Assembly: GCF_900115785.1 (NCBI RefSeq)
Contig: NZ_FOYS01000001.1
Location: 248,001 to 312,000 of the forward strand
DNA length: 64,000 nucleotides
Reading direction: 5' to 3'
Source of the DNA: Halogeometricum limi
Lineage (GTDB): Archaea; Halobacteriota; Halobacteria; Halobacteriales; Haloferacaceae
Positions 1 through 64,000 of this stretch are shown piece by piece. Position numbers and translations under genes: made by a program. The notes beneath the pieces are model-generated. The model was not told where the DNA came from, made no database searches, and worked only from the letters and a program-made list of their open reading frames with translations. How positions within the stretch are numbered: position 1 is the first letter of the stretch; the number at the start of each line of letters is the position of its first letter.

Positions 1-251
1 ACCGTCCCCGAGACGCCGAGGACGCTCCCCCGCTCGAAGTAGTTCTGCTCGGTTATCTCCAAGGGAGTGTCGTTTCCTCTGACGCTGCCCTCGACGTCGC
101 CGGACCCGTCGGTTTCGGTTCCCGTCGCGTCGCCGCTCTCCGTCTCGCTCGATTCGGCGTCTCCGCCGTCCGTTCCACCCGTGCACCCTGCCAGCGCGGC
201 GACTCCGAGAGAGCCGACGCCAGCGAGGAACGCTCGACGATTTATCACCAT
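1..251 (-). CDS. Secreted Tat-type lipoprotein, N-terminal part (runs off the window)
   Basis: Reading leftwards from an ATG at 251, the product begins MVINRRAFLAGVGSLG and continues into a lipobox ending LAGC. An Arg-Arg pair followed by a short hydrophobic stretch and a lipobox Cys is the usual Tat lipoprotein signal in haloarchaea. After the Cys comes a low-complexity Gly/Asp/Ser/Glu/Thr linker of about 35 residues, typical of haloarchaeal surface proteins. The mature domain lies outside the window, so the function (substrate-binding protein, redox protein or other) cannot be told. The frame is open to the window edge. Confidence 0.75.
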   Translation of the reverse strand, partial: MVINRRAFLAGVGSLGVAALAGCTGGTDGGDAESSETESGDATGTETDGSGDVEGSVRGNDTPLEITEQNYFERGSVLGVSGT

Positions 252-321
252 ATTATTCGATAAAAACAACTGCCGTCAAGAATGTATTTATTGTGGCTGT
301 CGGGACGAACGTTCGCCGGGC

Positions 322-435
322 CTATCGGTGACGGAGTTCGAGCGTTCGGCCGCACTCGGGGCACTCGTCGTCGACGATGGTCACCTGCGCGTCGCAGTCC
401 GGACAGAACTCGCGGTAGCAGGCGGGGTCACCCAT
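322..435 (-). CDS. Micro zinc-ribbon protein (37 aa)
   Basis: A 37-residue acidic protein with two CxxC knuckles, CPDC and CPEC, spaced about 14 residues apart, which is the pattern of a minimal zinc ribbon. Such very small zinc proteins are common in haloarchaea, and their partners are mostly unknown. The start is the only ATG in frame close to the first knuckle. The gene lies 50 nt downstream of an ABC-ATPase-like gene on the same strand and could be co-transcribed with it. No function can be assigned from sequence. Confidence 0.65.
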   Translation of the reverse strand: MGDPACYREFCPDCDAQVTIVDDECPECGRTLELRHR

Positions 436-485
436 ACCCGTGCCTACTCGTACCACGGCCTTGGCTCTTGTCGCCGGTGGGCCGA

Positions 486-932
486 CTACTCGTCTGCGAC
501 GTCTTCGGTTTCGCGGTGCCAGTCCTGTCCGAACTGGTCGCCGTACAGGCGGGCGTACGCGTCTCGGAGGCGGACCAACTCCGCGTGCGTACCCGTTTCG
601 ACGACGCCGCCGTCGGCGACGACGTAGATTCGGTCGGCGTCGTCCACCGCGGAGGGGCGGTCCGTGGCGACGACGAGTCGCCCCCGCCGCCGAGCGTCGG
701 CGTACCGAATCCGCGCTTCTCGGGGCGTCTCGTCGTTCTCGACGGCGTCTATCACTCGGACGGTGCGGGCGGCACCGAGACTTCGGGCGAGGGTTCGAAG
801 GGCGTCTCTGTCTGTTGGCGTGCCGACGACGGCGACGAACGACGCGTGGGAGGGCCACTCGACGTCGTCGAGTGTGTTCGGTCGCCTGTGTCGGTCCACG
901 TCCGACCCGGGGTGGTCGGCGTGCGAACTCAT
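486..932 (-). CDS. ABC-ATPase-like protein lacking the nucleotide-binding core
   Basis: A 148-residue protein. Residues 83-130 (RRGRLVVATDRPSAVDDAD, then IYVVADGGVVETGTHAELV) match the H-loop to C-terminal end of ABC exporter ATPases, where a 'switch His, DADRI, vlddG.vve.GtHeEL' pattern is normal. No Walker A, Q-loop or ABC signature precedes it, and the usual switch His is replaced by Asp. It is therefore a truncated remnant or a domain derivative kept for another use. The start chosen is the ATG giving MSSHADHP; an upstream in-frame ATG would add 34 basic residues that look like non-coding sequence. No transmembrane segment is visible. Confidence 0.6.
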   Translation of the reverse strand: MSSHADHPGSDVDRHRRPNTLDDVEWPSHASFVAVVGTPTDRDALRTLARSLGAARTVRVIDAVENDETPREARIRYADARRRGRLVVATDRPSAVDDADRIYVVADGGVVETGTHAELVRLRDAYARLYGDQFGQDWHRETEDVADE

Positions 933-1210
933 GTCACTACGATACGACGTCCTGAGAGATAAGTAGTACCGTCGATACCGATTCTCGTCCGTGTTCGTCT
1001 CACGATACCCTCGAATAATCAGACGAACGAACACGTCCCGGGGGTTGAGGGTCAGAATACCCAGTTCGGTGTGCGAACGGTAACGGGGAGTTATCGAGCG
1101 ACGCGTCGCTCTCTGTGGTGGCGTCGAAAGAATGCGGTGTTCGGCGTGAGCCGACGGTTAGGGTGCGGTTCGGTGGGTCGAAAGGGGGGATGTGTGAGCC
1201 TAAACCGACT

Positions 1211-2890
1211 TCACATCGCTCCGCCCATACCGCCCATGCCGCCCATGCCACCCATGCCGCCGCCCGGGGGCATCTCGTCGCCGTCGTCGTCGTCGCCCGT
1301 CTGGCCACCGGAGAGGTCGCCCGCGGCGATGACGTCGTCGATGCGGAGGATCATGACCGCCGCTTCGGTAGCCGACTCGATAGCCTGCGTCTTCACGCGG
1401 AGGGGTTCGACGACGCCTTCGTTCTCCATGTCGATGACCTCGCCCGTGTAGGCGTCGAGGCCGGCCGCGAACTCGCCACCGTCGTGGCGGGCGCGCAGGT
1501 CGACGAGGGAGTCGATGGGGTCGAGTCCGGCGTTCTCCGCGAGCGTGCGCGGGATGACGTCGAGTGCCTCGGCGAACGCTTCGACGGCGAGCTGCTCGCG
1601 GCCGCCGACGGAGTCGGCGAACTCGCGAAGCTGCAGCGAGAGCTCAGTCTCGGGTGCGCCGCCGCCGGGAAGGACTTTCCCGTCGTTGAGCGTCGTCTTG
1701 ACGACGCCGAGGGAGTCCTCGATGGCGCGCTCCAGTTCGTCGACGACGTGGTCCGTGCCGCCGCGGAGGATGAGGGTGACGGACTTCGCGTCTTCGACGT
1801 CCTCGACGAAGATGCGCTCGTCGCCGCCGATGTCCTTCTGGCCGACGGAGCCGGCGAAGCCGAGGTCGGACTCCTCGATGTCGTCGAGCGAACCGACGAC
1901 GCGGCCGCCCGTCGCGCGGGCGAGACGCTTGAGGTCGGAGGACTTCGCGCGGCGTACGGCGAGGATGCCCTCCTTTGCGAGGTAGTGCTGGGCCATGTCG
2001 TCGATGCCGTCACCGACGAACACGACGTCCGCGCCGACGTCGACGAGCTGGTCGACCATCTCCTTCAGCTGTTTCTCCTCTTGGTCGAGGAACTGCTGAA
2101 GCTGGTCGGGGTCGGTGACGTTGACTTCGGCGTCGATTTCGGTCTCGCGAACTTCGAGGGCACCGTCGAACAGCGCGACGTTGGCGTCCTCGACCATGTA
2201 GGGCATGTTCTCGTCGACGCGCTCTTTATCGATGATTGCGCCTTCGACGAGTTCGGAGTTGTCGATGGAGCCGCCGACGACCTTCTCGATGGAGACGTTC
2301 TCCGTGTCGATGCTGCCGTCGTCGTCGGTGACGGCCAGGACGGCGTCGACGACGAGTTCGGCGAGGAGGTCCTTCGCGGACTCCGCGCCCTTGCCCGTCA
2401 TCGCCGTCGAGGCGATTTTGATGAGCGTCTCGCGGTCGTCCGCGGAGACGTCGATGGCGTTGTCCTCGAGGACTTCCTTGGCCTTCTCTGCGGCCTGACG
2501 GAAGCCCTGTGCGATGGTGGTCGCGTGGACGTCCTGCTCGATGAGTTCCTCCGCCTGGTCGAGCAGTTCACCCGCGATGACGACGGCCGTCGTCGTACCG
2601 TCTCCGACCTCATCCTCTTGGGTCTCGGAGACTTCGACGATCATGTTGGCCGCCGGGTGGTCGATGTCCATCTCCTTGAGGATGGTGACGCCGTCGTTCG
2701 TGACGACGACTCCACCCGAGGAGTCGACCAGCATCTTGTCCATGCCCTTCGGACCCAGCGTGGTCCGGACGGACTCTGCCACGGCCTTCCCGGCCGTGAT
2801 GTTCATCGACTGCGCGTCCTTTCCTTGTGTGCGCTGGGAGTCGTCACCCAGAATAATCATGGGTTGCCCCTGCTGCATTCGCTGAGACAT
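1211..2890 (-). CDS. thsA: Thermosome subunit (group II chaperonin, cct1/thsA-like)
   Basis: A 559-residue chaperonin subunit that folds cytosolic proteins in an ATP-driven double-ring complex. Family motifs are in place: TTLGPKGMD at 43-51, NDGVTI at 65-70 and GDGTTT at 96-101 in the equatorial ATPase domain. The tail is a Gly-Gly-Met repeat, as in other haloarchaeal thermosomes. Length is normal. The closest remembered relative is H. volcanii Cct1, and the neighbouring KH and RIO1 genes match that locus, hence the symbol; cct2 cannot be fully excluded. A strong TATA box lies about 30 nt before the ATG. Heat induction is known for the family but not shown here. Confidence 0.95.
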
Positions 2891-2914
2891 ACTCAGCCCA
2901 TGGGTTGTTTGCGA

Positions 2915-2929
2915 TTCTATAAAAAACTA
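2915..2929 (-). promoter_or_regulatory. Core promoter of thermosome gene
   Basis: Read on the minus strand this is TAGTTTTTTATAGAA, an AT-rich box in GC-rich surroundings centred about 30 nt before the thermosome ATG. That spacing suits a leaderless or nearly leaderless transcript. A second, palindromic GTATATATAC at 3001-3010 lies about 110 nt upstream of the start. Confidence 0.6.
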
Positions 2930-3154
2930 ACGCTCAACGGAGAGACAAACCGACACACGGGGGCGACGTACGCGTGATATTCGTTGGCACGAAACGGGGT
3001 GTATATATACTCAATCGACCGCCCGGACGGCGACGCTACTCCTCGCTCCCGTCTCGAACTGGGTCACGACTGCTGGACGGATTGTCCCCGTGCCAGAAGT
3101 CGTCGCTCGCGCGTACGGCGAAGAGAGAAGGTGCGTGCGAACGGACGCGCCGCG

Positions 3155-3697
3155 TCAGTCCGACGGCTGAACGTCGAAGTCGCGGGTGAGTTCGTTGTGC
3201 TTCCGTTCGAGGAACGAGTAGACGGCCCCGTGCGGCGCGCCGTCCAACAGCATCCCGGTGGCCCGGCGGACGGCCTCTACCTCTTCGGGTTGGCCGATGA
3301 TGCCGAGCGTCGTCCCGCGGATGACGACTTCCGCACCCGACAGTTCCTCCATCAGTTCGCGCGTTCGGCCGTTCTCGCCGATGAGGCGGCCTTTCTGACG
3401 CTGGAGGTCGTTCTTGTTTCGCGTGTGCTCTTGCAGGTCGATGAGTTCGAACGTCCGCATCTCCTCGTCGAGGAGCGACAGTGCCGCCTCGGGCGTGAAT
3501 CCACGACCGACCGCGCGCACGATGTCGGGGGCGACGAGTCCCGTCACCGGGTCACCGACGGTGTCGATGGCGACGGAACCGCTCTCGGAGTCGATATCCA
3601 GACGAACCTCGGCCCGACGCTCTATCTCGCGCATCGTCTCGCCGCCCTCGCCGATGAGGACGCCGATACGGTCCTGCGGGACCTTCACGTGTTGCAT
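3155..3697 (-). CDS. KH-domain RNA-binding protein (Krr1/Pno1-like)
   Basis: A 180-residue protein with two KH domains. The first has its GxxG loop in IGEGGE (15-20) and the second in IGENGR (106-111), the latter in the sequence GRLIGENGRTRELME typical of archaeal Pno1/Dim2-like proteins that act in small-subunit ribosome maturation. It lies downstream of the RIO1 kinase gene on the same strand (about 110 nt gap). The KH-RIO1 neighbourhood is conserved in archaea and fits a joint role in 30S assembly. The start is the ATG giving MQHVKVPQDR, directly at the first beta strand of KH1. The exact RNA target is inferred from the family. Confidence 0.9.
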   Translation of the reverse strand: MQHVKVPQDRIGVLIGEGGETMREIERRAEVRLDIDSESGSVAIDTVGDPVTGLVAPDIVRAVGRGFTPEAALSLLDEEMRTFELIDLQEHTRNKNDLQRQKGRLIGENGRTRELMEELSGAEVVIRGTTLGIIGQPEEVEAVRRATGMLLDGAPHGAVYSFLERKHNELTRDFDVQPSD

Positions 3698-3807
3698 ACC
3701 ACCCGGTACCCGGTCGAGCGGTTTAAGGGTTTGTCCGGCGGCACGGGCCGTGTGGACGCGTCTCGTAGCCGTTCGGAGCGGTTTCGCGGAACCGACGTGA
3801 CGTTCGC

Positions 3808-4701
3808 TCAGTTCGCTCCCGGTCCGTCCGGTTGCCCCGTCGGGTCCGCCTCCACCGCGGTGACGAACTCGTACAACTCGTCGGCCGACGTCTCCGTTCC
3901 CTGTCGCGAGAAGAACTTCGCCACGTTGCGGCAGTCGCGGCGGAGGAACTCCTCGGCGTTCGGGTGGTGGACGGTGACGGCCTGCCCGAGGTCGATAATG
4001 ACGAGTTCCCCGTCGTGGATGATCATGTTGTACTCCGAGAGGTCGCCGTGGACGAGTCCGGCCGAGTGGAGACGACGCATGTACTCGCGGACGACGTCGT
4101 ACGCCGTCTCGGGGTTCTCGACGTTCACCTCGGCGAGTCGCCGCGCCCGGTCCTCGACGAGGCCGACGAGTTCCATCACGAGGACGTTCCGTTCGACGGC
4201 GATGGGTTCGGGGACGCGAACGCCCGCTCGGCGGGCGCGAACGAGGTTCGCGTACTCTTTCTGCGTCCACGCGAGGACGACGCGCTTTTTGTCTTGGCCG
4301 ATGCTCTCGAAGCGAGGGTCGCCTTCGAGGTAGTCGCGCATGTGCCGGAAGTCCGAGGCGTTTATCCGGTAGATTTTCACGGCGACGTCGGTGTTCTCGT
4401 CGCCGAGAGCCTCGTAGACGTTCGCCTCCTTCCCGGTCGATATCGGCCCGCCGAACGCGTCGATGTGGCCGTCCTGGACGAGTTTGTAGATGGCGGCGAA
4501 CGTCGCGTCGTCGAACACCGACTGCTCGACCTTGAACTGGTCTGCGTCCTTCAGACGCTTCCGAAACTCGTCGAACTTGCGGTCCCGTTTCCGGGCGATA
4601 CGGTCGGCTTCGGTGTCGGAGACGTCTATCTCCTCCCACTCGTCGCCCGGCGTGTCCACCTGGTCCGGCGCGATAAGGCCGAACTCCTCGCTCTCGGTCA
4701 T
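3808..4701 (-). CDS. rio1: RIO1-type serine/threonine protein kinase
   Basis: A 297-residue atypical kinase. RIO1 signatures are visible: STGKEANVY flexible P-loop at 88-96, catalytic Lys near 109 in VKIYR, LVHGDLSEYN catalytic loop at 216-225, and IDLGQ at 236-240 (the metal-binding loop, replacing DFG). The N-terminal about 60 residues form the winged-helix-like RIO extension. RIO1 acts as an ATPase/kinase in late maturation of the small ribosomal subunit. It is transcribed toward the KH-protein gene, which probably works in the same process. The ATG used gives MTESEEFGL, typical for haloarchaeal homologues. Confidence 0.93.
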   Translation of the reverse strand: MTESEEFGLIAPDQVDTPGDEWEEIDVSDTEADRIARKRDRKFDEFRKRLKDADQFKVEQSVFDDATFAAIYKLVQDGHIDAFGGPISTGKEANVYEALGDENTDVAVKIYRINASDFRHMRDYLEGDPRFESIGQDKKRVVLAWTQKEYANLVRARRAGVRVPEPIAVERNVLVMELVGLVEDRARRLAEVNVENPETAYDVVREYMRRLHSAGLVHGDLSEYNMIIHDGELVIIDLGQAVTVHHPNAEEFLRRDCRNVAKFFSRQGTETSADELYEFVTAVEADPTGQPDGPGAN

Positions 4702-4843
4702 CTACCTCTCCCTACGAGGGGGCGCGTGAAAAGGCCCGTCGGTCGTCCCGCCCCGACTCGTCCCGTCCGCCCGACCCGTTCTTTCGTCTCCGTTATCAGA
4801 CACATAACCAAACCGCGGAGGTAACACGAACGGGGTACCAGCG

Positions 4844-6487
4844 ATGGCTCCCCACTCACTCTCGACTGGGTCGCACGTCCCGTTCCGCGAGCGTGCGGCG
4901 TCCAGTTTCGGTATCGTCGTCTTACTCCTCGGCTTCGCCCTCTGGTACGGTACGAACCTCGCCGGCAGTTTCCACGTCGACGAGACGCTCTACGCGCAGT
5001 CCGGTCTCGCCGTCTTCCGCGGCAACCCCTACACGAACCCGACGCACGCGTTCGCCCCCACGGCGAAGTACTTCATCGGCCTCGGACAGGTGCTGTTCGG
5101 GCAGACGGCCGCCGCCGCCCGCGTCTTCGTCGCCGGGTTCGGTCTCGCGTCCGTCTACCTCACCTACCGTCTCACCGCGGCGCTTCGCGGGCGGGCGGCC
5201 GGACTCGTCGCCGCCCTCTTTCTCGGGACGTCGTATCCCTTCGCCACGCAGTCCGTCGTCGCCATGCTCGACGTGCCACTCGCGTGCTTCGTCGTCGCTC
5301 TCACCGTCGTCACACTCCGGTGGTTCCGCTCTCGCGACCCCGCGTGGTTGCCGTTCGTCGGTCTGTTCCTCGCCGCGACGGCGACGACGAAGGCGTACGG
5401 GTTCCTCTACGGACTCCCGCACGCTCTCTTCGTCGCCGGCGTCCTCGCTCGCCGGTACGGACTCCGGTCGCTCCCGCGTCGTTCGACGCCGTTTCTCGGC
5501 GGCCTCGTCACCACGCTCGCCGTCGTCTACCTGCCGCTCGTTCTCTTCTCGCATCCGCCCGCGCCCGCCGAGTACACGTCCGGCGTCCCCTTCGCGGCGA
5601 CGGTGTTGGACCTTCCCGTCGTCGGCAACTTCGCCTACGTCTTCGGCGCGGCACTCCTGAAGAACCTCGTTCACACGGGAGACGGCCACGCCGTCGTCGT
5701 CGCCGGAACGGTCCACCAGTATCCGCCCGTCTGGTCGTACCTCTACTGGCTGTTCGAGGAGGGCGGGTCGCTCCTCTTCGGGAGTTTCGTCCTCGCCGCC
5801 GCCGCCGCGCTTCACGGAGCGTTCGTCCGCCGCGACGCCGAGTGGACGCTCCCCGCGGGAGCGATTCTCCTCCCGTTCGTCGCGCTGAGCCTCCTCACGG
5901 TGAAGTTCCCTCGGTACGTCCTGCCGCTCTATCCGCTCGTGTTCGCCGTCGGCGTCGTCGCCGCCCGCGACGTGCTCGCCGCCGTCCGTCGTTCGCTCCG
6001 GACGCAGGGGGTCCGGCTCACCCGGCCACGGGCGTCCGTCGTCGTCGTTCTCCTCGTCGCCGTCGCCCTCCTCGCGCCGCCGTCGGCGGCGTTGCAGTCG
6101 GCGACAGACCCCATCGAAACCGACGCCGGCTACGACGAGGCGGCCGAGTACGTCCAGACGTACGCCGCGAACCACCCCGACGAGACGGTGACGGTGCTCG
6201 TCTCCAGCGGGACGATTCGCATCCCGATGATGTACTACCTATCGGACGTGGAGAACGTCGAGGTGCGGAACTTCCAACTGAACGACGGCGTGACCGACGA
6301 ACGCTACGCGGAGGCCAGAGCGGACGTCGAGAGCGGCGAGATAGACGTCGTCGTCGTCCGCGCGGACCAGCCTCGACTGGACGCGGCGTTCCGCGAGGTG
6401 GTCGAGACGAACGGCGAACTGGAACGGTCGGCACCGCAGATTCCGGGTGAGAACCGAGTCGAGGTGTACCGGGTGACGAGCGAGTGA
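4844..6487 (+). CDS. Membrane glycosyltransferase, GT-C fold (PMT/ArnT-like, family 39)
   Basis: A 547-residue polytopic membrane protein with roughly ten hydrophobic segments up to about residue 420, followed by a soluble acidic C-terminal domain. The first extracellular loop carries FHVDETLYAQ, matching the conserved acidic D-E pair of GT-C enzymes that bind a lipid-phosphate sugar donor. These enzymes transfer sugars from dolichyl phosphate to proteins or lipids on the outer membrane face. No agl-type genes adjoin, so its substrate is unknown. The gene stands alone between rio1 and eif1A. A GGAGGT lies 21 nt before the ATG, farther than usual. A stem-loop follows the stop codon. Confidence 0.8.
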   Translation: MAPHSLSTGSHVPFRERAASSFGIVVLLLGFALWYGTNLAGSFHVDETLYAQSGLAVFRGNPYTNPTHAFAPTAKYFIGLGQVLFGQTAAAARVFVAGFGLASVYLTYRLTAALRGRAAGLVAALFLGTSYPFATQSVVAMLDVPLACFVVALTVVTLRWFRSRDPAWLPFVGLFLAATATTKAYGFLYGLPHALFVAGVLARRYGLRSLPRRSTPFLGGLVTTLAVVYLPLVLFSHPPAPAEYTSGVPFAATVLDLPVVGNFAYVFGAALLKNLVHTGDGHAVVVAGTVHQYPPVWSYLYWLFEEGGSLLFGSFVLAAAAALHGAFVRRDAEWTLPAGAILLPFVALSLLTVKFPRYVLPLYPLVFAVGVVAARDVLAAVRRSLRTQGVRLTRPRASVVVVLLVAVALLAPPSAALQSATDPIETDAGYDEAAEYVQTYAANHPDETVTVLVSSGTIRIPMMYYLSDVENVEVRNFQLNDGVTDERYAEARADVESGEIDVVVVRADQPRLDAAFREVVETNGELERSAPQIPGENRVEVYRVTSE

Positions 6488-6508
6488 ACGGTCTCACGGA
6501 CCGTGAGA
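6488..6508 (+). terminator. Stem-loop just after the glycosyltransferase stop
   Basis: ACGGTC (6488-6493) pairs with GACCGT (6499-6504) across a 5-nt loop; an overlapping inverted repeat TCTCACGG/CCGTGAGA also exists (6492-6508). It starts within the stop-codon region of the glycosyltransferase gene. No long T tract follows, so termination or 3' end stabilisation is only a possibility. Confidence 0.35.
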
Positions 6509-6598
6509 AGCGAGCGACCGTCGTTGCGGAACGACGAGTAGAGCGAGGACGGGCGGGGTGTCCGACCGACGGAACGGCGACGAGTCGGACGGCAGTCG

Positions 6599-6889
6599 TC
6601 AGACGACGTGGCCTTCGTCTCTGAGTTGGTCGGCCTCGGACTTCTCGTAGCGCCAGGTCACGTCGGCCTTCTCGTCCTGCCAGTCCCACGGGTCGACGAG
6701 GACGACGTCGCCCTCGCGTATCCAGATGCGCTTCTGCATCCGACCCGGAATCCGGGCGGTTCGCTCGACGCCGTCGGCGCACCGGACTTTGATTCGGTTC
6801 GCACCCAGCATGTCCTCCACGACAGCGAACACCTCGTCGTCCTCGGGCATCCGCAGGTCACGACGCCCCGCGTTTTCGTTGTCGCTCAT
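6599..6889 (-). CDS. eif1A: Translation initiation factor aIF1A
   Basis: A 96-residue OB-fold protein. The pattern [20 protein letters not shown], followed by R..C.DG..R.ARIPGRM and IW...GD.VLV.PW, is the standard aIF1A/eIF1A core. The factor binds the A site of the small subunit and helps start-codon selection. Length is normal for haloarchaea; the C-terminal tail is short and acidic. The start ATG gives [12 protein letters not shown]. It is convergent with the upstream glycosyltransferase gene and divergent from a small membrane protein gene, sharing a 92-bp promoter region. Confidence 0.96.
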
Positions 6890-6981
6890 ACCCCCGTGTT
6901 GGTCGGCTCGTCGTTTAAAACCGACGTTCGGTTGTCGATTCGGAACGGTACGCTTAGGTGACTGTCGCGGCGAACGCCGGT

Positions 6982-7161
6982 ATGATCGACAAACTCGGCA
7001 CGAAAGGTATCGCTGGTGTCGTTCTCCTCGTCGCCGGCATGGGACTCGTCGCCTACCAGGCACCCATCGTCGCCGCCGGACTCGCACTCGTCGTCGCCGG
7101 ACTCGGCCTCGTCGCCTCCGGTCTCGTCCAGTCGGTGATGGGCGTCTTCGGGATGGCCTGA
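6982..7161 (+). CDS. Small two-helix membrane protein (59 aa, DUF7470-like)
   Basis: A 59-residue protein starting [12 protein letters not shown] with two hydrophobic segments (about 8-27 and 31-52) joined by a short polar turn. The MIDKLG..G start and the [12 protein letters not shown] second helix resemble a conserved haloarchaeal family of unknown function (recalled as DUF7470). The ATG at 6982 is preferred over the upstream start at 6958 because it gives the family-like N terminus. It is convergent with the esterase gene, with only 2 nt between stops. Confidence 0.7.
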
Positions 7162-7163
7162 CC

Positions 7164-7934
7164 TCACAACGCGTCTCTGAGCCACGAGAGCACCGTCTCG
7201 CGAATCTCGGGGTACCAGTACGACGAGTGCAGGTAGACGTGGTCCGCCCCCGGGTCGGTCCGCAGTCGCACCGCCGCGCCCGACGCGTCTAACGCCCCCG
7301 CCAACCCCTCCGAGGAGGCGACGGGTACCGTCTCGTCCGCCTCGCCGTGGAGGAGCAACGTCGGCGGCGCGTCCGCCGAGACGTACGCGACGGGCGAGGC
7401 GGCGTCGTATCGCTCGGACTCCTCCGCACGCGCCCCACCGAGGAACCGCCGGACGATATCGCTCTCTGCCTCGCGGAGGTCGTACAGTCCGCTCACGCCG
7501 ACGGCGGCGTGGACCGTCGGTTCGGGGTCGTACTCGCCGAACCGACCCGCCGGCGCCAACGCGGCGAGGAGGGCGAGGTGCGCCCCCGCGGAGTGGCCGA
7601 ACACCGCCACCCGATTCGGGTCGCCGCCGAGTTCCGCCGCGTGGTCGCGAACCCACGACAGACACGCCCGAACGTCGCGAATCTGCGCGGGAAACGTCGC
7701 CTCGTCGGACAGGCGGTACTCGACTTCGACGGCGAGATAGCCGTCGCTCGCGGCGTCCAGCGCCCACCGCGCGAACTGCCCGCGCGCGCCGGACTCCCAC
7801 CCGCCGCCGTAGACGAAGACGACGACGGGCGCGCGTTCGGCGCTCTCCTGCCGGTAGGTGTCCACTCGGAGGTGGTCCGAGACGACGTGGTCGCGTTCGA
7901 CTCGAACCGCCTCGCTCTCGGCTTCGTCGGTCAC
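7164..7934 (-). CDS. Alpha/beta-hydrolase, esterase/lipase type
   Basis: A 256-residue soluble hydrolase of the hormone-sensitive-lipase/BD-FAE type. The oxyanion segment FVYGGGW appears near residue 38, the nucleophile elbow is GHSAGAH near residue 114, and a late Asp and His (ADETVP and GADHVYLH) complete the triad. It probably cleaves small carboxyl esters; the substrate is unknown. GTG is the start codon ([10 protein letters not shown]), with an AT-rich box about 27 nt upstream. It lies downstream of tyrS on the same strand with a 46-nt gap. Confidence 0.85.
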
Positions 7935-7980
7935 GGCTCGGAGGACGGTTCGTCGGCGAAAAAGCGTTGTTCTCCGAAAA

Positions 7981-8976
7981 TCAGGAGCGCTGTTCGCGAA
8001 TCTTCTCGCGGCCGGGCGCGACGAGTTCGTTCAGGTAGTCCGCGAGTGCGCCCTTCGCGTCCGCGGGGTGGAGTTCGCCCGAGTCGAGGTCCGCCGCCAG
8101 CGACTCGTAGTCGTCGTACTCCAGGTTGCCGCCGTACTTCTCGGGGCGTTCGACGACGACTTCGCCGAAGCGCGGGAAGACGTGGTACTCGAAAATCTGG
8201 AGGACGGGGTTGTCGCGGGCGTTGCCGTCGTCGTCGGGGTCGGGGTCGCGCGACGGCGGGCAGAACGCCTTGTTCACCTTCTCGCGGAGTTCTTCTTCCG
8301 AATCTTCCATCGAGATGGAGACGCCGGACGAGGAGGACATCTTGCCGACGCCCGTCGAGAGGTCCGAAATGAGCGGCGTGTGCAGACAGGTGGGTGCGTC
8401 CTCGCCGATGCTCGGCAGGGTGTCGCGAGCGAGCATGTGGACCTTCCGTTGCTCCATCCCGCCGATGGCGAGGTCCACGTCGAGGTAGACGACGTCGAGC
8501 GCCTGCATCAACGGGTAGACGGCGTGCGCGACGGTCACCGTGTCGCCGCCCTTTATCTCCGCCATCGCACGCTCGGCGCGGGAGAGCGACGTCTCCAGTT
8601 CGAGCGCGTGCAGGTCGAGCGCGTAGTTCTCCTCTAACTGGAACTCGGAGCCGAGGACGAACTCGGTGTGCTCTTCGTCCAGTCCGTAGGCGACGAACTG
8701 CTCTTGCATCCGCGTGGCCGTCTCTCGAATCTCGTCGAACGTGCCCTTCCCGTTGAGGTAGGCGTGGACGTCCGCAAGGAGGACGACGACTTCGAAGCCG
8801 GCCTCCTGTAACTGGATGAGTTTGTTGGCCGTCAGCATGTGGCCGATGTGGAGGACGCCGGAGGGTTCGTAGCCGACGTACGCCCGCTTTCCGTCGGGGT
8901 CTTCGGCTAACGAACGTACCTCGTCCTCCGTGACAACCTCGGAGGCGTTCCGGGTTATCTGGTCGTACGCGTCCAT
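7981..8976 (-). CDS. tyrS: Tyrosyl-tRNA synthetase
   Basis: A 331-residue class I aminoacyl-tRNA synthetase that charges tRNA-Tyr. The HIGH motif is at 43-46 and KMSSS at 212-216. The YVGYEPSG segment before HIGH and the compact length without an S4 tail are typical of archaeal TyrRS rather than bacterial enzymes. The ATG gives MDAYDQITRN. Upstream lies a 268-bp region with strong potential RNA secondary structure. Confidence 0.95.
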   Translation of the reverse strand: MDAYDQITRNASEVVTEDEVRSLAEDPDGKRAYVGYEPSGVLHIGHMLTANKLIQLQEAGFEVVVLLADVHAYLNGKGTFDEIRETATRMQEQFVAYGLDEEHTEFVLGSEFQLEENYALDLHALELETSLSRAERAMAEIKGGDTVTVAHAVYPLMQALDVVYLDVDLAIGGMEQRKVHMLARDTLPSIGEDAPTCLHTPLISDLSTGVGKMSSSSGVSISMEDSEEELREKVNKAFCPPSRDPDPDDDGNARDNPVLQIFEYHVFPRFGEVVVERPEKYGGNLEYDDYESLAADLDSGELHPADAKGALADYLNELVAPGREKIREQRS

Positions 8977-9089
8977 ATCTGTTGGTGTCGGAGGGGTGGG
9001 ATATGACTTCTGGAACTGTGTGGGTGGTTTGCTGGTCGGTCCACCGAAGGTGAGGTGTGATTTGTTCGTATGCGGTGTACTCTCGCTGT

Positions 9090-9200
9090 AACGCTACGGC
9101 TCACCGACGAAGCCGTCTGTGACGGCTGAGTCGGCCTCTTTTTGGTCCAGCTTTTTGCAAGGAGTGGTCGCGCTTCGCGCGACCCGACGCAGTAAAATGG
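9090..9200. other. Structured non-coding stretch with alternative hairpins
   Basis: ACGGCT (9096-9101) can pair with AGCCGT (9111-9116), and that AGCCGT can instead pair with ACGGCT (9122-9127), so two hairpins exclude each other. Further on, GGTCGCGC (9166-9173) and GCGCGACC (9177-9184) form a perfect 8-bp stem with a 3-nt loop. A T-rich run (CTTTTTGG, then GCTTTTTGC) lies between them. No plausible protein is encoded. It could be a small RNA, the end of a transcript, or one copy of a dispersed element. Confidence 0.4.
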
Positions 9201-9244
9201 TGGATGGGCAACCCTCATACTCGTCGCCCCGCTAGTCTCAGCCG

Positions 9245-9547
9245 ATGGCAACGACGCGTTCACCGCTGTTCGTCCTCTCTGCGCTCGTCCTCGCGGCGTT
9301 CGTCCCACTGGCGGTCATGTGGGTGGCCGTCGCCGGGTGGAGCGGTATCGGCTATCTGCTCGGGTTCGCGCTCTACTTCCTCGTCTTCCACCTCGTGATT
9401 CCGGCCCGCGTGTACGTCCACGCCCGCGACAACGGCAGTAACGCCGTCCTCGCGTGGACGGCGCTCGCGTTCGTCCTGCCCGTTCTCGGCGCGGCCGTCT
9501 ACTTCCTCGTCGGGATGGCGTTCGACCGGGTCGAACCGACCGCGTAG
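9245..9547 (+). CDS. Small integral membrane protein (100 aa)
   Basis: A 100-residue protein with three predicted membrane helices (about 8-28, 33-53 and 67-90) and a conserved-looking polar loop VYVHARDNGSNAV between the last two. This layout resembles small PLDc_N-like or DUF-type membrane proteins, but no family is recognised with confidence. The ATG start gives MATTRSPLFV. It is convergent with the next membrane protein gene, with a 21-nt gap between stops. Confidence 0.65.
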   Translation: MATTRSPLFVLSALVLAAFVPLAVMWVAVAGWSGIGYLLGFALYFLVFHLVIPARVYVHARDNGSNAVLAWTALAFVLPVLGAAVYFLVGMAFDRVEPTA

Positions 9548-9568
9548 CGGGTGAGTTCGACCGGACGA

Positions 9569-10018
9569 CTACACCACGAGCGACAGCACCGTCGTCGCGA
9601 CGCCGTACGTCAGTCCCGTCGAGACGAGCAGTCCCGCGCCGCCGAGTCCGACGCCGTCACTCCGTTCCGTTCTCACCGACTCGTACCCCCGTGCAAGGAG
9701 GAAGACGGCCGAAAACAGGGCGAGTGCGCCCCCGGTGACGAACACGAGCGTCTCTCGCTGACCGCGCGAGACGAGTCGAATCGCGTCCGCCCACCGGAGA
9801 CCGAACTGCACAGTCGCGAACAGCATCCCGCCGAAGGTGGCCGAGAGCAAGAGATTCGGAAGCCACTCCGGCGTCGGTCCGACCGAGAGCGCATCGCGGA
9901 CGCGATTCGAAGTCGTGAACGGGAGGGCGAACAGGCCGGCGACGAGTCCGACGGCACCGCCGAACGCCACTGCGACGACGGCGGCGAACGCGACGCCACC
10001 GGGTGGGGAGAAGGGCAT
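9569..10018 (-). CDS. Integral membrane protein of unknown function (149 aa)
   Basis: A 149-residue protein with four hydrophobic stretches (about 8-32, 53-73, 88-108 and 124-146). The loop after the first helix (TTSNRVRDALSVGPTPEWLP) is polar. No catalytic motif is visible and no family is recognised. The start is the ATG giving MPFSPPGG. It lies downstream of the DUF460 gene on the same strand with an 80-nt gap. Confidence 0.65.
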   Translation of the reverse strand: MPFSPPGGVAFAAVVAVAFGGAVGLVAGLFALPFTTSNRVRDALSVGPTPEWLPNLLLSATFGGMLFATVQFGLRWADAIRLVSRGQRETLVFVTGGALALFSAVFLLARGYESVRTERSDGVGLGGAGLLVSTGLTYGVATTVLSLVV

Positions 10019-10097
10019 AGCTCAGAACTGCTGTCGGTGACCTTGAACGTTCGGTCGGGACGACTGCGCCGCGGTCGCCGTCGCCGCCGCCGCCGCG

Positions 10098-12077
10098 TCA
10101 GCGACTCTCGCTTCTCGTCTCCGCTCGGTGTTCGGAGATGATGCGGTCCATCATCTCGGACTGCTGTTCTTTCCGTCTGTCCTCCGCACGACGCTCCCAG
10201 TCCTCGATGACGTCGGCCAGGTCGTTCTCGCGGGCGACGGCGAGTTCGTCCACCTCCTGCATCGTCACGTCGTCCGCGGGGCCGACGGGTATCTCGTGGT
10301 CGAAGAGGACGTCGTCGGCGACGTCCGAGAGACCGCCCGTCCGGAGGACGACGCGGGGATTCGTCTCCGCGAGTCGCTCCGCGGTCGAACGGCCCGCCCC
10401 GGAGGCGTCGCGGAGGTAGACCACGTCGCCCGACGCGAGGCCGTACGCCTCGTCGGCCGCCTCGATGGCGTCCTTCGTGAACTGTTCGACCACTTTGACG
10501 GGGGCCAGATTCTTGTTCGTGTTCACGTCCGCGAAGTTCGAGTGGTCGAGTTTCCACAGTCGCTTCAGGCGTTCGAGTTTGCTCGACAACTCCTCGTTCT
10601 CCTCTTCGACCGAGGCGAGTTTTCGCTCCAAGCGGCCGTTGTCGCGTTCGAGACGCTGGACCTCTCTGCGCTCTCGGGCCTCGCGCCGTTCCTCTCGCTT
10701 GGCGTCCGAGAGCGCCTCTTTGTACTCCTCGATGGTCTCGTCTTTCTCTTCGACGGTCTGTTTCAGGTCCTCGGTGTGCGACTCCAGACGCTCGACCCGC
10801 CGTTCGAGGCGGCGAATCTTCCGCTCTTCCTCGGTGAGTTCGCGTTCCTCGTGGGTGGACTCGTCCTCCTCGTCGGGTTCCTCCTCGCCGTTCATCTCCC
10901 GGAGGACGGCTTCGACGGACTCCTCGCCGGCGACGACGCGCGAGATGACCTCGCCGCGTTCGATGTTCGGCGGGACTTTCCGCGAGATGCGCTGGAACTG
11001 GTTCTCGTGGGCGTCGAACGCGAACAGGGCCGCCGCGAGGGCGTCGCGTTCGTGGTCGTTCTCGTAGTCCACCTCGCGCGTCCGGTGGAGTTTCTCGTCC
11101 ACCGGGAGGTCCGTCTCCGGATTCCACCCGGCGGCGTCGAAACTGCGGCGGAACTTCTCTACGGTCTCGGGCATCGGTTCGACGTCGGCGGCGACGATGA
11201 CCGGTCGGCCGCGTTCGATGAGCCACTCGATTATCTCGGCGGTGTCCGCCGTCCGCGTCGACTGCACGTCGAGTTTGTTGCCGTCCAAGTCGATGACCGC
11301 CGCCGCCGTCGTCGTCCCGGGGTCGATGCCGACGATGACGTGGTCGCGGCGCTTCACGAGCGGTTCGAACTCGATGCCGTCGCGGCGTTCGCGGTCGATT
11401 TCCACCCGCGTGTCGCCCGCCCGCCCCGAGGAGACCGGGATGTCCGAGGGACGACCCTCCACGGTGAAGACGGCGTTCGAGTAGCCGCCGTACTTCTCCG
11501 TCACGTCCACCTCGTACTCCAGCCCCGCCTTCTTCAGGCGGTCCTCGACTTCCCGACTCCGTCGCTTCACGGACCCGTGGATGCGACGCGTGTAGCGGTC
11601 CTGGCTCCACCCGCCCTTTCCGGTCGAACGGCCGCGGGATACCTTCACGTTCGTCGTGTTGGTGAAGGCAGACACCTCGTAGCCGACGTTGACGGCGGCG
11701 AGTCGGGCCGCCGCCTCCGCCTCCTTCATCGGTTTCTTGCCGTACGGAATTCCGTGGCGGGAGGCGACTCTGGAGAGGGGTTCGGGACGCTCCGCGCCGG
11801 TCACCTGCACGAGTTTCGTCTCCGCGGGGAGCGAACGCAAGAAGTGGACGAGTTGGTCTTTGTCCGCGGCCAACTCGTACATGTTGTCCGTCGCGAGGAT
11901 GGCCGGTCGTTCTCTCTCGACGAGTCGTCGTAGCTTCCGATGCGAGACGACGTCTCGGTCGATGTTCTCGCCGTCGAAAGCCACGACGGCGTACGAGGGG
12001 GAATCTCCGCGCACGTCGCCACTCTGGATGTCCACACCGAAGACGAGTGAGTCGAGCGCGCTCGTCCGGTCGTTCAC
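10098..12077 (-). CDS. DUF460 protein: RNase H-like nuclease fold with coiled coil
   Basis: A 659-residue archaeal protein. An N-terminal region opens with VFGVDIQSGDVRG. Residues about 246-400 begin with IVGIDPGTTTAAAVID and continue with a DLDGNKL strand, the pattern of a RuvC/RNase H-like fold. Residues about 440-540 are a highly charged Glu/Arg coiled coil, and a small C-terminal domain follows. DUF460 proteins are conserved across archaea and suspected to act on nucleic acid, without an established reaction. The start is taken as the GTG giving VNDRTSALD; ATG codons far upstream are rejected because they would overlap the divergent band 7 gene. Confidence 0.85.
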   Translation of the reverse strand: MNDRTSALDSLVFGVDIQSGDVRGDSPSYAVVAFDGENIDRDVVSHRKLRRLVERERPAILATDNMYELAADKDQLVHFLRSLPAETKLVQVTGAERPEPLSRVASRHGIPYGKKPMKEAEAAARLAAVNVGYEVSAFTNTTNVKVSRGRSTGKGGWSQDRYTRRIHGSVKRRSREVEDRLKKAGLEYEVDVTEKYGGYSNAVFTVEGRPSDIPVSSGRAGDTRVEIDRERRDGIEFEPLVKRRDHVIVGIDPGTTTAAAVIDLDGNKLDVQSTRTADTAEIIEWLIERGRPVIVAADVEPMPETVEKFRRSFDAAGWNPETDLPVDEKLHRTREVDYENDHERDALAAALFAFDAHENQFQRISRKVPPNIERGEVISRVVAGEESVEAVLREMNGEEEPDEEDESTHEERELTEEERKIRRLERRVERLESHTEDLKQTVEEKDETIEEYKEALSDAKREERREARERREVQRLERDNGRLERKLASVEEENEELSSKLERLKRLWKLDHSNFADVNTNKNLAPVKVVEQFTKDAIEAADEAYGLASGDVVYLRDASGAGRSTAERLAETNPRVVLRTGGLSDVADDVLFDHEIPVGPADDVTMQEVDELAVARENDLADVIEDWERRAEDRRKEQQSEMMDRIISEHRAETRSESR

Positions 12078-12176
12078 AGCCCAGATTAGGAGTGTGTGAA
12101 TATGAATCCCACGCCGCGGGGCGTCGCCCGGCAGTCGCGGAGTTTCAGTCCGCTTTTGATGCGAAAGTAACATATC

Positions 12177-13193
12177 GTGTCGGGACCGACGGCCCGTGTG
12201 AGCGCAGACATCTCCCCGCCCTCCTCCTCGCCCCAGTCGGTGGCGCGACTGGCGCTTATCGGTGGTATCGTCCTCCTCCTCCTCGCCGCGCCCGTCGCGG
12301 GCCTCCTCGCATGGGAACCCGTCGAAGAAGGGAACGTGAAAGTCGTGAAGAAGTGGGGTGCGACGACCGGTGAAGTGTTCGAACCCGGCGCGCACTTCAT
12401 CAACCCCGTCTCGCAGTCGACGGCGTCGCTCTCCGTCCGCCCGCAGGCGTACACGATGTCCTCGCAGTCCGGCGAAGGACAGGAAGGACAGCGTGACGAC
12501 GCCATCACCGTCCTGACCGAAGACGGCCTCAGAACCGACATCGACGTGACCGTCCGCTACCGCGTCGACGCCGGGAACGCCGTCAAGTTCTACAGCGACT
12601 ACCGGACGCTCGGTGCGGCCGAAGAACGCCTCATCAGACCCTCTATCCGCTCTGTGCTCCGAACCGAGGCGGGTCGGCTTCGCGTCACCGAAATCTACAC
12701 CGGCGAGGGGCAGACGCGTCTGAAGGCGGCGGCCGAGAAGGAACTCGCCGACGAGTTCGCACAGGCCGGTCTCATCCTCGAAGCCGTCCAGGTCCGCAAC
12801 GTCGAACTCCCGCCGCAGTACGCCCAAGCGGTCGAACAGAAGGAGATAACCGAGCAACGCCGCCAGCAGAAACAGGACGAACTCGCGGTGGAGAAACTCG
12901 AAGCCGACCGCAAGCGCATCGCCGCGCAGGGTGAGGCGGACGCCAACCGCATCCTCTCGGCGTCGCTGGACCGACGCGTCCTCACGCAGAAGTACATCGA
13001 GAAACTCGACCAAACCGACACCGTCTACATCCCCGTCGGCGGCGACGGCTACCCGCAGTTCGTCCGCTCCATCGAACCCGGAGAGAACGCCGGAAACGCC
13101 TCGAACGTGACGGTCGACACCTCCAGTTCGGCGTCCGCGTCGTCGTCCGGCGCGAACGCGAGTTCGTCGGGCACCGGCACCGCGAGCGACTGA
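12177..13193 (+). CDS. Band 7 / SPFH-domain (prohibitin/stomatin-like) membrane protein
   Basis: A 338-residue protein with one N-terminal membrane helix (about 24-47) followed by an SPFH domain (about 50-240). The domain includes TEDGLRTDIDVTVRYRV and a long Glu/Ala/Gln helix ending in QGEADANRIL. The C terminus is a Ser/Ala/Asn-rich low-complexity tail. SPFH proteins oligomerise at membranes and organise microdomains or proteases. A GTG at 12177 is used; a second GTG at 12198 (VSADISPP) is nearly as plausible. It is 7 nt from the following membrane protein gene, so the two are probably one operon. Confidence 0.88.
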   Translation: MSGPTARVSADISPPSSSPQSVARLALIGGIVLLLLAAPVAGLLAWEPVEEGNVKVVKKWGATTGEVFEPGAHFINPVSQSTASLSVRPQAYTMSSQSGEGQEGQRDDAITVLTEDGLRTDIDVTVRYRVDAGNAVKFYSDYRTLGAAEERLIRPSIRSVLRTEAGRLRVTEIYTGEGQTRLKAAAEKELADEFAQAGLILEAVQVRNVELPPQYAQAVEQKEITEQRRQQKQDELAVEKLEADRKRIAAQGEADANRILSASLDRRVLTQKYIEKLDQTDTVYIPVGGDGYPQFVRSIEPGENAGNASNVTVDTSSSASASSSGANASSSGTGTASD

Positions 13194-13200
13194 GACGACG

Positions 13201-13542
13201 ATGCGTCTCCGTACCGAACTGCTCGTCGTCCTCGCACTCTTCGCCGCCGTCGGCGCACTCGCGCGGACGCCCGCCGGACGACTCGTCCTGCCGTTCGTGA
13301 GCCTCGCCGTCCTCCTCGGATTCGGCTACCTCCTCACGCGAGACGCCGCCTACGCTCGGACGACGCTCGGCGTCCGGTCGCGACTCCTCGACCGGTCGGC
13401 GGCGGAGGGCCACGACTGCGTCGCCTGCGGCGCGCCCGCGGCGACGACGCGTCGCTACGTCCGCGAGTTCGTCCTCCTCGGCGTCCCCGTCTTGCTCTTA
13501 GACGACGGGACGAACCGCTACTGCGCGGACTGTCTGGACTGA
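13201..13542 (+). CDS. Membrane protein with C-terminal zinc-binding cysteine pairs
   Basis: A 113-residue protein with two hydrophobic helices (about 6-24 and 28-46) and a cytosolic C-terminal half holding CVACG near residue 75 and CADC at the very end. Two CxxC pairs across a beta-rich stretch suggest a split zinc ribbon. It follows the band 7 gene by 7 nt, so a shared membrane role is possible but not shown. No named family is recognised. Confidence 0.65.
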   Translation: MRLRTELLVVLALFAAVGALARTPAGRLVLPFVSLAVLLGFGYLLTRDAAYARTTLGVRSRLLDRSAAEGHDCVACGAPAATTRRYVREFVLLGVPVLLLDDGTNRYCADCLD

Positions 13543-13557
13543 CCGACGGGCGCGTCG

Positions 13558-14460
13558 CTACAGCAACGACCCCTCCGCGACGAACGCCACGCGGCCGCCG
13601 ACGCGGACGGCTATCTCCTCTTCGTCGTCGCCGCCGTCGCCGCCGCCCGCCTCGGCTTCGAGGTGCAGTACCGACGGCCGACCCATCTCGTACCCCTGTT
13701 CGACGGAGACGGCTATCTCGCTCTCGCCGAAGTACTCGTAGTTCGCCAGATAGCCCGCGAGACACCCGTTCGCGCTCCCCGTCGCGGGGTCCTCGGGGAC
13801 GCTGTAGCCCGGCGAGAACATCCGCGCGGCGAGGTGGTGGTCGTCCTCGCGCGGGTCCGCGCAGAACGGGAAGACGTTCTCGACGCCGGTGTCCGAGAGA
13901 AGCGAGTCGTACGCCGGGCGGTCGATGGAGATTCGGCCGAGTGCGTCGCGGTCGGTGAGCGGAACCAAGACGGCCGGGAGTCCGGTCGAGACGACCTGTA
14001 CGGGCCAGTCGTGGTCGAGACTGGACTCGTCTATCCCGAGGACGCGGGCGAGGCGGGCGTGGTCGAGTTCCGCGCCGAACTCGGGGGCGTTCTGCGTCAT
14101 CCAGTACGTCTCCCTGTCGCCGTCGCCGCGGACTTCGACGGGGATGTGGCCGACGGGGAGGTCCAGCACCACCTCGTCACCGGCGTCGAAGCGCTCTCTG
14201 AGGACGGCGGCCGTCCCGAGCGTCGGGTGTCCGGCGAACGGAATCTCCGACTTCGGCGTGAAGATACGGACGGACCACGCGCCGTCGTCGTTCGGCGCGT
14301 CCCCCTCGACGAACGTCGTCTCCGAGTAGTTCATCTCCCGGGCGATATCGAGCATCTCCTCGTCGGAGAGCGACGCGCCGTCTTCGACGACGGCCAACTG
14401 GTTGCCGGCGTAGCGCCGTTCGGCGAACACGTCGACGAGGTGGAACGGGTTCCGCGTCAT
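13558..14460 (-). CDS. PhzF-family isomerase/epimerase
   Basis: A 300-residue PhzF-fold protein. The catalytic Glu lies in MNYSETTFV (Glu near 47), and the paired domain motifs IPFAGHPTLGTA and DPATGSANG are both present, giving the duplicated diaminopimelate-epimerase-like fold. The physiological substrate of most PhzF homologues is unknown. The stretch just before the C terminus (about GGDGGDDEEEE) is an acidic insert typical of halophiles. The start ATG gives MTRNPFHLVDVF, the usual family opening. It is downstream of rnz on the same strand (45 nt). Confidence 0.88.
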   Translation of the reverse strand: MTRNPFHLVDVFAERRYAGNQLAVVEDGASLSDEEMLDIAREMNYSETTFVEGDAPNDDGAWSVRIFTPKSEIPFAGHPTLGTAAVLRERFDAGDEVVLDLPVGHIPVEVRGDGDRETYWMTQNAPEFGAELDHARLARVLGIDESSLDHDWPVQVVSTGLPAVLVPLTDRDALGRISIDRPAYDSLLSDTGVENVFPFCADPREDDHHLAARMFSPGYSVPEDPATGSANGCLAGYLANYEYFGESEIAVSVEQGYEMGRPSVLHLEAEAGGGDGGDDEEEIAVRVGGRVAFVAEGSLL

Positions 14461-14505
14461 GTCGCAGGGTGCGTCGGCTTCGGAGAAAAGGCTACGGTGG
14501 GTGTG

Positions 14506-15447
14506 CTACTCGCTGTCGTCGGCGTCGGGGTACGGCACGTCCACCTTCTGGCCGTCGTCCGGCACGAACGCCTCGCCGTCGAACGCCGCGCGGGCCTCGT
14601 TCTCGATGGGCGAGGCGTTGCCGGCGTACCGCGAGGAGATGTGCGTGAGCGCCAGTCGCTTCGCGCCCGCACGGGTGGCTATCTCCGCCGCCTCGCGCCC
14701 GGTGGAGTGGCCCGTCCCGCGCGCTCTGTCCGCTCTGTCCTCGGCGAACGTCGCGTCGTGGACGAGCAAGTCCGGTTCGTCGGCGGCGCTCACCGTCGCG
14801 TCGACGGGGCGGGTGTCGCCGGTGTAGACGAGTTTCCGACCGGGACGCGGGTCGCCGACGACCTGTTCGGGGTCGACGACGGTGCCGTCCTCCAACTCGA
14901 CGGACTCGCCCTCGTGCAGGCGGCCGAAGGCGGGACCGACGGGGACGCCGAGTTCCTCCGCCTTCTCGCGGTCGAACCGCCCGGGCCTGTCGTCTTCGAC
15001 GAGCGCGTACCCCATCGACCGGACGTTTCGGTGCACGGTCTCGAACGTCCGAATCTCGTAGTCGTCGCCGGAGAGCGCGACGTTTCCGGGCCGCACTTCG
15101 TGGATGTTGACGGGGTAGCCCGGTCGGTAGCCCGCGACGTTGACGAGGCTCTGCAGGTGGCGTTTCGACCCCGGTGGCGCGTGGATAGCGAGGGGTTCCT
15201 CTCGGTCGTTGAAGTCCCACGTCTGAATCAGGCCGGGAATCCCGAGGACGTGGTCGCCGTGGAGGTGCGTGACGAACAGGTGCGAGACGGTGAATCCCGT
15301 CCCGAAGCGCATCATCTGCCGCTGGGTGCCCTCACCGCAGTCGAACAGCAGTCGCTCGCCGTCGCGGTTCACGAGGAGGGCACTGGGGCCTCGTTCGGTC
15401 GTCGGCACCGCCCCACCGGTCCCGAGGAACGTCACGCGCATCGACAT
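14506..15447 (-). CDS. rnz: Ribonuclease Z (tRNA 3' endonuclease)
   Basis: A 313-residue metallo-beta-lactamase-fold RNase that removes 3' trailers from tRNA precursors. The zinc site THLHGDH is near residue 62, with FLGTGGAVPT at the start and TGDTRP, HDATF and THISSRY in later positions as in RNase Z. Length fits the short archaeal form. The ATG giving MSMRVTFLG is chosen; the Met two codons later is an alternative. It is divergent from the SHOCT protein gene with a 90-bp shared promoter region. Confidence 0.94.
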   Translation of the reverse strand: MSMRVTFLGTGGAVPTTERGPSALLVNRDGERLLFDCGEGTQRQMMRFGTGFTVSHLFVTHLHGDHVLGIPGLIQTWDFNDREEPLAIHAPPGSKRHLQSLVNVAGYRPGYPVNIHEVRPGNVALSGDDYEIRTFETVHRNVRSMGYALVEDDRPGRFDREKAEELGVPVGPAFGRLHEGESVELEDGTVVDPEQVVGDPRPGRKLVYTGDTRPVDATVSAADEPDLLVHDATFAEDRADRARGTGHSTGREAAEIATRAGAKRLALTHISSRYAGNASPIENEARAAFDGEAFVPDDGQKVDVPYPDADDSE

Positions 15448-15537
15448 GGTTCGACTGAGTGGGGGCCGCGGTAAACCCGTGTCGAATCGCACGGACCGGG
15501 CACGTACGTTTTTCTCGTCAGCCGAACGAATAGACGT

Positions 15538-16041
15538 ATGAGCGACCGGCGCCGCGACGACGAGCAGTCGCACCGGTGGGACGGACCGTGGCGGGGCGAG
15601 TGGTGGGACGACGACGAAGACGACGGTGAACTCGCTGGTATCGCCGCCCTCCTCGTCCTCGGCCTCGGTCTCGCTTCGCTGTTCGGCCTCGTCCCCCTCG
15701 GCCCGTTCTGGGCCATCTTCGCCATCGGGTTCGCCGTCGTCGTCCCCCTCGTCGCCATCCTCGAAGAGCGGTTCCGGGGGTCGGACGACGCCGAGGTCCC
15801 TCGCGAGTCCGAGGTTCGGTCCGAGCGCACCGACCAGACCGACGACGACTCCCTCGACGCCGCCCTCGACAGACTCCGTGACCGCTACGCCCGCGGTGAC
15901 CTCTCCGACGAACAGTTCGAGCACAAACTCGAAGTGCTGTTGGAGACCGACACGCCCGAGAGCGCCCGCGAACGGACCGAGCGACGGCGGCGAGAGACCG
16001 AGCGTGAACGCGGACGGGAATCACCCGAGACGGAGACGTAG
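15538..16041 (+). CDS. SHOCT-domain membrane protein
   Basis: A 167-residue protein. An acidic, Trp-rich N-terminal tail (about 1-32) is followed by two closely spaced hydrophobic segments (about 33-52 and 56-75), a charged linker, and a C-terminal SHOCT motif (DALDRLRDRYARGDLSDEQF, about 106-125). SHOCT motifs are short oligomerisation modules at protein ends. The tail is a highly charged Arg/Glu helix. Function is unknown; this arrangement is very common in haloarchaea. It precedes rfcC by 34 nt on the same strand. Confidence 0.75.
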   Translation: MSDRRRDDEQSHRWDGPWRGEWWDDDEDDGELAGIAALLVLGLGLASLFGLVPLGPFWAIFAIGFAVVVPLVAILEERFRGSDDAEVPRESEVRSERTDQTDDDSLDAALDRLRDRYARGDLSDEQFEHKLEVLLETDTPESARERTERRRRETERERGRESPETET

Positions 16042-16075
16042 GGTTTCTTACCGCCCGAACGACTAGCCGAGTCCG

Positions 16076-17116
16076 ATGGACGCGCCCCTGTGGACGGAGA
16101 CACACGCGCCCTCGTTGTCCGACCTCCCGCAGTCGGAGGTCCGCGACCGACTGGGCCGCACGGTGGACGAACCGATGAACCTCGTACTGCAGGGTCCACC
16201 GGGCGTCGGGAAGACGGCGGCCGTCCGCGCACTCGCCCGCGAGGCGCACGCGGACCCGGACAACGACCTCGTCGAGATAAACGTCGCCGACTTCTTCTCG
16301 CGGACGAAAAAGCAGATTCGACAGGACCCGCGCTTCGAGCAGTTTCTCACCGGTCGGAGTCGGATGGCCAAGCGCGACATGATAAGCCGCGTGCTGAAGG
16401 AGTCGGCGGGCTACGCCCCCGTCTCCGGGCAGTACAAGACCATTCTCCTCGACAACGCCGAACACATCCGCGAGGACTTCCAGCAGGCGCTTCGTCGCGT
16501 GATGGAGAAACACCACCGGACGACGCAGTTCGTCATCACGACGCGCCAACCGACGAAGCTCATCCCGCCGATTCGCTCGCGGTGCTTCCCCGTCCCCGTC
16601 CGCGCCCCTTCCACGGACGAGACGAAGACGATTCTCGCGAACGTCGCCGACGCGGAAGACGTGGAGTACGAGTCGATGGCGCTCGACATCGTCGCCTCGA
16701 AGGCCGACGGCAACCTTCGCGAGGCCATCTTGGCCGCGCAGAGCGCGTCGGTGGCAGGCGACGGCGAGATTACGATGCAGTCGGCGCAGACGGCCCTGTC
16801 CTCCGTCGGCCACGACGACGACCTGAAGGATATCCTGGAGACGGCCCGCGACGGCGACGTGACGGACGCCCGAAAGACCATCACGACGCTTCTGGACGAC
16901 GAGGGGTACGAGGGCCAAGAACTCCTGCGTGACCTCCTCGCTATCGCCGACAAATACCCCGAAGAGTTCGGCGAGTCGGACGTGGTGCGTCTGCATCGCC
17001 TCGCGGGTGGCGTCGACGTGGACCTCGCCGAGGGACTGGACGACCGACTCCATCTCACGCACCTGCTGTCGGCGTGGGCGACGGGCCAACACGAACTCGA
17101 CGAGGAGGTGGCCTGA
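16076..17116 (+). CDS. rfcC: Replication factor C small subunit, RfcC type
   Basis: A 346-residue AAA+ clamp-loader subunit. Walker A is GPPGVGKT at 40-47; the arginine-finger/sensor segment IRSRC is at 166-170. The Walker B position reads LLDNAE (124-129) instead of LLDEAD, so the catalytic Glu-Asp pair differs from RfcA, which is also in this window. Haloarchaea carry two or three RFC small subunits, and this divergent one matches RfcC of H. volcanii. The stop codon overlaps the start of the decarboxylase gene by one base (TGATG), implying translational coupling. Confidence 0.92.
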   Translation: MDAPLWTETHAPSLSDLPQSEVRDRLGRTVDEPMNLVLQGPPGVGKTAAVRALAREAHADPDNDLVEINVADFFSRTKKQIRQDPRFEQFLTGRSRMAKRDMISRVLKESAGYAPVSGQYKTILLDNAEHIREDFQQALRRVMEKHHRTTQFVITTRQPTKLIPPIRSRCFPVPVRAPSTDETKTILANVADAEDVEYESMALDIVASKADGNLREAILAAQSASVAGDGEITMQSAQTALSSVGHDDDLKDILETARDGDVTDARKTITTLLDDEGYEGQELLRDLLAIADKYPEEFGESDVVRLHRLAGGVDVDLAEGLDDRLHLTHLLSAWATGQHELDEEVA

Positions 17117-17721
17117 TGCGGTACGCTCCCGGCGTGCAGCGATTCGCGCTTCCGGCGTTCCTCGTGGCGGCCGTATTCGCCGTCCTCGCACCACCGCTCT
17201 CTCTCGTCGCCCTCCTCGCCGGCGGGTTCGTCCTCTGGTTCTTCCGCGACCCCGAGCGAACTCCGTCCGCGCCGGGCGTCGTCTCGCCCGCCGACGGCCG
17301 CGTCTCCGTCGTCCGCGAGGAGGGCGAACAGCTCCGAATAGGGGTGTTCATGAACGTCACCGACGTGCACGTCAACCGCGCGCCGTTCGACGCGACGGTC
17401 GAACGGGTCACCCACCGCGACGGGGCGCATCTCCCGGCGTTCTCGAAGGAGTCCGAACGGAACGAACGCGTCGACGTCGACCTCTCGACCGACGACGGCC
17501 CGGCGGAACTGTCGCTCATCGCGGGCGCGTTCGCCCGGCGAATCCACCCCTACGTCGAGGCGGGTGACGGCCTCGAACGCGGGCAACGACTCGGCCACAT
17601 CGACTTCGGAAGCCGAGCGGACGTGCTGTTGCCGCCGTGCTACGACCGCGAGGACGTGACCGTCGACGTCGGCGATACGCTCCGCGCCGGTGAGTCGGTC
17701 GTCGCGTATCGTGACGAATAA
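17116..17721 (+). CDS. asd: Archaetidylserine (phosphatidylserine-type) decarboxylase
   Basis: A 201-residue pyruvoyl-dependent decarboxylase that converts archaetidylserine to archaetidylethanolamine. Two N-terminal membrane helices (about 9-25 and 27-43) precede the core with SPADGRV, FMNVTDVHVNR and, near the end, a Gly-Ser pair in HIDFGSRADV where self-cleavage would create the pyruvoyl group. This short form is linked in haloarchaea to archaeosortase (ArtA)-dependent anchoring of surface proteins. The ATG overlaps the rfcC stop codon, so the two share one transcript despite unrelated roles. Confidence 0.9.
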   Translation: MRYAPGVQRFALPAFLVAAVFAVLAPPLSLVALLAGGFVLWFFRDPERTPSAPGVVSPADGRVSVVREEGEQLRIGVFMNVTDVHVNRAPFDATVERVTHRDGAHLPAFSKESERNERVDVDLSTDDGPAELSLIAGAFARRIHPYVEAGDGLERGQRLGHIDFGSRADVLLPPCYDREDVTVDVGDTLRAGESVVAYRDE

Positions 17722-17756
17722 CCAATAGTTATTACCTCGAACTCCGAGACTCGACC

Positions 17757-18149
17757 GTGCCAACTCCCTCCAGATGGTGGTACGGCGTTGCCCTCTTCCC
17801 CGTCGTCGTCCTCACGACCGTCGTCTCTCGGTTCGGACTGCGTCGGTTCACCGCCGTCGCGATGGCCAACTCGACGTCGAACGACGACGCCCTCGTCGGC
17901 CTCGTCGCCTTCGTCGTCTCGATACTCGCGGACTACCTCGGTGTCCTCGTCGCGCTACTCGTCGTGACGTTCGTCGCTCTCGACGTGCGCGCACTCCGAG
18001 ACGGGAACGCGTGGCGCCCGAGTCGCGCGTGGATACTCGCGGGAGTCGCTCACCTCGTGGGGGCCGTGTTCTCGCCGGCCCTCCTCCTTTCGGTGCCGTC
18101 GCTCACGTACTACCTCTACAGACGGCGAGAACGAGTCGGTCTGACCTGA
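17757..18149 (+). CDS. Integral membrane protein of unknown function (130 aa)
   Basis: A 130-residue protein with four hydrophobic segments (about 8-26, 40-58, 60-78 and 89-117) and a positively charged C terminus (YRRRERVG). The start is a GTG; an AT-rich element (ATAGTTATTA) is centred about 28 nt upstream, which fits a leaderless transcript and argues against starting further in. No domain is recognised. It converges on the tRNA methyltransferase gene, with 15 nt between stops. Confidence 0.65.
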   Translation: MPTPSRWWYGVALFPVVVLTTVVSRFGLRRFTAVAMANSTSNDDALVGLVAFVVSILADYLGVLVALLVVTFVALDVRALRDGNAWRPSRAWILAGVAHLVGAVFSPALLLSVPSLTYYLYRRRERVGLT

Positions 18150-18164
18150 CCCGCGCTCTCGAAC

Positions 18165-19154
18165 TCAGCGACGCGAGAGGACGAGAACGTGTCTGTCGAG
18201 CGACTTGTGAACCCGTCGCTCGAAGCGGTCGTCCACGCGCCACCCGGCCGCCTCGGCTTCGTCGTCCCACGGCCTGTCGGCGACGAGGACGGCGGCGGGG
18301 GCGACGCGGACGGCCTCCGAGAGCGCACCCTCCACGAGGTCCGAGAGTTCGTGTCTGGCTATCTTCGACTGGCGACCGTAGGGTGCATCGAAGACGACGG
18401 CGTCGGCGGCGTCGTCGCGGAGGGGAAGCGCGGTGGCGTCGCCGCGCACCACGTCCCAGTCGGCGTCGGGGAGGAGCGCAGCGAGGTTCTCGCGCGCCCC
18501 GCGGGCCATCTTCCACTGGGCGTCGTTGCCGACGCCGCGCGCGCCGACGAGTCCCGCTTCGAGGAGGATGCCGCCGGTGCCGCACATCGGGTCGACGACG
18601 GTGGCGTCCGGGAGTGCGGGTCCGGCGGCGAGGTTGACGTACGCGCGGGCGTCCATCGGGTCCATGCTCCCCGGTTGGAAGAACGGTCGGTCCGTCGGCG
18701 ACCGAGTGCCGAAGTCGCGGACGCTGGCGGCCGCCTCCCACGCGAGGAGGCAGGTGTCCGCAGAGAAGAGGGCGCGGAGGACGTGGTCCGGGTCGTCCAA
18801 ATCGACCGCGAACCCGCGGTCGACGAGGACGCCACCGAGGGCGCGTTCGGCCGCCGACGTACTCACGTCGGACGAGGAGCGAACGTCGCGGCCGCGGACG
18901 GCGACGCTCCCCTCGCGGTCGAACGACGCCGCGGTGAGGAGGGCGACTGCGCTCTCCACGCTGGCGTCGGTCCGACCGACGAGTTCGGAGACGTGATGCG
19001 TGTACGCGAGCGTCGGCACGCGGTCCAGACGGACCCCGCGGGCCGTCGCGAGTCCGGGGGCGACTCGGTCGACGGCCGTCGCGGCGGCCCGTTCGGCTTC
19101 GAGGATGGCGAAGGCTTCGTCGGACGCCTCGCCGGCGAGTTCGAGGCAGTACAC
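18165..19154 (-). CDS. tRNA (guanine-10) N2-methyltransferase, Trm-G10/Trm11 type
   Basis: A 329-residue two-domain enzyme. The N-terminal half (about 1-150) fits a THUMP-containing RNA-binding region, and the C-terminal half is a Rossmann methyltransferase with DPMCGTGGILLEA near 190 and the catalytic DAPYGRQS near 255, a form of the N2-guanine (D/N)PPY motif with Ala in place of the first Pro. The archaeal family methylates G10 in tRNA. The FFQPGSMDPMDARAYVNLA lead-in is characteristic. The ATG gives MYCLELAGEASDEAF. Confidence 0.9.
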   Translation of the reverse strand: MYCLELAGEASDEAFAILEAERAAATAVDRVAPGLATARGVRLDRVPTLAYTHHVSELVGRTDASVESAVALLTAASFDREGSVAVRGRDVRSSSDVSTSAAERALGGVLVDRGFAVDLDDPDHVLRALFSADTCLLAWEAAASVRDFGTRSPTDRPFFQPGSMDPMDARAYVNLAAGPALPDATVVDPMCGTGGILLEAGLVGARGVGNDAQWKMARGARENLAALLPDADWDVVRGDATALPLRDDAADAVVFDAPYGRQSKIARHELSDLVEGALSEAVRVAPAAVLVADRPWDDEAEAAGWRVDDRFERRVHKSLDRHVLVLSRR

Positions 19155-19255
19155 GGTCTGTGGTGTCTATCCGCGAGTATCAGGGTGTCGATGCGGTCCA
19201 CGCCGCCGCCGCCGAGGGGCGGACGTATAAGTCGACGGAGCCGTTCTCTCCGACG

Positions 19256-19630
19256 ATGACCGCCCTGCAGTCGGCTCCGACCGTCTCGCCGGTCCCTCTC
19301 CTCGACGCCGTGCTGTGGGTCCTCGCCGTCGGGTTCTACGGCGTCGGCGACTACCTCACCACCGTCGCGGCGACGACGCGTTCCGGGGCACGCGAGACGA
19401 ACCCGTTCGTCCGCGGACTGTTCGAACGGGTACCCGTCCGACCCGCCGTCTCCTTCGCCGTCGCGAAACTCCTCGCTTTCGGGTGTTTCACCGCGGGCTA
19501 TCTCTCCGTCGCCCAGTCGCCGTTTCGGACGCTGATTCCGGGGTCCGTCGCCGTCATCGGCGTTCTCGTGACGGTCCAGAACGTTCGCGTTCTCGGCGTC
19601 GGCGGTTTCGCGAGGCGCGGACCGTACTAA
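19256..19630 (+). CDS. Membrane protein resembling DUF5658
   Basis: A 124-residue protein with three or four membrane helices. The first helix ends in GDYLTT and is followed by ARETNPFVRG; the 'D..TT ... G..E.NP' pattern resembles small DUF5658-type membrane proteins of unknown function. An in-frame start 32 codons upstream exists, but a TATA-like GTATAAG is centred 28 nt before this ATG, which makes MTALQSAP the better choice as a leaderless start. The gene is followed by tbp after 37 nt. Confidence 0.7.
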   Translation: MTALQSAPTVSPVPLLDAVLWVLAVGFYGVGDYLTTVAATTRSGARETNPFVRGLFERVPVRPAVSFAVAKLLAFGCFTAGYLSVAQSPFRTLIPGSVAVIGVLVTVQNVRVLGVGGFARRGPY

Positions 19631-19641
19631 CCTTTTTCAAC

Positions 19642-19660
19642 CTTAAATACGTCATTTAAG
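19642..19660 (+). promoter_or_regulatory. tbp promoter with inverted repeat over the TATA box
   Basis: CTTAAAT (19642-19648) and ATTTAAG (19654-19660) form a perfect 7-bp inverted repeat with a 5-base spacer, ending 7 nt before the tbp ATG. The left arm is part of the TATA-like box. The symmetry suggests either an operator or two opposed TBP sites, which would allow TBP to control its own gene. Confidence 0.55.
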
Positions 19661-19667
19661 TCGTCGC

Positions 19668-20231
19668 ATGACCGACCCCAAGGATACTATCAACATCGAG
19701 AACGTCGTCGCCTCGACCGGTATCGGTCAGGAACTCGATCTCCAAAGTGTGGCGATGGACCTCGAGGGTGCGGACTACGACCCCGAGCAGTTTCCCGGAC
19801 TCGTCTACCGGACGCAAGAACCCAAGTCTGCGGCGCTCATCTTTCGCTCTGGCAAGATCGTCTGTACCGGCGCGAAGTCGACTGACGACGTGCACGAGAG
19901 CCTCGAAATCGTCTTCGACAAACTCCGTGCGCTCCAGATACCCGTCGAAGACGACCCCGAGATAACGGTCCAGAACATCGTCACCTCGGCGGACCTCGGC
20001 AGCAACCTCAATCTCAACGCTATCGCTATCGGTCTCGGACTGGAAAACATCGAGTACGAACCCGAACAGTTCCCCGGGTTGGTCTACCGCCTCGACTCCC
20101 CGGAGGTCGTCGCACTCCTCTTCGGGTCGGGCAAACTCGTCATCACGGGGGGGAAACAGCCGTCCGACGCCGCGGAGGCGGTGGACGAAATCGTCTCTCG
20201 ACTGAGCGACCTCGGTCTGTACGACGGCTGA
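19668..20231 (+). CDS. tbp: TATA-box binding protein
   Basis: A 187-residue general transcription factor that binds TATA boxes and recruits TFB and RNA polymerase. The two direct repeats of the saddle are obvious: each has a version of 'Y.PEQFPGLVYR' (about 38-49 and 130-141) and an 'FGSGK.V.TG.K' type strand. Length and acidic character are typical. Haloarchaea often have several TBPs; this one looks like a conserved core copy since both repeats are intact. An inverted repeat overlies its promoter. Confidence 0.96.
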   Translation: MTDPKDTINIENVVASTGIGQELDLQSVAMDLEGADYDPEQFPGLVYRTQEPKSAALIFRSGKIVCTGAKSTDDVHESLEIVFDKLRALQIPVEDDPEITVQNIVTSADLGSNLNLNAIAIGLGLENIEYEPEQFPGLVYRLDSPEVVALLFGSGKLVITGGKQPSDAAEAVDEIVSRLSDLGLYDG

Positions 20232-20291
20232 CCGAACGCCCACGCGTCTCGAATGTACGCGCCTAAGTCGACGGCGTCCGTGGCTTCCCAC

Positions 20292-20678
20292 ATGACGATT
20301 CTCGTCACACCGCTGCAGTCGGGTGCCGCCGGGAGTCCCGCCGCCGCCGTCGCGGGGACGTTCGCCTCGCTGGCGCTGTTTCTCTCCGTAACCGCGCACA
20401 TCGCCGCGAGAAACGTCCTCGCCGACGTCCCCGTCAAGTACGCGTTCGTCGTCGGTCCCGTCCCGGCGGCCGTCGCCGTCGTCTTCACGACGTTCGGACT
20501 GAACGCGTTCGTCGGCATCCTCCTCGCCGTCGCCTTGGACGGTGTCGCGATTCACTACCTCTACGGGGAGTCGCCCCGCCTGTCGACGTACGTCACGTTC
20601 ATCCACGTCGTCGTCACCATCATTCTCGGCGTCGTGGTGTTCGGTCTCCTCACGCTTCTGAGCACGGCACCGACCTGA
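20292..20678 (+). CDS. Integral membrane protein of unknown function (128 aa)
   Basis: A 128-residue protein with about four hydrophobic helices separated by very short loops, and one polar stretch (YLYGESPRLST) before the last helix. The ATG giving MTILVTPLQ is preferred over a start 13 codons upstream because a CCTAAGT element is centred about 27 nt before it. It resembles conserved haloarchaeal membrane proteins, but I recognise no named family. It follows tbp on the same strand. Confidence 0.65.
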   Translation: MTILVTPLQSGAAGSPAAAVAGTFASLALFLSVTAHIAARNVLADVPVKYAFVVGPVPAAVAVVFTTFGLNAFVGILLAVALDGVAIHYLYGESPRLSTYVTFIHVVVTIILGVVVFGLLTLLSTAPT

Positions 20679-20750
20679 CGCGCCTCGCTTCGTTCCGCTT
20701 CGCCGCCCGCACGCGACCATCTTCTTGTCGAACCCGTCCGAACGACCGGT

Positions 20751-21713
20751 GTGAACGCTCCGCGCCCGACACGCCGCGCCCGTCTCGTCGCTCTCGTCTG
20801 GAACGGCGAGGAACGCCGTCCGACGGCACCGGTTCGGTTGATTCTCGCCGTCGTCGTCCTCTTCGCCGCTCTCGTCGTCGCCGGACTGGTCGTCGCACTC
20901 GTCGTCGGGCCGGCGGGGCCGCCGTCGACCGTCGTCTCGTTCGCGCAGTTTGTGCTCCTCACCGCCCTCACGTTCGGCCTCGCCGTCGTCGTCGACCGCC
21001 GGACGATAGCCGACCTCGGACTCGGGTTCGACCGCGACTGGTGGCTGGACCTCGGGTTCGGCCTCGTCCTCGGTGGGGTTCTCATGACCGCCATCTTCGT
21101 CGTCGCCCTCGCGGCCGGGTGGGTTCGCGTCGAGGGAACGTTCACCGGCGGGTCGCGCGGGTTCCTCCTCGGATTCGCCCTCCTGACGGTCCAGTTTCTC
21201 GGCGTCGGTATCTCCGAAGAACTCCTCGTCCGCGGCTACCTCCTCACGAACGTCGCCGAGGGGTTCGCCCAGTCGGTCTCCCGCGGTGCGGCGGCGGCCG
21301 TCGCCATCCTCGTCTCCTCCGTCCTCTTCGGCGTCGCACACCTCTCGAACCCGAACGCGACGCTCGTGAGTGCGCTGGGTATCTCGCTCGCCGGTGTGCT
21401 ACTGGGACTGCCATATCTCCTGACGGACGAACTCGCCATCCCCATCGGGATTCATATCTCGTGGAACCTCTCTCAGGGCGGCGTGTACGGCTTCGCCGTC
21501 AGCGGACTCGGCGTCGGCGCGAACGTCATCGACACCGCGGAAACCGGTCCCGATGTCTTCACGGGCGGGGCGTTCGGCCCCGAAGCGGGACTGTTGGGCG
21601 TCGCCGCCGTCGTCCTCGGGACGGGCCTCGTCGTCTGGTACGTCCGATGGCGGTACGGCGAGGTTCGACTCGCGCCCGGCGTGTTCGCGCCGGAGTTGCG
21701 GTGGCGAGGCTGA
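20751..21713 (+). CDS. CPBP-family intramembrane metalloprotease
   Basis: A 320-residue membrane protein with about eight helices. The three CPBP (Abi/Rce1-like) motifs are present: EELLVRG near residue 155 (EExxxR), FGVAHL near 197 (FxxxH), and a later HISWN near 237. These residues form the metal site of the family that cleaves prenylated proteins or bacteriocin-like peptides in eukaryotes and bacteria; the haloarchaeal substrate is unknown. The start codon is GTG. Some members act in membrane stress or protein sorting, but nothing nearby decides this. Confidence 0.88.
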   Translation: MNAPRPTRRARLVALVWNGEERRPTAPVRLILAVVVLFAALVVAGLVVALVVGPAGPPSTVVSFAQFVLLTALTFGLAVVVDRRTIADLGLGFDRDWWLDLGFGLVLGGVLMTAIFVVALAAGWVRVEGTFTGGSRGFLLGFALLTVQFLGVGISEELLVRGYLLTNVAEGFAQSVSRGAAAAVAILVSSVLFGVAHLSNPNATLVSALGISLAGVLLGLPYLLTDELAIPIGIHISWNLSQGGVYGFAVSGLGVGANVIDTAETGPDVFTGGAFGPEAGLLGVAAVVLGTGLVVWYVRWRYGEVRLAPGVFAPELRWRG

Positions 21714-21743
21714 CTTCGCTGCCGGGTCACCGGGACGGGACGC

Positions 21744-22589
21744 CTACTCCACCAACCGCTCTATCTCGGTGACGAGGATGCCCGACGCGCCGACGTCTTT
21801 CAGGTCGTTGACCACCTCGAAGACGTGCCGTTCGTCGACGACGGCGTGGACGGCGACGGCGTCGTCGCCGGCCACGTCCATCACCGTCGGGCCGCCCAGT
21901 CCCGGCAGTACCTCGCGGATGTCGTCCAGTCGGTCGCGCGGCGCGTTCATCATCAGGTAGCGTTTGTCTTCTGCGGCGAGGACGGACCGGAACGCCGTCA
22001 CCAACTGTTCGACCTTCGGGTCGTCGACCACGTCGGGGTGCGCGAACAGGCGGACGGACGACTCAAGCACTTCGTCGACGATAGCGAGGCGGTTCACGCG
22101 GAGCGTCGTCCCCGTCGAGGTGATGTCGATGATGGCGTCGGCCATCTCGACGTGCGGGGTGAGTTCCGTCGCGCCCGTCACCTCGACGACGTCGGCGTCG
22201 ATTCCCTTCTTCGCGAAGTAGTCGCGGGCGACGGTGGGGAACTCCGTCGCCACCGTCTTGCCGGCCACGTCCTCGACGGACGTGATGTCGCCGTCTTCGG
22301 GCGCGGCGAGGACCAACCGGCACGAACCGAACTCCAGGTCGACCAGTTCGTCGAGTTCGTGGCCGGACTCGCGCATCTGGTCGAGTCCGGTGATGCCCAC
22401 CTCGGCAGCCCCGTCGCGGACGTATTCGGGGATATCCGCGGCGCGAGCGAACAGAATCGTCACGTCGGGGTCGACGGTGTCGGCGTACAGTTTTCGGTCC
22501 GCTCCGTTCTTCACGTGGAGTCCGGCGCGTTCGAGGAGTTCGACGGTCGGGTCGTGCAGACGCCCCTTGTTGGGCACGGCGATACGCAT
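21744..22589 (-). CDS. hisG: ATP phosphoribosyltransferase (long form)
   Basis: A 281-residue enzyme that catalyses the first step of histidine synthesis, joining ATP and PRPP. The N terminus [11 protein letters not shown], the ITGLDQ segment, and the [20 protein letters not shown]-binding loop are diagnostic. The extra C-terminal domain (about 205-281) is the regulatory domain of the long form, which is feedback-inhibited by histidine and does not need HisZ. No other his gene is nearby, as usual in haloarchaea where these genes are scattered. Confidence 0.95.
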
Positions 22590-22641
22590 ACCGTCTTCTC
22601 ACGGCGGCGTGACCTACGCCTTTCGCTCCCGACGAGAGCGG

Positions 22642-23169
22642 TCAGTCGGCGTCGACCGGTCGCTCCGCGGTTCCGCCACCACCGGTCTCCGCGCCGTGTT
22701 CGACGGCGACGACGCGGTCCGTGTCGAGACGGGAGACGACGGCTTCGGTCGCCGCCGGGCGCGTGAGGACGAGCGTCACGCGATTTCGGATGTCGCGCTC
22801 TTTTCGGACGACGCCCTCGGCTTCGAGGTGGCCGACGTGCCACTCCAGCGTACTCCGGGCGACGCCGACTTCCTCCGTGAGTTCGGCCGGTCGGGCCTCG
22901 CCGTCTTCGAGGAGTGCGTCGAGGACGTTCCGCGCCGTCTCGCGGTGGTAGAGGGCGATGGCGGCGCGTTCCCACGCGGTGACCGCCGGGCCGTAGTAGT
23001 GCGTTCGCCCGTAGAACGCCTCGCGGGCGAGTTCGCCCGTCTCGACGAGGCGGCGGACGTGATGTTGGACCTGTCCGGGGGCGAGGTCCAACGACCGGAC
23101 GAGGCCGTTGAAGTGGACGCCCGGGTGCGAATCGACGTACGTTCGAATCTGGGTTCGTGTCTCGGTCAT
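22642..23169 (-). CDS. Winged-helix transcriptional regulator with two HTH units
   Basis: A 175-residue protein carrying two consecutive winged-helix units. The first (about 5-60) includes HPGVHFNGLVRSLDLAPGQV and a wing with YYGP; the second (about 78-140) includes ARPAELTEEVGVARSTLEWH followed by VVRKERDIRN. Tandem MarR/ArsR-like HTH proteins of this kind are common haloarchaeal regulators, sometimes near membrane or metabolic genes. The C terminus is a short Gly/Glu-rich tail. It is divergent from the deaminase gene (212-bp gap), so that gene is a candidate target. Confidence 0.82.
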   Translation of the reverse strand: MTETRTQIRTYVDSHPGVHFNGLVRSLDLAPGQVQHHVRRLVETGELAREAFYGRTHYYGPAVTAWERAAIALYHRETARNVLDALLEDGEARPAELTEEVGVARSTLEWHVGHLEAEGVVRKERDIRNRVTLVLTRPAATEAVVSRLDTDRVVAVEHGAETGGGGTAERPVDAD

Positions 23170-23381
23170 CTGTCGCTCCCGCCGACGCGCCGGGACGACG
23201 CGCCGATGTTACCATCGTCTCGGTGTTCGCTCGGCGTAAGTGGGGTCGGCGATTCTCGCACCTCGGGAATCGGTCCGTTCGGCGGCGCTCCGCGCGAGAA
23301 ATCGCGTTTCGACCGTCTCGAAGCGGGGCGCTCGCGTCCGAACCCGATGGAGTGATACGCAAGCCGTCGGTACGGCCGTCC

Positions 23382-24683
23382 GTGAACACGCTCTGTATCA
23401 TCGGCGGGCGCGTCCTCCGCCCCGACTGTCGCGTCGAACCCGCGGACGTGGTCGTCGACCGAGACTCCGGGAACGTCGCCGACGTGGGCGAGAACGCCGC
23501 CGCCGACTACGACGCCGACGAGACGCTGGACGCCGAGGGCTGTGTCGTGATGCCCGGACTCGTCAACGCGCACACGCACGTCGCCATGACGCTCCTGCGA
23601 GGCTACGCCGACGACAAACCGCTCGGGTCGTGGCTTCGCGAGGACATCTGGCCCGCAGAAGCCGCCCTCGAAGCCGACGACGTCCGCGCCGGGACGGAAC
23701 TCGGTATCGTCGAGATGATTCGCTCGGGGACGACGGCGTTCGCGGACATGTACTTCGAGGTGCCCAAAGTCGTCGCCGCCGTCGAGGAGTCGGGCGTCCG
23801 CGCCCGCCTCGGCCACGGCGTCGTCACCGTCGCGAAGGACGACGAGGACGCCGCCGCCGACGTCGAAGAGAGCCTCTCGGTCGCCCGCGAGTTCGACGGT
23901 GCCGCCGACGGGCGAGTGCGGACGGCGTTCATGCCCCACTCGCTCACCACCGTCGGCGAGGACTTCCTCCGAGAGGCGACGGCGACGGCCCGCGAGGACG
24001 GGATTCCGCTGCACTTCCACGCGAACGAGACGACGGACGAAGTGTCACCCATCGTCGACGACTACGAGAAGCGACCGCTGTCGTACGCCGACGACCTGGG
24101 GATGCTCACCGAGGACGACTTCGTCGCCCACGGCGTCCACGTCGACACAGAGGAGATAGAACTGCTCGCCGCGCGCGGGACGAGCGTCGTCCACTGCCCC
24201 GCCTCGAACATGAAACTCGCCTCCGGCATCGCGCCGGTCCAGGAGATGCTCGACGCGGGCGTCAACGTCGGTATCGGAACCGACGGGGCCGCCTCGAACA
24301 ACGACTTGGACGTGTTCGACGAACTGCGCGACGCCGCGATGCTCGGCAAACTCGGCGCGGACGACGCCTCCGCCGTCCCCGCGGAAGCGGCCGTCACCGC
24401 CGCGACGGCCGGAAGCGCCGACGCCATCGGACTCCCCGGCGGTCGAATCAAGACCGGAGCGCCCGCCGATATCGCCGTCGTTGATTTCGACGCGGCGCAC
24501 CTCGCGCCCGCCCACGACGTGGTGAGCCACCTCGCCTACGCCGTCCGCGGGTCGGACGTACGCCACACCGTCTGCGACGGGCAGGTGCTGATGGAGGACG
24601 GAGCGGTGCTGACGCTGGACGAGAAGCGAGTGGTCGAAGAAGCGAGAGAACGGGCGGACGCGTTGGCAGAGCGGGCCGGGTAA
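23382..24683 (+). CDS. MTA/SAH deaminase (amidohydrolase)
   Basis: A 433-residue amidohydrolase-superfamily enzyme. Metal ligands are visible in NAHTHVAM (HxH, near 60), in LHFHANE, in the HGVH segment and in GTDGAASNND. This set fits 5'-methylthioadenosine/S-adenosylhomocysteine deaminases (MtaD/DadD). The start is a GTG (VNTLCIIGG) with a TATA-like element centred about 27 nt upstream. The next conserved gene downstream is ahcY, which fits a route where SAH is deaminated to S-inosylhomocysteine before cleavage; which adenosine derivative is preferred is not shown. Confidence 0.86.
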   Translation: MNTLCIIGGRVLRPDCRVEPADVVVDRDSGNVADVGENAAADYDADETLDAEGCVVMPGLVNAHTHVAMTLLRGYADDKPLGSWLREDIWPAEAALEADDVRAGTELGIVEMIRSGTTAFADMYFEVPKVVAAVEESGVRARLGHGVVTVAKDDEDAAADVEESLSVAREFDGAADGRVRTAFMPHSLTTVGEDFLREATATAREDGIPLHFHANETTDEVSPIVDDYEKRPLSYADDLGMLTEDDFVAHGVHVDTEEIELLAARGTSVVHCPASNMKLASGIAPVQEMLDAGVNVGIGTDGAASNNDLDVFDELRDAAMLGKLGADDASAVPAEAAVTAATAGSADAIGLPGGRIKTGAPADIAVVDFDAAHLAPAHDVVSHLAYAVRGSDVRHTVCDGQVLMEDGAVLTLDEKRVVEEARERADALAERAG

Positions 24684-25256
24684 CCCCGGTCCGCCGACTT
24701 TCGCTTCCTGGTAAATTGGCTGATTTATTTGGAAGACCCGAACAGCGCCCCGAGAATCCGGAACGGTAGTTCGATAGCCCAGAGAGTCAACCCGAGGGTC
24801 AGCTTGATGCTTGTGAGCGTGACTGCGATACTAGCCTTCAGAAACCAAATCGCAATTCCAATTGGAGCCTGAACGAGGAACCAGAACAGTAGCGACGGGT
24901 TCTTCGACCCACCGACGGTACCATCCGAATTCATCTCGGTTGGATTCCACCGTTTCAGCGTACTCGAAACGTGTGAATCGGAACACCCAACCGATTCGGC
25001 AATTTCCGTGTTAGCCCAGTCTGGATGGTCCTTTTTCTTGTAGAGAATCGCCTGTTGTGTTGCTGTAAGTTCTTTCTTGTCAGACATATATTCTATCAGA
25101 AGAGATTTTCACTGCGACTTCTATCTATCGAAAAATTGTCGTCTTCGACGAGTGCTGCAGTACACCATCTGTCGATGAACTCGGTCCCACCTCGCTGGAT
25201 TCACGTCAGACACCGCCTTCGGTACTGATTTGAATCGCCTCCCCAAACCTCCGCCC
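24684..25256. other. AT-rich insert between deaminase and ahcY genes
   Basis: Base composition drops clearly below the surroundings between about 24700 and 25220. The stretch holds one small gene on the minus strand (24725-25087) and a non-coding part (25088-25256) with A/T-rich runs such as GAAAAATTG. No terminal repeats, integrase or tRNA end are visible. It separates two genes that work in one pathway, which suggests a late insertion. Confidence 0.5.
24725..25087 (-). CDS. Helix-turn-helix protein with C-terminal membrane segments
   Basis: A 120-residue protein. Residues about 7-50 form an HTH (TATQQAILYKKKDHPDW, then IAESVGCSDSHVSSTLKRW) resembling sigma70-like or resolvase HTH repeats in haloarchaeal proviral genes. 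Residues about 67-115 are two hydrophobic segments. It is Lys-rich and Asn-containing, unlike the acidic, Arg-rich proteins around it, and its gene is visibly AT-richer. A DNA-binding head on a membrane tail suggests a membrane-tethered regulator. Horizontal acquisition is inferred from composition only. Confidence 0.6.
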   Translation of the reverse strand: MSDKKELTATQQAILYKKKDHPDWANTEIAESVGCSDSHVSSTLKRWNPTEMNSDGTVGGSKNPSLLFWFLVQAPIGIAIWFLKASIAVTLTSIKLTLGLTLWAIELPFRILGALFGSSK

Positions 25257-26540
25257 ATGAGCGACTATCCCCCAATCTCCGAGCATCTCGACGACGTCGA
25301 GAGCGCTCGCACCGAAGGTCGACGCAAGATGGACTGGGCGCTGCAGCACATGCCCATCCTGAACGAACTGCGCGACCAGTTCGAGGCCGAGAAACCCCTC
25401 GACGGACAGGTCATCGGCATGGCGATGCACGTCGAGGCGAAGACGGCCAACCTGGTCGAACTCCTCGCCCTCGGCGGCGCGGAGGTGGCCATCACCGGCT
25501 GTAACCCTCTCTCGACACACGACGACGTGAGCGCCGCGCTCGACGCGCACGAGAACATCACCTCCTACGCCGTCCGCGGCGTCGACGAGGACGAGTACTA
25601 CGACGCCATCGAGTCCGTCGTCTCGCACGAACCCACCATCACCGTCGACGACGGGATGGACATGGTGTTCGCCATCCACGAGGACTACCCCGAACTCATC
25701 GACACCATCGTCGGCGGTGCCGAGGAGACGACGACGGGCGTCCACCGCCTCCGCGCGATGGACGAGGACGGCGCGCTCGAATACCCCGTCTTCGCCGTCA
25801 ACGACACGCCGATGAAGCGCCTGTTCGACAACGTCCACGGCACGGGCGAGTCGTCGCTCGCGAACATCGCGATGACGACGAACGTCTCCTTCGCCTCGAA
25901 GAACGTCGTCGTCGCGGGCTACGGCTACTGCGGCAAGGGCGTCGCGAAGAAGGCGTCCGGCCAGAACGCGAACGTAATCGTCACCGAAGTCGAACCCCGC
26001 CGCGCGCTGGAAGCGCACATGGAGGGCTACGACGTGATGCCGATGAACGAAGCGGCGAAGGTCGGCGACATCTTCGTGACGACGACGGGCAACCGCGACA
26101 TCGTCACCGAGAAGGACTTCGAGGTGATGAAAGACGGCGCGATTCTCTCGAACGCGGGCCACTTCGACATCGAGATAGACTTAGAGGCGCTGTCCGACCT
26201 CGCCGTCGACGAGTACGACGCCCGCGACGGCGTCCGCGCCTACGAGATGGACGACGGCCGCAAACTGAACGTGCTCGCGGAGGGGCGTCTCGTCAACCTC
26301 GCCTCGCCCATCGCGCTGGGCCACCCCATCGAAGTGATGGACCAGTCGTTCGGCGTGCAGGCCGTCTGCGTCCGCGAACTCGTGGAGAACGCCGACGCCT
26401 ACGACGCGGGCGTCCACGACGTCCCGGACGAACTCGACGTGGAAGTCGCGGAGATAAAACTCGCCGCCGAGGGCGTCGAGATAGACGCGCTCACGGACGA
26501 ACAGCGCGAGTACATGGGTAGCTGGAGCCACGGAACGTAG
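25257..26540 (+). CDS. ahcY: Adenosylhomocysteinase (or S-inosylhomocysteine hydrolase)
   Basis: A 427-residue NAD-dependent hydrolase that splits S-adenosylhomocysteine to homocysteine and adenosine and so relieves methyltransferase inhibition. The NAD site VVVAGYGYCGKGVA is near residue 220; FDNVHGTGES and SNAGHFDIEI are family motifs. The start is the ATG giving MSDYPPISEHL. In archaea with an SAH deaminase the true substrate may be S-inosylhomocysteine; the upstream deaminase gene makes that plausible here. Confidence 0.93.
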   Translation: MSDYPPISEHLDDVESARTEGRRKMDWALQHMPILNELRDQFEAEKPLDGQVIGMAMHVEAKTANLVELLALGGAEVAITGCNPLSTHDDVSAALDAHENITSYAVRGVDEDEYYDAIESVVSHEPTITVDDGMDMVFAIHEDYPELIDTIVGGAEETTTGVHRLRAMDEDGALEYPVFAVNDTPMKRLFDNVHGTGESSLANIAMTTNVSFASKNVVVAGYGYCGKGVAKKASGQNANVIVTEVEPRRALEAHMEGYDVMPMNEAAKVGDIFVTTTGNRDIVTEKDFEVMKDGAILSNAGHFDIEIDLEALSDLAVDEYDARDGVRAYEMDDGRKLNVLAEGRLVNLASPIALGHPIEVMDQSFGVQAVCVRELVENADAYDAGVHDVPDELDVEVAEIKLAAEGVEIDALTDEQREYMGSWSHGT

Positions 26541-26614
26541 ACGACCCGCGCAAATCCCGCTTCGCCGCAGTCGGGACAACTTCTAACTGGCGACCCGTCG
26601 ACTCACGACCACGC

Positions 26615-27202
26615 ATGTCTTTCGAGGAGTCGACTATCGGTTCGTTTCTCGACGGCGTCGCGTCCGAACGCGTCACGCCCGCCGGCGGGTCGGCGGCGGC
26701 CGTCGTCGGGGCGACGGGGGCCGCACTCTGCGAGATGGTCTGTATCCACACTCTCGCGAAGCGTCCCGACGACGCCGGAGACGAACTGCGCGACGCCCGC
26801 GAGGAACTCGCGGCGTGCCGGCACCACCTCCTGACGCTCGCCGACAGCGACGCCGAGGCAGTCGACGAGTTGCTCGCGGCGCTCTCGTCGGGACCCGCCA
26901 CCGCCGAGGCGAAGCGCGCGACGGGCGTCCCCCTCGCCATCGCCGAGGCGTGCCTGTCCGTCGTCGAGTCGGCGACGCTCGTCACCGAACGCGGGACGGA
27001 GAACGCCGTCCCCGACGCGGGCACGGGTGCGTTCCTCGCTCGTTCGGCGTGTCAGGCGTCGATTTTCACCGTGCGGACGAACCTCGACCAGATTTCGGAC
27101 GCCGCGTTCACGGACGAGATGCGGACGCGAACCGCCGCACTCGACGAGTCGACGGAGGCGGCGTTCGCCGACGTTCTGTCGAATATCGGATACGAACGCT
27201 GA
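26615..27202 (+). CDS. Formiminotransferase-cyclodeaminase family protein (methenyl-THF cyclohydrolase-like)
   Basis: A 195-residue all-helical protein of the FTCD C-terminal family. TPAGGSAAAVVGATGAAL near residue 21 is the diagnostic helix, followed by LADSDAEAVDELL. In the family this domain acts as formimidoyl-THF cyclodeaminase or methenyl-THF cyclohydrolase. As a stand-alone short protein, a one-carbon folate role is likely and fits its place directly after ahcY (74 nt). The ATG gives MSFEESTIGSFLDGV. Confidence 0.85.
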   Translation: MSFEESTIGSFLDGVASERVTPAGGSAAAVVGATGAALCEMVCIHTLAKRPDDAGDELRDAREELAACRHHLLTLADSDAEAVDELLAALSSGPATAEAKRATGVPLAIAEACLSVVESATLVTERGTENAVPDAGTGAFLARSACQASIFTVRTNLDQISDAAFTDEMRTRTAALDESTEAAFADVLSNIGYER

Positions 27203-27232
27203 GGTTTTCACCCACTCGTACTCCCGACGCCG

Positions 27233-27394
27233 CTACGCTATCTCCTCGAACGAGTCGAAACCGCTCCAGCACTCGCACTCCAGGTCGTCAAGCGACGTCA
27301 CCTCGTCCGGCAGGTCCGATATCGGCATCCCCGACCCCACCTCGTCGCAGTCTCGCGTATGTACGGAGAAATCACTCGTAGACATCGTGTACAT
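27233..27394 (-). CDS. Small acidic Cys-containing protein (53 aa)
   Basis: A short open frame starting MYTMSTSDFSVHTRDCDEVG and ending in GFDSFEEIA, with a CEC motif near residue 40. The TATA-like box TTTATACC (minus strand, about 27419-27426) is centred 29 nt before the ATG at 27394, fitting a leaderless start; the second Met three codons later is an alternative. The acidic composition fits a real haloarchaeal protein. The Cys residues might bind a metal. No family is recognised. Confidence 0.5.
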   Translation of the reverse strand: MYTMSTSDFSVHTRDCDEVGSGMPISDLPDEVTSLDDLECECWSGFDSFEEIA

Positions 27395-27444
27395 ACGACA
27401 GGATTCCACCGTCTACCGGTATAAACTTCTGGTTTCTAACACTC

Positions 27445-27645
27445 TCACCGGGAGTTCCGACGCTCGCGCGCTTCGGCTTGTCGCTGCACGTCCGCCAACG
27501 CGTCTTCCTGTTCGCTCCGCGTCAGTCCGCCGGATTCGACGTGGCGTCCGTCGTACTGCCACCGCGGAATCGCGTCCCAGACGCTGTCTCCCGACCGCTC
27601 TGTCGCGAACAGGGCGCGGAGTCGTTCGAGGAGTCGGAGGGCCAT
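27445..27645 (-). CDS. Small conserved haloarchaeal protein (66 aa)
   Basis: A 66-residue charged protein starting MALRLLERLRALF, an amphipathic basic helix, followed by WDAIPRWQYDGRHVESGG and a Glu/Ala/Gln-rich helix at the end. The 'IP.WQYDGRHVESGGLTR.EQE' segment looks familiar from other haloarchaeal small proteins of unknown function, but no named domain comes to mind. A start nine codons upstream is possible. It is soluble and its role is unknown. Confidence 0.55.
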   Translation of the reverse strand: MALRLLERLRALFATERSGDSVWDAIPRWQYDGRHVESGGLTRSEQEDALADVQRQAEARERRNSR

Positions 27646-27723
27646 GAGCGACGGTAGCACGGCTGGGCGCATAACGCTGCTGGTGTGGGACGACTGACAG
27701 CTCTTCGGTCGGACGGGTACCGC

Positions 27724-28422
27724 TCACTCGGCTTCTCGCCGGCCCCGTTCGGACCACTCGCCCGCGCGGACGAGGAGAGCGACGCCGGCTATCCACCCGC
27801 CGAGTCGAATCGCTTCGACGGCGATGTGCGGTGGGTCGCGCCACCCCCATCCGGTCACGACGTACTCGTTCGCCGTCGGTTCGACGAGGTAGTACGTTCC
27901 GTCGCGGACGACGTAGAACCGACTCTCCTCGTACACGTCGTCCTCGTTGACGGTGACCGTGCCCTCACGTATCGCCGTCTGGACGTACTCCGGTGCTCTG
28001 TCGAATTCAGTCGCGAGCGCATCTCTCACCGTCGATTCGGAGACGGGGTCCAGTCGGAGAACGAGCGCCCCGTCTTCGAGCGTCGTGTTCGGCCGGAAGT
28101 AGCCCTCGGGCGTGCGGACGAAGTCGTGGGCGGCGTACGTCTCTCTCGTCGGTTCGTCGCCGACGGGGACGCGGAGCGCTCCCCCGTCGTCCAGGGAACG
28201 CTCGAAGGCGCACGTCCGCGACCTGATGGGCGTCCACGAACATCGTCTCACGTCCACCGTCGTCCGGACGTACTCCGCGTCGGGAACGCCGTCGGCTTCG
28301 GTCGCTTCGTAGGTGATTCGCTCCTCCGACGAGACGCCGTCCGGATAAGCGTAGACGTGATTGCCGAGGAGGAGGACGCCGAGGACGGCGAAGAGGAGGG
28401 CGCGTCTGTACTGGGGATTCAC
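27724..28422 (-). CDS. Membrane-anchored exported protein of unknown function
   Basis: A 232-residue protein with an N-terminal hydrophobic helix (about 9-25, signal or anchor), a large extracytoplasmic domain, and a C-terminal membrane helix (about 202-220). The middle contains paired Cys (RRCSWTPIRSRTC), which could form a disulfide outside the cell. The start codon is GTG. It contains beta-strand-like Thr/Val-rich stretches and no catalytic motif. No family is recognised. Confidence 0.6.
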   Translation of the reverse strand: MNPQYRRALLFAVLGVLLLGNHVYAYPDGVSSEERITYEATEADGVPDAEYVRTTVDVRRCSWTPIRSRTCAFERSLDDGGALRVPVGDEPTRETYAAHDFVRTPEGYFRPNTTLEDGALVLRLDPVSESTVRDALATEFDRAPEYVQTAIREGTVTVNEDDVYEESRFYVVRDGTYYLVEPTANEYVVTGWGWRDPPHIAVEAIRLGGWIAGVALLVRAGEWSERGRREAE

Positions 28423-28475
28423 GGCCGACCGATTCGACGTATCGGATAACTGTCTTTTGGTCGCGGGTTCGCCGT

Positions 28476-29288
28476 CTACGCCTCGCGGACGACGTGGCCG
28501 TACTTCAGGAGGGCGACGAACACGGACCCGCCGATAGCGTTGCCCGCCGTCGAGAGGACGAGGAATTCACCGAACGTGGCGAACCCCATCGCGGGGTCGA
28601 CGAGGACGGCGGCGAGCACTTCCACGGTTCCCGCGATGGAGTGCGGGAGGTGGGCGATGCCGATGGTCGTCGCGATAATCCAGACGAAGAACACCCGGCT
28701 GATGGTCTCCTGGGCGGCCGCGACCAACCACGAGAGCAGTCCCATCAGCCACCCCGCGAGGATGGCCGCCGACAGCATCACGAGCGGCGGGTGGCCGACG
28801 AGTTTCTTCCCGATGTCGACGAACGCCGACGGGTCGACGATGCCGTACGCCGGCGCGACGAGGACGACGATACCGGCGAACAACGACGCGCCGACGATGT
28901 TTCCGGCGTAGACCAGTCCCCAGAGTCGCCCCAACTCGGAGAGGGACGCGCGGCCGTCGATGACCGGGAGGACGGCGAGCGTCGTGTGTTCGGTGAACAG
29001 TTCCGACCGCCCGAGGACGACGAAGATGAACCCCACGGCGTAGAGGTTCGCGAGGACGATACTCATCGTCGCCTCCGTCCAGACGCCGGACGCCAGCGTC
29101 GCGACGGTAACCATGAGAAACGGGCCGAATCCGACGTCGAGTCCCGCCGAGAGCGCCGAGAGGAGTAACCCTCCCGAGGGCCGTTCTAGTTCTCCGATTC
29201 CTTCCTCTATCTGCTCTGCGAGAATCGACCGTCGTGTAGTCTGCTCGCTCCCCGACGAGAAGTTCTCGCCACCGTCTGTCTCGGGCAT
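28476..29288 (-). CDS. Formate/nitrite transporter (FNT) family channel
   Basis: A 270-residue membrane protein with six main hydrophobic segments and an N-terminal soluble tail of about 35 residues. SELFTEHTTLA near residue 105 and the repeated helix-break segments (YAGNIVGA and a later STAGNAIGG) are the FNT-type motifs that line the channel. FNT proteins pass formate, nitrite or similar small anions. No formate or nitrite metabolism gene is adjacent, so the substrate is undetermined. Confidence 0.85.
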   Translation of the reverse strand: MPETDGGENFSSGSEQTTRRSILAEQIEEGIGELERPSGGLLLSALSAGLDVGFGPFLMVTVATLASGVWTEATMSIVLANLYAVGFIFVVLGRSELFTEHTTLAVLPVIDGRASLSELGRLWGLVYAGNIVGASLFAGIVVLVAPAYGIVDPSAFVDIGKKLVGHPPLVMLSAAILAGWLMGLLSWLVAAAQETISRVFFVWIIATTIGIAHLPHSIAGTVEVLAAVLVDPAMGFATFGEFLVLSTAGNAIGGSVFVALLKYGHVVREA

Positions 29289-29331
29289 CTAGTCGGGTCG
29301 TCGGGCGGGGGGCCTATAGTCGCTCTTGCCG

Positions 29332-30873
29332 TTACCCCCTGCGACGGAGGGCGACGAGCAGTCCGGCCAGCGTCACTCCCCACACGAGGTGACCGACGAA
29401 TCCGACGGACGAGAGGTTCGGAACCGGGGCCGGAACGCCGAGTGCGCGGAGCCAAAGCGGCATCACGACGCCCGCGGCGACGAGCGAGAGTCCCGCGCCG
29501 TAGCCCGCACCGGCGAGGGAGGCGAGGTGGAGTCGCCGCCGGTATCGCGCGAAGCGCGGCGTCGCGAGGGCGGCGGCGAACGCGACGCCGAAGACGAGGC
29601 TGTGAAACAGGTGCGTCGTCCACCCGACGAACGGCGAGGCGACGCCGTAGAGCGACCCGATGACGGGGAGCGAACCCGCTGCGTAGTCGAGGAGGAGTCC
29701 CATCACACCGCCGGCGACCACCGAGGCGACGGCGGCGTCTCGGACCCATCCCGTCGAGAGACCACCGACCGCGGTCGGGTCGTGACCGTCCGGCGTCTGG
29801 TGGCGACGGAAGGTGAGCGTCACCCCGGTACCGTCGCCGTCGATGCCCGGTCCGACGTCGACGCGCGCCCCAGACTCCTCGGCGAGGAGTCGGACGACGG
29901 TCACCCCGAACCCCGCAGTCGGGTCGTCGTACTCGGGGAGCGACCCGTCGCGGAGGACGCGACGCTGTGCGTCCGGCATCCCCGGCCCGTCGTCGGCGAC
30001 GGTGATACTGACCCGACGCCATCCCACCTCCGCGGTGACGGCGACGGCGGGGTTCGACTTCGGGTTGTGTTCGACGGCGTTGCGCAACAGGTGCTCGAAG
30101 AGGTCCGCGACGTGCGTCGTCGCGCAGATGTCGACGTCGTCGACCATCGCTCTCTGGTATCGAATCTCGGCGTCGGGATGTCGTTCCGACACGGCCGCGA
30201 CGCTGGATTCGACGACGGCCGCCACCGAGACGGGTGCGAGGGGGTCCGGGTGCGTGAGGGCGGTCACCTCGTCGACGGCGTCGCCGATTCGGTCGGCGCT
30301 CCGTTCGATGACGCCTCTCGGGTCCGACGCGTGTTCGCCGCCGTCCGTCTCGACGCCGACGAGGCTCGCGTAGCCGCGAACGACGTTGACGCCGTTCAAC
30401 ACCTCGTGTCTGAGGATGCGGTTCAACAGCGTCAGTCGCGTCGTCCGCTCCGCCAAGTCACGCTGTTGGTCGTGCCGCCGCGACACCTGCACGCCCGTGA
30501 GTGCGCCGCCGACCGCACCGGCCAACAGGAGGTCCAACCCGAGTGCGGTCGTCGTCGCGTTCGTCCGTACGCCCGCGAGTTCGCTCCCGACGACCGACGC
30601 GGCGACGGCGACGCCCGTCGCGACGGTTCCGAGGAGACACCACCGCGCGACGGTCCACCCGTGCGTCCGGCCCCACTCGTTCACGGCAAGGACGACGCCG
30701 AACAGACTGAGTCCGAGACCGACTATCAGGAAGGGGGCTTCGCCGAGGAGAAACGCGAGCGTCGACCCGTTCGTCGTCGATGCGGCCGTCGCCGACCGGG
30801 TGAGCGAGAACCCGACGACTGCGACGGCGAGGCCGCCCCACGCTCCTTCTCTCCGCGCTCGTCTCCCGGACAT
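29332..30873 (-). CDS. Sensor histidine kinase with membrane domains at both ends
   Basis: A 513-residue protein. Four hydrophobic segments occupy about 13-130. The dimerisation/phosphoacceptor region has RHEVLNG with His at 156, and the catalytic domain has the N box LLRNAVEHN (262-270), G1 box DDGPGMP (294-300) and G2 box GFGVTVV (321-327). After the kinase core, about 375-510 hold another set of four or so membrane helices, which is unusual because the catalytic domain normally ends the protein. No response regulator adjoins. The ATG gives MSGRRARREGAW. Confidence 0.85.
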   Translation of the reverse strand: MSGRRARREGAWGGLAVAVVGFSLTRSATAASTTNGSTLAFLLGEAPFLIVGLGLSLFGVVLAVNEWGRTHGWTVARWCLLGTVATGVAVAASVVGSELAGVRTNATTTALGLDLLLAGAVGGALTGVQVSRRHDQQRDLAERTTRLTLLNRILRHEVLNGVNVVRGYASLVGVETDGGEHASDPRGVIERSADRIGDAVDEVTALTHPDPLAPVSVAAVVESSVAAVSERHPDAEIRYQRAMVDDVDICATTHVADLFEHLLRNAVEHNPKSNPAVAVTAEVGWRRVSITVADDGPGMPDAQRRVLRDGSLPEYDDPTAGFGVTVVRLLAEESGARVDVGPGIDGDGTGVTLTFRRHQTPDGHDPTAVGGLSTGWVRDAAVASVVAGGVMGLLLDYAAGSLPVIGSLYGVASPFVGWTTHLFHSLVFGVAFAAALATPRFARYRRRLHLASLAGAGYGAGLSLVAAGVVMPLWLRALGVPAPVPNLSSVGFVGHLVWGVTLAGLLVALRRRG

Positions 30874-30995
30874 ATCGGATACAGTGAATTATTCGCAACC
30901 GTATATCAATCCTCCCCCGAGTCGCCTCCGTCTCTCGCGTTCGTCGTCGTCCGCCGTTCGCCCGATTTAAGAGTAGCGACGGCCGAGAGTCGGCT

Positions 30996-31439
30996 ATGTC
31001 CTCGAATCGAAAAGGTGACCGCAGGGAACGCGAACTCGTCAACAAACTCGACGAGGCGGGATTCGCGGTCATGCGCGCCCCGGCGTCCGGAAGCGCGACG
31101 GAACGGGAACTGCCGGACGTCCTCGCGGGCAACGGCGAGGTGTTCTACGCCATCGAGGCGAAGGCCAGTTCCGGCCGTCCCATCTACCTCCAGGGCGAAG
31201 AGGTGGAAGCGCTCATTTACTTCGCGCAGAACTTCGGCGCGAAGTCGCGCATCGCGGTGCGGTTCGACCGAGAAGACTGGTACTTCTTTCATCCCGGCGA
31301 CCTGTACGTCACCGACGGCGGCAACTACCGGGTGAAGAAAGAGACGGCACTCGCCGAGGGCGAACCGTTCGAGTCGTTCGTCGGCGGCCCCGCTCAGAGC
31401 CGTCTGACCGACGTCTCCGACGCTTCCGACGACGCGTAG
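30996..31439 (+). CDS. hjc: Holliday junction resolvase Hjc
   Basis: A 147-residue nuclease that resolves four-way DNA junctions. The N-terminal [13 protein letters not shown], the Asp in ELPDVLAG and the IEAKAS (E-x-K) strand form the endonuclease-like active site. The C-terminal tail is longer and more acidic than in thermophilic Hjc. A TATA-like GATTTAAGAG is centred about 28 nt before the ATG, suggesting a leaderless transcript. Confidence 0.94.
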
Positions 31440-31650
31440 ACACGCGATACGCCGGACTACCTCTCGACAGCCACGCGTCTGACACGTTTCAGAATTACTG
31501 ACAGCCTAGTTACTTATTGCCTTTCGGCACCGAGTGTACTTGCCGGAGGCACCCTCTCTGACGTTCTGAAGTCTCTTTCTGTCAGATATTCACTAGTCAC
31601 TATCACTATATTTTGCTCTCCGGGGGCACTCGTCCGACCGGAATCGAGAG
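31440..31650. other. AT-richer intergenic region with orphan promoter-like elements
   Basis: This 211-bp stretch lies between the ends of two convergent genes (hjc and the SWIM protein), so neither needs a promoter here. Yet it holds AT-rich elements: TAGTTACTTATTGCC (about 31509-31523) on the plus strand and, read on the minus strand, GCAAAATATAG (about 31606-31616). No open frame is convincing. It may encode a small RNA. Confidence 0.35.
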
Positions 31651-32388
31651 TCAGACCAGCGACGCCTGCGTGGTCCGTCCGTCGCTCGGCCCCGTCGCAC
31701 CGCGGACGGCGTCCGAGTCGGCGAACCCCGACTCCACGGGGCGAAGGCGAGACGCGGGGAACCGGTACCGGCGTCTGCCTCTCAGGTCGGCGACGCCGCC
31801 GGCGAGTGGAACCGAATCGACGTAGACGGCCTCGAAGACGGGTTCGTGGCGGCCGTAGTGAGCGTTCGTCTCGTAGTCGGCGACGACTCGCCCTCGTTCT
31901 GTCTCCGCGTCGTCGGCGCGTTCGCCCGTCGCGCGGACGACGACGAGGAGGCTCTTCGTCTCCCTGTCGCGCACTAAGTCGCCGGGCGCGTGGTCGTGCG
32001 CCGCACAGAGGGCGGGCGCGGGGTCGAACTGGGAGACGAACGTTCGGCGGCCGCAGACGGCGCAGACGCCGGCGCGTTCGCCGGGCGCGGGGACGATACC
32101 TTCGGTTATCTCGATGGCCGTGCGGCGCAGGTGCTTACAGCGCGCGTGTCTGATGGCGTTGTCCGGACAGGTGCAGGTACCGGCCTCGACGTCGGTGACG
32201 TACGTGCCGCCCTCCGTCTCGACGACGTACCGGCCGTCGCGCAGTGGTCGAACCGCCATCGCCTCCGCGCGGGCGCGACGGGCGCGCCCCGCGTACCCAC
32301 TCGCGGGGAGTGTCGTTTTTCGTCTGACCGGCCGGACGGCCGGGGCAGAGCGGTCTGTCGACGCGGGTGTGTTTCGGGTGTGCGTCAT
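31651..32388 (-). CDS. SWIM zinc-finger protein
   Basis: A 245-residue protein. A SWIM finger (CxC...CxH) is formed by Cys72, Cys74, Cys84 and His86 in GTCTCPDNAIRHARCKH. A second possible metal site uses Cys109, Cys112, Cys128 and His131. SWIM fingers bind DNA or protein. The ATG at 32388 (MTHTRNTPAS) is used; an earlier start 10 codons upstream is possible. The N-terminal about 40 residues are basic and Thr/Pro-rich, the C-terminal part beta-rich. No genes of known linked function are adjacent. Confidence 0.78.
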   Translation of the reverse strand: MTHTRNTPASTDRSAPAVRPVRRKTTLPASGYAGRARRARAEAMAVRPLRDGRYVVETEGGTYVTDVEAGTCTCPDNAIRHARCKHLRRTAIEITEGIVPAPGERAGVCAVCGRRTFVSQFDPAPALCAAHDHAPGDLVRDRETKSLLVVVRATGERADDAETERGRVVADYETNAHYGRHEPVFEAVYVDSVPLAGGVADLRGRRRYRFPASRLRPVESGFADSDAVRGATGPSDGRTTQASLV

Positions 32389-32522
32389 GGTTTGTTCACC
32401 GCGAGAGCGAGTGCTCACGCGTTACTCTCAGATACGTTCCGAGCGAACCTAAACCCTCGTTTCGTCTGGAATCTCGAACGTTCTTCGAAGCGCTTTTAGA
32501 ACGGCCGCGGAAAGGCGGGTGC

Positions 32523-32720
32523 ATGGCTCTCGAAGCGGAGATGCGCCGAAAGATACTCGTCTCCGTCGTCGCCGTCGGCTTCTTCATCGCTCTCATCGTA
32601 GGGGTCGGCGCGACGTACAACGACGGCGGACTCGCCGGGTCCGGTGGACTCGTGTTGGTCGGCACTATCGCACTGTTCGTTCTGGTTATGGCTGTCGTCG
32701 GCTTCCTCCTCGACAGGTAG
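32523..32720 (+). CDS. Small two-helix membrane protein (65 aa)
   Basis: A 65-residue protein starting MALEAEMRRKIL with two hydrophobic helices (about 11-30 and 41-62) and a polar turn TYNDGGLAGSGG. A CGCTTTTAGA element is centred about 27 nt before the ATG, which supports this start. It resembles small conserved haloarchaeal membrane proteins (DUF7472-like, recalled without certainty). Function is unknown. Confidence 0.65.
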   Translation: MALEAEMRRKILVSVVAVGFFIALIVGVGATYNDGGLAGSGGLVLVGTIALFVLVMAVVGFLLDR

Positions 32721-32781
32721 ACGCGACGCTTCGTCGAATCTCACTCTCGTCGACTCACTCGCGGGACCTCTTTTCCTCGAC

Positions 32782-33903
32782 TCACTCGCCGACCGCTTCG
32801 CGCCAGTCTCGAACTTCGCCGGCGTCGCGGACGGCGCTCGTGTAGTACGACAGCGGATGCGAGATGGTCTCGCAGCGTTCGTCCCGGTTCACGCAGTCGC
32901 CGTACGACTGCATGCTCGCACACGACGGCGGCGCGAACTGCGACCCCTCGGCGTCCGCGAGGTACGTCACGCGCGTCTCGATTCTGTCCGCGTCGTCGCC
33001 GTCGGCGCCGAGCAACGTCGCCACCTCCGTCGCGTCCATCCCGAACGCGACGAGGAAGGAGACGAGCGAGAACTCGCTGTGCGCTGGGAGCGACTCGCCG
33101 GACTGGGCGCGTTGCAGGAGCGCCTTCATACACGGCGGAAACAGGCCGGGGACGACGGCGTCGACGTCGGTTCGCCCGGCCACGTCGTGGTCGTTCAGGA
33201 GGTTCCGCAGCGACTCGACTTCGTCGTCGAGTGCCTCGGCTATCTCGTCGCCGGCGGAATTCCCCCGAACCTCGAACGGGAGGCCGTCGGCGACGCGGCG
33301 TCGGACCGCCTCTTCGAGGAGTCGGTGGAGTTCGTCGTTCGTCACCCGAACCGCTCCCGTCGCGAGTTCGCGGTTGACGAGTCGCCAGCGCTCCCCCCAG
33401 TCCGCCGACGCGAGCGTCAGGTACGCTCCCACGCCGACCCAGTAGTGCGTCGGGTCGCGGCCCCCACGGCGTCGGTCGGTCGGGTCCGTCCGCTCCGGGC
33501 GAACGGCACCCGAGAGGTCGAACTCGCGGAGTACCCTGTCCAGCGAGACGGTCGGCGAACTCGTGCTCTGGAGGCCGTCGTCGTCGGTCTGGAAGTCCGC
33601 GCTGAACCGTTCGTGCGCCGTCGCGGCCTCCGCGGCGGCGTACTTGTCCACCGCCGCGGGCGTGTCGACGAGCGAGACGAGGATGCGTGCGATGGGGTAC
33701 GACAGCAGTTCCTCGCGGTCGCTCCATCGTCGGGGTTCCTCGGGGGCGACGGTGCCCTCCATGAGGGCGCGTTCGACCCGCTCTAAGCCGCGCTCGACTG
33801 CCGGGGCGTCCTCGGCGATGAGCGCCGGGGGCGAGATGTCCGCCTCGCCGACGGCGGCGCGGGCCCCGTCGAAGAACGGATACCGAGCGTGGTGGGGGTC
33901 CAT
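32782..33903 (-). CDS. priL: DNA primase large subunit PriL
   Basis: A 373-residue protein that partners PriS to make RNA/DNA primers at replication forks. The C-terminal iron-sulfur domain has the expected four Cys: Cys258 in FPPCMKAL and Cys328, Cys337 and Cys344 in the segment that starts PPSCASMQSYGDC. The region around 60-80 (REELLSYPIARILVSL) is family-typical. The ATG giving MDPHHARYPFF is chosen over an upstream start that would run into the divergent promoter. The priS gene is not in the window. Confidence 0.93.
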   Translation of the reverse strand: MDPHHARYPFFDGARAAVGEADISPPALIAEDAPAVERGLERVERALMEGTVAPEEPRRWSDREELLSYPIARILVSLVDTPAAVDKYAAAEAATAHERFSADFQTDDDGLQSTSSPTVSLDRVLREFDLSGAVRPERTDPTDRRRGGRDPTHYWVGVGAYLTLASADWGERWRLVNRELATGAVRVTNDELHRLLEEAVRRRVADGLPFEVRGNSAGDEIAEALDDEVESLRNLLNDHDVAGRTDVDAVVPGLFPPCMKALLQRAQSGESLPAHSEFSLVSFLVAFGMDATEVATLLGADGDDADRIETRVTYLADAEGSQFAPPSCASMQSYGDCVNRDERCETISHPLSYYTSAVRDAGEVRDWREAVGE

Positions 33904-34031
33904 CGTCTGTTCTCGTCGTAGCCGGTGACCCCGAATAAACACGACGATTGGCCCGGACTCCGACAGGGCGACGCGCGCCCACCGCGACCCACACCGTACC
34001 ACCTAAGACGGCGCACGTCTTCCCCCACTAC

Positions 34032-34619
34032 GTGCCGCAGTTCGACTATCCGTGTCCCGACTGTCGGGCGACGAACAGCCTCCACGACGTGGATTGTCGG
34101 TTCGAGGGGGTTCCGTGGCCCGACGTCGAGAAAGCGTACACCGACCTCGCCGTCCGACTCACGGCGGGACCGGTCGACGAGGACGACCTGCGGGCGGCGG
34201 TTCACGGCGACTGGGACAACCTCCACCGCGCCGCACTCGACCGACTGAAGCGCGACGGCCGCGTCTCCGAGGGGAACGGAACGCTCCGTCTGCTCACGCC
34301 CGAAGAGTTCCGAGAGGAGGTGTCCGAACCCACGAGAGAGCCGATGCGGACGCTGTACCGCCACGGGAGCGTCCCCGGTTGTCACGACAACGCCGTCTTC
34401 GCGATGGTCGCGTGGTACGAGATGGTCGGCCTCTCGTGGTCCGAGACGCGAGAGAACGTCATCTCGTGGCTCGAAGACAGCGGAACGTGGGCGCGCGGCG
34501 GGTTCGAGGAGGCGACGCCCGCGCAGTTGGTCGACAGCAAACGCCACGTCTACGAGGCCGGCTACGGCTGGAAGGAGAAAGCCGAGTCGGCCAAACGCGT
34601 CATCGACCGACACCGCTGA
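34032..34619 (+). CDS. Conserved haloarchaeal protein with N-terminal zinc knuckle
   Basis: A 195-residue soluble protein. It opens with VPQFDYPCPDCRATNSLHDVDC, where CPDC plus a later His and Cys could bind zinc. The rest looks helical, with a winged-helix-like stretch around 45-90 (RAALDRLKRDGRVSEGN) and a conserved-looking GCHDNAVFAMVAWYEMVGLSW segment. GTG is chosen as start because ACCTAAGA is centred about 27 nt upstream and the family N terminus is reached. The family is common in haloarchaea (recalled as DUF7474); its role is unknown. Confidence 0.68.
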   Translation: MPQFDYPCPDCRATNSLHDVDCRFEGVPWPDVEKAYTDLAVRLTAGPVDEDDLRAAVHGDWDNLHRAALDRLKRDGRVSEGNGTLRLLTPEEFREEVSEPTREPMRTLYRHGSVPGCHDNAVFAMVAWYEMVGLSWSETRENVISWLEDSGTWARGGFEEATPAQLVDSKRHVYEAGYGWKEKAESAKRVIDRHR

Positions 34620-34697
34620 GTCGCCGTCACGCCGAAGCGAATCTGAGACGGGCGTTCTCGACGCAATCCTTACGCCGTCGTGTCACTATTCTGCGGT

Positions 34698-36074
34698 GTG
34701 AGTTCTCCAGAGACGACGAGCGACGGCGGGGCGGATGCGACGCCGTCCGGCCCGACGGTCGAGGCTCCGCGCCGCGCACTCGCCATCGTCGTCGGCATCG
34801 TCTTCTTGGACCTGCTCGGGTTCGGCGTCGTCATCCCCATCCTCCCGTTCTACGTGCGGAGCTTCGAGGTGTCGGACGTGCTCATCGGCCTCCTCGCGGC
34901 GTCGTACTCGGTGATGCAGTTCGTCTTCGCGCCCTTCCTCGGCCGCCTCTCCGACGCCCGCGGGCGACGGCCCGTCCTCATGCTCTCGCTCCTCGGGAAC
35001 GTCCTCGCGTGGACCGTGTTCGGACTGGCCGCGGAGGTGGGACTCCTGTTCGGGACGACTGCGGCGTTGGCGACGCTTTTCACCTCGCGGATGCTCGCGG
35101 GAGCGATGGGCGGGAACATCGCCACCGCACAGGCGTACATCGCCGACGTGACGCCCGCCGAGGGCAGAGCGGCCGCGCTCGGACTCGTCGGCGCGGCGTT
35201 CGGTCTCGGCTTCGTCTTCGGCCCGGCCCTCGGCGGCGCCGCCGCCAGCGCGGAGGCCGTCTCGTTCGCCGAGTCGGTGCTCCCGCCGTTCGTCCCGGCG
35301 ACGCGGTTCTCGCTCCCGAGTTTCGTCGCCGCCGGGCTGAGCGTCCTCGCACTCGCGGCGACGGCGGCGTTTCTCCCCGAACCGGACAGACAGCGGGGGG
35401 AAGCCGGGCAGACGACGCTCGTCGGGCAGTTCGTCTCCGCGCTCCGCGACCCGGTTCTCAGGGGTCTCGTCCTCGCGTTCTTCCTCGTCTCGGTGGCGTT
35501 CTCGGGCGTTCAGGTGATGTTCATCCCGTACGCCGCCGACTTGTTCGGCTACGACGAGACGCAGACGGCACTGCTGTTGACGTACATCGGCGTCCTCGGC
35601 GTCGTCAATCAGGGCGTCCTCGTCGGACGTCTCTCGCGTCGCTACCCCGAGCGCCGAATCGCCCTCGCGGGCGCGACGATTCTCGTCGCCGCACTCGGAA
35701 CGCTCCCGTTCTCGCACCTCCTCGGCGGGTTCGTCTCTCTCCCCGCGTTCGGTCCGGCGTGGTTCACCGGCGGCGTCCTCGTCCTCCTCGTCGTTCTCGC
35801 GTGTCTCTCGGTGGGGAACAGCCTCCTGAACGTCGCGCTCTCCGCGCTCGTCTCTCGGTCGGTGTCGGCCGACAAGCAGGGCAACGCCTTCGGCGTCACG
35901 CAGGGCGCGGGGAGTCTCGGACGGACCGTCGGCCCGCCGTTGATGGCGGCGCTGTACGTCTTCGTCTACTGGTCGCCGTTCGTCGCGGGCGCGTTGCTGG
36001 CGATTCCCGTCGTCGCCATCCTCGCGGGACGCGAGGCGGCCGCCGGACGCGACGACGTCGAGAGCGCGGAGTGA
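34698..36074 (+). CDS. Major facilitator superfamily transporter (TetA-like)
   Basis: A 458-residue secondary transporter with about 12 membrane helices. The A-motif between helices 2 and 3, GRLSDARGRRPVLM, and the LLGFGVVIPILPFYV first helix place it in the drug/H+ antiporter group related to TetA. A weaker second motif GRLSRRYPERR lies mid-protein. The GTG giving VSSPETTSDGG is preferred; a GTG six codons upstream is less suited to the TATA-like element near 34671. The substrate cannot be read from sequence. Confidence 0.82.
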   Translation: MSSPETTSDGGADATPSGPTVEAPRRALAIVVGIVFLDLLGFGVVIPILPFYVRSFEVSDVLIGLLAASYSVMQFVFAPFLGRLSDARGRRPVLMLSLLGNVLAWTVFGLAAEVGLLFGTTAALATLFTSRMLAGAMGGNIATAQAYIADVTPAEGRAAALGLVGAAFGLGFVFGPALGGAAASAEAVSFAESVLPPFVPATRFSLPSFVAAGLSVLALAATAAFLPEPDRQRGEAGQTTLVGQFVSALRDPVLRGLVLAFFLVSVAFSGVQVMFIPYAADLFGYDETQTALLLTYIGVLGVVNQGVLVGRLSRRYPERRIALAGATILVAALGTLPFSHLLGGFVSLPAFGPAWFTGGVLVLLVVLACLSVGNSLLNVALSALVSRSVSADKQGNAFGVTQGAGSLGRTVGPPLMAALYVFVYWSPFVAGALLAIPVVAILAGREAAAGRDDVESAE

Positions 36075-36079
36075 CGGTA

Positions 36080-36679
36080 TCAGTCGTCGGCGAGCGGTCG
36101 AGGCACGACGGTCCCCGTCGCCGTCGCGACGCCCCACCAGAGCGCGGCGAACTGGGCCGCGACGACGACGAGGAGGAGTACCGCGCCCTGTGCCGTACCG
36201 ATTCCCGTCGACGCGAACCAGAGCGCGCCGAGACCCACGAACGCGAACCAGAGCGGCGGCGACGTCCCGTCCCGTCGCCCCTCGCGAATCGAGACACCGG
36301 CCGCACCGCAGAGCGCGACGCCGAACGTCGTCAGCGACTGCTTCAACCAGACGAGCGTCGTCGAGGCCGGGCCGCGAGTCGTCCGGACGAGGAACCGGTC
36401 GTCGCCTCGGACCACGACCACTCGCCCCGCCTCGAACGCCGGGTCGGCCGTGCGTTCCACGAGGACGCCGTCGGTCGACCGGGCGTCGTCGAACGCCGCC
36501 TGCGTCGCCGGTGACAGCGTCGCGTAGGCGACGGTGGCCGTCCGGTCGGTGTCCGCCGCGTCGGCCGCGTGCACGGCGTGGCGGTACGTCGGGTCCGCCG
36601 CGTGCGGGAGGACGAAAAGCGAGGACGAGAGGAGGAGCATCCCGACGGCGACGATGAAACAGACGACGCGTCGGTCCAT
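36080..36679 (-). CDS. Integral membrane protein of unknown function (199 aa)
   Basis: A 199-residue protein with one N-terminal helix (about 6-24), an extracytoplasmic domain of about 85 residues, then three closely spaced helices (about 112-190). The outside domain has Asp/Ala/Thr-rich sequence without cysteines. The layout resembles the 27724-28422 product in having an exported middle part. No family is recognised. It is convergent with the MFS gene, with 5 nt between stops. Confidence 0.6.
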   Translation of the reverse strand: MDRRVVCFIVAVGMLLLSSSLFVLPHAADPTYRHAVHAADAADTDRTATVAYATLSPATQAAFDDARSTDGVLVERTADPAFEAGRVVVVRGDDRFLVRTTRGPASTTLVWLKQSLTTFGVALCGAAGVSIREGRRDGTSPPLWFAFVGLGALWFASTGIGTAQGAVLLLVVVAAQFAALWWGVATATGTVVPRPLADD

Positions 36680-36866
36680 ACCGACTGGTTACAGTCTTCT
36701 GATATGAGTTTTCTGGTGAATGACACGATATGGAGACGTTCGTCGTCGATCGCAAGTCGCGTCGCCGAGGCCCGTGCGGCGGTGTCAGTGGCGGAGCGAA
36801 CGGGCGGGGTGAGAGACCGAATCGAAGAGAGAGTGAGAACCGAGGAGAGGCCGCGAGTCGACGGCG

Positions 36867-37610
36867 TCAGTCGCTCTGGATGCGCGGGGCGAGCATGTAG
36901 GTGACGTTGCCCTGCCCCTCGGCGATGCGGTAGTGGAGTTTGACCGGGAACTCTTCGCCGAGTTCGACGGTCACTTCGGCGTCCTTCGGGATGGCCTTGT
37001 TCATGTCCTTCAGGTAGTCGAGCGAGAACAGCGAGTCGGCCGTCCCGGAGGTGAGGTCGATGAGGTCCTCGGCGTCGAGTTGGAAGTCGACGTCGTCGGT
37101 GTCGCCCTGCGCCTGGATGTGGAACGCCTCTTCGGCGTCGTCGACGCGGAGGCGGACGTGGTCCGAGACCATGTCGGCGGCCTTGATACCGCGGTCCAGT
37201 TGCGCGCCTTCGAGGACGATTTCTGCGGGGAGGTCCAGGTCCGGGATGTCGGGTTCCTGCCGGATGGAGTCGGGGTCGATGAGCGCGAGCGTCGAGGAGA
37301 GGCCGTCGATGCGGATGTTGAGCTTTCGCGTCTCCTCGTCGAGTTCGAGTTCGACCAACTGGTCGGCGTTCGCCATGCCGACGAAGTCCTCTAACTTCGA
37401 GAGGTTGACGCCGATGACGCCGCCGTCAGCCTCGTAGGACTCGAACGACGCGGCGTCGAGCGTGAGGTCGACCATGCCGACGTTCGCGGGGTCGACGGCC
37501 CGAATCGACAGGTCGTCCTCGTTCAGTCGAATCTTACACTCCTCGACGAGTACGCTCACCGAATCCAGCGCGTCCCGGAGCGTGGAGGCGCTCACGATGG
37601 CCTTGAACAT
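36867..37610 (-). CDS. pcn: DNA polymerase sliding clamp (PCNA)
   Basis: A 247-residue sliding clamp that tethers DNA polymerase and other enzymes to DNA. The start [19 protein letters not shown], the [18 protein letters not shown] strand and the C-terminal APRIQSD tail (inner part of the partner-binding region) are archetypal for haloarchaeal PCNA. Length is normal. A clear TATA box is centred about 28 nt upstream of the ATG. It lies near priL but on a separate transcript. Confidence 0.97.
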
Positions 37611-37632
37611 GTGACCGAAGGTACGACAGCGG

Positions 37633-37645
37633 GCTTAAAAATACC
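37633..37645 (-). promoter_or_regulatory. Core promoter of pcn
   Basis: On the minus strand this reads GGTATTTTTAAGC, an isolated AT-rich box in GC-rich DNA, centred 28 nt before the pcn ATG. The spacing fits a leaderless transcript. Confidence 0.6.
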
Positions 37646-37744
37646 CCTGATTCTCGTGTTCACATAGTGTCTTCCCGCGTGCCGCGTGAGCGCACGCGAG
37701 GCCGACCGTCACCCGACTCACACTCCGGTCTCGCTCTGCGGAAT

Positions 37745-37774
37745 ATTTATCTGAATGGATGCTCAACTATTCAG
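37745..37774 (+). promoter_or_regulatory. Promoter and candidate operator of the arsR-arsM operon
   Basis: ATATTTATC (about 37743-37751) is the TATA box about 30 nt upstream of the regulator ATG. CTGAAT (37751-37756) and ATTCAG (37769-37774) form an inverted repeat with a 12-nt spacer between TATA box and start codon, where a bound repressor would block transcription start. This is typical of autoregulated ArsR-family genes. Confidence 0.55.
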
Positions 37775-37776
37775 CT

Positions 37777-38181
37777 ATGGCGCAGGATACGACCAGACTT
37801 CGCCGCCTCGTCGCGGACGAGACGGGCGACTGTTGCGAGGCCGACGTAGACGCGCGACTCGCCCGACTCGACTCGCTGGCGGCGGCGGTTCCGACGGGCG
37901 CGGACGCGGACGAGGACGTGGACGCACTGAAGACGCTCGGCAGCGAGACGCGCTACCGAATCGTCCGACTCCTCGTCGCCGCCGGGGACGAACTCTGCGT
38001 CTGCGAAATTACGCCCGTACTCGACGTGAGCGACAGTGCGGTCAGCCACGCGCTCTCGGACCTCGTCGACGCCGGACTGCTCTCGCGACGAAAGGAGGGA
38101 ACGTGGCGCTACTACCGGACGACCGAACGGGCGGACCGACTGGCCGCGGCACTCGACGCGACGCGAGGTGACGGGGAATGA
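37777..38181 (+). CDS. arsR: ArsR/SmtB-family metalloregulator
   Basis: A 134-residue winged-helix repressor. The HTH core is ITPVLDVSDSAVSHALSDLV (about 78-97), with ELCVCE at 72-77, the classical Cys pair of arsenic-sensing ArsR, and an extra Cys pair at 19-20. On metalloid binding, such proteins leave the operator. The ATG giving MAQDTTRL is chosen for spacing to the promoter. The gene overlaps arsM by four bases (ATGA), so both are co-translated. The sensing of arsenite is inferred from the Cys pair and the partner gene. Confidence 0.85.
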   Translation: MAQDTTRLRRLVADETGDCCEADVDARLARLDSLAAAVPTGADADEDVDALKTLGSETRYRIVRLLVAAGDELCVCEITPVLDVSDSAVSHALSDLVDAGLLSRRKEGTWRYYRTTERADRLAAALDATRGDGE

Positions 38182-39038
38182 ACGACTCGACCGAGACGGC
38201 CGACGAGAGCGACCTCACCGCCGCCGAACAGCGACGCGCGGTCAGAGAGCGATACGCTCGAATCGCGACGGGGTCCGAATCGGCGTCGCCCGACGAGGAG
38301 TCCGCGGGCGACTGCTGCGGCGACGACGGCGGATGCTGTGACCCCGGTGTCGACTCCGAGTCGCGCGACTCGACGGCACTCGGCTACACCGACGAGGACG
38401 TGGCCGCCGTCGCGTCGGGTGCGGACCTGGGTCTCGGATGCGGGAATCCGAACGCTCTCGCCTCTCTCGACGAGGGCGAGACGGTCCTCGACTTGGGGTC
38501 CGGTGCGGGCTTCGACTGCTTCCTCGCCGCGCGGGAAGTCGGAGAGACGGGTCGCGTCGTTGGCGTCGACATGACGCCCGAGATGGTCGAGAAGGCCCGC
38601 GACAACGTCAGGAAGAACGACGCGACGAACGTGGAGTTCCGCCTCGGCGAGATAGAACATCTCCCCGCCGCCGACGAGACGGTGGACGTCGTCATCTCGA
38701 ACTGCGTCGTCAACCTCTCGCCGGACAAACCACAGGTGTTCCGCGACGCCTACCGCGTGCTCCGACCCGGCGGGCGACTCGCCATCTCGGACGTGGTGCT
38801 GACCGCGCCCGTCCCCGTCGAGATGCGCGCGGACCCCGACTCCGTCGCCTCCTGCGTCGCCGGTGCTTCGAGCGTCGACGAACTCCGCGCGATGCTGGAC
38901 GAGGCGGGGTTCGTGGACGTGGCTATCGACCCGAAAGAAGAGAGCGCCGAGTTCGTCCGCGAGTGGGACGACTCGCTCGACTTGAGCGAGTACGTCGTCT
39001 CCGCGGCGATTACCGGTCGGAAGCCCGACTCGGCGTAG
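38178..39038 (+). CDS. arsM: Arsenite S-adenosylmethionine methyltransferase
   Basis: A 286-residue class I methyltransferase that methylates As(III) for detoxification. The SAM site VLDLGSGAGFDCFLAA is near residue 95. Arsenic-binding Cys are seen in the N-terminal CC..GGCC cluster (45-54), in ISNCVVNLSPDK and in ASCVAGA, as in ArsM/AS3MT. The start ATG overlaps the regulator's stop codon. The pair forms a compact resistance operon; no arsenite pump gene is nearby. Confidence 0.92.
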   Translation: MNDSTETADESDLTAAEQRRAVRERYARIATGSESASPDEESAGDCCGDDGGCCDPGVDSESRDSTALGYTDEDVAAVASGADLGLGCGNPNALASLDEGETVLDLGSGAGFDCFLAAREVGETGRVVGVDMTPEMVEKARDNVRKNDATNVEFRLGEIEHLPAADETVDVVISNCVVNLSPDKPQVFRDAYRVLRPGGRLAISDVVLTAPVPVEMRADPDSVASCVAGASSVDELRAMLDEAGFVDVAIDPKEESAEFVREWDDSLDLSEYVVSAAITGRKPDSA

Positions 39039-39097
39039 CTCTTCGTTCCATCCCGCTACCCCTATCTGTCTGAACCGTTTAGAGCCTGCAACTGACC

Positions 39098-39871
39098 ATG
39101 GCCCGAAAGGACCACTACTACAACAAAGCGAAGCAGGAGGGCTACCGAACCCGGTCTGCGTACAAGCTGAAGCAGTTGGACGAAGAGGCGGGCCTGTTCG
39201 GCCCCGGCAACACCGTCGTCGACTTGGGTGCCGCCCCCGGCGGGTGGCTTCAGGTCGCCGCCGAAGCGGTGGGCGAACGGGGAACCGTCGTCGGCGTCGA
39301 CTTCCAGCGCATCCGCGATTTGGACGCGGAGAACGTCGAGACCATCAAAGGCGACATGACCGACGAGGGGACCAAAGACCGCCTCAAGGAACGAATCGGC
39401 GCGGAGGGCGCGGACGTGGTCATCTCCGACATGGCACCGAACATGACCGGCGAGTACTCGCTGGACCACGCGCGTTCGATTCACCTCGCGCGGCAGGCGT
39501 TCGAGGTGGCACTCGAACTGCTCCCCGCCGGCGGCGACTTCGCGGTGAAGGTGTTCGACGGGCAGGACCTCGCGCCGTTCCGCGCCGACGTCGAAGAGGA
39601 GTTCCAGTACGTCCGCTCGATTCGCCCGGACGCCTCCCGCGACGAGTCCTCCGAACAGTACCTCGTCGCGAAACACCGCATCACCGCGCCCGTCGCGAAG
39701 GGCGACGAACTCGACGTGGTCATCCACGACGTGGGGAGCGAAGGCGACGGCATCGCCAAGGTGGACGGCTACACGCTGTTCGTCTCGGGGACGGAGACGG
39801 GCGACGAAGTTCGCGTCCGCGTCACCGACCTGAAGCCGAACTTCGGCTTCGCAGAACGCGTCGACGAGTAG
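39098..39871 (+). CDS. rlmE: 23S rRNA 2'-O-methyltransferase RlmE/RrmJ with TRAM domain
   Basis: A 257-residue enzyme. Residues about 1-190 are the FtsJ fold: RSAYKLKQLDE, VVDLGAAPGGWLQVA (SAM site) and VISDMAPNMTG, with catalytic Lys and Glu positions conserved. It methylates ribose in 23S rRNA (U2552 equivalent). The C-terminal about 60 residues form a TRAM domain (beta barrel, GDELDVVIHDVGSEGDGIAK), an archaeal addition for RNA binding. The ATG gives MARKDHYYNKAK. Confidence 0.94.
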   Translation: MARKDHYYNKAKQEGYRTRSAYKLKQLDEEAGLFGPGNTVVDLGAAPGGWLQVAAEAVGERGTVVGVDFQRIRDLDAENVETIKGDMTDEGTKDRLKERIGAEGADVVISDMAPNMTGEYSLDHARSIHLARQAFEVALELLPAGGDFAVKVFDGQDLAPFRADVEEEFQYVRSIRPDASRDESSEQYLVAKHRITAPVAKGDELDVVIHDVGSEGDGIAKVDGYTLFVSGTETGDEVRVRVTDLKPNFGFAERVDE

Positions 39872-39921
39872 CGCCGAGGCTCTCGACAGTCTCTTTTCGG
39901 GTGCGTCGCAGCCGTCGGTTC

Positions 39922-40104
39922 TCAGTCTTCGATTACGACGTCGACGTGCAGGTGGACGTCGCAGTCGCCCCGTCCGCCGCCGTTTCGACACTGACCGGTC
40001 GCGATGATATCCGATATCGTCGTGTACGTGCCACACGCCGGGCAGTGGAGTCCGTTCTCCATGCAGTGCCCCTCTGTCAGTCGTACCCGTCGCTCGCCCA
40101 CCAT
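39922..40104 (-). CDS. Small zinc-finger protein (60 aa)
   Basis: A 60-residue protein with CPAC near residue 21 and later Cys at about 39 and 48 (QCRNGG and GDCDVHLHVD), which could form a zinc site with His residues. A TTTATGTT element is centred about 27 nt before the ATG, supporting a leaderless start at MVGERRVRL; a second Met at codon 15 gives a 46-residue alternative. Similar short proteins are widespread in haloarchaea and some act in stress or biofilm responses, but this one has no known role. Confidence 0.65.
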   Translation of the reverse strand: MVGERRVRLTEGHCMENGLHCPACGTYTTISDIIATGQCRNGGGRGDCDVHLHVDVVIED

Positions 40105-40175
40105 GAGTGGCGTACGGTATCACGGAACATAAACGAGTTTGTCTGCGGGTTGACTTTTAGGCGTCCGAACCCCGT

Positions 40176-40565
40176 TCACAGCGTCCGTTCGACGCTGACC
40201 TCCGTCCGGAGTCGATTCCGCGGCGGCACCGCACCGTCGAGGGTGACGACGTACTCGTTCCTCCCCGGAGCGACCACGACGCCGGACACGACGCCACTGG
40301 CTCGGACACCCCCGTCGGGACCGACGATTTGTACCGTCACGTCGGCGCTGAGGCTCTGTCCCGTGTTGTTCACGACGACGGTGACGGCCGTGACGTTCCC
40401 GGCGTCGTAGGTCGTGGTGAAGCCTTCGACGACCAACGTCTGGTCGCCCACGCTCTGCGTGCGCGTCTGTTCGACGCCTTCCGCGTCCGTCGCGACCGGA
40501 ATCGCCTGCGCTGTCGTCGCCGCGAGAAGCAAGAGGAGCGTGGCGACGCCGACCCGTCGCGTCAT
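40176..40565 (-). CDS. Exported protein with one Ig-like (CARDB-like) domain, second of a pair
   Basis: A 129-residue protein with a Sec-type signal or anchor (about 4-21) followed by one beta-sandwich domain. TVVVNNTGQSLSADVTVQIVG near residue 62 has the look of CARDB/DUF11-type extracellular domains. The start ATG overlaps the stop codon of the upstream gene, whose product has the same architecture, so the two are co-translated and may pair outside the cell. Function is unknown. Confidence 0.65.
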   Translation of the reverse strand: MTRRVGVATLLLLLAATTAQAIPVATDAEGVEQTRTQSVGDQTLVVEGFTTTYDAGNVTAVTVVVNNTGQSLSADVTVQIVGPDGGVRASGVVSGVVVAPGRNEYVVTLDGAVPPRNRLRTEVSVERTL

Positions 40566-40975
40566 CCCGTCCGTTGGACGACGACCTCGATACCGGTAAC
40601 GTTCGCGACGCTGTAGTTCCCGCCGAACGAGACGTCGACGGATTTCGTTGCCCCTGCGGCGAACGTCGTCTCGCTCGTCGTCTCGGTCGCAAGCGTCGCG
40701 CCGTCGTCGACGAGTCTCACGTGGACCGTCCCCGTGTGTTCGCTCGCTCCGGTGTTGTTCACTACCACCGTTGCCCCGGTGACGTTGATTCCCTCGTAGC
40801 TCAGTTGCTGTGAGTCGATAGTCAGGTCGTCGTCGACCTGTACGGTTCCCGTTGCGGGGACGATTGTGGCGGGGTTTCGGACCAACACCGTCGTCGCCGC
40901 GGAGGTTCCGGCGGCCGTGACGAGAACGACGACCAGAACGACTTTCAGCGACACGAGTCTTTCTGGCTTCTCCAT
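40562..40975 (-). CDS. Exported protein with one Ig-like (CARDB-like) domain, first of a pair
   Basis: A 137-residue protein with an N-terminal hydrophobic helix (about 9-30) and a beta-sandwich domain containing ATVVVNNTGASEHTGTVHV. The NNTG signature occurs at the same place in the neighbouring product, suggesting duplication. No lipobox Cys is seen, so the helix may remain as an anchor. The gene is divergent from a Bat-type regulator gene, with 124 bp between them rich in TATA-like elements. Confidence 0.65.
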   Translation of the reverse strand: MEKPERLVSLKVVLVVVLVTAAGTSAATTVLVRNPATIVPATGTVQVDDDLTIDSQQLSYEGINVTGATVVVNNTGASEHTGTVHVRLVDDGATLATETTSETTFAAGATKSVDVSFGGNYSVANVTGIEVVVQRTG

Positions 40976-41099
40976 ATGTATCGGGATATGTCGAACAGTA
41001 TATTCGTATACCCGGACGTGTCCGGCCTGTCAGAGTTCTTATAGGCAGTGGCTGAACGTATCCACAACACCAAAGCGCGAGTACGGTATCGCAGCTACC

Positions 41100-41801
41100 A
41101 TGACCGTCGAAGCGTCCGTCGTCGAACTGGAGTTCGAGTTGGAGGGCGACCTGTTCTTGGTCGAAGCCTCGCGGGCGGCGTCGTGTCACCTTCGGCTCGA
41201 AGAACTCCAACAGCGCTCGGACGGGTCCGTCCTGGAGTTCGTCACGGTCACCGGTGCCGACCCCGAACGCGTGCTCGAACTCGCCGCCGGAACGCCGGTG
41301 CTCTCGGAGGCCAGACTCCTCCGAACGGACGAGGCCACCGACCGGTCGCTCTTCGCGTTCGTCTCTACCTCACCCATCGCGACGTCGCTCGCGGACTCGG
41401 AGTCGGTCGTCAAGCAGATATCCGCGCAGGCGGGGTCCGGGCGCGTAGTCGCAGAAGTACCCCCGCACATCGACGCCTCGAACGTCATCCGTGCCTTCCT
41501 CGAACAGTATCCCGACGCGACGCTCGTGGCTCGTCGACAGACGTCCCGGACTGCACCGTCTCTCACTGCCGCGGAACAGCGAGACTCACTCCTCTCGGGG
41601 ATGACGGAGCGACAGTTCGAGACGATTCGGACCGCCCACGGGATGGGGTACTTCGAGACGCCGCGGGCGGTGTCGACGGCCGAAATCGCCGACGAACTCG
41701 GTCTCGCCAGTTCGACGGTGTCCGAACATCTCCGGATGGCACAGAAACACGTGTTCGATGGGCTCTTCTCGTCGGTGTCCTCGACGGACGGCTACCCTTG
41801 A
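41100..41801 (+). CDS. Bacterio-opsin activator-type (HTH_10) transcriptional regulator
   Basis: A 233-residue protein. The C-terminal HTH_10 domain (about 165-225) shows LSGMTERQFETIRTAHGMGY followed by ISTAEIADELGLASSTVSEHL-like sequence (here VSTAEIADELGLASSTV), the hallmark of Bat/HTH_10 regulators. The N-terminal half (about 1-150) is a beta-rich sensor-like region without clear cofactor motifs. No opsin or carotenoid gene adjoins. The exported protein pair transcribed divergently is a possible target. Confidence 0.82.
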   Translation: MTVEASVVELEFELEGDLFLVEASRAASCHLRLEELQQRSDGSVLEFVTVTGADPERVLELAAGTPVLSEARLLRTDEATDRSLFAFVSTSPIATSLADSESVVKQISAQAGSGRVVAEVPPHIDASNVIRAFLEQYPDATLVARRQTSRTAPSLTAAEQRDSLLSGMTERQFETIRTAHGMGYFETPRAVSTAEIADELGLASSTVSEHLRMAQKHVFDGLFSSVSSTDGYP

Positions 41802-41833
41802 ACGTCGATTCTACGCGCCGTTCGCCCTCGGTC

Positions 41834-42550
41834 TCACTCCAACGCCCACGCGTCGCGTTCGCTCTGCCGGCCGCCGCCGAGAAGAGCGACGACGGCGTAG
41901 ACGAACGGCGTGTCGAGGAGCGCGATGAGCAGTTTCAGGAGGTACTGCCCGACGACGAGGGCGACGACGACGCCCGTCGGGAGCGCCTCGCCGATGCCGA
42001 GGACGCGAGGGGCGACGTAGAAGGCGACGGTGACGAAGATGACGGTGTCCAGCGCCTGACTCGTCGCCGTGGAAGCGATGTTCCGGAGCCAGAGGTGGCC
42101 GTCGCCCGTCAGTTCGCGGATGCGGTGGAAGACGAGGACGTCCCAGTTCTGACTGACGAGGTACGCGAGGAGACTCCCCGCCACGATGTTCGTCCCCGAG
42201 GCGAGGACGGTACGGAACTGCCCGGCGAACTCGGGGTTCGCCGCGGGCGCGAAGATGGTCCCCCAGACGAGTGCGAGGAGGACGAAGTTCATCGCGAAGC
42301 CGACGTTGACCATCACCTGCGTCGGACGCTGGCCGTACAGTTCCGAGTAGCAGTCGGAGGCGAAGAAGGTGAGCGCGTACGCTAGCGCGGCCCCCGGCAT
42401 CAGTATCGTCGCGCCGACGACGGGGAGCGACCCGAGGGCGTCGGGGACGGGGATTGCGAGCAGTTTCGAGGCGGTGAGTTGCGCCGTCGTCAGCGCGGTG
42501 ACGAACAGCGCGAGGAGGCCGACCTGTCCGGCGTCGAGGCCGTCACTCAT
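41834..42550 (-). CDS. Queuosine precursor transporter family protein (YhhQ/VUT type)
   Basis: A 238-residue membrane protein with about six helices. SKLLAIPVP near residue 30, FFASDCYSELYGQ near 62, and NIASTATSQALDTVIFV near 160 are the family motifs. Bacterial members import preQ0/preQ1; in archaea a role with the deazaguanine archaeosine pathway or a vitamin-like precursor is plausible but unproven. The start overlaps the end of a ribbon-helix-helix gene by eight bases, so the pair is one transcription unit. Confidence 0.85.
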   Translation of the reverse strand: MSDGLDAGQVGLLALFVTALTTAQLTASKLLAIPVPDALGSLPVVGATILMPGAALAYALTFFASDCYSELYGQRPTQVMVNVGFAMNFVLLALVWGTIFAPAANPEFAGQFRTVLASGTNIVAGSLLAYLVSQNWDVLVFHRIRELTGDGHLWLRNIASTATSQALDTVIFVTVAFYVAPRVLGIGEALPTGVVVALVVGQYLLKLLIALLDTPFVYAVVALLGGGRQSERDAWALE

Positions 42551-42716
42551 GTTCGAGTCTGCCGTGTCGTTCGTCTATCTCGTCTAAGATGTCGAGCGTC
42601 TTGCGGACGGACGCCCGGATGGCGTCGCTCCGGTTGACGAACTTCTTGTCGTCGCCCACGTGCTCGTCTAAGTCCGCGAGTAACTCGTCGGGTATCTCGA
42701 CGCTTATCTTGGACAT
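42543..42716 (-). CDS. Ribbon-helix-helix DNA-binding protein (57 aa)
   Basis: A 57-residue protein beginning MSKISVEIPDELLADLDEH, the beta-strand and first helix of a CopG/MetJ-like ribbon-helix-helix, followed by FVNRSDAIRASVRKTL. Such proteins are dimeric DNA-binding regulators. The frame ends inside the transporter start region (overlap of eight bases), implying co-translation. A TATAAAG element lies about 34 nt upstream of the ATG. Autoregulation of the pair is inferred. No toxin gene is seen, so an antitoxin role is unlikely. Confidence 0.75.
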   Translation of the reverse strand: MSKISVEIPDELLADLDEHVGDDKKFVNRSDAIRASVRKTLDILDEIDERHGRLEHE

Positions 42717-42833
42717 ACCCGTGGATTATCTGCGTCATACTTACGCCTTTATACCCGAGCCGACGTTCGCTCGTCGGCTCTCTCGGGGTCGAGATGCTCG
42801 TCGAGATATTCGTGGGAGAATACCTCCTCGGTC

Positions 42834-45011
42834 TCACGCCGTTCCGCGGGCGGGCGCGAGGTTCCGACGGCCGCCGAGGGTGACGACGAAGAGGACGCCG
42901 AGGCCGACGCCGTAGGCGGCCATCAGCGGAATCGTGACGATGAACATCGTGATGATGTCGGCGGGGGTGAACACCGCGGCGAACGCCAGCAAGCCGACGG
43001 TCACCTCGCGCCAGCGGTTCCGCATCGTCTGGTAGGTGATTCCCCCTCCGTTCAGCAACAGCATCAGGATGGGGATGTCCGCGAGGATGCCGATACCGCC
43101 CGTCGTGAAGAAGATGAGCCAGAAGAAGTCGGTGATGCGGTAGGAGACGAGCATGTTCGCCTGCACCGCGTCGTTCACCAACCACGAGATGACGCCGGGA
43201 GCGACGTAGAAGTACCCGAGGACGAACCCGCCGAGCAGACCGAAGGTGAGAGAGCCGACCCAGATGAACACCGTCGCTCGGCGACGACGGACGATGTTGC
43301 GTTCGCGAAGCGCGGGCCACGCGAAGAACGCGACGAACGGGAGCGTGACGATGACCGCGACGAGGACGGAGAACTTCACCTCGAACACCAGCGCCTCCAT
43401 CGGGTGGAGGGCGACGACGTTCAGCACCTCGTCGGGCGTCACGGCGTCCGGCAGGCGACTGAGGAAGTTTTCGTAGACGATTTTCAGCCCGCCGGCGTAC
43501 AGCGCCGTGAACGTCGTCGCCATCGTCCCCATGAAGACGACGGCCAGCCAGAACGTCTTCGAGGTGATCGTCTCTAAGATGAACGTGATGTCCTTGTAGT
43601 AGCCGCCGATGTCGTCCTCGTCGGACTCGCCGTCGGTGAGTTCGTCTAAGAACGTCCCGCCGGCGCGCGTCGCTCTGTCTTCGATGCCGTCCGACTGCTC
43701 GGTCTCTCCCGCCGCCTCGTCGGCCTCGCGCGTCTCCTCGGCCTCGTCGAACCGGTCGAGGATGGCCTGCGCCTTCTCGTTGTCGCCGGCGTCCAAGGCG
43801 TCGCCCGCGAGTCCCATCGCCTCGTCCTCCGAGAGGTCCGCGAACACCTCGGGCGGGGCGGCGCGGACGCCCGCCACGTCCAGGTCCTCGACGGCTATCT
43901 TCGAAGGGTCGCCCACGCCGCGTTCGAGCGGACCGACGGACTCCTCGATGTCTTTGTAGACGGCGTAGCCGAGGCCGAAGAGGAAGAGGACCAGGCCGCC
44001 GAGCACCGACCAGACGACGAGTTCCGTCCGCGGGGGGAGGCCGAACGTGCTCCCGAGGGGGAGGACGACGTAACCGCTGTCGACGAGTGCGAGTCCGCGG
44101 TTGACCGCGTCGTCGCCGCCGTAGGTGTAGAACAGGTAGACCGCGGCACCGCCGAGGGCGGCGCTCCCGGCGACGACGTTCCAGCGTTTCGTCACCGCGT
44201 TCCGGAAGTCGAGCTGTTCGCTCCCGCGTCGAGCCGTGACGACTATCTTCGAGAGGTAGAGGCTGAAGCCGTACAGCGCGAGGACGGGCACGGCCCAGAG
44301 AATCTGCGTGAACGGGTCCGGCGGAGTGAACATCGCACCCGCGGCGAACACGGCGACGACGGCGTAGCGCCACTTGTCACGGAACGTCTCGTACGGGACG
44401 ATTTCGGCGTACGACAGGAGCGTCATCACCAGCGGAAGTTGGCTCGCGAGGCCGAACGAGACGGTCAGGAGGAACATGAACTGCGCCCACTTGACGATGG
44501 AGTACGTCGGCTCGAACCCGATGTTCACCGTCGCCTGCGCGAGGAACTGGAAGGTGATGGGGAAGAAGAAGAAGTAGCCGTAGGCGACGCCGGCGGTGAA
44601 CAGCGTGACCATCCCGGCGGCGATGAGCGCGAGTTTCCACCGCGGCACCGGCGTCTCGGGCCACGCCCCGCGCTCTCGGAGGGCGTCGCGCGAGTAGTAG
44701 ATGAATATCGGCGTGGCGAGGATGAGACCGGTCACCAGTCCGATCTTCGCCTGCAACAGCACCACGTCGAACGGCGTCTGAGCGATGATTTGAACCTGTC
44801 CGCTCAGCGCCTCGTTCATGTTCCGCCTGGTGACCGATTCGAGGAAGCCCCAGACGTAGAGGCGAAGCGCGTAGAACGTTCCGAGGAAACCGACGAGGAA
44901 CACGATGAAGACCTTCTGGAGGTCCTTCTGCGCCGCGCGCAACATCGCACCGGCGGTCTCGCGACCGCCGTCGATCGCGCGGCGGGTATCCTCGTCGAGC
45001 GCGCTAGACAT
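42834..45011 (-). CDS. tatCt: TatCt: tandem TatC twin-arginine translocase
   Basis: A 725-residue protein made of two TatC domains joined by a cytosolic acidic linker. The first TatC spans about 30-275 (FVPYETFRDKWR-like conserved loop reads VPYETFRDKWRYAV), the linker about 340-480 is rich in Glu/Asp/Ala, and the second spans about 490-715 with TMRNRWREVT in the equivalent loop. TatC recognises twin-arginine signals; the fused form is special to haloarchaea, which export most proteins by Tat. The ATG giving MSSALDEDTRR has a TATA-like element about 27 nt upstream. Confidence 0.93.
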   Translation of the reverse strand: MSSALDEDTRRAIDGGRETAGAMLRAAQKDLQKVFIVFLVGFLGTFYALRLYVWGFLESVTRRNMNEALSGQVQIIAQTPFDVVLLQAKIGLVTGLILATPIFIYYSRDALRERGAWPETPVPRWKLALIAAGMVTLFTAGVAYGYFFFFPITFQFLAQATVNIGFEPTYSIVKWAQFMFLLTVSFGLASQLPLVMTLLSYAEIVPYETFRDKWRYAVVAVFAAGAMFTPPDPFTQILWAVPVLALYGFSLYLSKIVVTARRGSEQLDFRNAVTKRWNVVAGSAALGGAAVYLFYTYGGDDAVNRGLALVDSGYVVLPLGSTFGLPPRTELVVWSVLGGLVLFLFGLGYAVYKDIEESVGPLERGVGDPSKIAVEDLDVAGVRAAPPEVFADLSEDEAMGLAGDALDAGDNEKAQAILDRFDEAEETREADEAAGETEQSDGIEDRATRAGGTFLDELTDGESDEDDIGGYYKDITFILETITSKTFWLAVVFMGTMATTFTALYAGGLKIVYENFLSRLPDAVTPDEVLNVVALHPMEALVFEVKFSVLVAVIVTLPFVAFFAWPALRERNIVRRRRATVFIWVGSLTFGLLGGFVLGYFYVAPGVISWLVNDAVQANMLVSYRITDFFWLIFFTTGGIGILADIPILMLLLNGGGITYQTMRNRWREVTVGLLAFAAVFTPADIITMFIVTIPLMAAYGVGLGVLFVVTLGGRRNLAPARGTA

Positions 45012-45107
45012 ACCCGACGAAAGCCGTCTCGCGGTTATCAATCTTTTTCACCGGCGGCGCGGCCATCCGGAAAGGCCTATAACGACCGGGCGGTGAATCA
45101 CTGGTGA
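45012..45107. promoter_or_regulatory. Divergent promoter region of the two tatC genes
   Basis: This 96-bp gap holds one TATA-like box per direction: on the minus strand GATTGATAACC (about 45034-45044, 27 nt before tatCt) and on the plus strand GCCTATAACG (about 45076-45085, 28 nt before tatCo). The arrangement permits coordinated leaderless transcription of both translocase genes. Confidence 0.5.
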
Positions 45108-46595
45108 ATGGCCGACGATTCGGAGTCGGACCGATCCTCGCCGGACGCCGACGAGTCCGACGGTTCGACCGCGGACCACGAGACGCCCGAGTCGTCCGCG
45201 ACGCCGACCGACGAACCGGACGCGGCATCGGCGGACACGGAGAGGGACGACGCCGGCGTTTCAGACGCCGCCGAGGAGACCGAATCGACGGACGCAGACG
45301 ACGATTCTGACCCCGCAGAGCGGGCCGACGCCCCGGATATCGCCGCGACGTCGGACGGTCGCCCCGGAGCGGACGTCGACCCCGACGACGTCGAGACGGT
45401 CGGCGACGATTCTTCGGAGAGCACCGATGGCGAAGACGACTCCTCGGAAGACACTGCCGCTGCCGAACTCGAACCCGAGACGGAAACCGAAGACGACGCC
45501 GAGGCCGCGAACCTCGAACGCGAGGGGCTCATCCCGCCGCCGGACGAGGAGACCATCGCCGAGGCGACGGCGTCGACGGACGACGCCGACACGGACGACG
45601 GAGACGGCGAGGAGTCCGCAGACGACGATGACCGACGCGCGGACTTCGTCCCCTCGGACTACGACCCGCCGGAGACGAAGACGCCCGAGGAGATGGGGCT
45701 GACAGCAGACGACGAGGAGACCATCGCCGACACCGACGGCGGCGCGCCCGCCGTCGCCACCGGGACTCGCGAGGACTTCATGGAGGAGTCCGGCGAGTTC
45801 GACGACGACGGGATACTCGGCGACGGCCCCGAGACGGACCAGGAGATGCCGCTCGCGGACCACATCGAGGAGATGGTCCACCGCCTCGCCGTCGTGTTCG
45901 CCATCGGCGGCCTGATTACGCTCGTCCTCTACCCCGGCGCCGACTTGGCGAACTCGGCGCTGAACCTCAATCTCGTGAGTTCGACGGACGTCATCAACTT
46001 CCTCTGGGACAAACACATCCCCGGGGCGCCCGAGATGGCCGAACGCCGGCCGCGCATCTACGGCCCCCTCGAACTCGTCTTGACCGAACTGAAAGTCGCC
46101 GGCCTCGCGGGCCTCGTCATCGGCCTCCCGGTGTTCGTCTACGAGACGTACCTGTTCATGCGCCCCGGGTTGTTCCCCAAGGAGCGACGCTACTACCTCG
46201 CGGCCGTCCCGACGAGCCTCGTCCTCGCGTTCATCGGTATCGCGTTCGCGCACTTCATCGTCCTCCCCGCCATCTTCGCGTACTTCACCTCCTACACCAC
46301 GGGCACGGCCGTCATCGCGTTCGGTCTGAAGGAGACGTTCAACCTCATCCTCATCTTGATGGGCTACAACGCCATCATCTTCCAGATTCCGCTGTTCATC
46401 ATGCTCGCCATCATGATGAACCTCGTCACGCGGGAGTGGCTGGTGGCCCGTCGCCTCCTCTTTTGGGCGTCGTTCCTCGGACTGGCGTTCTTCGTCAGTC
46501 CCGACCCGACGGGGATGGCCCCCATCATCATCGCGGCGACGATGATTACCCTGTTCGAGGGGACGCTGTTCCTCCTGCGGTGGACCGGGAACTGA
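45108..46595 (+). CDS. tatCo: TatCo: single-unit TatC with long acidic N-terminal tail
   Basis: A 495-residue protein. Residues 1 to about 245 are a very acidic, Ser/Asp/Glu/Thr-rich low-complexity tail without cysteines. The TatC domain follows: PLADHIEEMVHRL near 247, then six helices with MRPGLFPKERRYY in the conserved loop and SPDPTGMAP near the end. TatC is the receptor of the twin-arginine translocase. The tail length is far above bacterial TatC (about 250 residues in total). The gene is divergent from tatCt. Confidence 0.92.
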   Translation: MADDSESDRSSPDADESDGSTADHETPESSATPTDEPDAASADTERDDAGVSDAAEETESTDADDDSDPAERADAPDIAATSDGRPGADVDPDDVETVGDDSSESTDGEDDSSEDTAAAELEPETETEDDAEAANLEREGLIPPPDEETIAEATASTDDADTDDGDGEESADDDDRRADFVPSDYDPPETKTPEEMGLTADDEETIADTDGGAPAVATGTREDFMEESGEFDDDGILGDGPETDQEMPLADHIEEMVHRLAVVFAIGGLITLVLYPGADLANSALNLNLVSSTDVINFLWDKHIPGAPEMAERRPRIYGPLELVLTELKVAGLAGLVIGLPVFVYETYLFMRPGLFPKERRYYLAAVPTSLVLAFIGIAFAHFIVLPAIFAYFTSYTTGTAVIAFGLKETFNLILILMGYNAIIFQIPLFIMLAIMMNLVTREWLVARRLLFWASFLGLAFFVSPDPTGMAPIIIAATMITLFEGTLFLLRWTGN

Positions 46596-46635
46596 CCGCC
46601 CGGCCGCCGTCCCCCCGTCTGCGTCGCCTGCGGAG

Positions 46636-47538
46636 TCACTTCCCGACCGGAACCGTCGCCGCCAGTCCCTCCACGAGGTAGTCGTTCGCGACGAGGACGA
46701 CGACGACGATGGGTGCCAACCCGAGGACGGCGGCGGCGGCACCGAACACGGCCTCCGAGTAGCGAAGCCCGTAGACGAACGGTGCGAGCGGAGCCCAGTG
46801 TCTCGGGTCGCCGTCGGTCATCAGATACGAGAAGAAGAACTCGTTGTACACCTGCACGAACGTGAGCACGCCCGCCGCGGCGATGCCGGGTCGCGCGAGC
46901 GGGAGGACGACGCGCCGGAACGCGCCGAGTCTGGTCGTCCCTTCGACGCGGGCGGCGGCCTCCAGTTCGTCCGGTATCTGCGCGTAGAACGTCGTCAGCA
47001 CGTAGATTGCCAGGGGGAGCGTCAGCATCGTCGTCGGGAGGACCACGGCCCCCGGCGTGTTGTACAGCGTCGGCGACGAGAGCGTCACCGGCCCCACCGC
47101 CACCTCGACGCCGGTGAACAGGTGGAACAGGGGGGCGAGAAACGACGCGGGCGGGAAGTACGCGACGACGAGAAAGCCGAGGAGCAACGGCCGGCGGCCG
47201 GGGAACTCCAGGCGACCGAAGGCGTACCCCGCGAGCGACCCGACGACGAGGACGACGACGGTGCTGAGCGTCGCCACGAGGAGTCCGTTGAACAGGTGTC
47301 TGAGAAACGGCGAGTACAGGGCGACGACGGCGAAGTTCGACACGCTCACGCTCTCGGGGACGAGGCCGAGTCCGTGGACGGCGGACGGCGGCGTCACGGC
47401 GAGGACGAGGAGCCAGTACAGCGGAAAGCCGAACGTCACGAGCAGCGAGACGACGAGGACGAAAAAGAGGAGTCGGTAGACGACGCGAGGGTACGCGATG
47501 GCGTTCCGAACGCCGCGCTGGAGGACGTTCTCGCTCAT
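46636..47538 (-). CDS. ABC transporter permease, carbohydrate type (MalG-like), without partners
   Basis: A 300-residue permease with six helices. The EAA loop reads LEAAARVEGTTRLGAFRRVVLPLARPG (in part, EAAARVEGTT near 200), which contacts the ATPase, so the protein belongs to the MalG/UgpE group of sugar-type importers. No binding protein, second permease or ATPase gene is adjacent, which is unusual; partners may be encoded elsewhere. The ATG gives MSENVLQRGVRN. It is convergent with tatCo, with 40 nt between stops. Confidence 0.82.
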   Translation of the reverse strand: MSENVLQRGVRNAIAYPRVVYRLLFFVLVVSLLVTFGFPLYWLLVLAVTPPSAVHGLGLVPESVSVSNFAVVALYSPFLRHLFNGLLVATLSTVVVLVVGSLAGYAFGRLEFPGRRPLLLGFLVVAYFPPASFLAPLFHLFTGVEVAVGPVTLSSPTLYNTPGAVVLPTTMLTLPLAIYVLTTFYAQIPDELEAAARVEGTTRLGAFRRVVLPLARPGIAAAGVLTFVQVYNEFFFSYLMTDGDPRHWAPLAPFVYGLRYSEAVFGAAAAVLGLAPIVVVVLVANDYLVEGLAATVPVGK

Positions 47539-47607
47539 ACTGAACCGACTCCGGGGACGGGCGTCACGTCGTGTCGTGTCGCCGCGCCGAACGAAAAGTG
47601 CTGGGCT

Positions 47608-48078
47608 TCAGGTCGTTCTCGGCGCGCGCGGACCGACCTCGGGAGCGCCCGCCTCGACGCGGCGTTTCAACGCCTCGTTCATCGCGACGAACCCCGCCTC
47701 CGTGTCGTCGCCGACGAACCGGAGGACGGGTCCCGCGAGGACGCCCGTGAACGTCTCGGCGTGGACGAATCGAGTTCGCTCGCCGCCGTCGAGCGATTCG
47801 AGGACGAACCGGTGCTCGCCGTCGAACAGACCGGGGACGAACAGGTGGCCGAGCCACCGCAGTTCGCGGTTCGCGTCGGCGACGACTATCTCGGGGCGGA
47901 AACCCGTCTCGCGACCGTTCGGCGGCGACAGACGGACGTGCGGGTGCGACCCGACGTTCGGTTTGCCCGCGATACGGAGGAACGGGTTCCACTCGGGGTA
48001 GCGGTCGAAGTCGGTGAGGACGTCCCACACCGCCTCGGGCGGAGCGGCTATCTCGACGGTCGTCCGAATCTCTCTCAT
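47608..48078 (-). CDS. SRPBCC (START-like) ligand-binding domain protein
   Basis: A 156-residue protein with the helix-grip fold pattern: it opens MREIRTTVEIAAPPEAVWDVLTDF (in part IAAPPEAVWDVLTDFD), then YPEWNPF, and ends with a long C-terminal helix (MNEALKRRVE). SRPBCC proteins hold hydrophobic ligands or act as cyclase/hydratase-like enzymes. No ligand can be inferred from context. It lies between larE and the lone permease gene on the same strand. Confidence 0.83.
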   Translation of the reverse strand: MREIRTTVEIAAPPEAVWDVLTDFDRYPEWNPFLRIAGKPNVGSHPHVRLSPPNGRETGFRPEIVVADANRELRWLGHLFVPGLFDGEHRFVLESLDGGERTRFVHAETFTGVLAGPVLRFVGDDTEAGFVAMNEALKRRVEAGAPEVGPRAPRTT

Positions 48079-48147
48079 ACGCTCTCAGACGCTGTTCGAG
48101 CGGATAACTGTCGCGCGCGCCGGGGTCTCACGGCGCGCACACGCGAG

Positions 48148-49065
48148 TCACTTCGTCGGGTAGTCGGTGGCGAACACGTCCTCGACGAGGGGTTCGTCGT
48201 CGTCGCCGTCCTCGTCGTCGGCATCGTCGGACCCCGGACTCACGCTCCCCGTCTGGTAGCCGTGGAGGTCCAGCGTCACGTGGTCGAACCCGAGGTCGGT
48301 GAGTCGGTCGCGGACGGCGTCGGCGAACTCGGGGTCCAGCGCCGTCTCCAACTCCTCGCTCGCGACTTCGATGCGGGCGAGGCCGTCGTGGTCGCGGACG
48401 CGGAACTGCGAGAAGCCCCACTGGCGGACGACGCGTTCGGCCTTCTCGACGCGCGTCAGTCGCTCTTCGGTCACTTCGATGCCCGTCGGGATGCGCGAGG
48501 AGAGACACGCCATCGACGGTTTGTCGGCCACCGAGAGGCCGTAGTCGTCGGCGATGGCCCTGACCTCGTCTTTCGAGACGCCGTGACTGAGAAGCGGCGA
48601 GAGTACCTCTAACTCCTCGACGGCGCGGAGCCCGGGTCGGTGGCCCTCGCCGGGGTCGGAGGCGTTCGTCCCGTCGCAGACCGTCTCGATGCCCATCTCG
48701 CGGGCGGCGTCGTACATCCGGCCGAGGCGCATCGTCCGGCAGTGGTAGCACCGGTCGCCGTCGTTCGTGACGAAGTCGGGGTTGTCGAGTTCGGAGAACT
48801 CCACCACCTCGTGACGAATCCCTATCTCGTCGGCGACGCGGCGGGCCTCGTCGAGTTCTTCGGCCGGGAGCGTTTCCGACTTGGCGGTGCAGGCGACGGC
48901 GTCGTCGCCGAGTGCCTCGTGAGCGAGTGCGGCGACGACGGCGGAGTCGACGCCGCCGGAGAACGCGACGAGCACCCCGTCTCGCGCTTCGAGCGACGTG
49001 CGCGCCGCCGCGGCCTTCTCGGCGGGCGTCGTGTCAGAGTCGTCTGGCGTGTCCGCGTCGAGCAT
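48148..49065 (-). CDS. larE: LarE-type sulfur transferase for nickel-pincer cofactor synthesis
   Basis: A 305-residue PP-loop ATPase. The SGGVDS loop is at 36-41, and DGDRCYHCR (Cys106, Cys109) and KPSMACLSSR (Cys187) are family segments; the third holds a conserved Cys that in the family gives up its sulfur or binds a cluster. LarE adds sulfur to the LarB product; LarC then inserts nickel. LarB is encoded 9 kb downstream, and larC is not in the window. The last about 30 residues are an acidic tail. The ATG gives MLDADTPDDSD. Confidence 0.88.
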   Translation of the reverse strand: MLDADTPDDSDTTPAEKAAAARTSLEARDGVLVAFSGGVDSAVVAALAHEALGDDAVACTAKSETLPAEELDEARRVADEIGIRHEVVEFSELDNPDFVTNDGDRCYHCRTMRLGRMYDAAREMGIETVCDGTNASDPGEGHRPGLRAVEELEVLSPLLSHGVSKDEVRAIADDYGLSVADKPSMACLSSRIPTGIEVTEERLTRVEKAERVVRQWGFSQFRVRDHDGLARIEVASEELETALDPEFADAVRDRLTDLGFDHVTLDLHGYQTGSVSPGSDDADDEDGDDDEPLVEDVFATDYPTK

Positions 49066-49338
49066 ACCTCGTCTATCCGGCGGAGCGGCAAAAGTACGTT
49101 GTCCTCGGCGACGCCCCCGACCCGGAAGCCAAAAGAAACAGGGCCGGTTCGCCCGAACACCTCGACGGAGGTCCGACGCCCGGCCAATCCCCTTGCCAGC
49201 ACGGGCGTCTCTCCTCCGTCGGTTCACACGCGGAGAGGCGTCGCTCCGCCGTGACTCCGCGCCGCACCGCGCCGCGAATCGCGGTCGACGCGGTCGCGCG
49301 CCCGTGCTGGCCGACGCCGCCGTCGCCTCACGCTCACT

Positions 49339-49695
49339 ATGACCCGAAGACACGAGCCAACCGGCCCGGACGAATCGTCTGACACGGCCGACGGACTCGG
49401 CGGCTACCCGGCCGTGACCGGCAACGCGACGCTTCTCGGCGTGAGTACCCGCGGGACGCCCATCTACCTCGACGACGAGGGGAACAGGCGTCTCGAAGGC
49501 TACCACGAGTCCGAGGACCGACCCGACGAGTGGCGAAGCGAAGTCGCCCACGACGAGGACGACTCCGTCGCCGACGTGATAGACGACGTCGAAGAGACCG
49601 TCGGCTGGGACCGACTCACCGACTTCGCGCGAGAACACCTCCCCGGCGTCGACGACCCGGACGAGACGGACGAAACCGACGCCGACGCGCGGTGA
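49339..49695 (+). CDS. Conserved acidic haloarchaeal protein (118 aa)
   Basis: A 118-residue very acidic soluble protein. The middle section GNATLLGVSTRGTPIYLDDEGNRRL looks like two or three beta strands, and the C-terminal part (VEETVGWDRLTDFAREHL) an amphipathic helix. No Cys and no membrane segment. I recognise no domain. The 273-bp stretch before it holds no gene I can support. Confidence 0.65.
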   Translation: MTRRHEPTGPDESSDTADGLGGYPAVTGNATLLGVSTRGTPIYLDDEGNRRLEGYHESEDRPDEWRSEVAHDEDDSVADVIDDVEETVGWDRLTDFAREHLPGVDDPDETDETDADAR

Positions 49696-49779
49696 CGCCC
49701 GCGCGGAGGCGCACCGGTGGCGTCACCGTCGCTCTTTCTGCCGTCAGCGTCACAACGCTCGCCGGAGAATCGCCGTGCA

Positions 49780-50859
49780 ATGCCGGTCGATTCATCTATC
49801 GAGTCCGACGCGGCCGACGCGGAGAGAGAGAACCACGAGGCGACCGTCCTCGACGTGACGCCGATGGACGAGAACCGCGAGGAGGAGATTGCGTCGGTCG
49901 TCGACTCGCGCCGCGAGGACGTCCGGAACCGACTCGGTCGCGAGGAGGAGTTGGGGTCGTTCGCGGACCCGAACAGCGGGTGGGAGGAGGCCATCACCGA
50001 GTTGACCGACAGAGGGGACGTCCTCGGCGACGACTTGGAGGCGTGGCGAGGCCGACTGCGGATGCCGTATCCGTCGTTAGTCCGTGTCCGGTTCGAGGTG
50101 GGCGCGTCGCGCACCGACCCGCACGACACCGGGTTCGAGTACGTCCCCGGACAGTACGCGCGAATCAGCTACGACGACGAGGAGCCTCGCGTCTACTCCA
50201 TCGCCAGTTCGCCCAACAGCGACCACGTCGAACTCTGTATCCGGCGAGTTCCCGGCGGCGAACTCACGCCCGACCTGTGCGACGAACTCGAAGCGGGCGA
50301 CGACCTGTTCGTCCGCGGCCCGTTCGGCGACGAACTCATGCTGAAAGAACCGTCCGACCGCGACGTCGTGTTCGTCGCCACGGGAACCGGCGTCGCCCCG
50401 TTCAAGAGCATGATCGACTACCTGTTCGAGGAGGGGATGGACGAGTTCGACGGGGAAAATCGAGACGTGTGGCTCTTCCTCGGGTCGTCCTGGGAGGACC
50501 ACCTGCCGTATCGGGAGGCGTTCCGCGCGATGGACGACGAACGCGAGCACTTCCACTTCGTCCCGACGCTGAGTCGCGAGACGTCGCTCACCGACTGGAC
50601 CGGGGAGACCGACTACGTCCAGTACTGCCTCCTGCGCTACCTCGACGGCGACGCGACCGACACGGGCGGCCTCCCCGAGGAGTTCGCGGAGTACGCCGGG
50701 GCCGAACCGACCGCCAACGCGAACCCGCCCGCCCGTCTGAACCCCGACGAGATGGAGGTGTACGTCTGCGGTATCGGCGCGATGTGCGACCCCGTGACCG
50801 ACGTGGTCGAATCGCTCGGCGTCGACGAGGCGTATCTCGACGTCGAGAGCTTCGGCTGA
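49780..50859 (+). CDS. FAD/NAD(P)-binding ferredoxin reductase-like oxidoreductase
   Basis: A 359-residue protein. The N-terminal about 95 residues are acidic and family-specific. The FNR fold follows: an FAD site near 145 (YARISYDDEEPRVYSIASSP), then an NAD(P)-binding domain with DVVFVATGTGVAPFKSM near 205 and a final VYVCGIGAMCDPV. It moves electrons between NAD(P)H and a protein or quinone partner; the partner is unknown. The ATG giving MPVDSSIES is preferred over a start 21 codons upstream. Confidence 0.85.
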   Translation: MPVDSSIESDAADAERENHEATVLDVTPMDENREEEIASVVDSRREDVRNRLGREEELGSFADPNSGWEEAITELTDRGDVLGDDLEAWRGRLRMPYPSLVRVRFEVGASRTDPHDTGFEYVPGQYARISYDDEEPRVYSIASSPNSDHVELCIRRVPGGELTPDLCDELEAGDDLFVRGPFGDELMLKEPSDRDVVFVATGTGVAPFKSMIDYLFEEGMDEFDGENRDVWLFLGSSWEDHLPYREAFRAMDDEREHFHFVPTLSRETSLTDWTGETDYVQYCLLRYLDGDATDTGGLPEEFAEYAGAEPTANANPPARLNPDEMEVYVCGIGAMCDPVTDVVESLGVDEAYLDVESFG

Positions 50860-50940
50860 GGCGTCTGACGGCCCGAACCGCCACCTGACAGCGCCGCGGA
50901 CCCGTAACGTTTTGTCTGGTCGGGCGATACTCCACGGCGA

Positions 50941-52947
50941 ATGGAGTTCGAGTCCATCCCCGGCGTCGGGGAGAAGACGGCGAAGTCGCTGTCGAAACTC
51001 GACGGTGCCGAACGAGCGTTGGCCGCGGGCGACGTGGCGACGCTGGCCCGCGCACCGGGACTCACGGAGGGCCGGGCGGCGGCCATCGCCCGCGGCGCGA
51101 TTCGACGACGGCACGACGACGACGGCGGCTTCCTCGCCACCGACCGCGCCCGGGAGGTGTACCGCGACGTCCTCGCGTTACTCCGCGACCGAACCGTCAC
51201 CACGTACGCCGCGAAACGACTGGAGACGTTCTTCCCCACCGCCTCGGCGTCGCGAATCGAAGAGGTCCGCGAGTTCGCCGAGACGGCCGTCGAGCGAGAC
51301 CCGGACGCGGACGTCCTCGCCGCCCTCGACGGCGTCGAACCGCTCGAATCGGCCTCGGGAATCCGCGTCCGCGAGCGCTGTCTCGCCACCGCCGACGCCG
51401 AACGCTACGCCGCCGCGAAGGACGCGTTCCCCGAACTCTCGGTCGAAGTCGTCGAAGACGCGCGGGGCCTCTCGGAACTCGCTCGCTCGTACGCCACCGT
51501 CGTCGCCTTAGACGAGGCGTTCGCGGGCGTCGACGTAGAGGGCGACGTGCGCGTCCGCCCCGACGCGGCCGAGCATCCCGACGAGATAGTGCCCGAACGG
51601 GTCCTCGCCTTCTTCGCGCAGAACCGCGCGCGCATCCACGCCGCCGCGGACGTCCACGAGGTGGCGAGCCTCGACGCGCCGTGCGACCTCGACTCGCTCA
51701 GAGACGCTCTCTCGCGACTGGACGACGACGGCACCATCGTCGGCGACGACGAACTCGACCGGTTGGTGAACGCCGTCGACGACGCGGACGCCGCCGCCTC
51801 CACTGCGGAGTCCGTCGCCAACGACCACCTCCGCGACGCCATCCGCGAACGCGACGTGACCATCGAGGGGACCGACTTCCTCTCGCTCGTCGAACAGGGC
51901 GCGCGCGTCGACTCGTTGCTCTCGCGGGAACTCGAAGACCAGTACGCCGACGCCGTCGCGACGGCCAGAGACCACCTCGTGGAGTCGCTGTCGCTGAGAC
52001 CCGAGGAGGCCGACATCGCCACCCGGGTCTTCACCGACGACCCCTCGTTCCCCGTCGGGTACGACGAGGAGATGCTCGCTCGACTCCGAACCGAGTTGAA
52101 GACCGGACGCGACCGCCGCGCCGTCCGCCTGAAGCGCGAACTCGCCGCGGACCTCTCGGACCTCCGCGACCCGGTGAACGAGATGGTCACGGACGCCCTC
52201 GAACTCGACGTGGAACTCGCCGTCTCACGGTTCGCCCGCGACTTCGACTGCGCCTTCCCGGCGTTCGTCGCGGACGGGAGCGACGCCGAATCCGCAGACG
52301 ACGACGGCGACGGATTCCGCATCGACGGCGGCCGCTCACCGCTCCTCGACGTGCCGTTCGACGCCGTCGACCCCGTCGACTACGGCGTCTCCGGCGTCAC
52401 CCTCCTCTCCGGCGTCAACTCCGGCGGGAAGACGTCGACGCTCGACCTCGTGGCACTCGTCGTCGTCCTCGCGCACATGGGACTGCCCGTCCCCGCCGAA
52501 CGCGTCGAACTCGAACGCTTCTCGGAACTCCACTACTACGCGAAATCGCAGGGGACGCTCGACGCCGGAGCGTTCGAGAGCACCCTTCGGGACTTCCGCG
52601 AACTCGTCGACGGCGAGACGAACCGCCTCGTCCTCGTGGACGAACTGGAGAGCATCACCGAACCCGGCGCGTCCGCGAAGATAATCGCCGGGATTCTGGA
52701 AGCGCTGGACGACCAGGCGACGACGGCGGTGTTCGTCTCCCACCTCGCGGACGAGATACGCGAGGCGGCGACGTTCGGCGTCGCCGTCGACGGAATCGAA
52801 GCCGTCGGACTGGCAGACGGCGAACTCGTCGTGAACCGCTCGCCGGTCAAGGACCACCTCGCGCGTTCGACGCCGGAACTCATCGTCGAGAAACTGGCCG
52901 GCGAGGACGCCTCGGGATTCTACGACCGCCTGCTGGAGAAGTTCTGA
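50941..52947 (+). CDS. Helix-hairpin-helix plus MutS-type ATPase (MutS-related protein)
   Basis: A 668-residue protein. An HhH pair (about 1-55, IPGVGEKTAKSLSKL) precedes a long helical core (about 80-430) and a MutS-family ATPase (about 455-650) with Walker A GVNSGGKTST near 490 and LVDELESITEPG near 560. It lacks the mismatch-recognition and connector domains of MutS1, and no Smr nuclease tail is seen, unlike MutS2. The HhH points to DNA binding, perhaps branched DNA. The orc gene follows. Confidence 0.85.
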   Translation: MEFESIPGVGEKTAKSLSKLDGAERALAAGDVATLARAPGLTEGRAAAIARGAIRRRHDDDGGFLATDRAREVYRDVLALLRDRTVTTYAAKRLETFFPTASASRIEEVREFAETAVERDPDADVLAALDGVEPLESASGIRVRERCLATADAERYAAAKDAFPELSVEVVEDARGLSELARSYATVVALDEAFAGVDVEGDVRVRPDAAEHPDEIVPERVLAFFAQNRARIHAAADVHEVASLDAPCDLDSLRDALSRLDDDGTIVGDDELDRLVNAVDDADAAASTAESVANDHLRDAIRERDVTIEGTDFLSLVEQGARVDSLLSRELEDQYADAVATARDHLVESLSLRPEEADIATRVFTDDPSFPVGYDEEMLARLRTELKTGRDRRAVRLKRELAADLSDLRDPVNEMVTDALELDVELAVSRFARDFDCAFPAFVADGSDAESADDDGDGFRIDGGRSPLLDVPFDAVDPVDYGVSGVTLLSGVNSGGKTSTLDLVALVVVLAHMGLPVPAERVELERFSELHYYAKSQGTLDAGAFESTLRDFRELVDGETNRLVLVDELESITEPGASAKIIAGILEALDDQATTAVFVSHLADEIREAATFGVAVDGIEAVGLADGELVVNRSPVKDHLARSTPELIVEKLAGEDASGFYDRLLEKF

Positions 52948-53123
52948 CAGGAGTTATGACCTCGGCGTCGCGGCAGACGACCGTCTGCCAAGCGGCGTCA
53001 CTCCGGATTGGTAAGATGCAGTGAATTACTGAATTCGGCGTCTGTAACCGGTTTCCGTTTCGATTTCACTTTCACTCCGGGTCTGGGGAACCGTTAAGTA
53101 CGCTGCTATTCGTGATTCAAGCG

Positions 53124-54248
53124 ATGAGGGACGACCCCGAAGAGGGGATGCTGTCGTGGGACGAGACGGTCTTCCGCGACGAGCACGTCTTCGAGATAGA
53201 CTACGTTCCGGAGACGTTCAACCACCGCGAGACGCAACTGCAGAGCCTCAAGTACGCGCTCCGCCCCGCCGTCCGCGGGTCCCGTCCGCTCAACACCATC
53301 GTCCGCGGTCCGCCGGGAACGGGGAAGACGACGGCCGTCCAGAAACTGTACGGCGAACTCGGCGCACAGTCGGGCGTCCGCACCGTCCGCGTCAACTGTC
53401 AGGTCGACTCCACGCGCTACGCCGTCTTCTCGCGCATCTTCGAGCACATCTTCGAGTACGAGCCGCCGTCGTCTGGAATCTCGTTCAAGAAGCTGTTCGG
53501 GCAGATAACCGACCGACTCGTGGAGGAGGACGAAGTCTTGGCCGTCGCCCTGGACGACGTGAACTACCTGTTCTACGAGAACGAGGCGTCGGACTCGCTG
53601 TACTCGCTGCTCCGCGCCCACGAGACGCACTCGGGCGCGCGAATCGGCGTCATCATCGTCTCGTCTGACCTCTCGCTCGACGTCATCGACGAACTCGACG
53701 GCCGCGTGCAGAGCGTCTTCCGGCCCGAAGAGGTGTACTTCCCGGTGTACGGCGTCGACGAGATAGTCGACATCCTCCGCGGCCGGGCGCGCCGCGGGTT
53801 CCACGACGGCGTCATCGGCGACCCGGAACTCGACCGCGTGGCCGAACTCACGGCCGACAGCGGCGACTTGCGCGTCGGCATCGACTTGCTTCGCCGCGCC
53901 GGCCTCCACGCCGAGATGCGCGCCAGTCGAACCGTCACGCTCGAAGACGTCGAAGCGGCGTACGACAAGTCCAAACACGTCCACCTCTCGCGGTGTCTCC
54001 GCGGCCTCTCGGACCCCGAACGCGCCCTCGTGCGCGTCATCGCCGAACACGACGGCGAACAGGCCGGCACCGTCTACGAAAGCTTCCACGAGGCGACGGA
54101 CCTCGGCTACACGCGCTACTCGGAAATCGTGAACAAACTCGACCAACTCGGCGTCATCGAGACCGAGTACGCCGAGATAGAGGGCCGCGGACGCTCTCGG
54201 TCGCTCTCTTTGGCGTACGATGCCGACGCCGTGTTGGACCGCCTCTGA
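53124..54248 (+). CDS. orc: Orc1/Cdc6-family replication initiator
   Basis: A 374-residue AAA+ protein. Walker A is GPPGTGKT at 62-69. The Walker B position reads LDDVNYL (143-149) rather than the usual LDEID. A winged-helix DNA-binding domain occupies about 290-374. Haloarchaea encode many Orc paralogues, only some linked to active origins. The ATG giving MRDDPEEGM is chosen because GTTAAGTACG lies about 27 nt upstream; a GTG four codons earlier is possible. The 176-bp upstream gap lacks a clear pair of origin recognition boxes. Confidence 0.9.
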   Translation: MRDDPEEGMLSWDETVFRDEHVFEIDYVPETFNHRETQLQSLKYALRPAVRGSRPLNTIVRGPPGTGKTTAVQKLYGELGAQSGVRTVRVNCQVDSTRYAVFSRIFEHIFEYEPPSSGISFKKLFGQITDRLVEEDEVLAVALDDVNYLFYENEASDSLYSLLRAHETHSGARIGVIIVSSDLSLDVIDELDGRVQSVFRPEEVYFPVYGVDEIVDILRGRARRGFHDGVIGDPELDRVAELTADSGDLRVGIDLLRRAGLHAEMRASRTVTLEDVEAAYDKSKHVHLSRCLRGLSDPERALVRVIAEHDGEQAGTVYESFHEATDLGYTRYSEIVNKLDQLGVIETEYAEIEGRGRSRSLSLAYDADAVLDRL

Positions 54249-54293
54249 GTCTCCGTTCGGTAGCTACATCCACCGCCCCGGCGAGTGACGACC

Positions 54294-54998
54294 ATGGACG
54301 CAGACCGAGTCGCCGTCGTGACGGCGGCGGGACGCGGAATCGGCGCGGCGTGCGCGAGGCGACTGGCGGACGACGGCTACGTGCCCGTCCTCCTCTCGAA
54401 ATCCGGGGCGGCCGTCGACGTGGCCGACGAACTCGGCGGCGTCGGGTTCGAGGGCTCCGTCACCGACCCCGACGACCTCGCGGCACTCGTCGAGGCCGCA
54501 CACGACCGCTACGGCCGCATCGACGCCGTCGTGAACAACACGGGCCATCCGGCGACGGGTGACCTCCTCTCGCTCGACGACGACGCGTGGCACGAGGGAC
54601 TTGACCTGGTCCTCCTGAACACGGTCCGGATGGCGCGTCTCGTCACGCCCATCATGCGAGCGGGCGACGGCGGCGCGTTCGTCAACGTCTCGACGTTCTC
54701 GGCGTACGAACCGAGCGCAGAGTTCCCCGTCTCGTCGGTCCTCCGTGCGGGACTGGGGGCGTTCACGAAACTGTACGCCGACCGGTACGCGGGCGAGGGA
54801 ATCCGGATGAACGCGGTGCTCCCGGGGTTCGTGGACAGCTACGAGGTGGACGCGGCGACGCGCGACCGAATCCCGATGGGCCGACCGGCCCGAACCGCCG
54901 AGATAGCCGACACCGTCGCCTATCTGCTCTCGCCGGCCGCGAGTTACGTGACGGGACAGAACGTCCGCGTCGACGGCGGCCTGACCGACCACGTCTGA
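54294..54998 (+). CDS. SDR-fold protein with altered catalytic residues
   Basis: A 234-residue short-chain dehydrogenase/reductase fold. TAAGRGIGAA near 10-19 is the cofactor-binding loop and NNTG at 81-84 the NNAG-type motif. The catalytic YxxxK is replaced: aligning from GAFTKLYADRYA, the Tyr and Lys positions become Ser147 and Arg151. The C-terminal part ending TGQNVRVDGGL is normal. Either the chemistry is changed or it binds a ligand without catalysis. The start MDADRVAVV is used; a GTG three codons upstream is possible. Confidence 0.8.
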   Translation: MDADRVAVVTAAGRGIGAACARRLADDGYVPVLLSKSGAAVDVADELGGVGFEGSVTDPDDLAALVEAAHDRYGRIDAVVNNTGHPATGDLLSLDDDAWHEGLDLVLLNTVRMARLVTPIMRAGDGGAFVNVSTFSAYEPSAEFPVSSVLRAGLGAFTKLYADRYAGEGIRMNAVLPGFVDSYEVDAATRDRIPMGRPARTAEIADTVAYLLSPAASYVTGQNVRVDGGLTDHV

Positions 54999-55034
54999 CT
55001 CGCCGGACCGCCACATCGTCGCCCCCGAAACGCC

Positions 55035-55739
55035 TCAGAACTCCTCGACGTGCGGTCTGAGGTCGAGTTCGAGCGTCCACGCGCTCCGGTCCTGTTCGAC
55101 GAGGTGCCAGTACGTCTCGGCGATGGCGTCGGGGTCCAGATAGTCGGCGTCGTCGCCGACGTCTCGGTTCGGCGGGCGGATGCCGCCGTCGACGACGACG
55201 TGGGCGACGTGGACTCCCTTCGGGCCCAACTCGCGCGCCATCGACTCGGCCATCCCGCGCGCGCCGAACTTCGCGGCGGAGAACGCGAGGGCACCCTCGC
55301 GGCCGCGGACGGCCGACGTCGCGCCGGTGAAGATGACCGTCCCACCGGCGTCGTCGCCGTCCAGCATGTCGTCGACGGCCTCCTGTGCGCAGACGAACGC
55401 GCCGCGGACGCCGACGGCCACGGCGTGGTCGAGTTCTTCGACCGAGAGTTCGCGCAGACCCTTCCAGGCCGACCCGCTCGCGTGGTTGACGAGGACGTCG
55501 ACGGGGCCGAACGCCTCGCGAACCGCGTCGAACGCCGACCGAATCTCGTCGGGTTCCGTGAGGTCCGTCGGGACGGCGAGTCCCGCGCCCGCCGTCTCGT
55601 CCAGTTCCGCGGCGAGTTCGTCGATGAACGACGCGGAACGCGCGAGGAGTGCGACCGAACAGCCCTCGCTGGCGAACGTTCGGGCGAGCGATGCACCGAG
55701 TCCGGGCCCGACACCGGCGACGACGGCGACTCGTGACAT
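55035..55739 (-). CDS. SDR-fold protein with Phe at the catalytic Tyr position
   Basis: A 234-residue short-chain dehydrogenase/reductase fold. GVGPGLGASLAR near 9-20 is the nucleotide loop and NHASG at 85-89 replaces NNAG. The active-site motif reads FSAAK (153-157), so the Lys is kept but the Tyr acid/base is Phe. The VVVDGGIRPP segment after it is typical of a known group of such proteins. It is convergent with the previous SDR gene, and a Ser/Tyr-based reduction seems unlikely. The ATG gives MSRVAVVAGV. Confidence 0.82.
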   Translation of the reverse strand: MSRVAVVAGVGPGLGASLARTFASEGCSVALLARSASFIDELAAELDETAGAGLAVPTDLTEPDEIRSAFDAVREAFGPVDVLVNHASGSAWKGLRELSVEELDHAVAVGVRGAFVCAQEAVDDMLDGDDAGGTVIFTGATSAVRGREGALAFSAAKFGARGMAESMARELGPKGVHVAHVVVDGGIRPPNRDVGDDADYLDPDAIAETYWHLVEQDRSAWTLELDLRPHVEEF

Positions 55740-55818
55740 GCCTTCTCCGAGGTGCGCCAGCACCAAAACACCGAGTGAGAGCGGAAGGTTTGTGCCCGCC
55801 TGCGCCGACGCCTCGCGT

Positions 55819-56505
55819 ATGAAGACGACGGGCGGCAGCGACGACCAGAAGCGCCGGGCGGCCGAACGGGCGGCCGAACTCGTCTCCTCCGGTGAGACGG
55901 TCGGACTCGGCACGGGAAGCACCACGGCGTTCGCCATCCGAGCGCTCGGACGGGCCGTCGACGGCGGACTCGACGTTCGCGGGGTCCCCACGTCGTTCGC
56001 CTCGCGCGAACTCGCCCGCGACGTCGGTATTCCACTCGCCTCGTTGGACGAGGTGGCATCGGTCGACATCGCCATCGACGGCGCGGACCGACTCGACGCC
56101 GACCTGAACCTGATAAAGGGCGGCGGCGCGGCGCACGCCCGCGAGAAGATAGTCGCCGCCGCGGCGAGTCGGTTCGTCGTCGTCGCCGACCCCTCGAAGG
56201 TGGCGGAGACGCTGGACCGGTCGGTACCGCTCGAAGTGCTCCCCGACGCGCGAACCGTCGTCGCCGGGGCCGTCGAGGAACTCGGCGGCGACCCGGAACT
56301 CCGCCGCGCGGAGCGAAAGGACGGCCCCGTCGTCACCGACAACGGTAACCTCGTCCTCGACTGCGAGTTCGGTCGAATCGCCGACCCCGCGTCGCTGGCG
56401 GCCGACCTGTCGGCGACGCCGGGCGTCGTCGAACACGGCCTGTTCGTCGGACTCGCCGACGAGGCGTACGTCGGCACCGACGACGGCGTCGACGTGCGTC
56501 GCTGA
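55819..56505 (+). CDS. rpiA: Ribose-5-phosphate isomerase A
   Basis: A 228-residue enzyme that interconverts ribose-5-phosphate and ribulose-5-phosphate. GLGTGSTTAFAI near 30, DIAIDGADRLD near 88, and LIKGGGAAHAREKI near 98 form the substrate site. The ATG giving MKTTGGSDDQKRR sits directly before the first helix. It is divergent from the SDR gene with a 79-bp shared region. Haloarchaea lack much of the oxidative pentose pathway, so it mainly supplies ribose for nucleotides. Confidence 0.95.
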   Translation: MKTTGGSDDQKRRAAERAAELVSSGETVGLGTGSTTAFAIRALGRAVDGGLDVRGVPTSFASRELARDVGIPLASLDEVASVDIAIDGADRLDADLNLIKGGGAAHAREKIVAAAASRFVVVADPSKVAETLDRSVPLEVLPDARTVVAGAVEELGGDPELRRAERKDGPVVTDNGNLVLDCEFGRIADPASLAADLSATPGVVEHGLFVGLADEAYVGTDDGVDVRR

Positions 56506-56616
56506 GGCTCGAACGCGCTGTTCTCGACGGTTCTCTCTCGTCCTCTCTCGGCGTCTCCCCGGTGTCGCAACTCGTCGGCGGAGTCGGCTAAAAGAAAGGT
56601 GAGTTAGAAACCCGGC

Positions 56617-56784
56617 TTACAGGTCGCGGGGCTGGACCGTCTTCCGGTCGTTCTCTTCCGCACGGCGGGCGGCATCTTCGAGCAGTTCCTTCACTTCCTC
56701 GTCGAGCGCGTCGTAGAAGTCAGAAGCGACGTTCTTGTCGTTGAGCGCTTCCTTGACGGCTGCCTTGACAATAAGGTCTGCCAT
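56617..56784 (-). CDS. Histone-fold small protein (DUF1931-like, 55 aa)
   Basis: A 55-residue acidic protein starting MADLIVKAAVKEAL and containing VASDFYDALDEEV, ending KTVQPRDL. The helix-loop-helix spacing and the terminal 'R.TVQPRDL' resemble half of a histone fold; the family is recalled as DUF1931. The gene shows a Shine-Dalgarno-like GGAGG close before the ATG and an ACTTAATAAG box about 27 nt upstream. Whether it binds DNA is not known. Confidence 0.75.
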   Translation of the reverse strand: MADLIVKAAVKEALNDKNVASDFYDALDEEVKELLEDAARRAEENDRKTVQPRDL

Positions 56785-56879
56785 ACAACCCTCCTTTCTA
56801 AGGCCTACTTAATAAGATTTCCCAAATCAGCCGCCTCTCAGCCCCTACTCGTAGTATATGGCCTTTCGGAGGGGACGGA

Positions 56880-56963
56880 TTTATATACCGGGAGGGCGCA
56901 TAGGGGCAGACGCTTTGAACGAGGGTCTGGAGGGGTCGAATCCTTCGTTTCCCTGATTTTTCG
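56880..56963 (+). ncRNA. Candidate small RNA or structured larB leader
   Basis: A strong TATA box TTTATATACC (56880-56889) would start transcription near 56908-56912. The following bases form two mutually exclusive hairpins sharing 56941-56949: AACGAGG (56918-56924) with CCTTCGTT, one bulge, or GGAGGG (56929-56934) with TCCTTC and a 6-nt loop. GATTTTT follows at 56955. No protein is encoded. It could end as a short RNA or continue into larB. Confidence 0.4.
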
Positions 56964-57027
56964 TTCGAGTCGACCGTCGTCGGCCCGAAACGATAGGTAG
57001 GTGGGGAACGGGCGCGAACGCACGCTC

Positions 57028-57798
57028 ATGCGAGATGTTCTAGAGGACGTCGCGGCAGGCGAACTCACTCCGGAAGAGGCCGAAGTGCGTCTCACGGGGT
57101 ACACGACGACGGACGCGGGCCGCTTTGACGCGGCGAGAGAGTCGCGACGCGGCGTCCCCGAGGCGATTCTGGCGGACGGAAAGACTCCCGACGAGACAGC
57201 GACAATCGCCGTCGCCGCCGTCCGTTCGACGGGAAGAGCGATTCTGACGCGGGCGGCGGAGTCACACGTGGACGCCGTCGTCGACGCCCTCGACGAGAAC
57301 GCGACGTTCGACAGAGACGAACGGGCGCGGACGCTCGTGGTACACGCGCCGGAGTTCGACTCGCCGACGCTCGACGCGACAGTCACCATCGCCACCGGCG
57401 GCACATCCGACGCCGAAGCGGCGGGCGAAGCGGCGGTCATCTTGCGGGAGATGGGTGCGACGGTGACGCGCGTCGAAGACGTGGGCGTCGCCCACCTCGG
57501 GCGCGTCCTCGACAACCTGGAGACGCTCCGCGAGGCGGACGTGGCAGTCGTCGCCGCGGGTCGCGAGGGTGCGCTCCCGACGGTGGTGGCCGGCCTCGTC
57601 GACACCCCCGTCATCGGGCTTCCCGTCTCGACGGGGTACGGCCACGGCGGCGAGGGCGACGCGGCCCTCATGGGGATGCTCCAGTCCTGTACCGTCCTCT
57701 CCGTCGTCAACGTCGACGCCGGATTCGTCGCGGGGGCGCAGGCCGGACTCGTCGCCCGCGCGGTCCACGACGCACGAACCGCCACCGAGGAGTCGTGA
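57028..57798 (+). CDS. larB: LarB: nickel-pincer cofactor synthesis carboxylase
   Basis: A 256-residue protein related to PurE. The N-terminal about 60 residues hold a helix pair (MRDVLEDVAAGELTPEEAE). The C-terminal domain has ATGGTSDAEAAGEA near 125, a DVGVAHLGRVL stretch and GYGHGGEGDAALMGML near 210, which match LarB. It carboxylates and hydrolyses nicotinic acid adenine dinucleotide for the nickel-pincer cofactor. LarE is also in the window; LarC and LarA are not. The ATG at 57028 gives the family start; an in-frame GTG nine codons upstream is unlikely. Confidence 0.9.
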   Translation: MRDVLEDVAAGELTPEEAEVRLTGYTTTDAGRFDAARESRRGVPEAILADGKTPDETATIAVAAVRSTGRAILTRAAESHVDAVVDALDENATFDRDERARTLVVHAPEFDSPTLDATVTIATGGTSDAEAAGEAAVILREMGATVTRVEDVGVAHLGRVLDNLETLREADVAVVAAGREGALPTVVAGLVDTPVIGLPVSTGYGHGGEGDAALMGMLQSCTVLSVVNVDAGFVAGAQAGLVARAVHDARTATEES

Positions 57799-57985
57799 CG
57801 GTCGTCGGCACCCGCACGCCGGCTCTCGTCTCGTGCGGCCGGCGTGTAATTTAACAGACGTTCGTCCGATTCGAACCCCCCTTCGTGGACGTTTCGACAC
57901 TCAACGCGCACGCGCGCGAAGCCCTAAGTGGGTGGCGTCCGTACTGAATGCTACCGGCACACGTGGTGGCTGCCGGAATTCAACC

Positions 57986-58135
57986 ATGCCAACTTGCGAC
58001 CACTGCGGGTCGCACGTGTCTGAACGCTTCGCGCGCGTGTTCACGGACGGTGAAGGACGGCTTCTGGCCTGTCCGAACTGTTCGGCGAACGCGGGTATCG
58101 CGGAGGTCGCACGGCAACGAACCCGCACTGCATGA
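57986..58135 (+). CDS. Micro zinc-binding protein (49 aa, DUF7563-like)
   Basis: A 49-residue protein with CDHCGSHVSERFARVF near its start and CPNCSANAGIAEVAR later, forming two CxxC pairs. The whole layout resembles a haloarchaeal family recalled as DUF7563. CCTAAGTG about 60 nt upstream may be its promoter box, which would give a leader of about 35 nt. Function is unknown. A perfect 7-bp stem-loop follows downstream. Confidence 0.7.
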   Translation: MPTCDHCGSHVSERFARVFTDGEGRLLACPNCSANAGIAEVARQRTRTA

Positions 58136-58186
58136 CCACTGAAGCGGACGAAAGACCACCACGCGAAGCCGTACCCCTGTCAACGT

Positions 58187-58213
58187 AACCGGCGCGAAAC
58201 CACGCGGCCGGTT
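58187..58213 (+). other. Stem-loop between small zinc protein gene and surE
   Basis: AACCGGC (58187-58193) pairs perfectly with GCCGGTT (58207-58213); inner bases GCG and CGC can extend the stem with one bulge. It lies between the zinc-protein stop and the surE promoter, so it may mark the end of the first transcript. It lacks a T tract. Confidence 0.4.
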
Positions 58214-58270
58214 CCGTTTCGGCTCACACCAGAAACGCTACTTAGCCTCCCGCGAACGCTCACCTATTCG

Positions 58271-59101
58271 ATGAGCGACGGCTACTCGATCCTCCTGACG
58301 AACGACGACGGCATCGACGCACCCGGCATCGCGACGCTTCGCGAAGAACTGACGGCCCTCGGCGAGGTGACCGTCGTCGCACCCGACGAGAACCAAAGCG
58401 GCGTCGGCCGCACGCGTAACCACACGGCCGTGGTCCGAGACCACCCGTGGGGCTACCGACTGGTCGGCACGCCCGCCGACTGCGTCGCGTACGGTCTCGG
58501 CGGCCTCGACACCGAGTTCGACGTGGTCGTCTCCGGCGTCAACGACGGCCCGAACGCGGGCAACTACGTCGTCGGACGCTCCGGCACCGTGGGCGCGGGT
58601 ATCGAAGCCGCGTTCCTCGGCACGCCCGCCCTCGCCGTCTCCGCGTACCACTCGACGGACTTCTTCCTCTCGCCGCCCGAGGAGTACGACTTCTCTCGTC
58701 CCGCCCGCGTCGCCACCGGCTTGGTCGAACGCGCCCTCGACGCGGGCGTCTACGACGAGGTGGACCTGTTGAACGTCAACGCGCCCGTCGACTCGCCGAA
58801 CCCGCCCGTCATCCTCACGGAACCGTACCACGAGTACGGCCAGCAGGTCGAACGGGTCGAAGACGACGAACTGGGGCCGGACGAACACCGCGTGAAACTC
58901 TCGGACCGGACGTGGCCCGACGCCGTGGGGTGGGAGAACCCGTTCCCCGTCGCGGAGCGACACCGCGAACGCTACCCCGTCGGCAGCGACCGCCGGGCGA
59001 TGGTGGACGCGTCCGTCAGCGTCTCACCGTTGACGGTGAGCCACGCCGTCCCCGACAGCGCCCGCCTCGCGGACGTGGTGGAGACGTTCGAAGTCGAGTG
59101 A
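58271..59101 (+). CDS. surE: SurE survival protein, 5'/3'-nucleotidase
   Basis: A 276-residue metal-dependent nucleotidase that removes phosphate from nucleoside monophosphates. [11 protein letters not shown] near residue 9 contains the metal-binding Asp pair, and [14 protein letters not shown] near 88 the Asn cluster. A TATA-like CTACTTAGCC is centred about 28 nt upstream. The GIY-YIG protein gene starts 4 nt after the stop, so both are likely one operon. Confidence 0.93.
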
Positions 59102-59105
59102 GACC

Positions 59106-59351
59106 ATGGGTGAACACCACGTCTACGTGCTCCGCTGTGCGGACGACTCGCTGTACACGGGCTACACGACGGACGTCGCGCGGCGGGTCGCAGAACACGA
59201 CGCCGGCGAGGGCGCGAAGTACACCCGCGGGCGGACGCCGGTCGAACTCGTCTACACCGAGTCGTTCGAGTCGCGGTCGGCGGCGATGTCGCGCGAGTAC
59301 GAGATAAAACAGCTATCGCGCCCTCAGAAGCGACGACTCGTCGACGACTGA
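59106..59351 (+). CDS. GIY-YIG nuclease-fold protein (UPF0213/YhbQ-like)
   Basis: An 81-residue protein with [19 protein letters not shown] at the start (VYV and YTG forming the GIY-YIG pair), an Arg in DVARRVAEH and a final [13 protein letters not shown]. This matches the small stand-alone GIY-YIG proteins of the YhbQ type, proposed to act on damaged or branched DNA. It follows surE by 4 nt and is convergent with a flavoprotein gene. Confidence 0.88.
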
Positions 59352-59356
59352 CCGAT

Positions 59357-59917
59357 TCAGTCGTCCGCGCGGGCGGCGTCGACCGTCTCGGGGTGGAGAC
59401 GCCGCGCCTCGTCGACGACCGATTCGGCCAGCGAGACGAGACGGCGACGGACGTCCTCGTCGGTGAGTTCGTCGCCGTCGTACACGTCGTACGCGCCGCG
59501 GACGCCGACCTGTTCGGGGACGACGTGTCCGTGGACGCCGCGGACGGTGCTTCGCATGTGTTCGAGCGTCGCGCCGTAGGACCCGCCGCCGGCGGTGGCG
59601 AGCAAGCCGACGGCCGTCTCCTCGAACTCGTCTTTCGAGCAGTAGTCGTGGAAGTTGCGGAACGTCGAGGAGTACGACCCGTGGTAGACGGGCGATCCGA
59701 TGACGACGCCGTCCGCCTCGCGGAGGAGTCGGGTGAGACGTTCGGAGTCGCCCTGTTCGTCTTCGTCGGGGTGGTACAGCGGAAGGTCGACGTCGCCGAG
59801 GTCGAGCATCGTGGTCTCCGCGCCCGCCTCGGCGGCGGCGTCGAGGACGATTTCGAGCGACTTCTTCGTGTAACTCCCCTCTCGCCTGCTTCCGCAGACG
59901 GCGACGATACTGGTCAT
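59357..59917 (-). CDS. NADPH-dependent FMN reductase family protein
   Basis: A 186-residue flavodoxin-like protein. AVCGSRREGSYTKKSL near residue 6 is the FMN phosphate loop and VIGSPVYHGSYSSTF near 72 the second FMN loop. Members reduce FMN, quinones, chromate or azo dyes with NAD(P)H; the natural substrate is unknown here. The C-terminal part carries a conserved-looking AGGGSYGATLEHMRSTV. The ATG gives MTSIVAVCGSR. Confidence 0.87.
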   Translation of the reverse strand: MTSIVAVCGSRREGSYTKKSLEIVLDAAAEAGAETTMLDLGDVDLPLYHPDEDEQGDSERLTRLLREADGVVIGSPVYHGSYSSTFRNFHDYCSKDEFEETAVGLLATAGGGSYGATLEHMRSTVRGVHGHVVPEQVGVRGAYDVYDGDELTDEDVRRRLVSLAESVVDEARRLHPETVDAARADD

Positions 59918-60027
59918 TGGGCACAGTAGGGTGGCGAGCGAGCAAAAGGCCGTTGGCTTCGGTCGGTGCGCCCGGATTCGTCCGCCGACGGCGTACCTTT
60001 TTGACCGACGCCGGTGACCTTCTCGGT

Positions 60028-61401
60028 ATGGACGCTATCTCTTTCGGCACCGACGGGTGGCGCGCGACGCTCGACACGTTCACGGACGACAGACTCCGTA
60101 TCGTGGGGCAGGCCGTAGCCGACTATCTCGCGGACGAGGGGTTCGACGACCCCGTCTTCGTCGGCTACGACGCCCGCGACACGTCTCGGGGGTTCGCGGA
60201 GTCGCTGGCCGAGGTTCTGGCGGGTAACGGGTTCGACGTGCTCCTTCCGGAACGCGACTACCCGACGCCGCTCGTCGCCTACGCCATCGCCGACCGCGGC
60301 CTCTCGGGTGCGCTCATGGTGACGGCGTCGCACAACCCGGCGGAGTACAACGGCGTCAAGTTCATCCCCTCGGACGGCGCGCCCGCACTCCCCGAAGTGA
60401 CGGAGGCCATCGTCGAACGACTCGCCGAACCGGACCTCCTGCCCGAAGACGAACGCGGCACGATAGCGGAAGTCGACATCGTGACGCCGCACTTCGAGCA
60501 CGCCCGCGAACTCGTGGACGCGGACCTCTCGGGACTCACCGTCGTCCACGACGCCATGCACGGGAGCGGTCGCGGCGTCACCAGCGCACTCCTCGAATCC
60601 GCCGGCGCAACGGTCGTGAGCATCCGCGACGAACGCGACTCGAACTTCGGGGGGACGCCGCCGGAACCGAGCGCCGAAAACCTCGAACCCCTCGTGGAAG
60701 CGGTCGAAGAACACGACGCCGACCTCGGCGTGGCGAACGACGGCGACGCCGACCGCGTCGCCTTCGTCACGCCCGACCGCGGCCACTTGGACGAGAACCT
60801 GTTCTTCGCTGCCGCCTACGACTACATGCTGGAGTCTGACTCGGGTCCGGCCATCCGCACCGTCTCGACGACGTTCCTCATCGACCGCATCGCCGAAGCA
60901 CACGGCGAAGAGGTGTTCGAGACGGCTGTCGGCTTCAAGTGGGTCGCCGACGCGATGAAAGAACACGACGCGCTGATGGGCGGCGAAGAGTCCGGCGGCT
61001 TCTCCATCCGCGGGCACGTCCGCGAGAAGGACGGCGTCCTCATGGGACTGCTCGGCGCGGCGGCAGTCGCGGAGGAACCCATGGACGAACGCGTCGACCG
61101 CTTGCTGGATACCCACGGCGACATTGTCGCCGACAAGATTGGCTTGGACTGCCCCGACTCCGAGAAGGGCCGCGTCATCGACGACTTAGACGACGAACTC
61201 CCCGAACAGGTCGCGGGGCGAGACATCGCGAAAGTCGTCACGCTCGACGGCTTCAAACTCCTCTTAGAAGACGGCTCGTGGCTCCTCGTCCGCCCGTCGG
61301 GCACGGAACCGATGATGCGCGTCTACGCCGAGGCCGAGAGCGAAGACAGCGTCCGCGAACTCCTCGAAGCGGGCCGCGAACTGGTCGCCCCCCTCATCTG
61401 A
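60028..61401 (+). CDS. Phosphohexomutase (phosphoglucomutase/phosphomannomutase family)
   Basis: A 457-residue alpha-D-phosphohexomutase. The phosphoserine loop TASHNP has Ser101; the metal loop DGDADR is near 245, the sugar-binding loop GGEESGG near 315, and the phosphate-binding loop RPSGTEP near 424. It interconverts hexose 1- and 6-phosphates; which sugar (glucose, mannose or glucosamine) cannot be settled from motifs. The ATG giving MDAISFGTDGW is clear. Its 3' end overlaps the convergent GNAT gene by eight bases. Confidence 0.92.
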   Translation: MDAISFGTDGWRATLDTFTDDRLRIVGQAVADYLADEGFDDPVFVGYDARDTSRGFAESLAEVLAGNGFDVLLPERDYPTPLVAYAIADRGLSGALMVTASHNPAEYNGVKFIPSDGAPALPEVTEAIVERLAEPDLLPEDERGTIAEVDIVTPHFEHARELVDADLSGLTVVHDAMHGSGRGVTSALLESAGATVVSIRDERDSNFGGTPPEPSAENLEPLVEAVEEHDADLGVANDGDADRVAFVTPDRGHLDENLFFAAAYDYMLESDSGPAIRTVSTTFLIDRIAEAHGEEVFETAVGFKWVADAMKEHDALMGGEESGGFSIRGHVREKDGVLMGLLGAAAVAEEPMDERVDRLLDTHGDIVADKIGLDCPDSEKGRVIDDLDDELPEQVAGRDIAKVVTLDGFKLLLEDGSWLLVRPSGTEPMMRVYAEAESEDSVRELLEAGRELVAPLI

Positions 61402-61780
61402 GGACGCCGCGGAACCGGTTCGACTCTCCTTCGACCGGTTCGACGGCGAACCCCAGCGCTTCGTAGAACGGTCGCACCTGCGGGCGAAACGTCGCCGTCA
61501 GCGGATGAGCCGTCGTCTCGGCGGCCGATTCGACCAACGCCCGGCCGACACCCCGCGCTCTGCGGGAGCGATGGACGGCGATTTGAGAAATCTCCGTCGT
61601 GCCGTCGCCGACGTCCAACACGCAGACGCCGACGATTCGCTCCCCGCTCTCGGCGACGAGAACGCTCTCGTTCTCGACGCGGCGGGCCATCGCCGCTCGG
61701 TCGAGTTCGAGCATCGCGGCGTCCAGCAACTCGGTCGCCGCATCCACGTCGTCGGCGCGGGCGAGACGAATCTCCGTCAC
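61394..61780 (-). CDS. GNAT-family N-acetyltransferase
   Basis: A 128-residue GNAT-fold protein. The acetyl-CoA loop is HRSRRARGVGRALVES near residue 75 (R-x-x-G-x-G/A), followed by FRPQVRPFYEALGFAV, the classical last helix-strand. The acceptor substrate is unknown. The start codon is GTG (VTEIRLARADD). It overlaps the 3' end of the phosphohexomutase gene and lies downstream of a redoxin gene. Confidence 0.85.
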   Translation of the reverse strand: MTEIRLARADDVDAATELLDAAMLELDRAAMARRVENESVLVAESGERIVGVCVLDVGDGTTEISQIAVHRSRRARGVGRALVESAAETTAHPLTATFRPQVRPFYEALGFAVEPVEGESNRFRGVLR

Positions 61781-61817
61781 GGTCGGCGTTCGTCGCCGGC
61801 GCGGTTCAACGTCTCGG

Positions 61818-62294
61818 TTACTCGGGGATGGCCGCCAGCAACTCGTCTATCTCGGGGCGGTCGCCGGGACTGTCGCCCGCGTGGTCGAACAGTACCGCCC
61901 CGGTGTCGGCGTCGACGACGAGTGCCTCCGGCATCCGTCCCACCAGGTCGTGAAGGCTCCCGAGGACGCCGAACCGTTCGGGCTGGTTCACCGCGTCGCC
62001 GACCGACTTCCCCTCGTCGGCGAGGAGGGGGAACGGCAGGTCGTACGACTGTTGCCACTTGGCCGTCCGTTCGGCGGGTTCGGGGACGACCGAGACGACT
62101 TCCGCGTCCCGCGCCTCGAACTCGTCGTAGCGACGCTTGACCGCCTGTACCTGTCGCCGACACAGCTTACAGTAGTAGTCTCGCTGGAGCAAGAGAACGA
62201 GGTAGTCGGCGTCCGAGTCGGCGGGCGAGTACGTCTCCGGACCGCGTCCGACGTTCGGCAACTCGAAGTCGAGGGGGGTCGTGGCCGTGTTCAT
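61818..62294 (-). CDS. Peroxiredoxin/thioredoxin-like redoxin (AhpC/TSA family)
   Basis: A 158-residue thioredoxin-fold protein. The redox centre is [10 protein letters not shown] with Cys42 and Cys45, a CxxC in place of the single peroxidatic Cys setting. The stretch [24 protein letters not shown] (in part, [10 protein letters not shown] near 82) is typical for AhpC/TSA relatives. It probably reduces peroxides or disulfides. The ATG gives [13 protein letters not shown]. Confidence 0.84.
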
Positions 62295-62371
62295 ACGTTC
62301 ACGAAACGCTGAACGTTGAAGAACGTCCTCCGGGAGTGCGTCCGCGGTACCAGACTCCGGACCGGTCGCGC

Positions 62372-62578
62372 TTACGGCGCGCCGCCCTTTATCAGGCGAA
62401 GCACCTTCACGCGGTCGACTTCGACGGGTTGGTCCTCGGGGACGGGCGACCCGTCGACGAGGACGGACACCTCGTGCGGACTGAGGTCGACGGCGCGGAC
62501 GAGGTCGGCGTAGGTGCCGTCGTCGTCCACCGAGACGTCGTGCGTCTCCTCGCCGACGACTTCGACGGTGACGTGCAT
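62372..62578 (-). CDS. samp2: Ubiquitin-like small archaeal modifier protein SAMP2, with extra C-terminal Ala-Pro
   Basis: A 68-residue beta-grasp protein. [25 protein letters not shown] and [13 protein letters not shown] match SAMP2 of H. volcanii, a ubiquitin-like modifier that is also a sulfur carrier for tRNA thiolation. The active form ends in Gly-Gly, but here two more codons, Ala-Pro, follow before the TAA stop. A protease would have to expose the di-glycine, or the protein is not activated as in H. volcanii. The neighbouring rfcA gene is the same as in H. volcanii. Confidence 0.88.
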
Positions 62579-62698
62579 ACCGTCTCTCGCCGCGGCGGCG
62601 GTTTCTCCGTTTCGCTCTGCGCCTCCGACGACTCGCTTCGCCGACGGTCCGAGACGCAACGCGGGTGCTTTATCACTCGCCGGGACCGTGAACAGCGT

Positions 62699-63685
62699 AT
62701 GAGCGAGGCCGCGGACGCGGAGGACGCCCCCACGGGTCGCGAAATCTGGATCGAGAAGTACCGACCGCAGACGCTGGACGACGTGTACGGCCAAGGCGAC
62801 ATCGTCGGCCGTCTCCGGTCGTACATCGAACAGGACGACCTGCCCCACCTGCTCTTTGCAGGACCCGCGGGCGTCGGGAAGACGACTTCCGCGACGGCCA
62901 TCGCCCGCGCCGTCTACGGCGACGACTGGCGCGGCAACTTCCTCGAACTGAACGCCTCGGACGAACGCGGTATCGACGTGGTGCGCGACCGAATCAAGAA
63001 CTTCGCGCGGTCCTCGTTCGGCGGGTACGACTACCGCATCATCTTCTTGGACGAGGCGGACTCGCTGACCTCGGACGCGCAGTCCGCCCTCCGCCGGACG
63101 ATGGAGCAGTTCTCCGACAACACGCGCTTCATCCTCTCGTGTAACTACTCCTCGAAGATTATCGACCCCATCCAGTCGCGGTGTGCGGTGTTCCGGTTCT
63201 CACCGCTCGGCGACGACGCCGTGCGCGAACAGGTGAGAGACATCGCCGCGGCCGAGGACATCGAACTCACCGAAGACGGCCTCGACGCCCTCGTCTACGC
63301 CGCCGGCGGCGACATGCGCCGCGCCATCAACTCCCTGCAGGCCGCGGCGACGACGGGCGACGTCGTCGACGAGGAGGCCGTCTACCTCATCACCTCGACG
63401 GCGCGACCCGAAGACATCGAGGAGATGGTCCAGTCGGCCATCGACGGCGAGTTCCTCGCCGCGCGGTCGAAACTGGAGACGCTCCTCGTGGACACGGGAA
63501 TGGCCGGCGGCGACATCATCGACCAACTCCACCGCTCGGTGTGGGACTTCGAGTTGGACGAACGCGCGACCGTTCGACTGATGGAACGCATCGGCGAGGC
63601 GGACTACCGCATCACCGAGGGCGCGAACGAGCAGGTCCAGTTGGAAGCGTTGCTCGCGTCGCTGGCCGCCGCGAGCGAGAACTGA
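62699..63685 (+). CDS. rfcA: Replication factor C small subunit, RfcA type
   Basis: A 328-residue AAA+ clamp-loader ATPase. Walker A is GPAGVGKT (55-62), Walker B LDEAD (117-121) and the arginine-finger motif QSRC (159-162), so all catalytic elements are intact, and no intein interrupts the gene. With the divergent RfcC and a large subunit it loads PCNA. GCTTTATCAC lies about 27 nt before the ATG. The start gives [13 protein letters not shown]. Confidence 0.95.
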
Positions 63686-63740
63686 CCCGCGCCGCCCGCC
63701 CTACTCGCATCGCCCGACACCGGACGCCCTTCTCTCGGTC

Positions 63741-64000
63741 TCAGTCCACGTCGAACTCGAAGCGCGCGCCGCCCGACGCCGACTCCGTCACCGACACCGA
63801 CCACCCGTGGGCGTCGGCGATGCGCGAGACGATGGCGAGTCCGTAGCCGATGCCGTCGTCGCCGGTGGTCTCGCCGGGTTCGAAGACGGCGTCGCGTCGG
63901 TCGGCCGCGATTCCCGGCCCGTCGTCCGCGACGAAGAAGCCCGTCTCGGTGGACCCGACGGTGACGGTGACGTCGTCGCCGGACGGTGGGTTCGCGGACT
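63741..64000 (-). CDS. Histidine kinase, C-terminal ATPase part (runs off the window)
   Basis: Reading leftwards from the window edge, the frame contains FVADDGPGIAADRR (G1 box) and GIGYGLAIVSRIADAHGWS (G2 box), the end of a HATPase_c domain, and stops at 63741. These are C-terminal features of a sensor histidine kinase. The sensor and phosphoacceptor parts lie outside the window. The gene is convergent with rfcA, with 55 nt between stops. Confidence 0.88.
   Translation of the reverse strand, partial: SANPPSGDDVTVTVGSTETGFFVADDGPGIAADRRDAVFEPGETTGDDGIGYGLAIVSRIADAHGWSVSVTESASGGARFEFDVD

Follow-up and report, generated by a model that had tools for sequence, protein, structure and literature searches.

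The region between a small histone-fold gene and larB looks like a two-way control region of an ordinary type, with the histone gene on the minus strand and the nickel-cofactor gene larB on the plus strand. In the reading that we prefer, to which we give a probability of about 0.6, it comprises divergent promoters, larB is served by a weak leaderless promoter of its own (P2), and RNA from a strong distal promoter (P1) is ended in this species by the sequence TTTTTC. The region is built from known kinds of element. All of them lie within the 64-kb stretch of DNA that was analysed, referred to here as the window, and their positions are given in Table 1.

Table 1. Features of the histone/larB region (positions in the window)
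Feature	Position	Strand	Basis or remark
Histone-fold gene, 55 aa	56617-56784	minus	PF09123 (DUF1931), 23.2 bits, cut-off 21.8; larB divergent
Histone core promoter, TATA CTTATTAAG and A-rich BRE	56808-56828	minus	matrix 7.23, predicted start 56786
Degraded counterpart of palindrome CATATC-N5-GATATG	56844-56860		no strand; comparison with genus sisters
P1, BRE/TATA, ACGGA TTTATATA	56875-56887	plus	single occurrence, matrix score, relatives
Predicted P1 transcription start	56910 (+/- 1-2)	plus	matrix
9-bp helix	56917-56925 with 56942-56950	plus	one of two mutually exclusive foldings; not conserved
7-bp helix	56930-56936 with 56940-56946	plus	competing folding; not conserved
TTTTTC, candidate terminator of T5C type	56957-56962	plus	intergenic T run, then C
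P2, CGATAGGTAGGTG (family form CGACANNTACGWG)	56991-57003	plus	conserved, 30 nt before larB ATG
larB	57028-57798, ATG 57028	plus	NF033503 (LarB), 225.7 bits, cut-off 175

The histone gene and larB

Copies of the histone-fold protein that are 96% identical adjoin larB in Haloferax loci, and Haloferax species also provide the best LarB matches among the named genomes. From similarity and gene order we infer that the histone-fold gene is the counterpart of HVO_0196 of Haloferax volcanii and larB that of HVO_0197; the H. volcanii locus has the same divergent gene pair. HVO_0196 is described as a face-to-face histone and as one of the most highly expressed genes (PMC11390915), and HVO_0197 appears under the gene name LarB in PMC8305020. 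In three of four datasets, the top 2% of expressed genes are reported to include the chromosomal face-to-face histones of both H. volcanii and Halobacterium salinarum (PMC11390915). Our literature search on HVO_0196 and HVO_0197 returned gene names and no start sites, and a search on the promoters of face-to-face histones returned nothing. LarB was detected in 135 of 148 genomes of the family.

A larE gene (TIGR00268, 292.7 bits) is present at 48241-49017 on the minus strand, about 8 kb from larB, and larC is on another contig. Downstream of larB there is a CxxC-rich reading frame of 49 codons (57987-58136, plus strand) with no Pfam hit; its position matches that of HVO_0197_A, a zinc-finger micro-protein studied in H. 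volcanii.

Two strong promoters pointing away from each other

For scoring core promoters, a BRE/TATA matrix was derived from 235 upstream regions in 464 kb of the same genome; the larB region is itself part of this training set. The best predicted start for P1 scored 7.3, a value reached by 0.05% of shuffled sites (P 0.0005) and by 6.8% of genes, and P1 has a BRE and a TATA box at the spacing and composition characteristic of this genome. The sequence TTTATATA at 56880 occurs once in the window when both strands are searched; TTTATATACC occupies 56880-56889. This TATA box had been described in the first-pass annotation as one of the strongest in the window, and both its uniqueness and its matrix score bear this out. 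The same annotation had put the nearest plus-strand start codon about 115 nt from the transcription start. The distance from the predicted start to the larB ATG is 118 nt; an in-frame GTG at 57001 lies closer.

The score of the histone promoter is equalled or exceeded by 7.2% of genes, and the histone gene would be nearly leaderless, given its best predicted start. The TATA box of this promoter was also seen in the intergenic regions of relatives. The two TATA boxes are about 70 bp apart, and the promoters point away from each other.

Between the two promoters, four other members of the genus (L201-L204, from genomes G003, G001, G002 and G004) carry the palindrome CATATC-N5-GATATG intact. Each of these four genomes has a single exact copy, located at the histone/larB spot. 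No exact copy was found in the genome studied here, which has the degraded counterpart listed in Table 1.

P1 in related genomes

The comparison covered 72 distinct regions between the histone gene and larB; duplicates entered as a single region, and both protein matches had to begin at residue 1. The loci came from the best 30 matches among the 135 genomes with a larB match, plus 40 further regions, and since they are spread unevenly over genera the 72 regions are not independent. A P1-like box matching at 7 or more of 8 positions was identified in 65 regions, leaving 7 larB-adjacent regions without a box of this quality. The distance from this box to the histone start is 90-118 bp (SD 8.5) and that to larB is 55-246 bp (SD 58). 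In 28 long regions aligned on P1, the profile picks out the box, the BRE and, 20 bp downstream, an A; beyond these, most of the transcribed part carries little information. To judge from these sequences, P1 is an old promoter.

Thirty histone loci were also read, from 30 genomes selected for an absent, diverged or distant larB or included for comparison. In 21 of these loci larB is not adjacent. Inspection by eye of the 21 gave a P1-like box near 95 bp in five (genera g4 and g6), a box about 128 bp out and ahead of another gene in five (genus g24), and no P1-like box in 11 (g3, g16, G016 and the second copy in G098). This mixed pattern indicates that P1 is neither strictly linked to larB nor always retained with the histone gene. 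The g24 box (L158, L159, L162, L167 and L178) is of the TTTATATA type and is separated from the histone start by about 128 bp, larB being gone; the gene behind it reads, by eye, like a GIY-YIG nuclease.

In intergenic regions of the Haloferax type, position 90, which corresponds to P1, has GACG[AG]ATTT (12 of 12 tested), and a P2 of the CGACGGGTATGAG type stands before larB, as here. These regions differ in having a second TATA about 20 bp beyond the P1 box, in their length (183-186 bp as compared with 243 bp here) and in the absence of the T run.

A conserved element before the larB start codon

An element resembling CGACANNTACGWG stands in a fixed register to the larB start codon across the 72 regions, at a mean of 30.0 nt before the ATG with an SD of 2.0, the best match always being taken. 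By hand count it matches at 8 or more of 10 positions in 66 of the 72, a figure obtained on the same sequences from which the motif was drawn. In the profile, a BRE-like segment similar to AACGACA extends from about -40 to -33, and single-base signals follow for T at -30, A at -29, A at -10 and T at -1. Taken with the spacing, this profile gives P2 the layout of a leaderless promoter. In H. volcanii, leaderless transcripts are reported to account for 72% of the coding ones, and the haloarchaeal basal promoter consensus is given as CGAAA / TTWT / WW (PMC4983044). Like haloarchaeal leaderless basal promoters, P2 has a BRE-like signal and a signal at the TATA position, both in register with the ATG, but its box is G/C-rich (TAGGTG, TACGAG) where T/A is usual in those promoters.

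As a core promoter P2 scored -0.78 in its own genome, a value that 16% of shuffled sites reach; averaged over the 72 regions it falls in the top 14% of positions. As the score in its own genome is not above background, we refer to P2 as promoter-like and not as a typical promoter. It may need an activator, or it may be the site of a regulator. The earlier view that larB is unlike its leaderless neighbours was half right: a conserved element does stand in leaderless register before larB, and its core-promoter score is weak.

The pattern of P2 followed by an ATG was found at 29 places in 28 of 60 genomes, many of them at larB and the others coding-like by eye. In Salinarchaeum (L039) larB lies away from the histone gene, and CACTTAGC was seen by eye at the same place before its ATG. 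No P2-like motif was seen by eye before larC or larE.

Folding and conservation of the leader

Two hairpins sharing a segment had been proposed for the transcript from P1. Both helices can be drawn and they are mutually exclusive, but shuffled sequence gives about as much: mutually exclusive helices of at least 7 bp arose in 329 of 1000 dinucleotide shuffles, and as many as observed in 83 of 1000. The folding energies of the two short leaders that we tried corresponded to z = -0.60 and 0.07 relative to shuffles. For relatives, the comparison used leaders of at least 90 nt with a recognised P1 box (n = 28); their mean z was -0.40, and they are no more folded than shuffles. One of these leaders, L067 (z -4.74), contains an inverted repeat as an insertion. 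This repeat (positions 1401-1482, genome G134) has arms of 37 nt that are 81% complementary and 8 nt apart; inserted between P2 and the larB ATG, it looks like a small mobile element.

Two blocks persist in the alignment of leaders from the genus, GCATA ahead of the start and GTCGGCCC...GA ahead of P2, and the sequence between them is gapped and divergent. The first helix of the first-pass annotation lies wholly within an alignment gap in all four other genus members, the 9-bp helix lies largely within a gap in all four, and 17 of the 28 pairs of the 7-bp helix are retained across them. The expectation that the named stems would be conserved or would covary in relatives therefore failed, as they are broken or missing in these four genomes. 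Many relatives that retain larB have a much shortened leader.

A consensus hairpin computed by RNAalifold for five genus leaders differs from the hairpins proposed earlier and includes some two-sided changes. Its paired cells were reached by 7 of 500 shuffles and its pairs changed on both sides by 16 of 500; the hairpin was fitted to the same five rows, and its covariation term of +2.8 is unfavourable. We give this putative hairpin little weight.

Rfam searches gave no match at gathering scores in the window, nor, with E allowed up to 1, in 56780-57060, and a known RNA family was rejected on this basis. A tRNA was searched for and rejected, and no bacterial-type promoter or hairpin terminator was found. 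Nor is the sequence a repeated RNA: a search of its own genome at E 0.01 returned one match, the locus itself.

The T run between P1 and larB

The T run pointed out in the first-pass annotation is real. It is intergenic and followed by C, and TTTTTC is the T5C type among the T-stretch terminators tested in H. volcanii (PMC7237163). In the reporter experiment described there, a T5C insert halted 95% of transcripts, and the terminator works without a hairpin (PMC7237163). By analogy, TTTTTC may well function as a terminator here with no hairpins needed. It differs from the intergenic T-stretch terminators of H. volcanii in standing between a promoter and a gene and in being found in a single species among the leaders examined, T5 being present in 1 of 62 leaders, that of the species studied here.

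In 464 kb of this genome T5 has a density of 0.725 per kb within 120 nt after gene ends, as compared with 0.080 per kb in sense coding sequence, and of 0.513 per kb before gene starts. Because T5 is dense before gene starts, a T5 run in a 118-nt leader is an event of about 6%, and TTTTTC may be due to chance. On the other side, given the 95% termination in the reporter, P1 may plausibly yield a short RNA with its 3' end at the T run, in this species alone. Of the earlier suggestion of an attenuator, or else a small RNA with its terminator, the second half is thus retained in this limited form; the attenuator is not, since the stems are not conserved.

Interpretation of the region

In terms of predicted transcripts, starts and stops, the ordinary divergent region that we favour would work as follows. 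P1 and the histone promoter, both strong, would fire divergently from their common region of about 70 bp. P1 would give rise to a plus-strand transcript running from about 56910 toward larB, and P2, the weak element, to a leaderless larB transcript beginning at the ATG; the DNA between P1 and P2 would be free to change. In relatives that lack the T run, P1 would add an unstructured leader of variable length to larB. In the present species most P1 transcripts would stop at TTTTTC, about 53 nt from their start, and larB would depend mainly on P2 and on read-through.

The roles of the two plus-strand elements could be reversed, with P1 as the real larB promoter, the 118 nt as an ordinary unstructured 5' UTR, and P2 as the binding site of a larB regulator. 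In core-promoter score P1 far exceeds P2, the P2 sequence is unusually specific for a TATA box, its combination with an ATG is found mostly at larB, and by eye P1 is gone in nine loci of genera g3 and g16 in which larB is not adjacent. Against such a reversal are the constant spacing of P2 to the ATG with signals at -10 and -1 like those of a leaderless start, the seven larB-adjacent regions in which P1 is not recognisable at the 7/8 level, and the position of TTTTTC between P1 and larB in this species; we regard it as somewhat unlikely. A further possibility, which we consider improbable, is that the two strong promoters form a fixed module of the face-to-face histone gene; the distance of P1 would then be preserved to the benefit of that gene, and the P1 RNA would be a by-product, cut off from larB in this species by a new TTTTTC. 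Such a module might act through TBP/TFB occupancy or through transcription itself, with the palindrome as an operator at its centre.

The remaining readings assign a function to the P1 transcript itself. A separate small RNA, about 53 nt long (56910-56962) and functional in its own right, would be consistent with the strong promoter, the T5C end and the absence of an ATG start codon in between. Neither its sequence nor its stems are retained in the four genus sisters, however, a second genome copy and an Rfam match were not found in the searches described above, and the T run is confined to one leader. Such an RNA is quite unlikely, a young and species-specific one being conceivable. Nickel/cobalt riboswitches are a described RNA family, and the leader had been suggested to be an attenuator or riboswitch-like element sensing nickel or the nickel-pincer cofactor. 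This idea draws on the layout of promoter, two exclusive helices, T run and cofactor gene, and the few two-sided changes in the different hairpin drawn by RNAalifold may be counted in its favour. It is contradicted by the broken or absent stems in the sisters, by leaders that fold no better than shuffles and are lost or shortened in many relatives, by the negative Rfam searches, by a T5C terminator that requires no hairpin, and by the unfavourable covariation of a hairpin derived from the rows on which it was judged. A literature search combining nickel-pincer with riboswitch found nothing related. We consider a nickel- or cofactor-responsive leader very improbable.

When a cofactor gene is preceded by a strong box, a T run and two hairpins, a switch suggests itself, yet relatives keep the promoter elements alone. 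The comparison points to a compact control region that is widely conserved and belongs to a highly expressed chromatin protein of haloarchaea, with a palindrome that is unique in each of four sister genomes.
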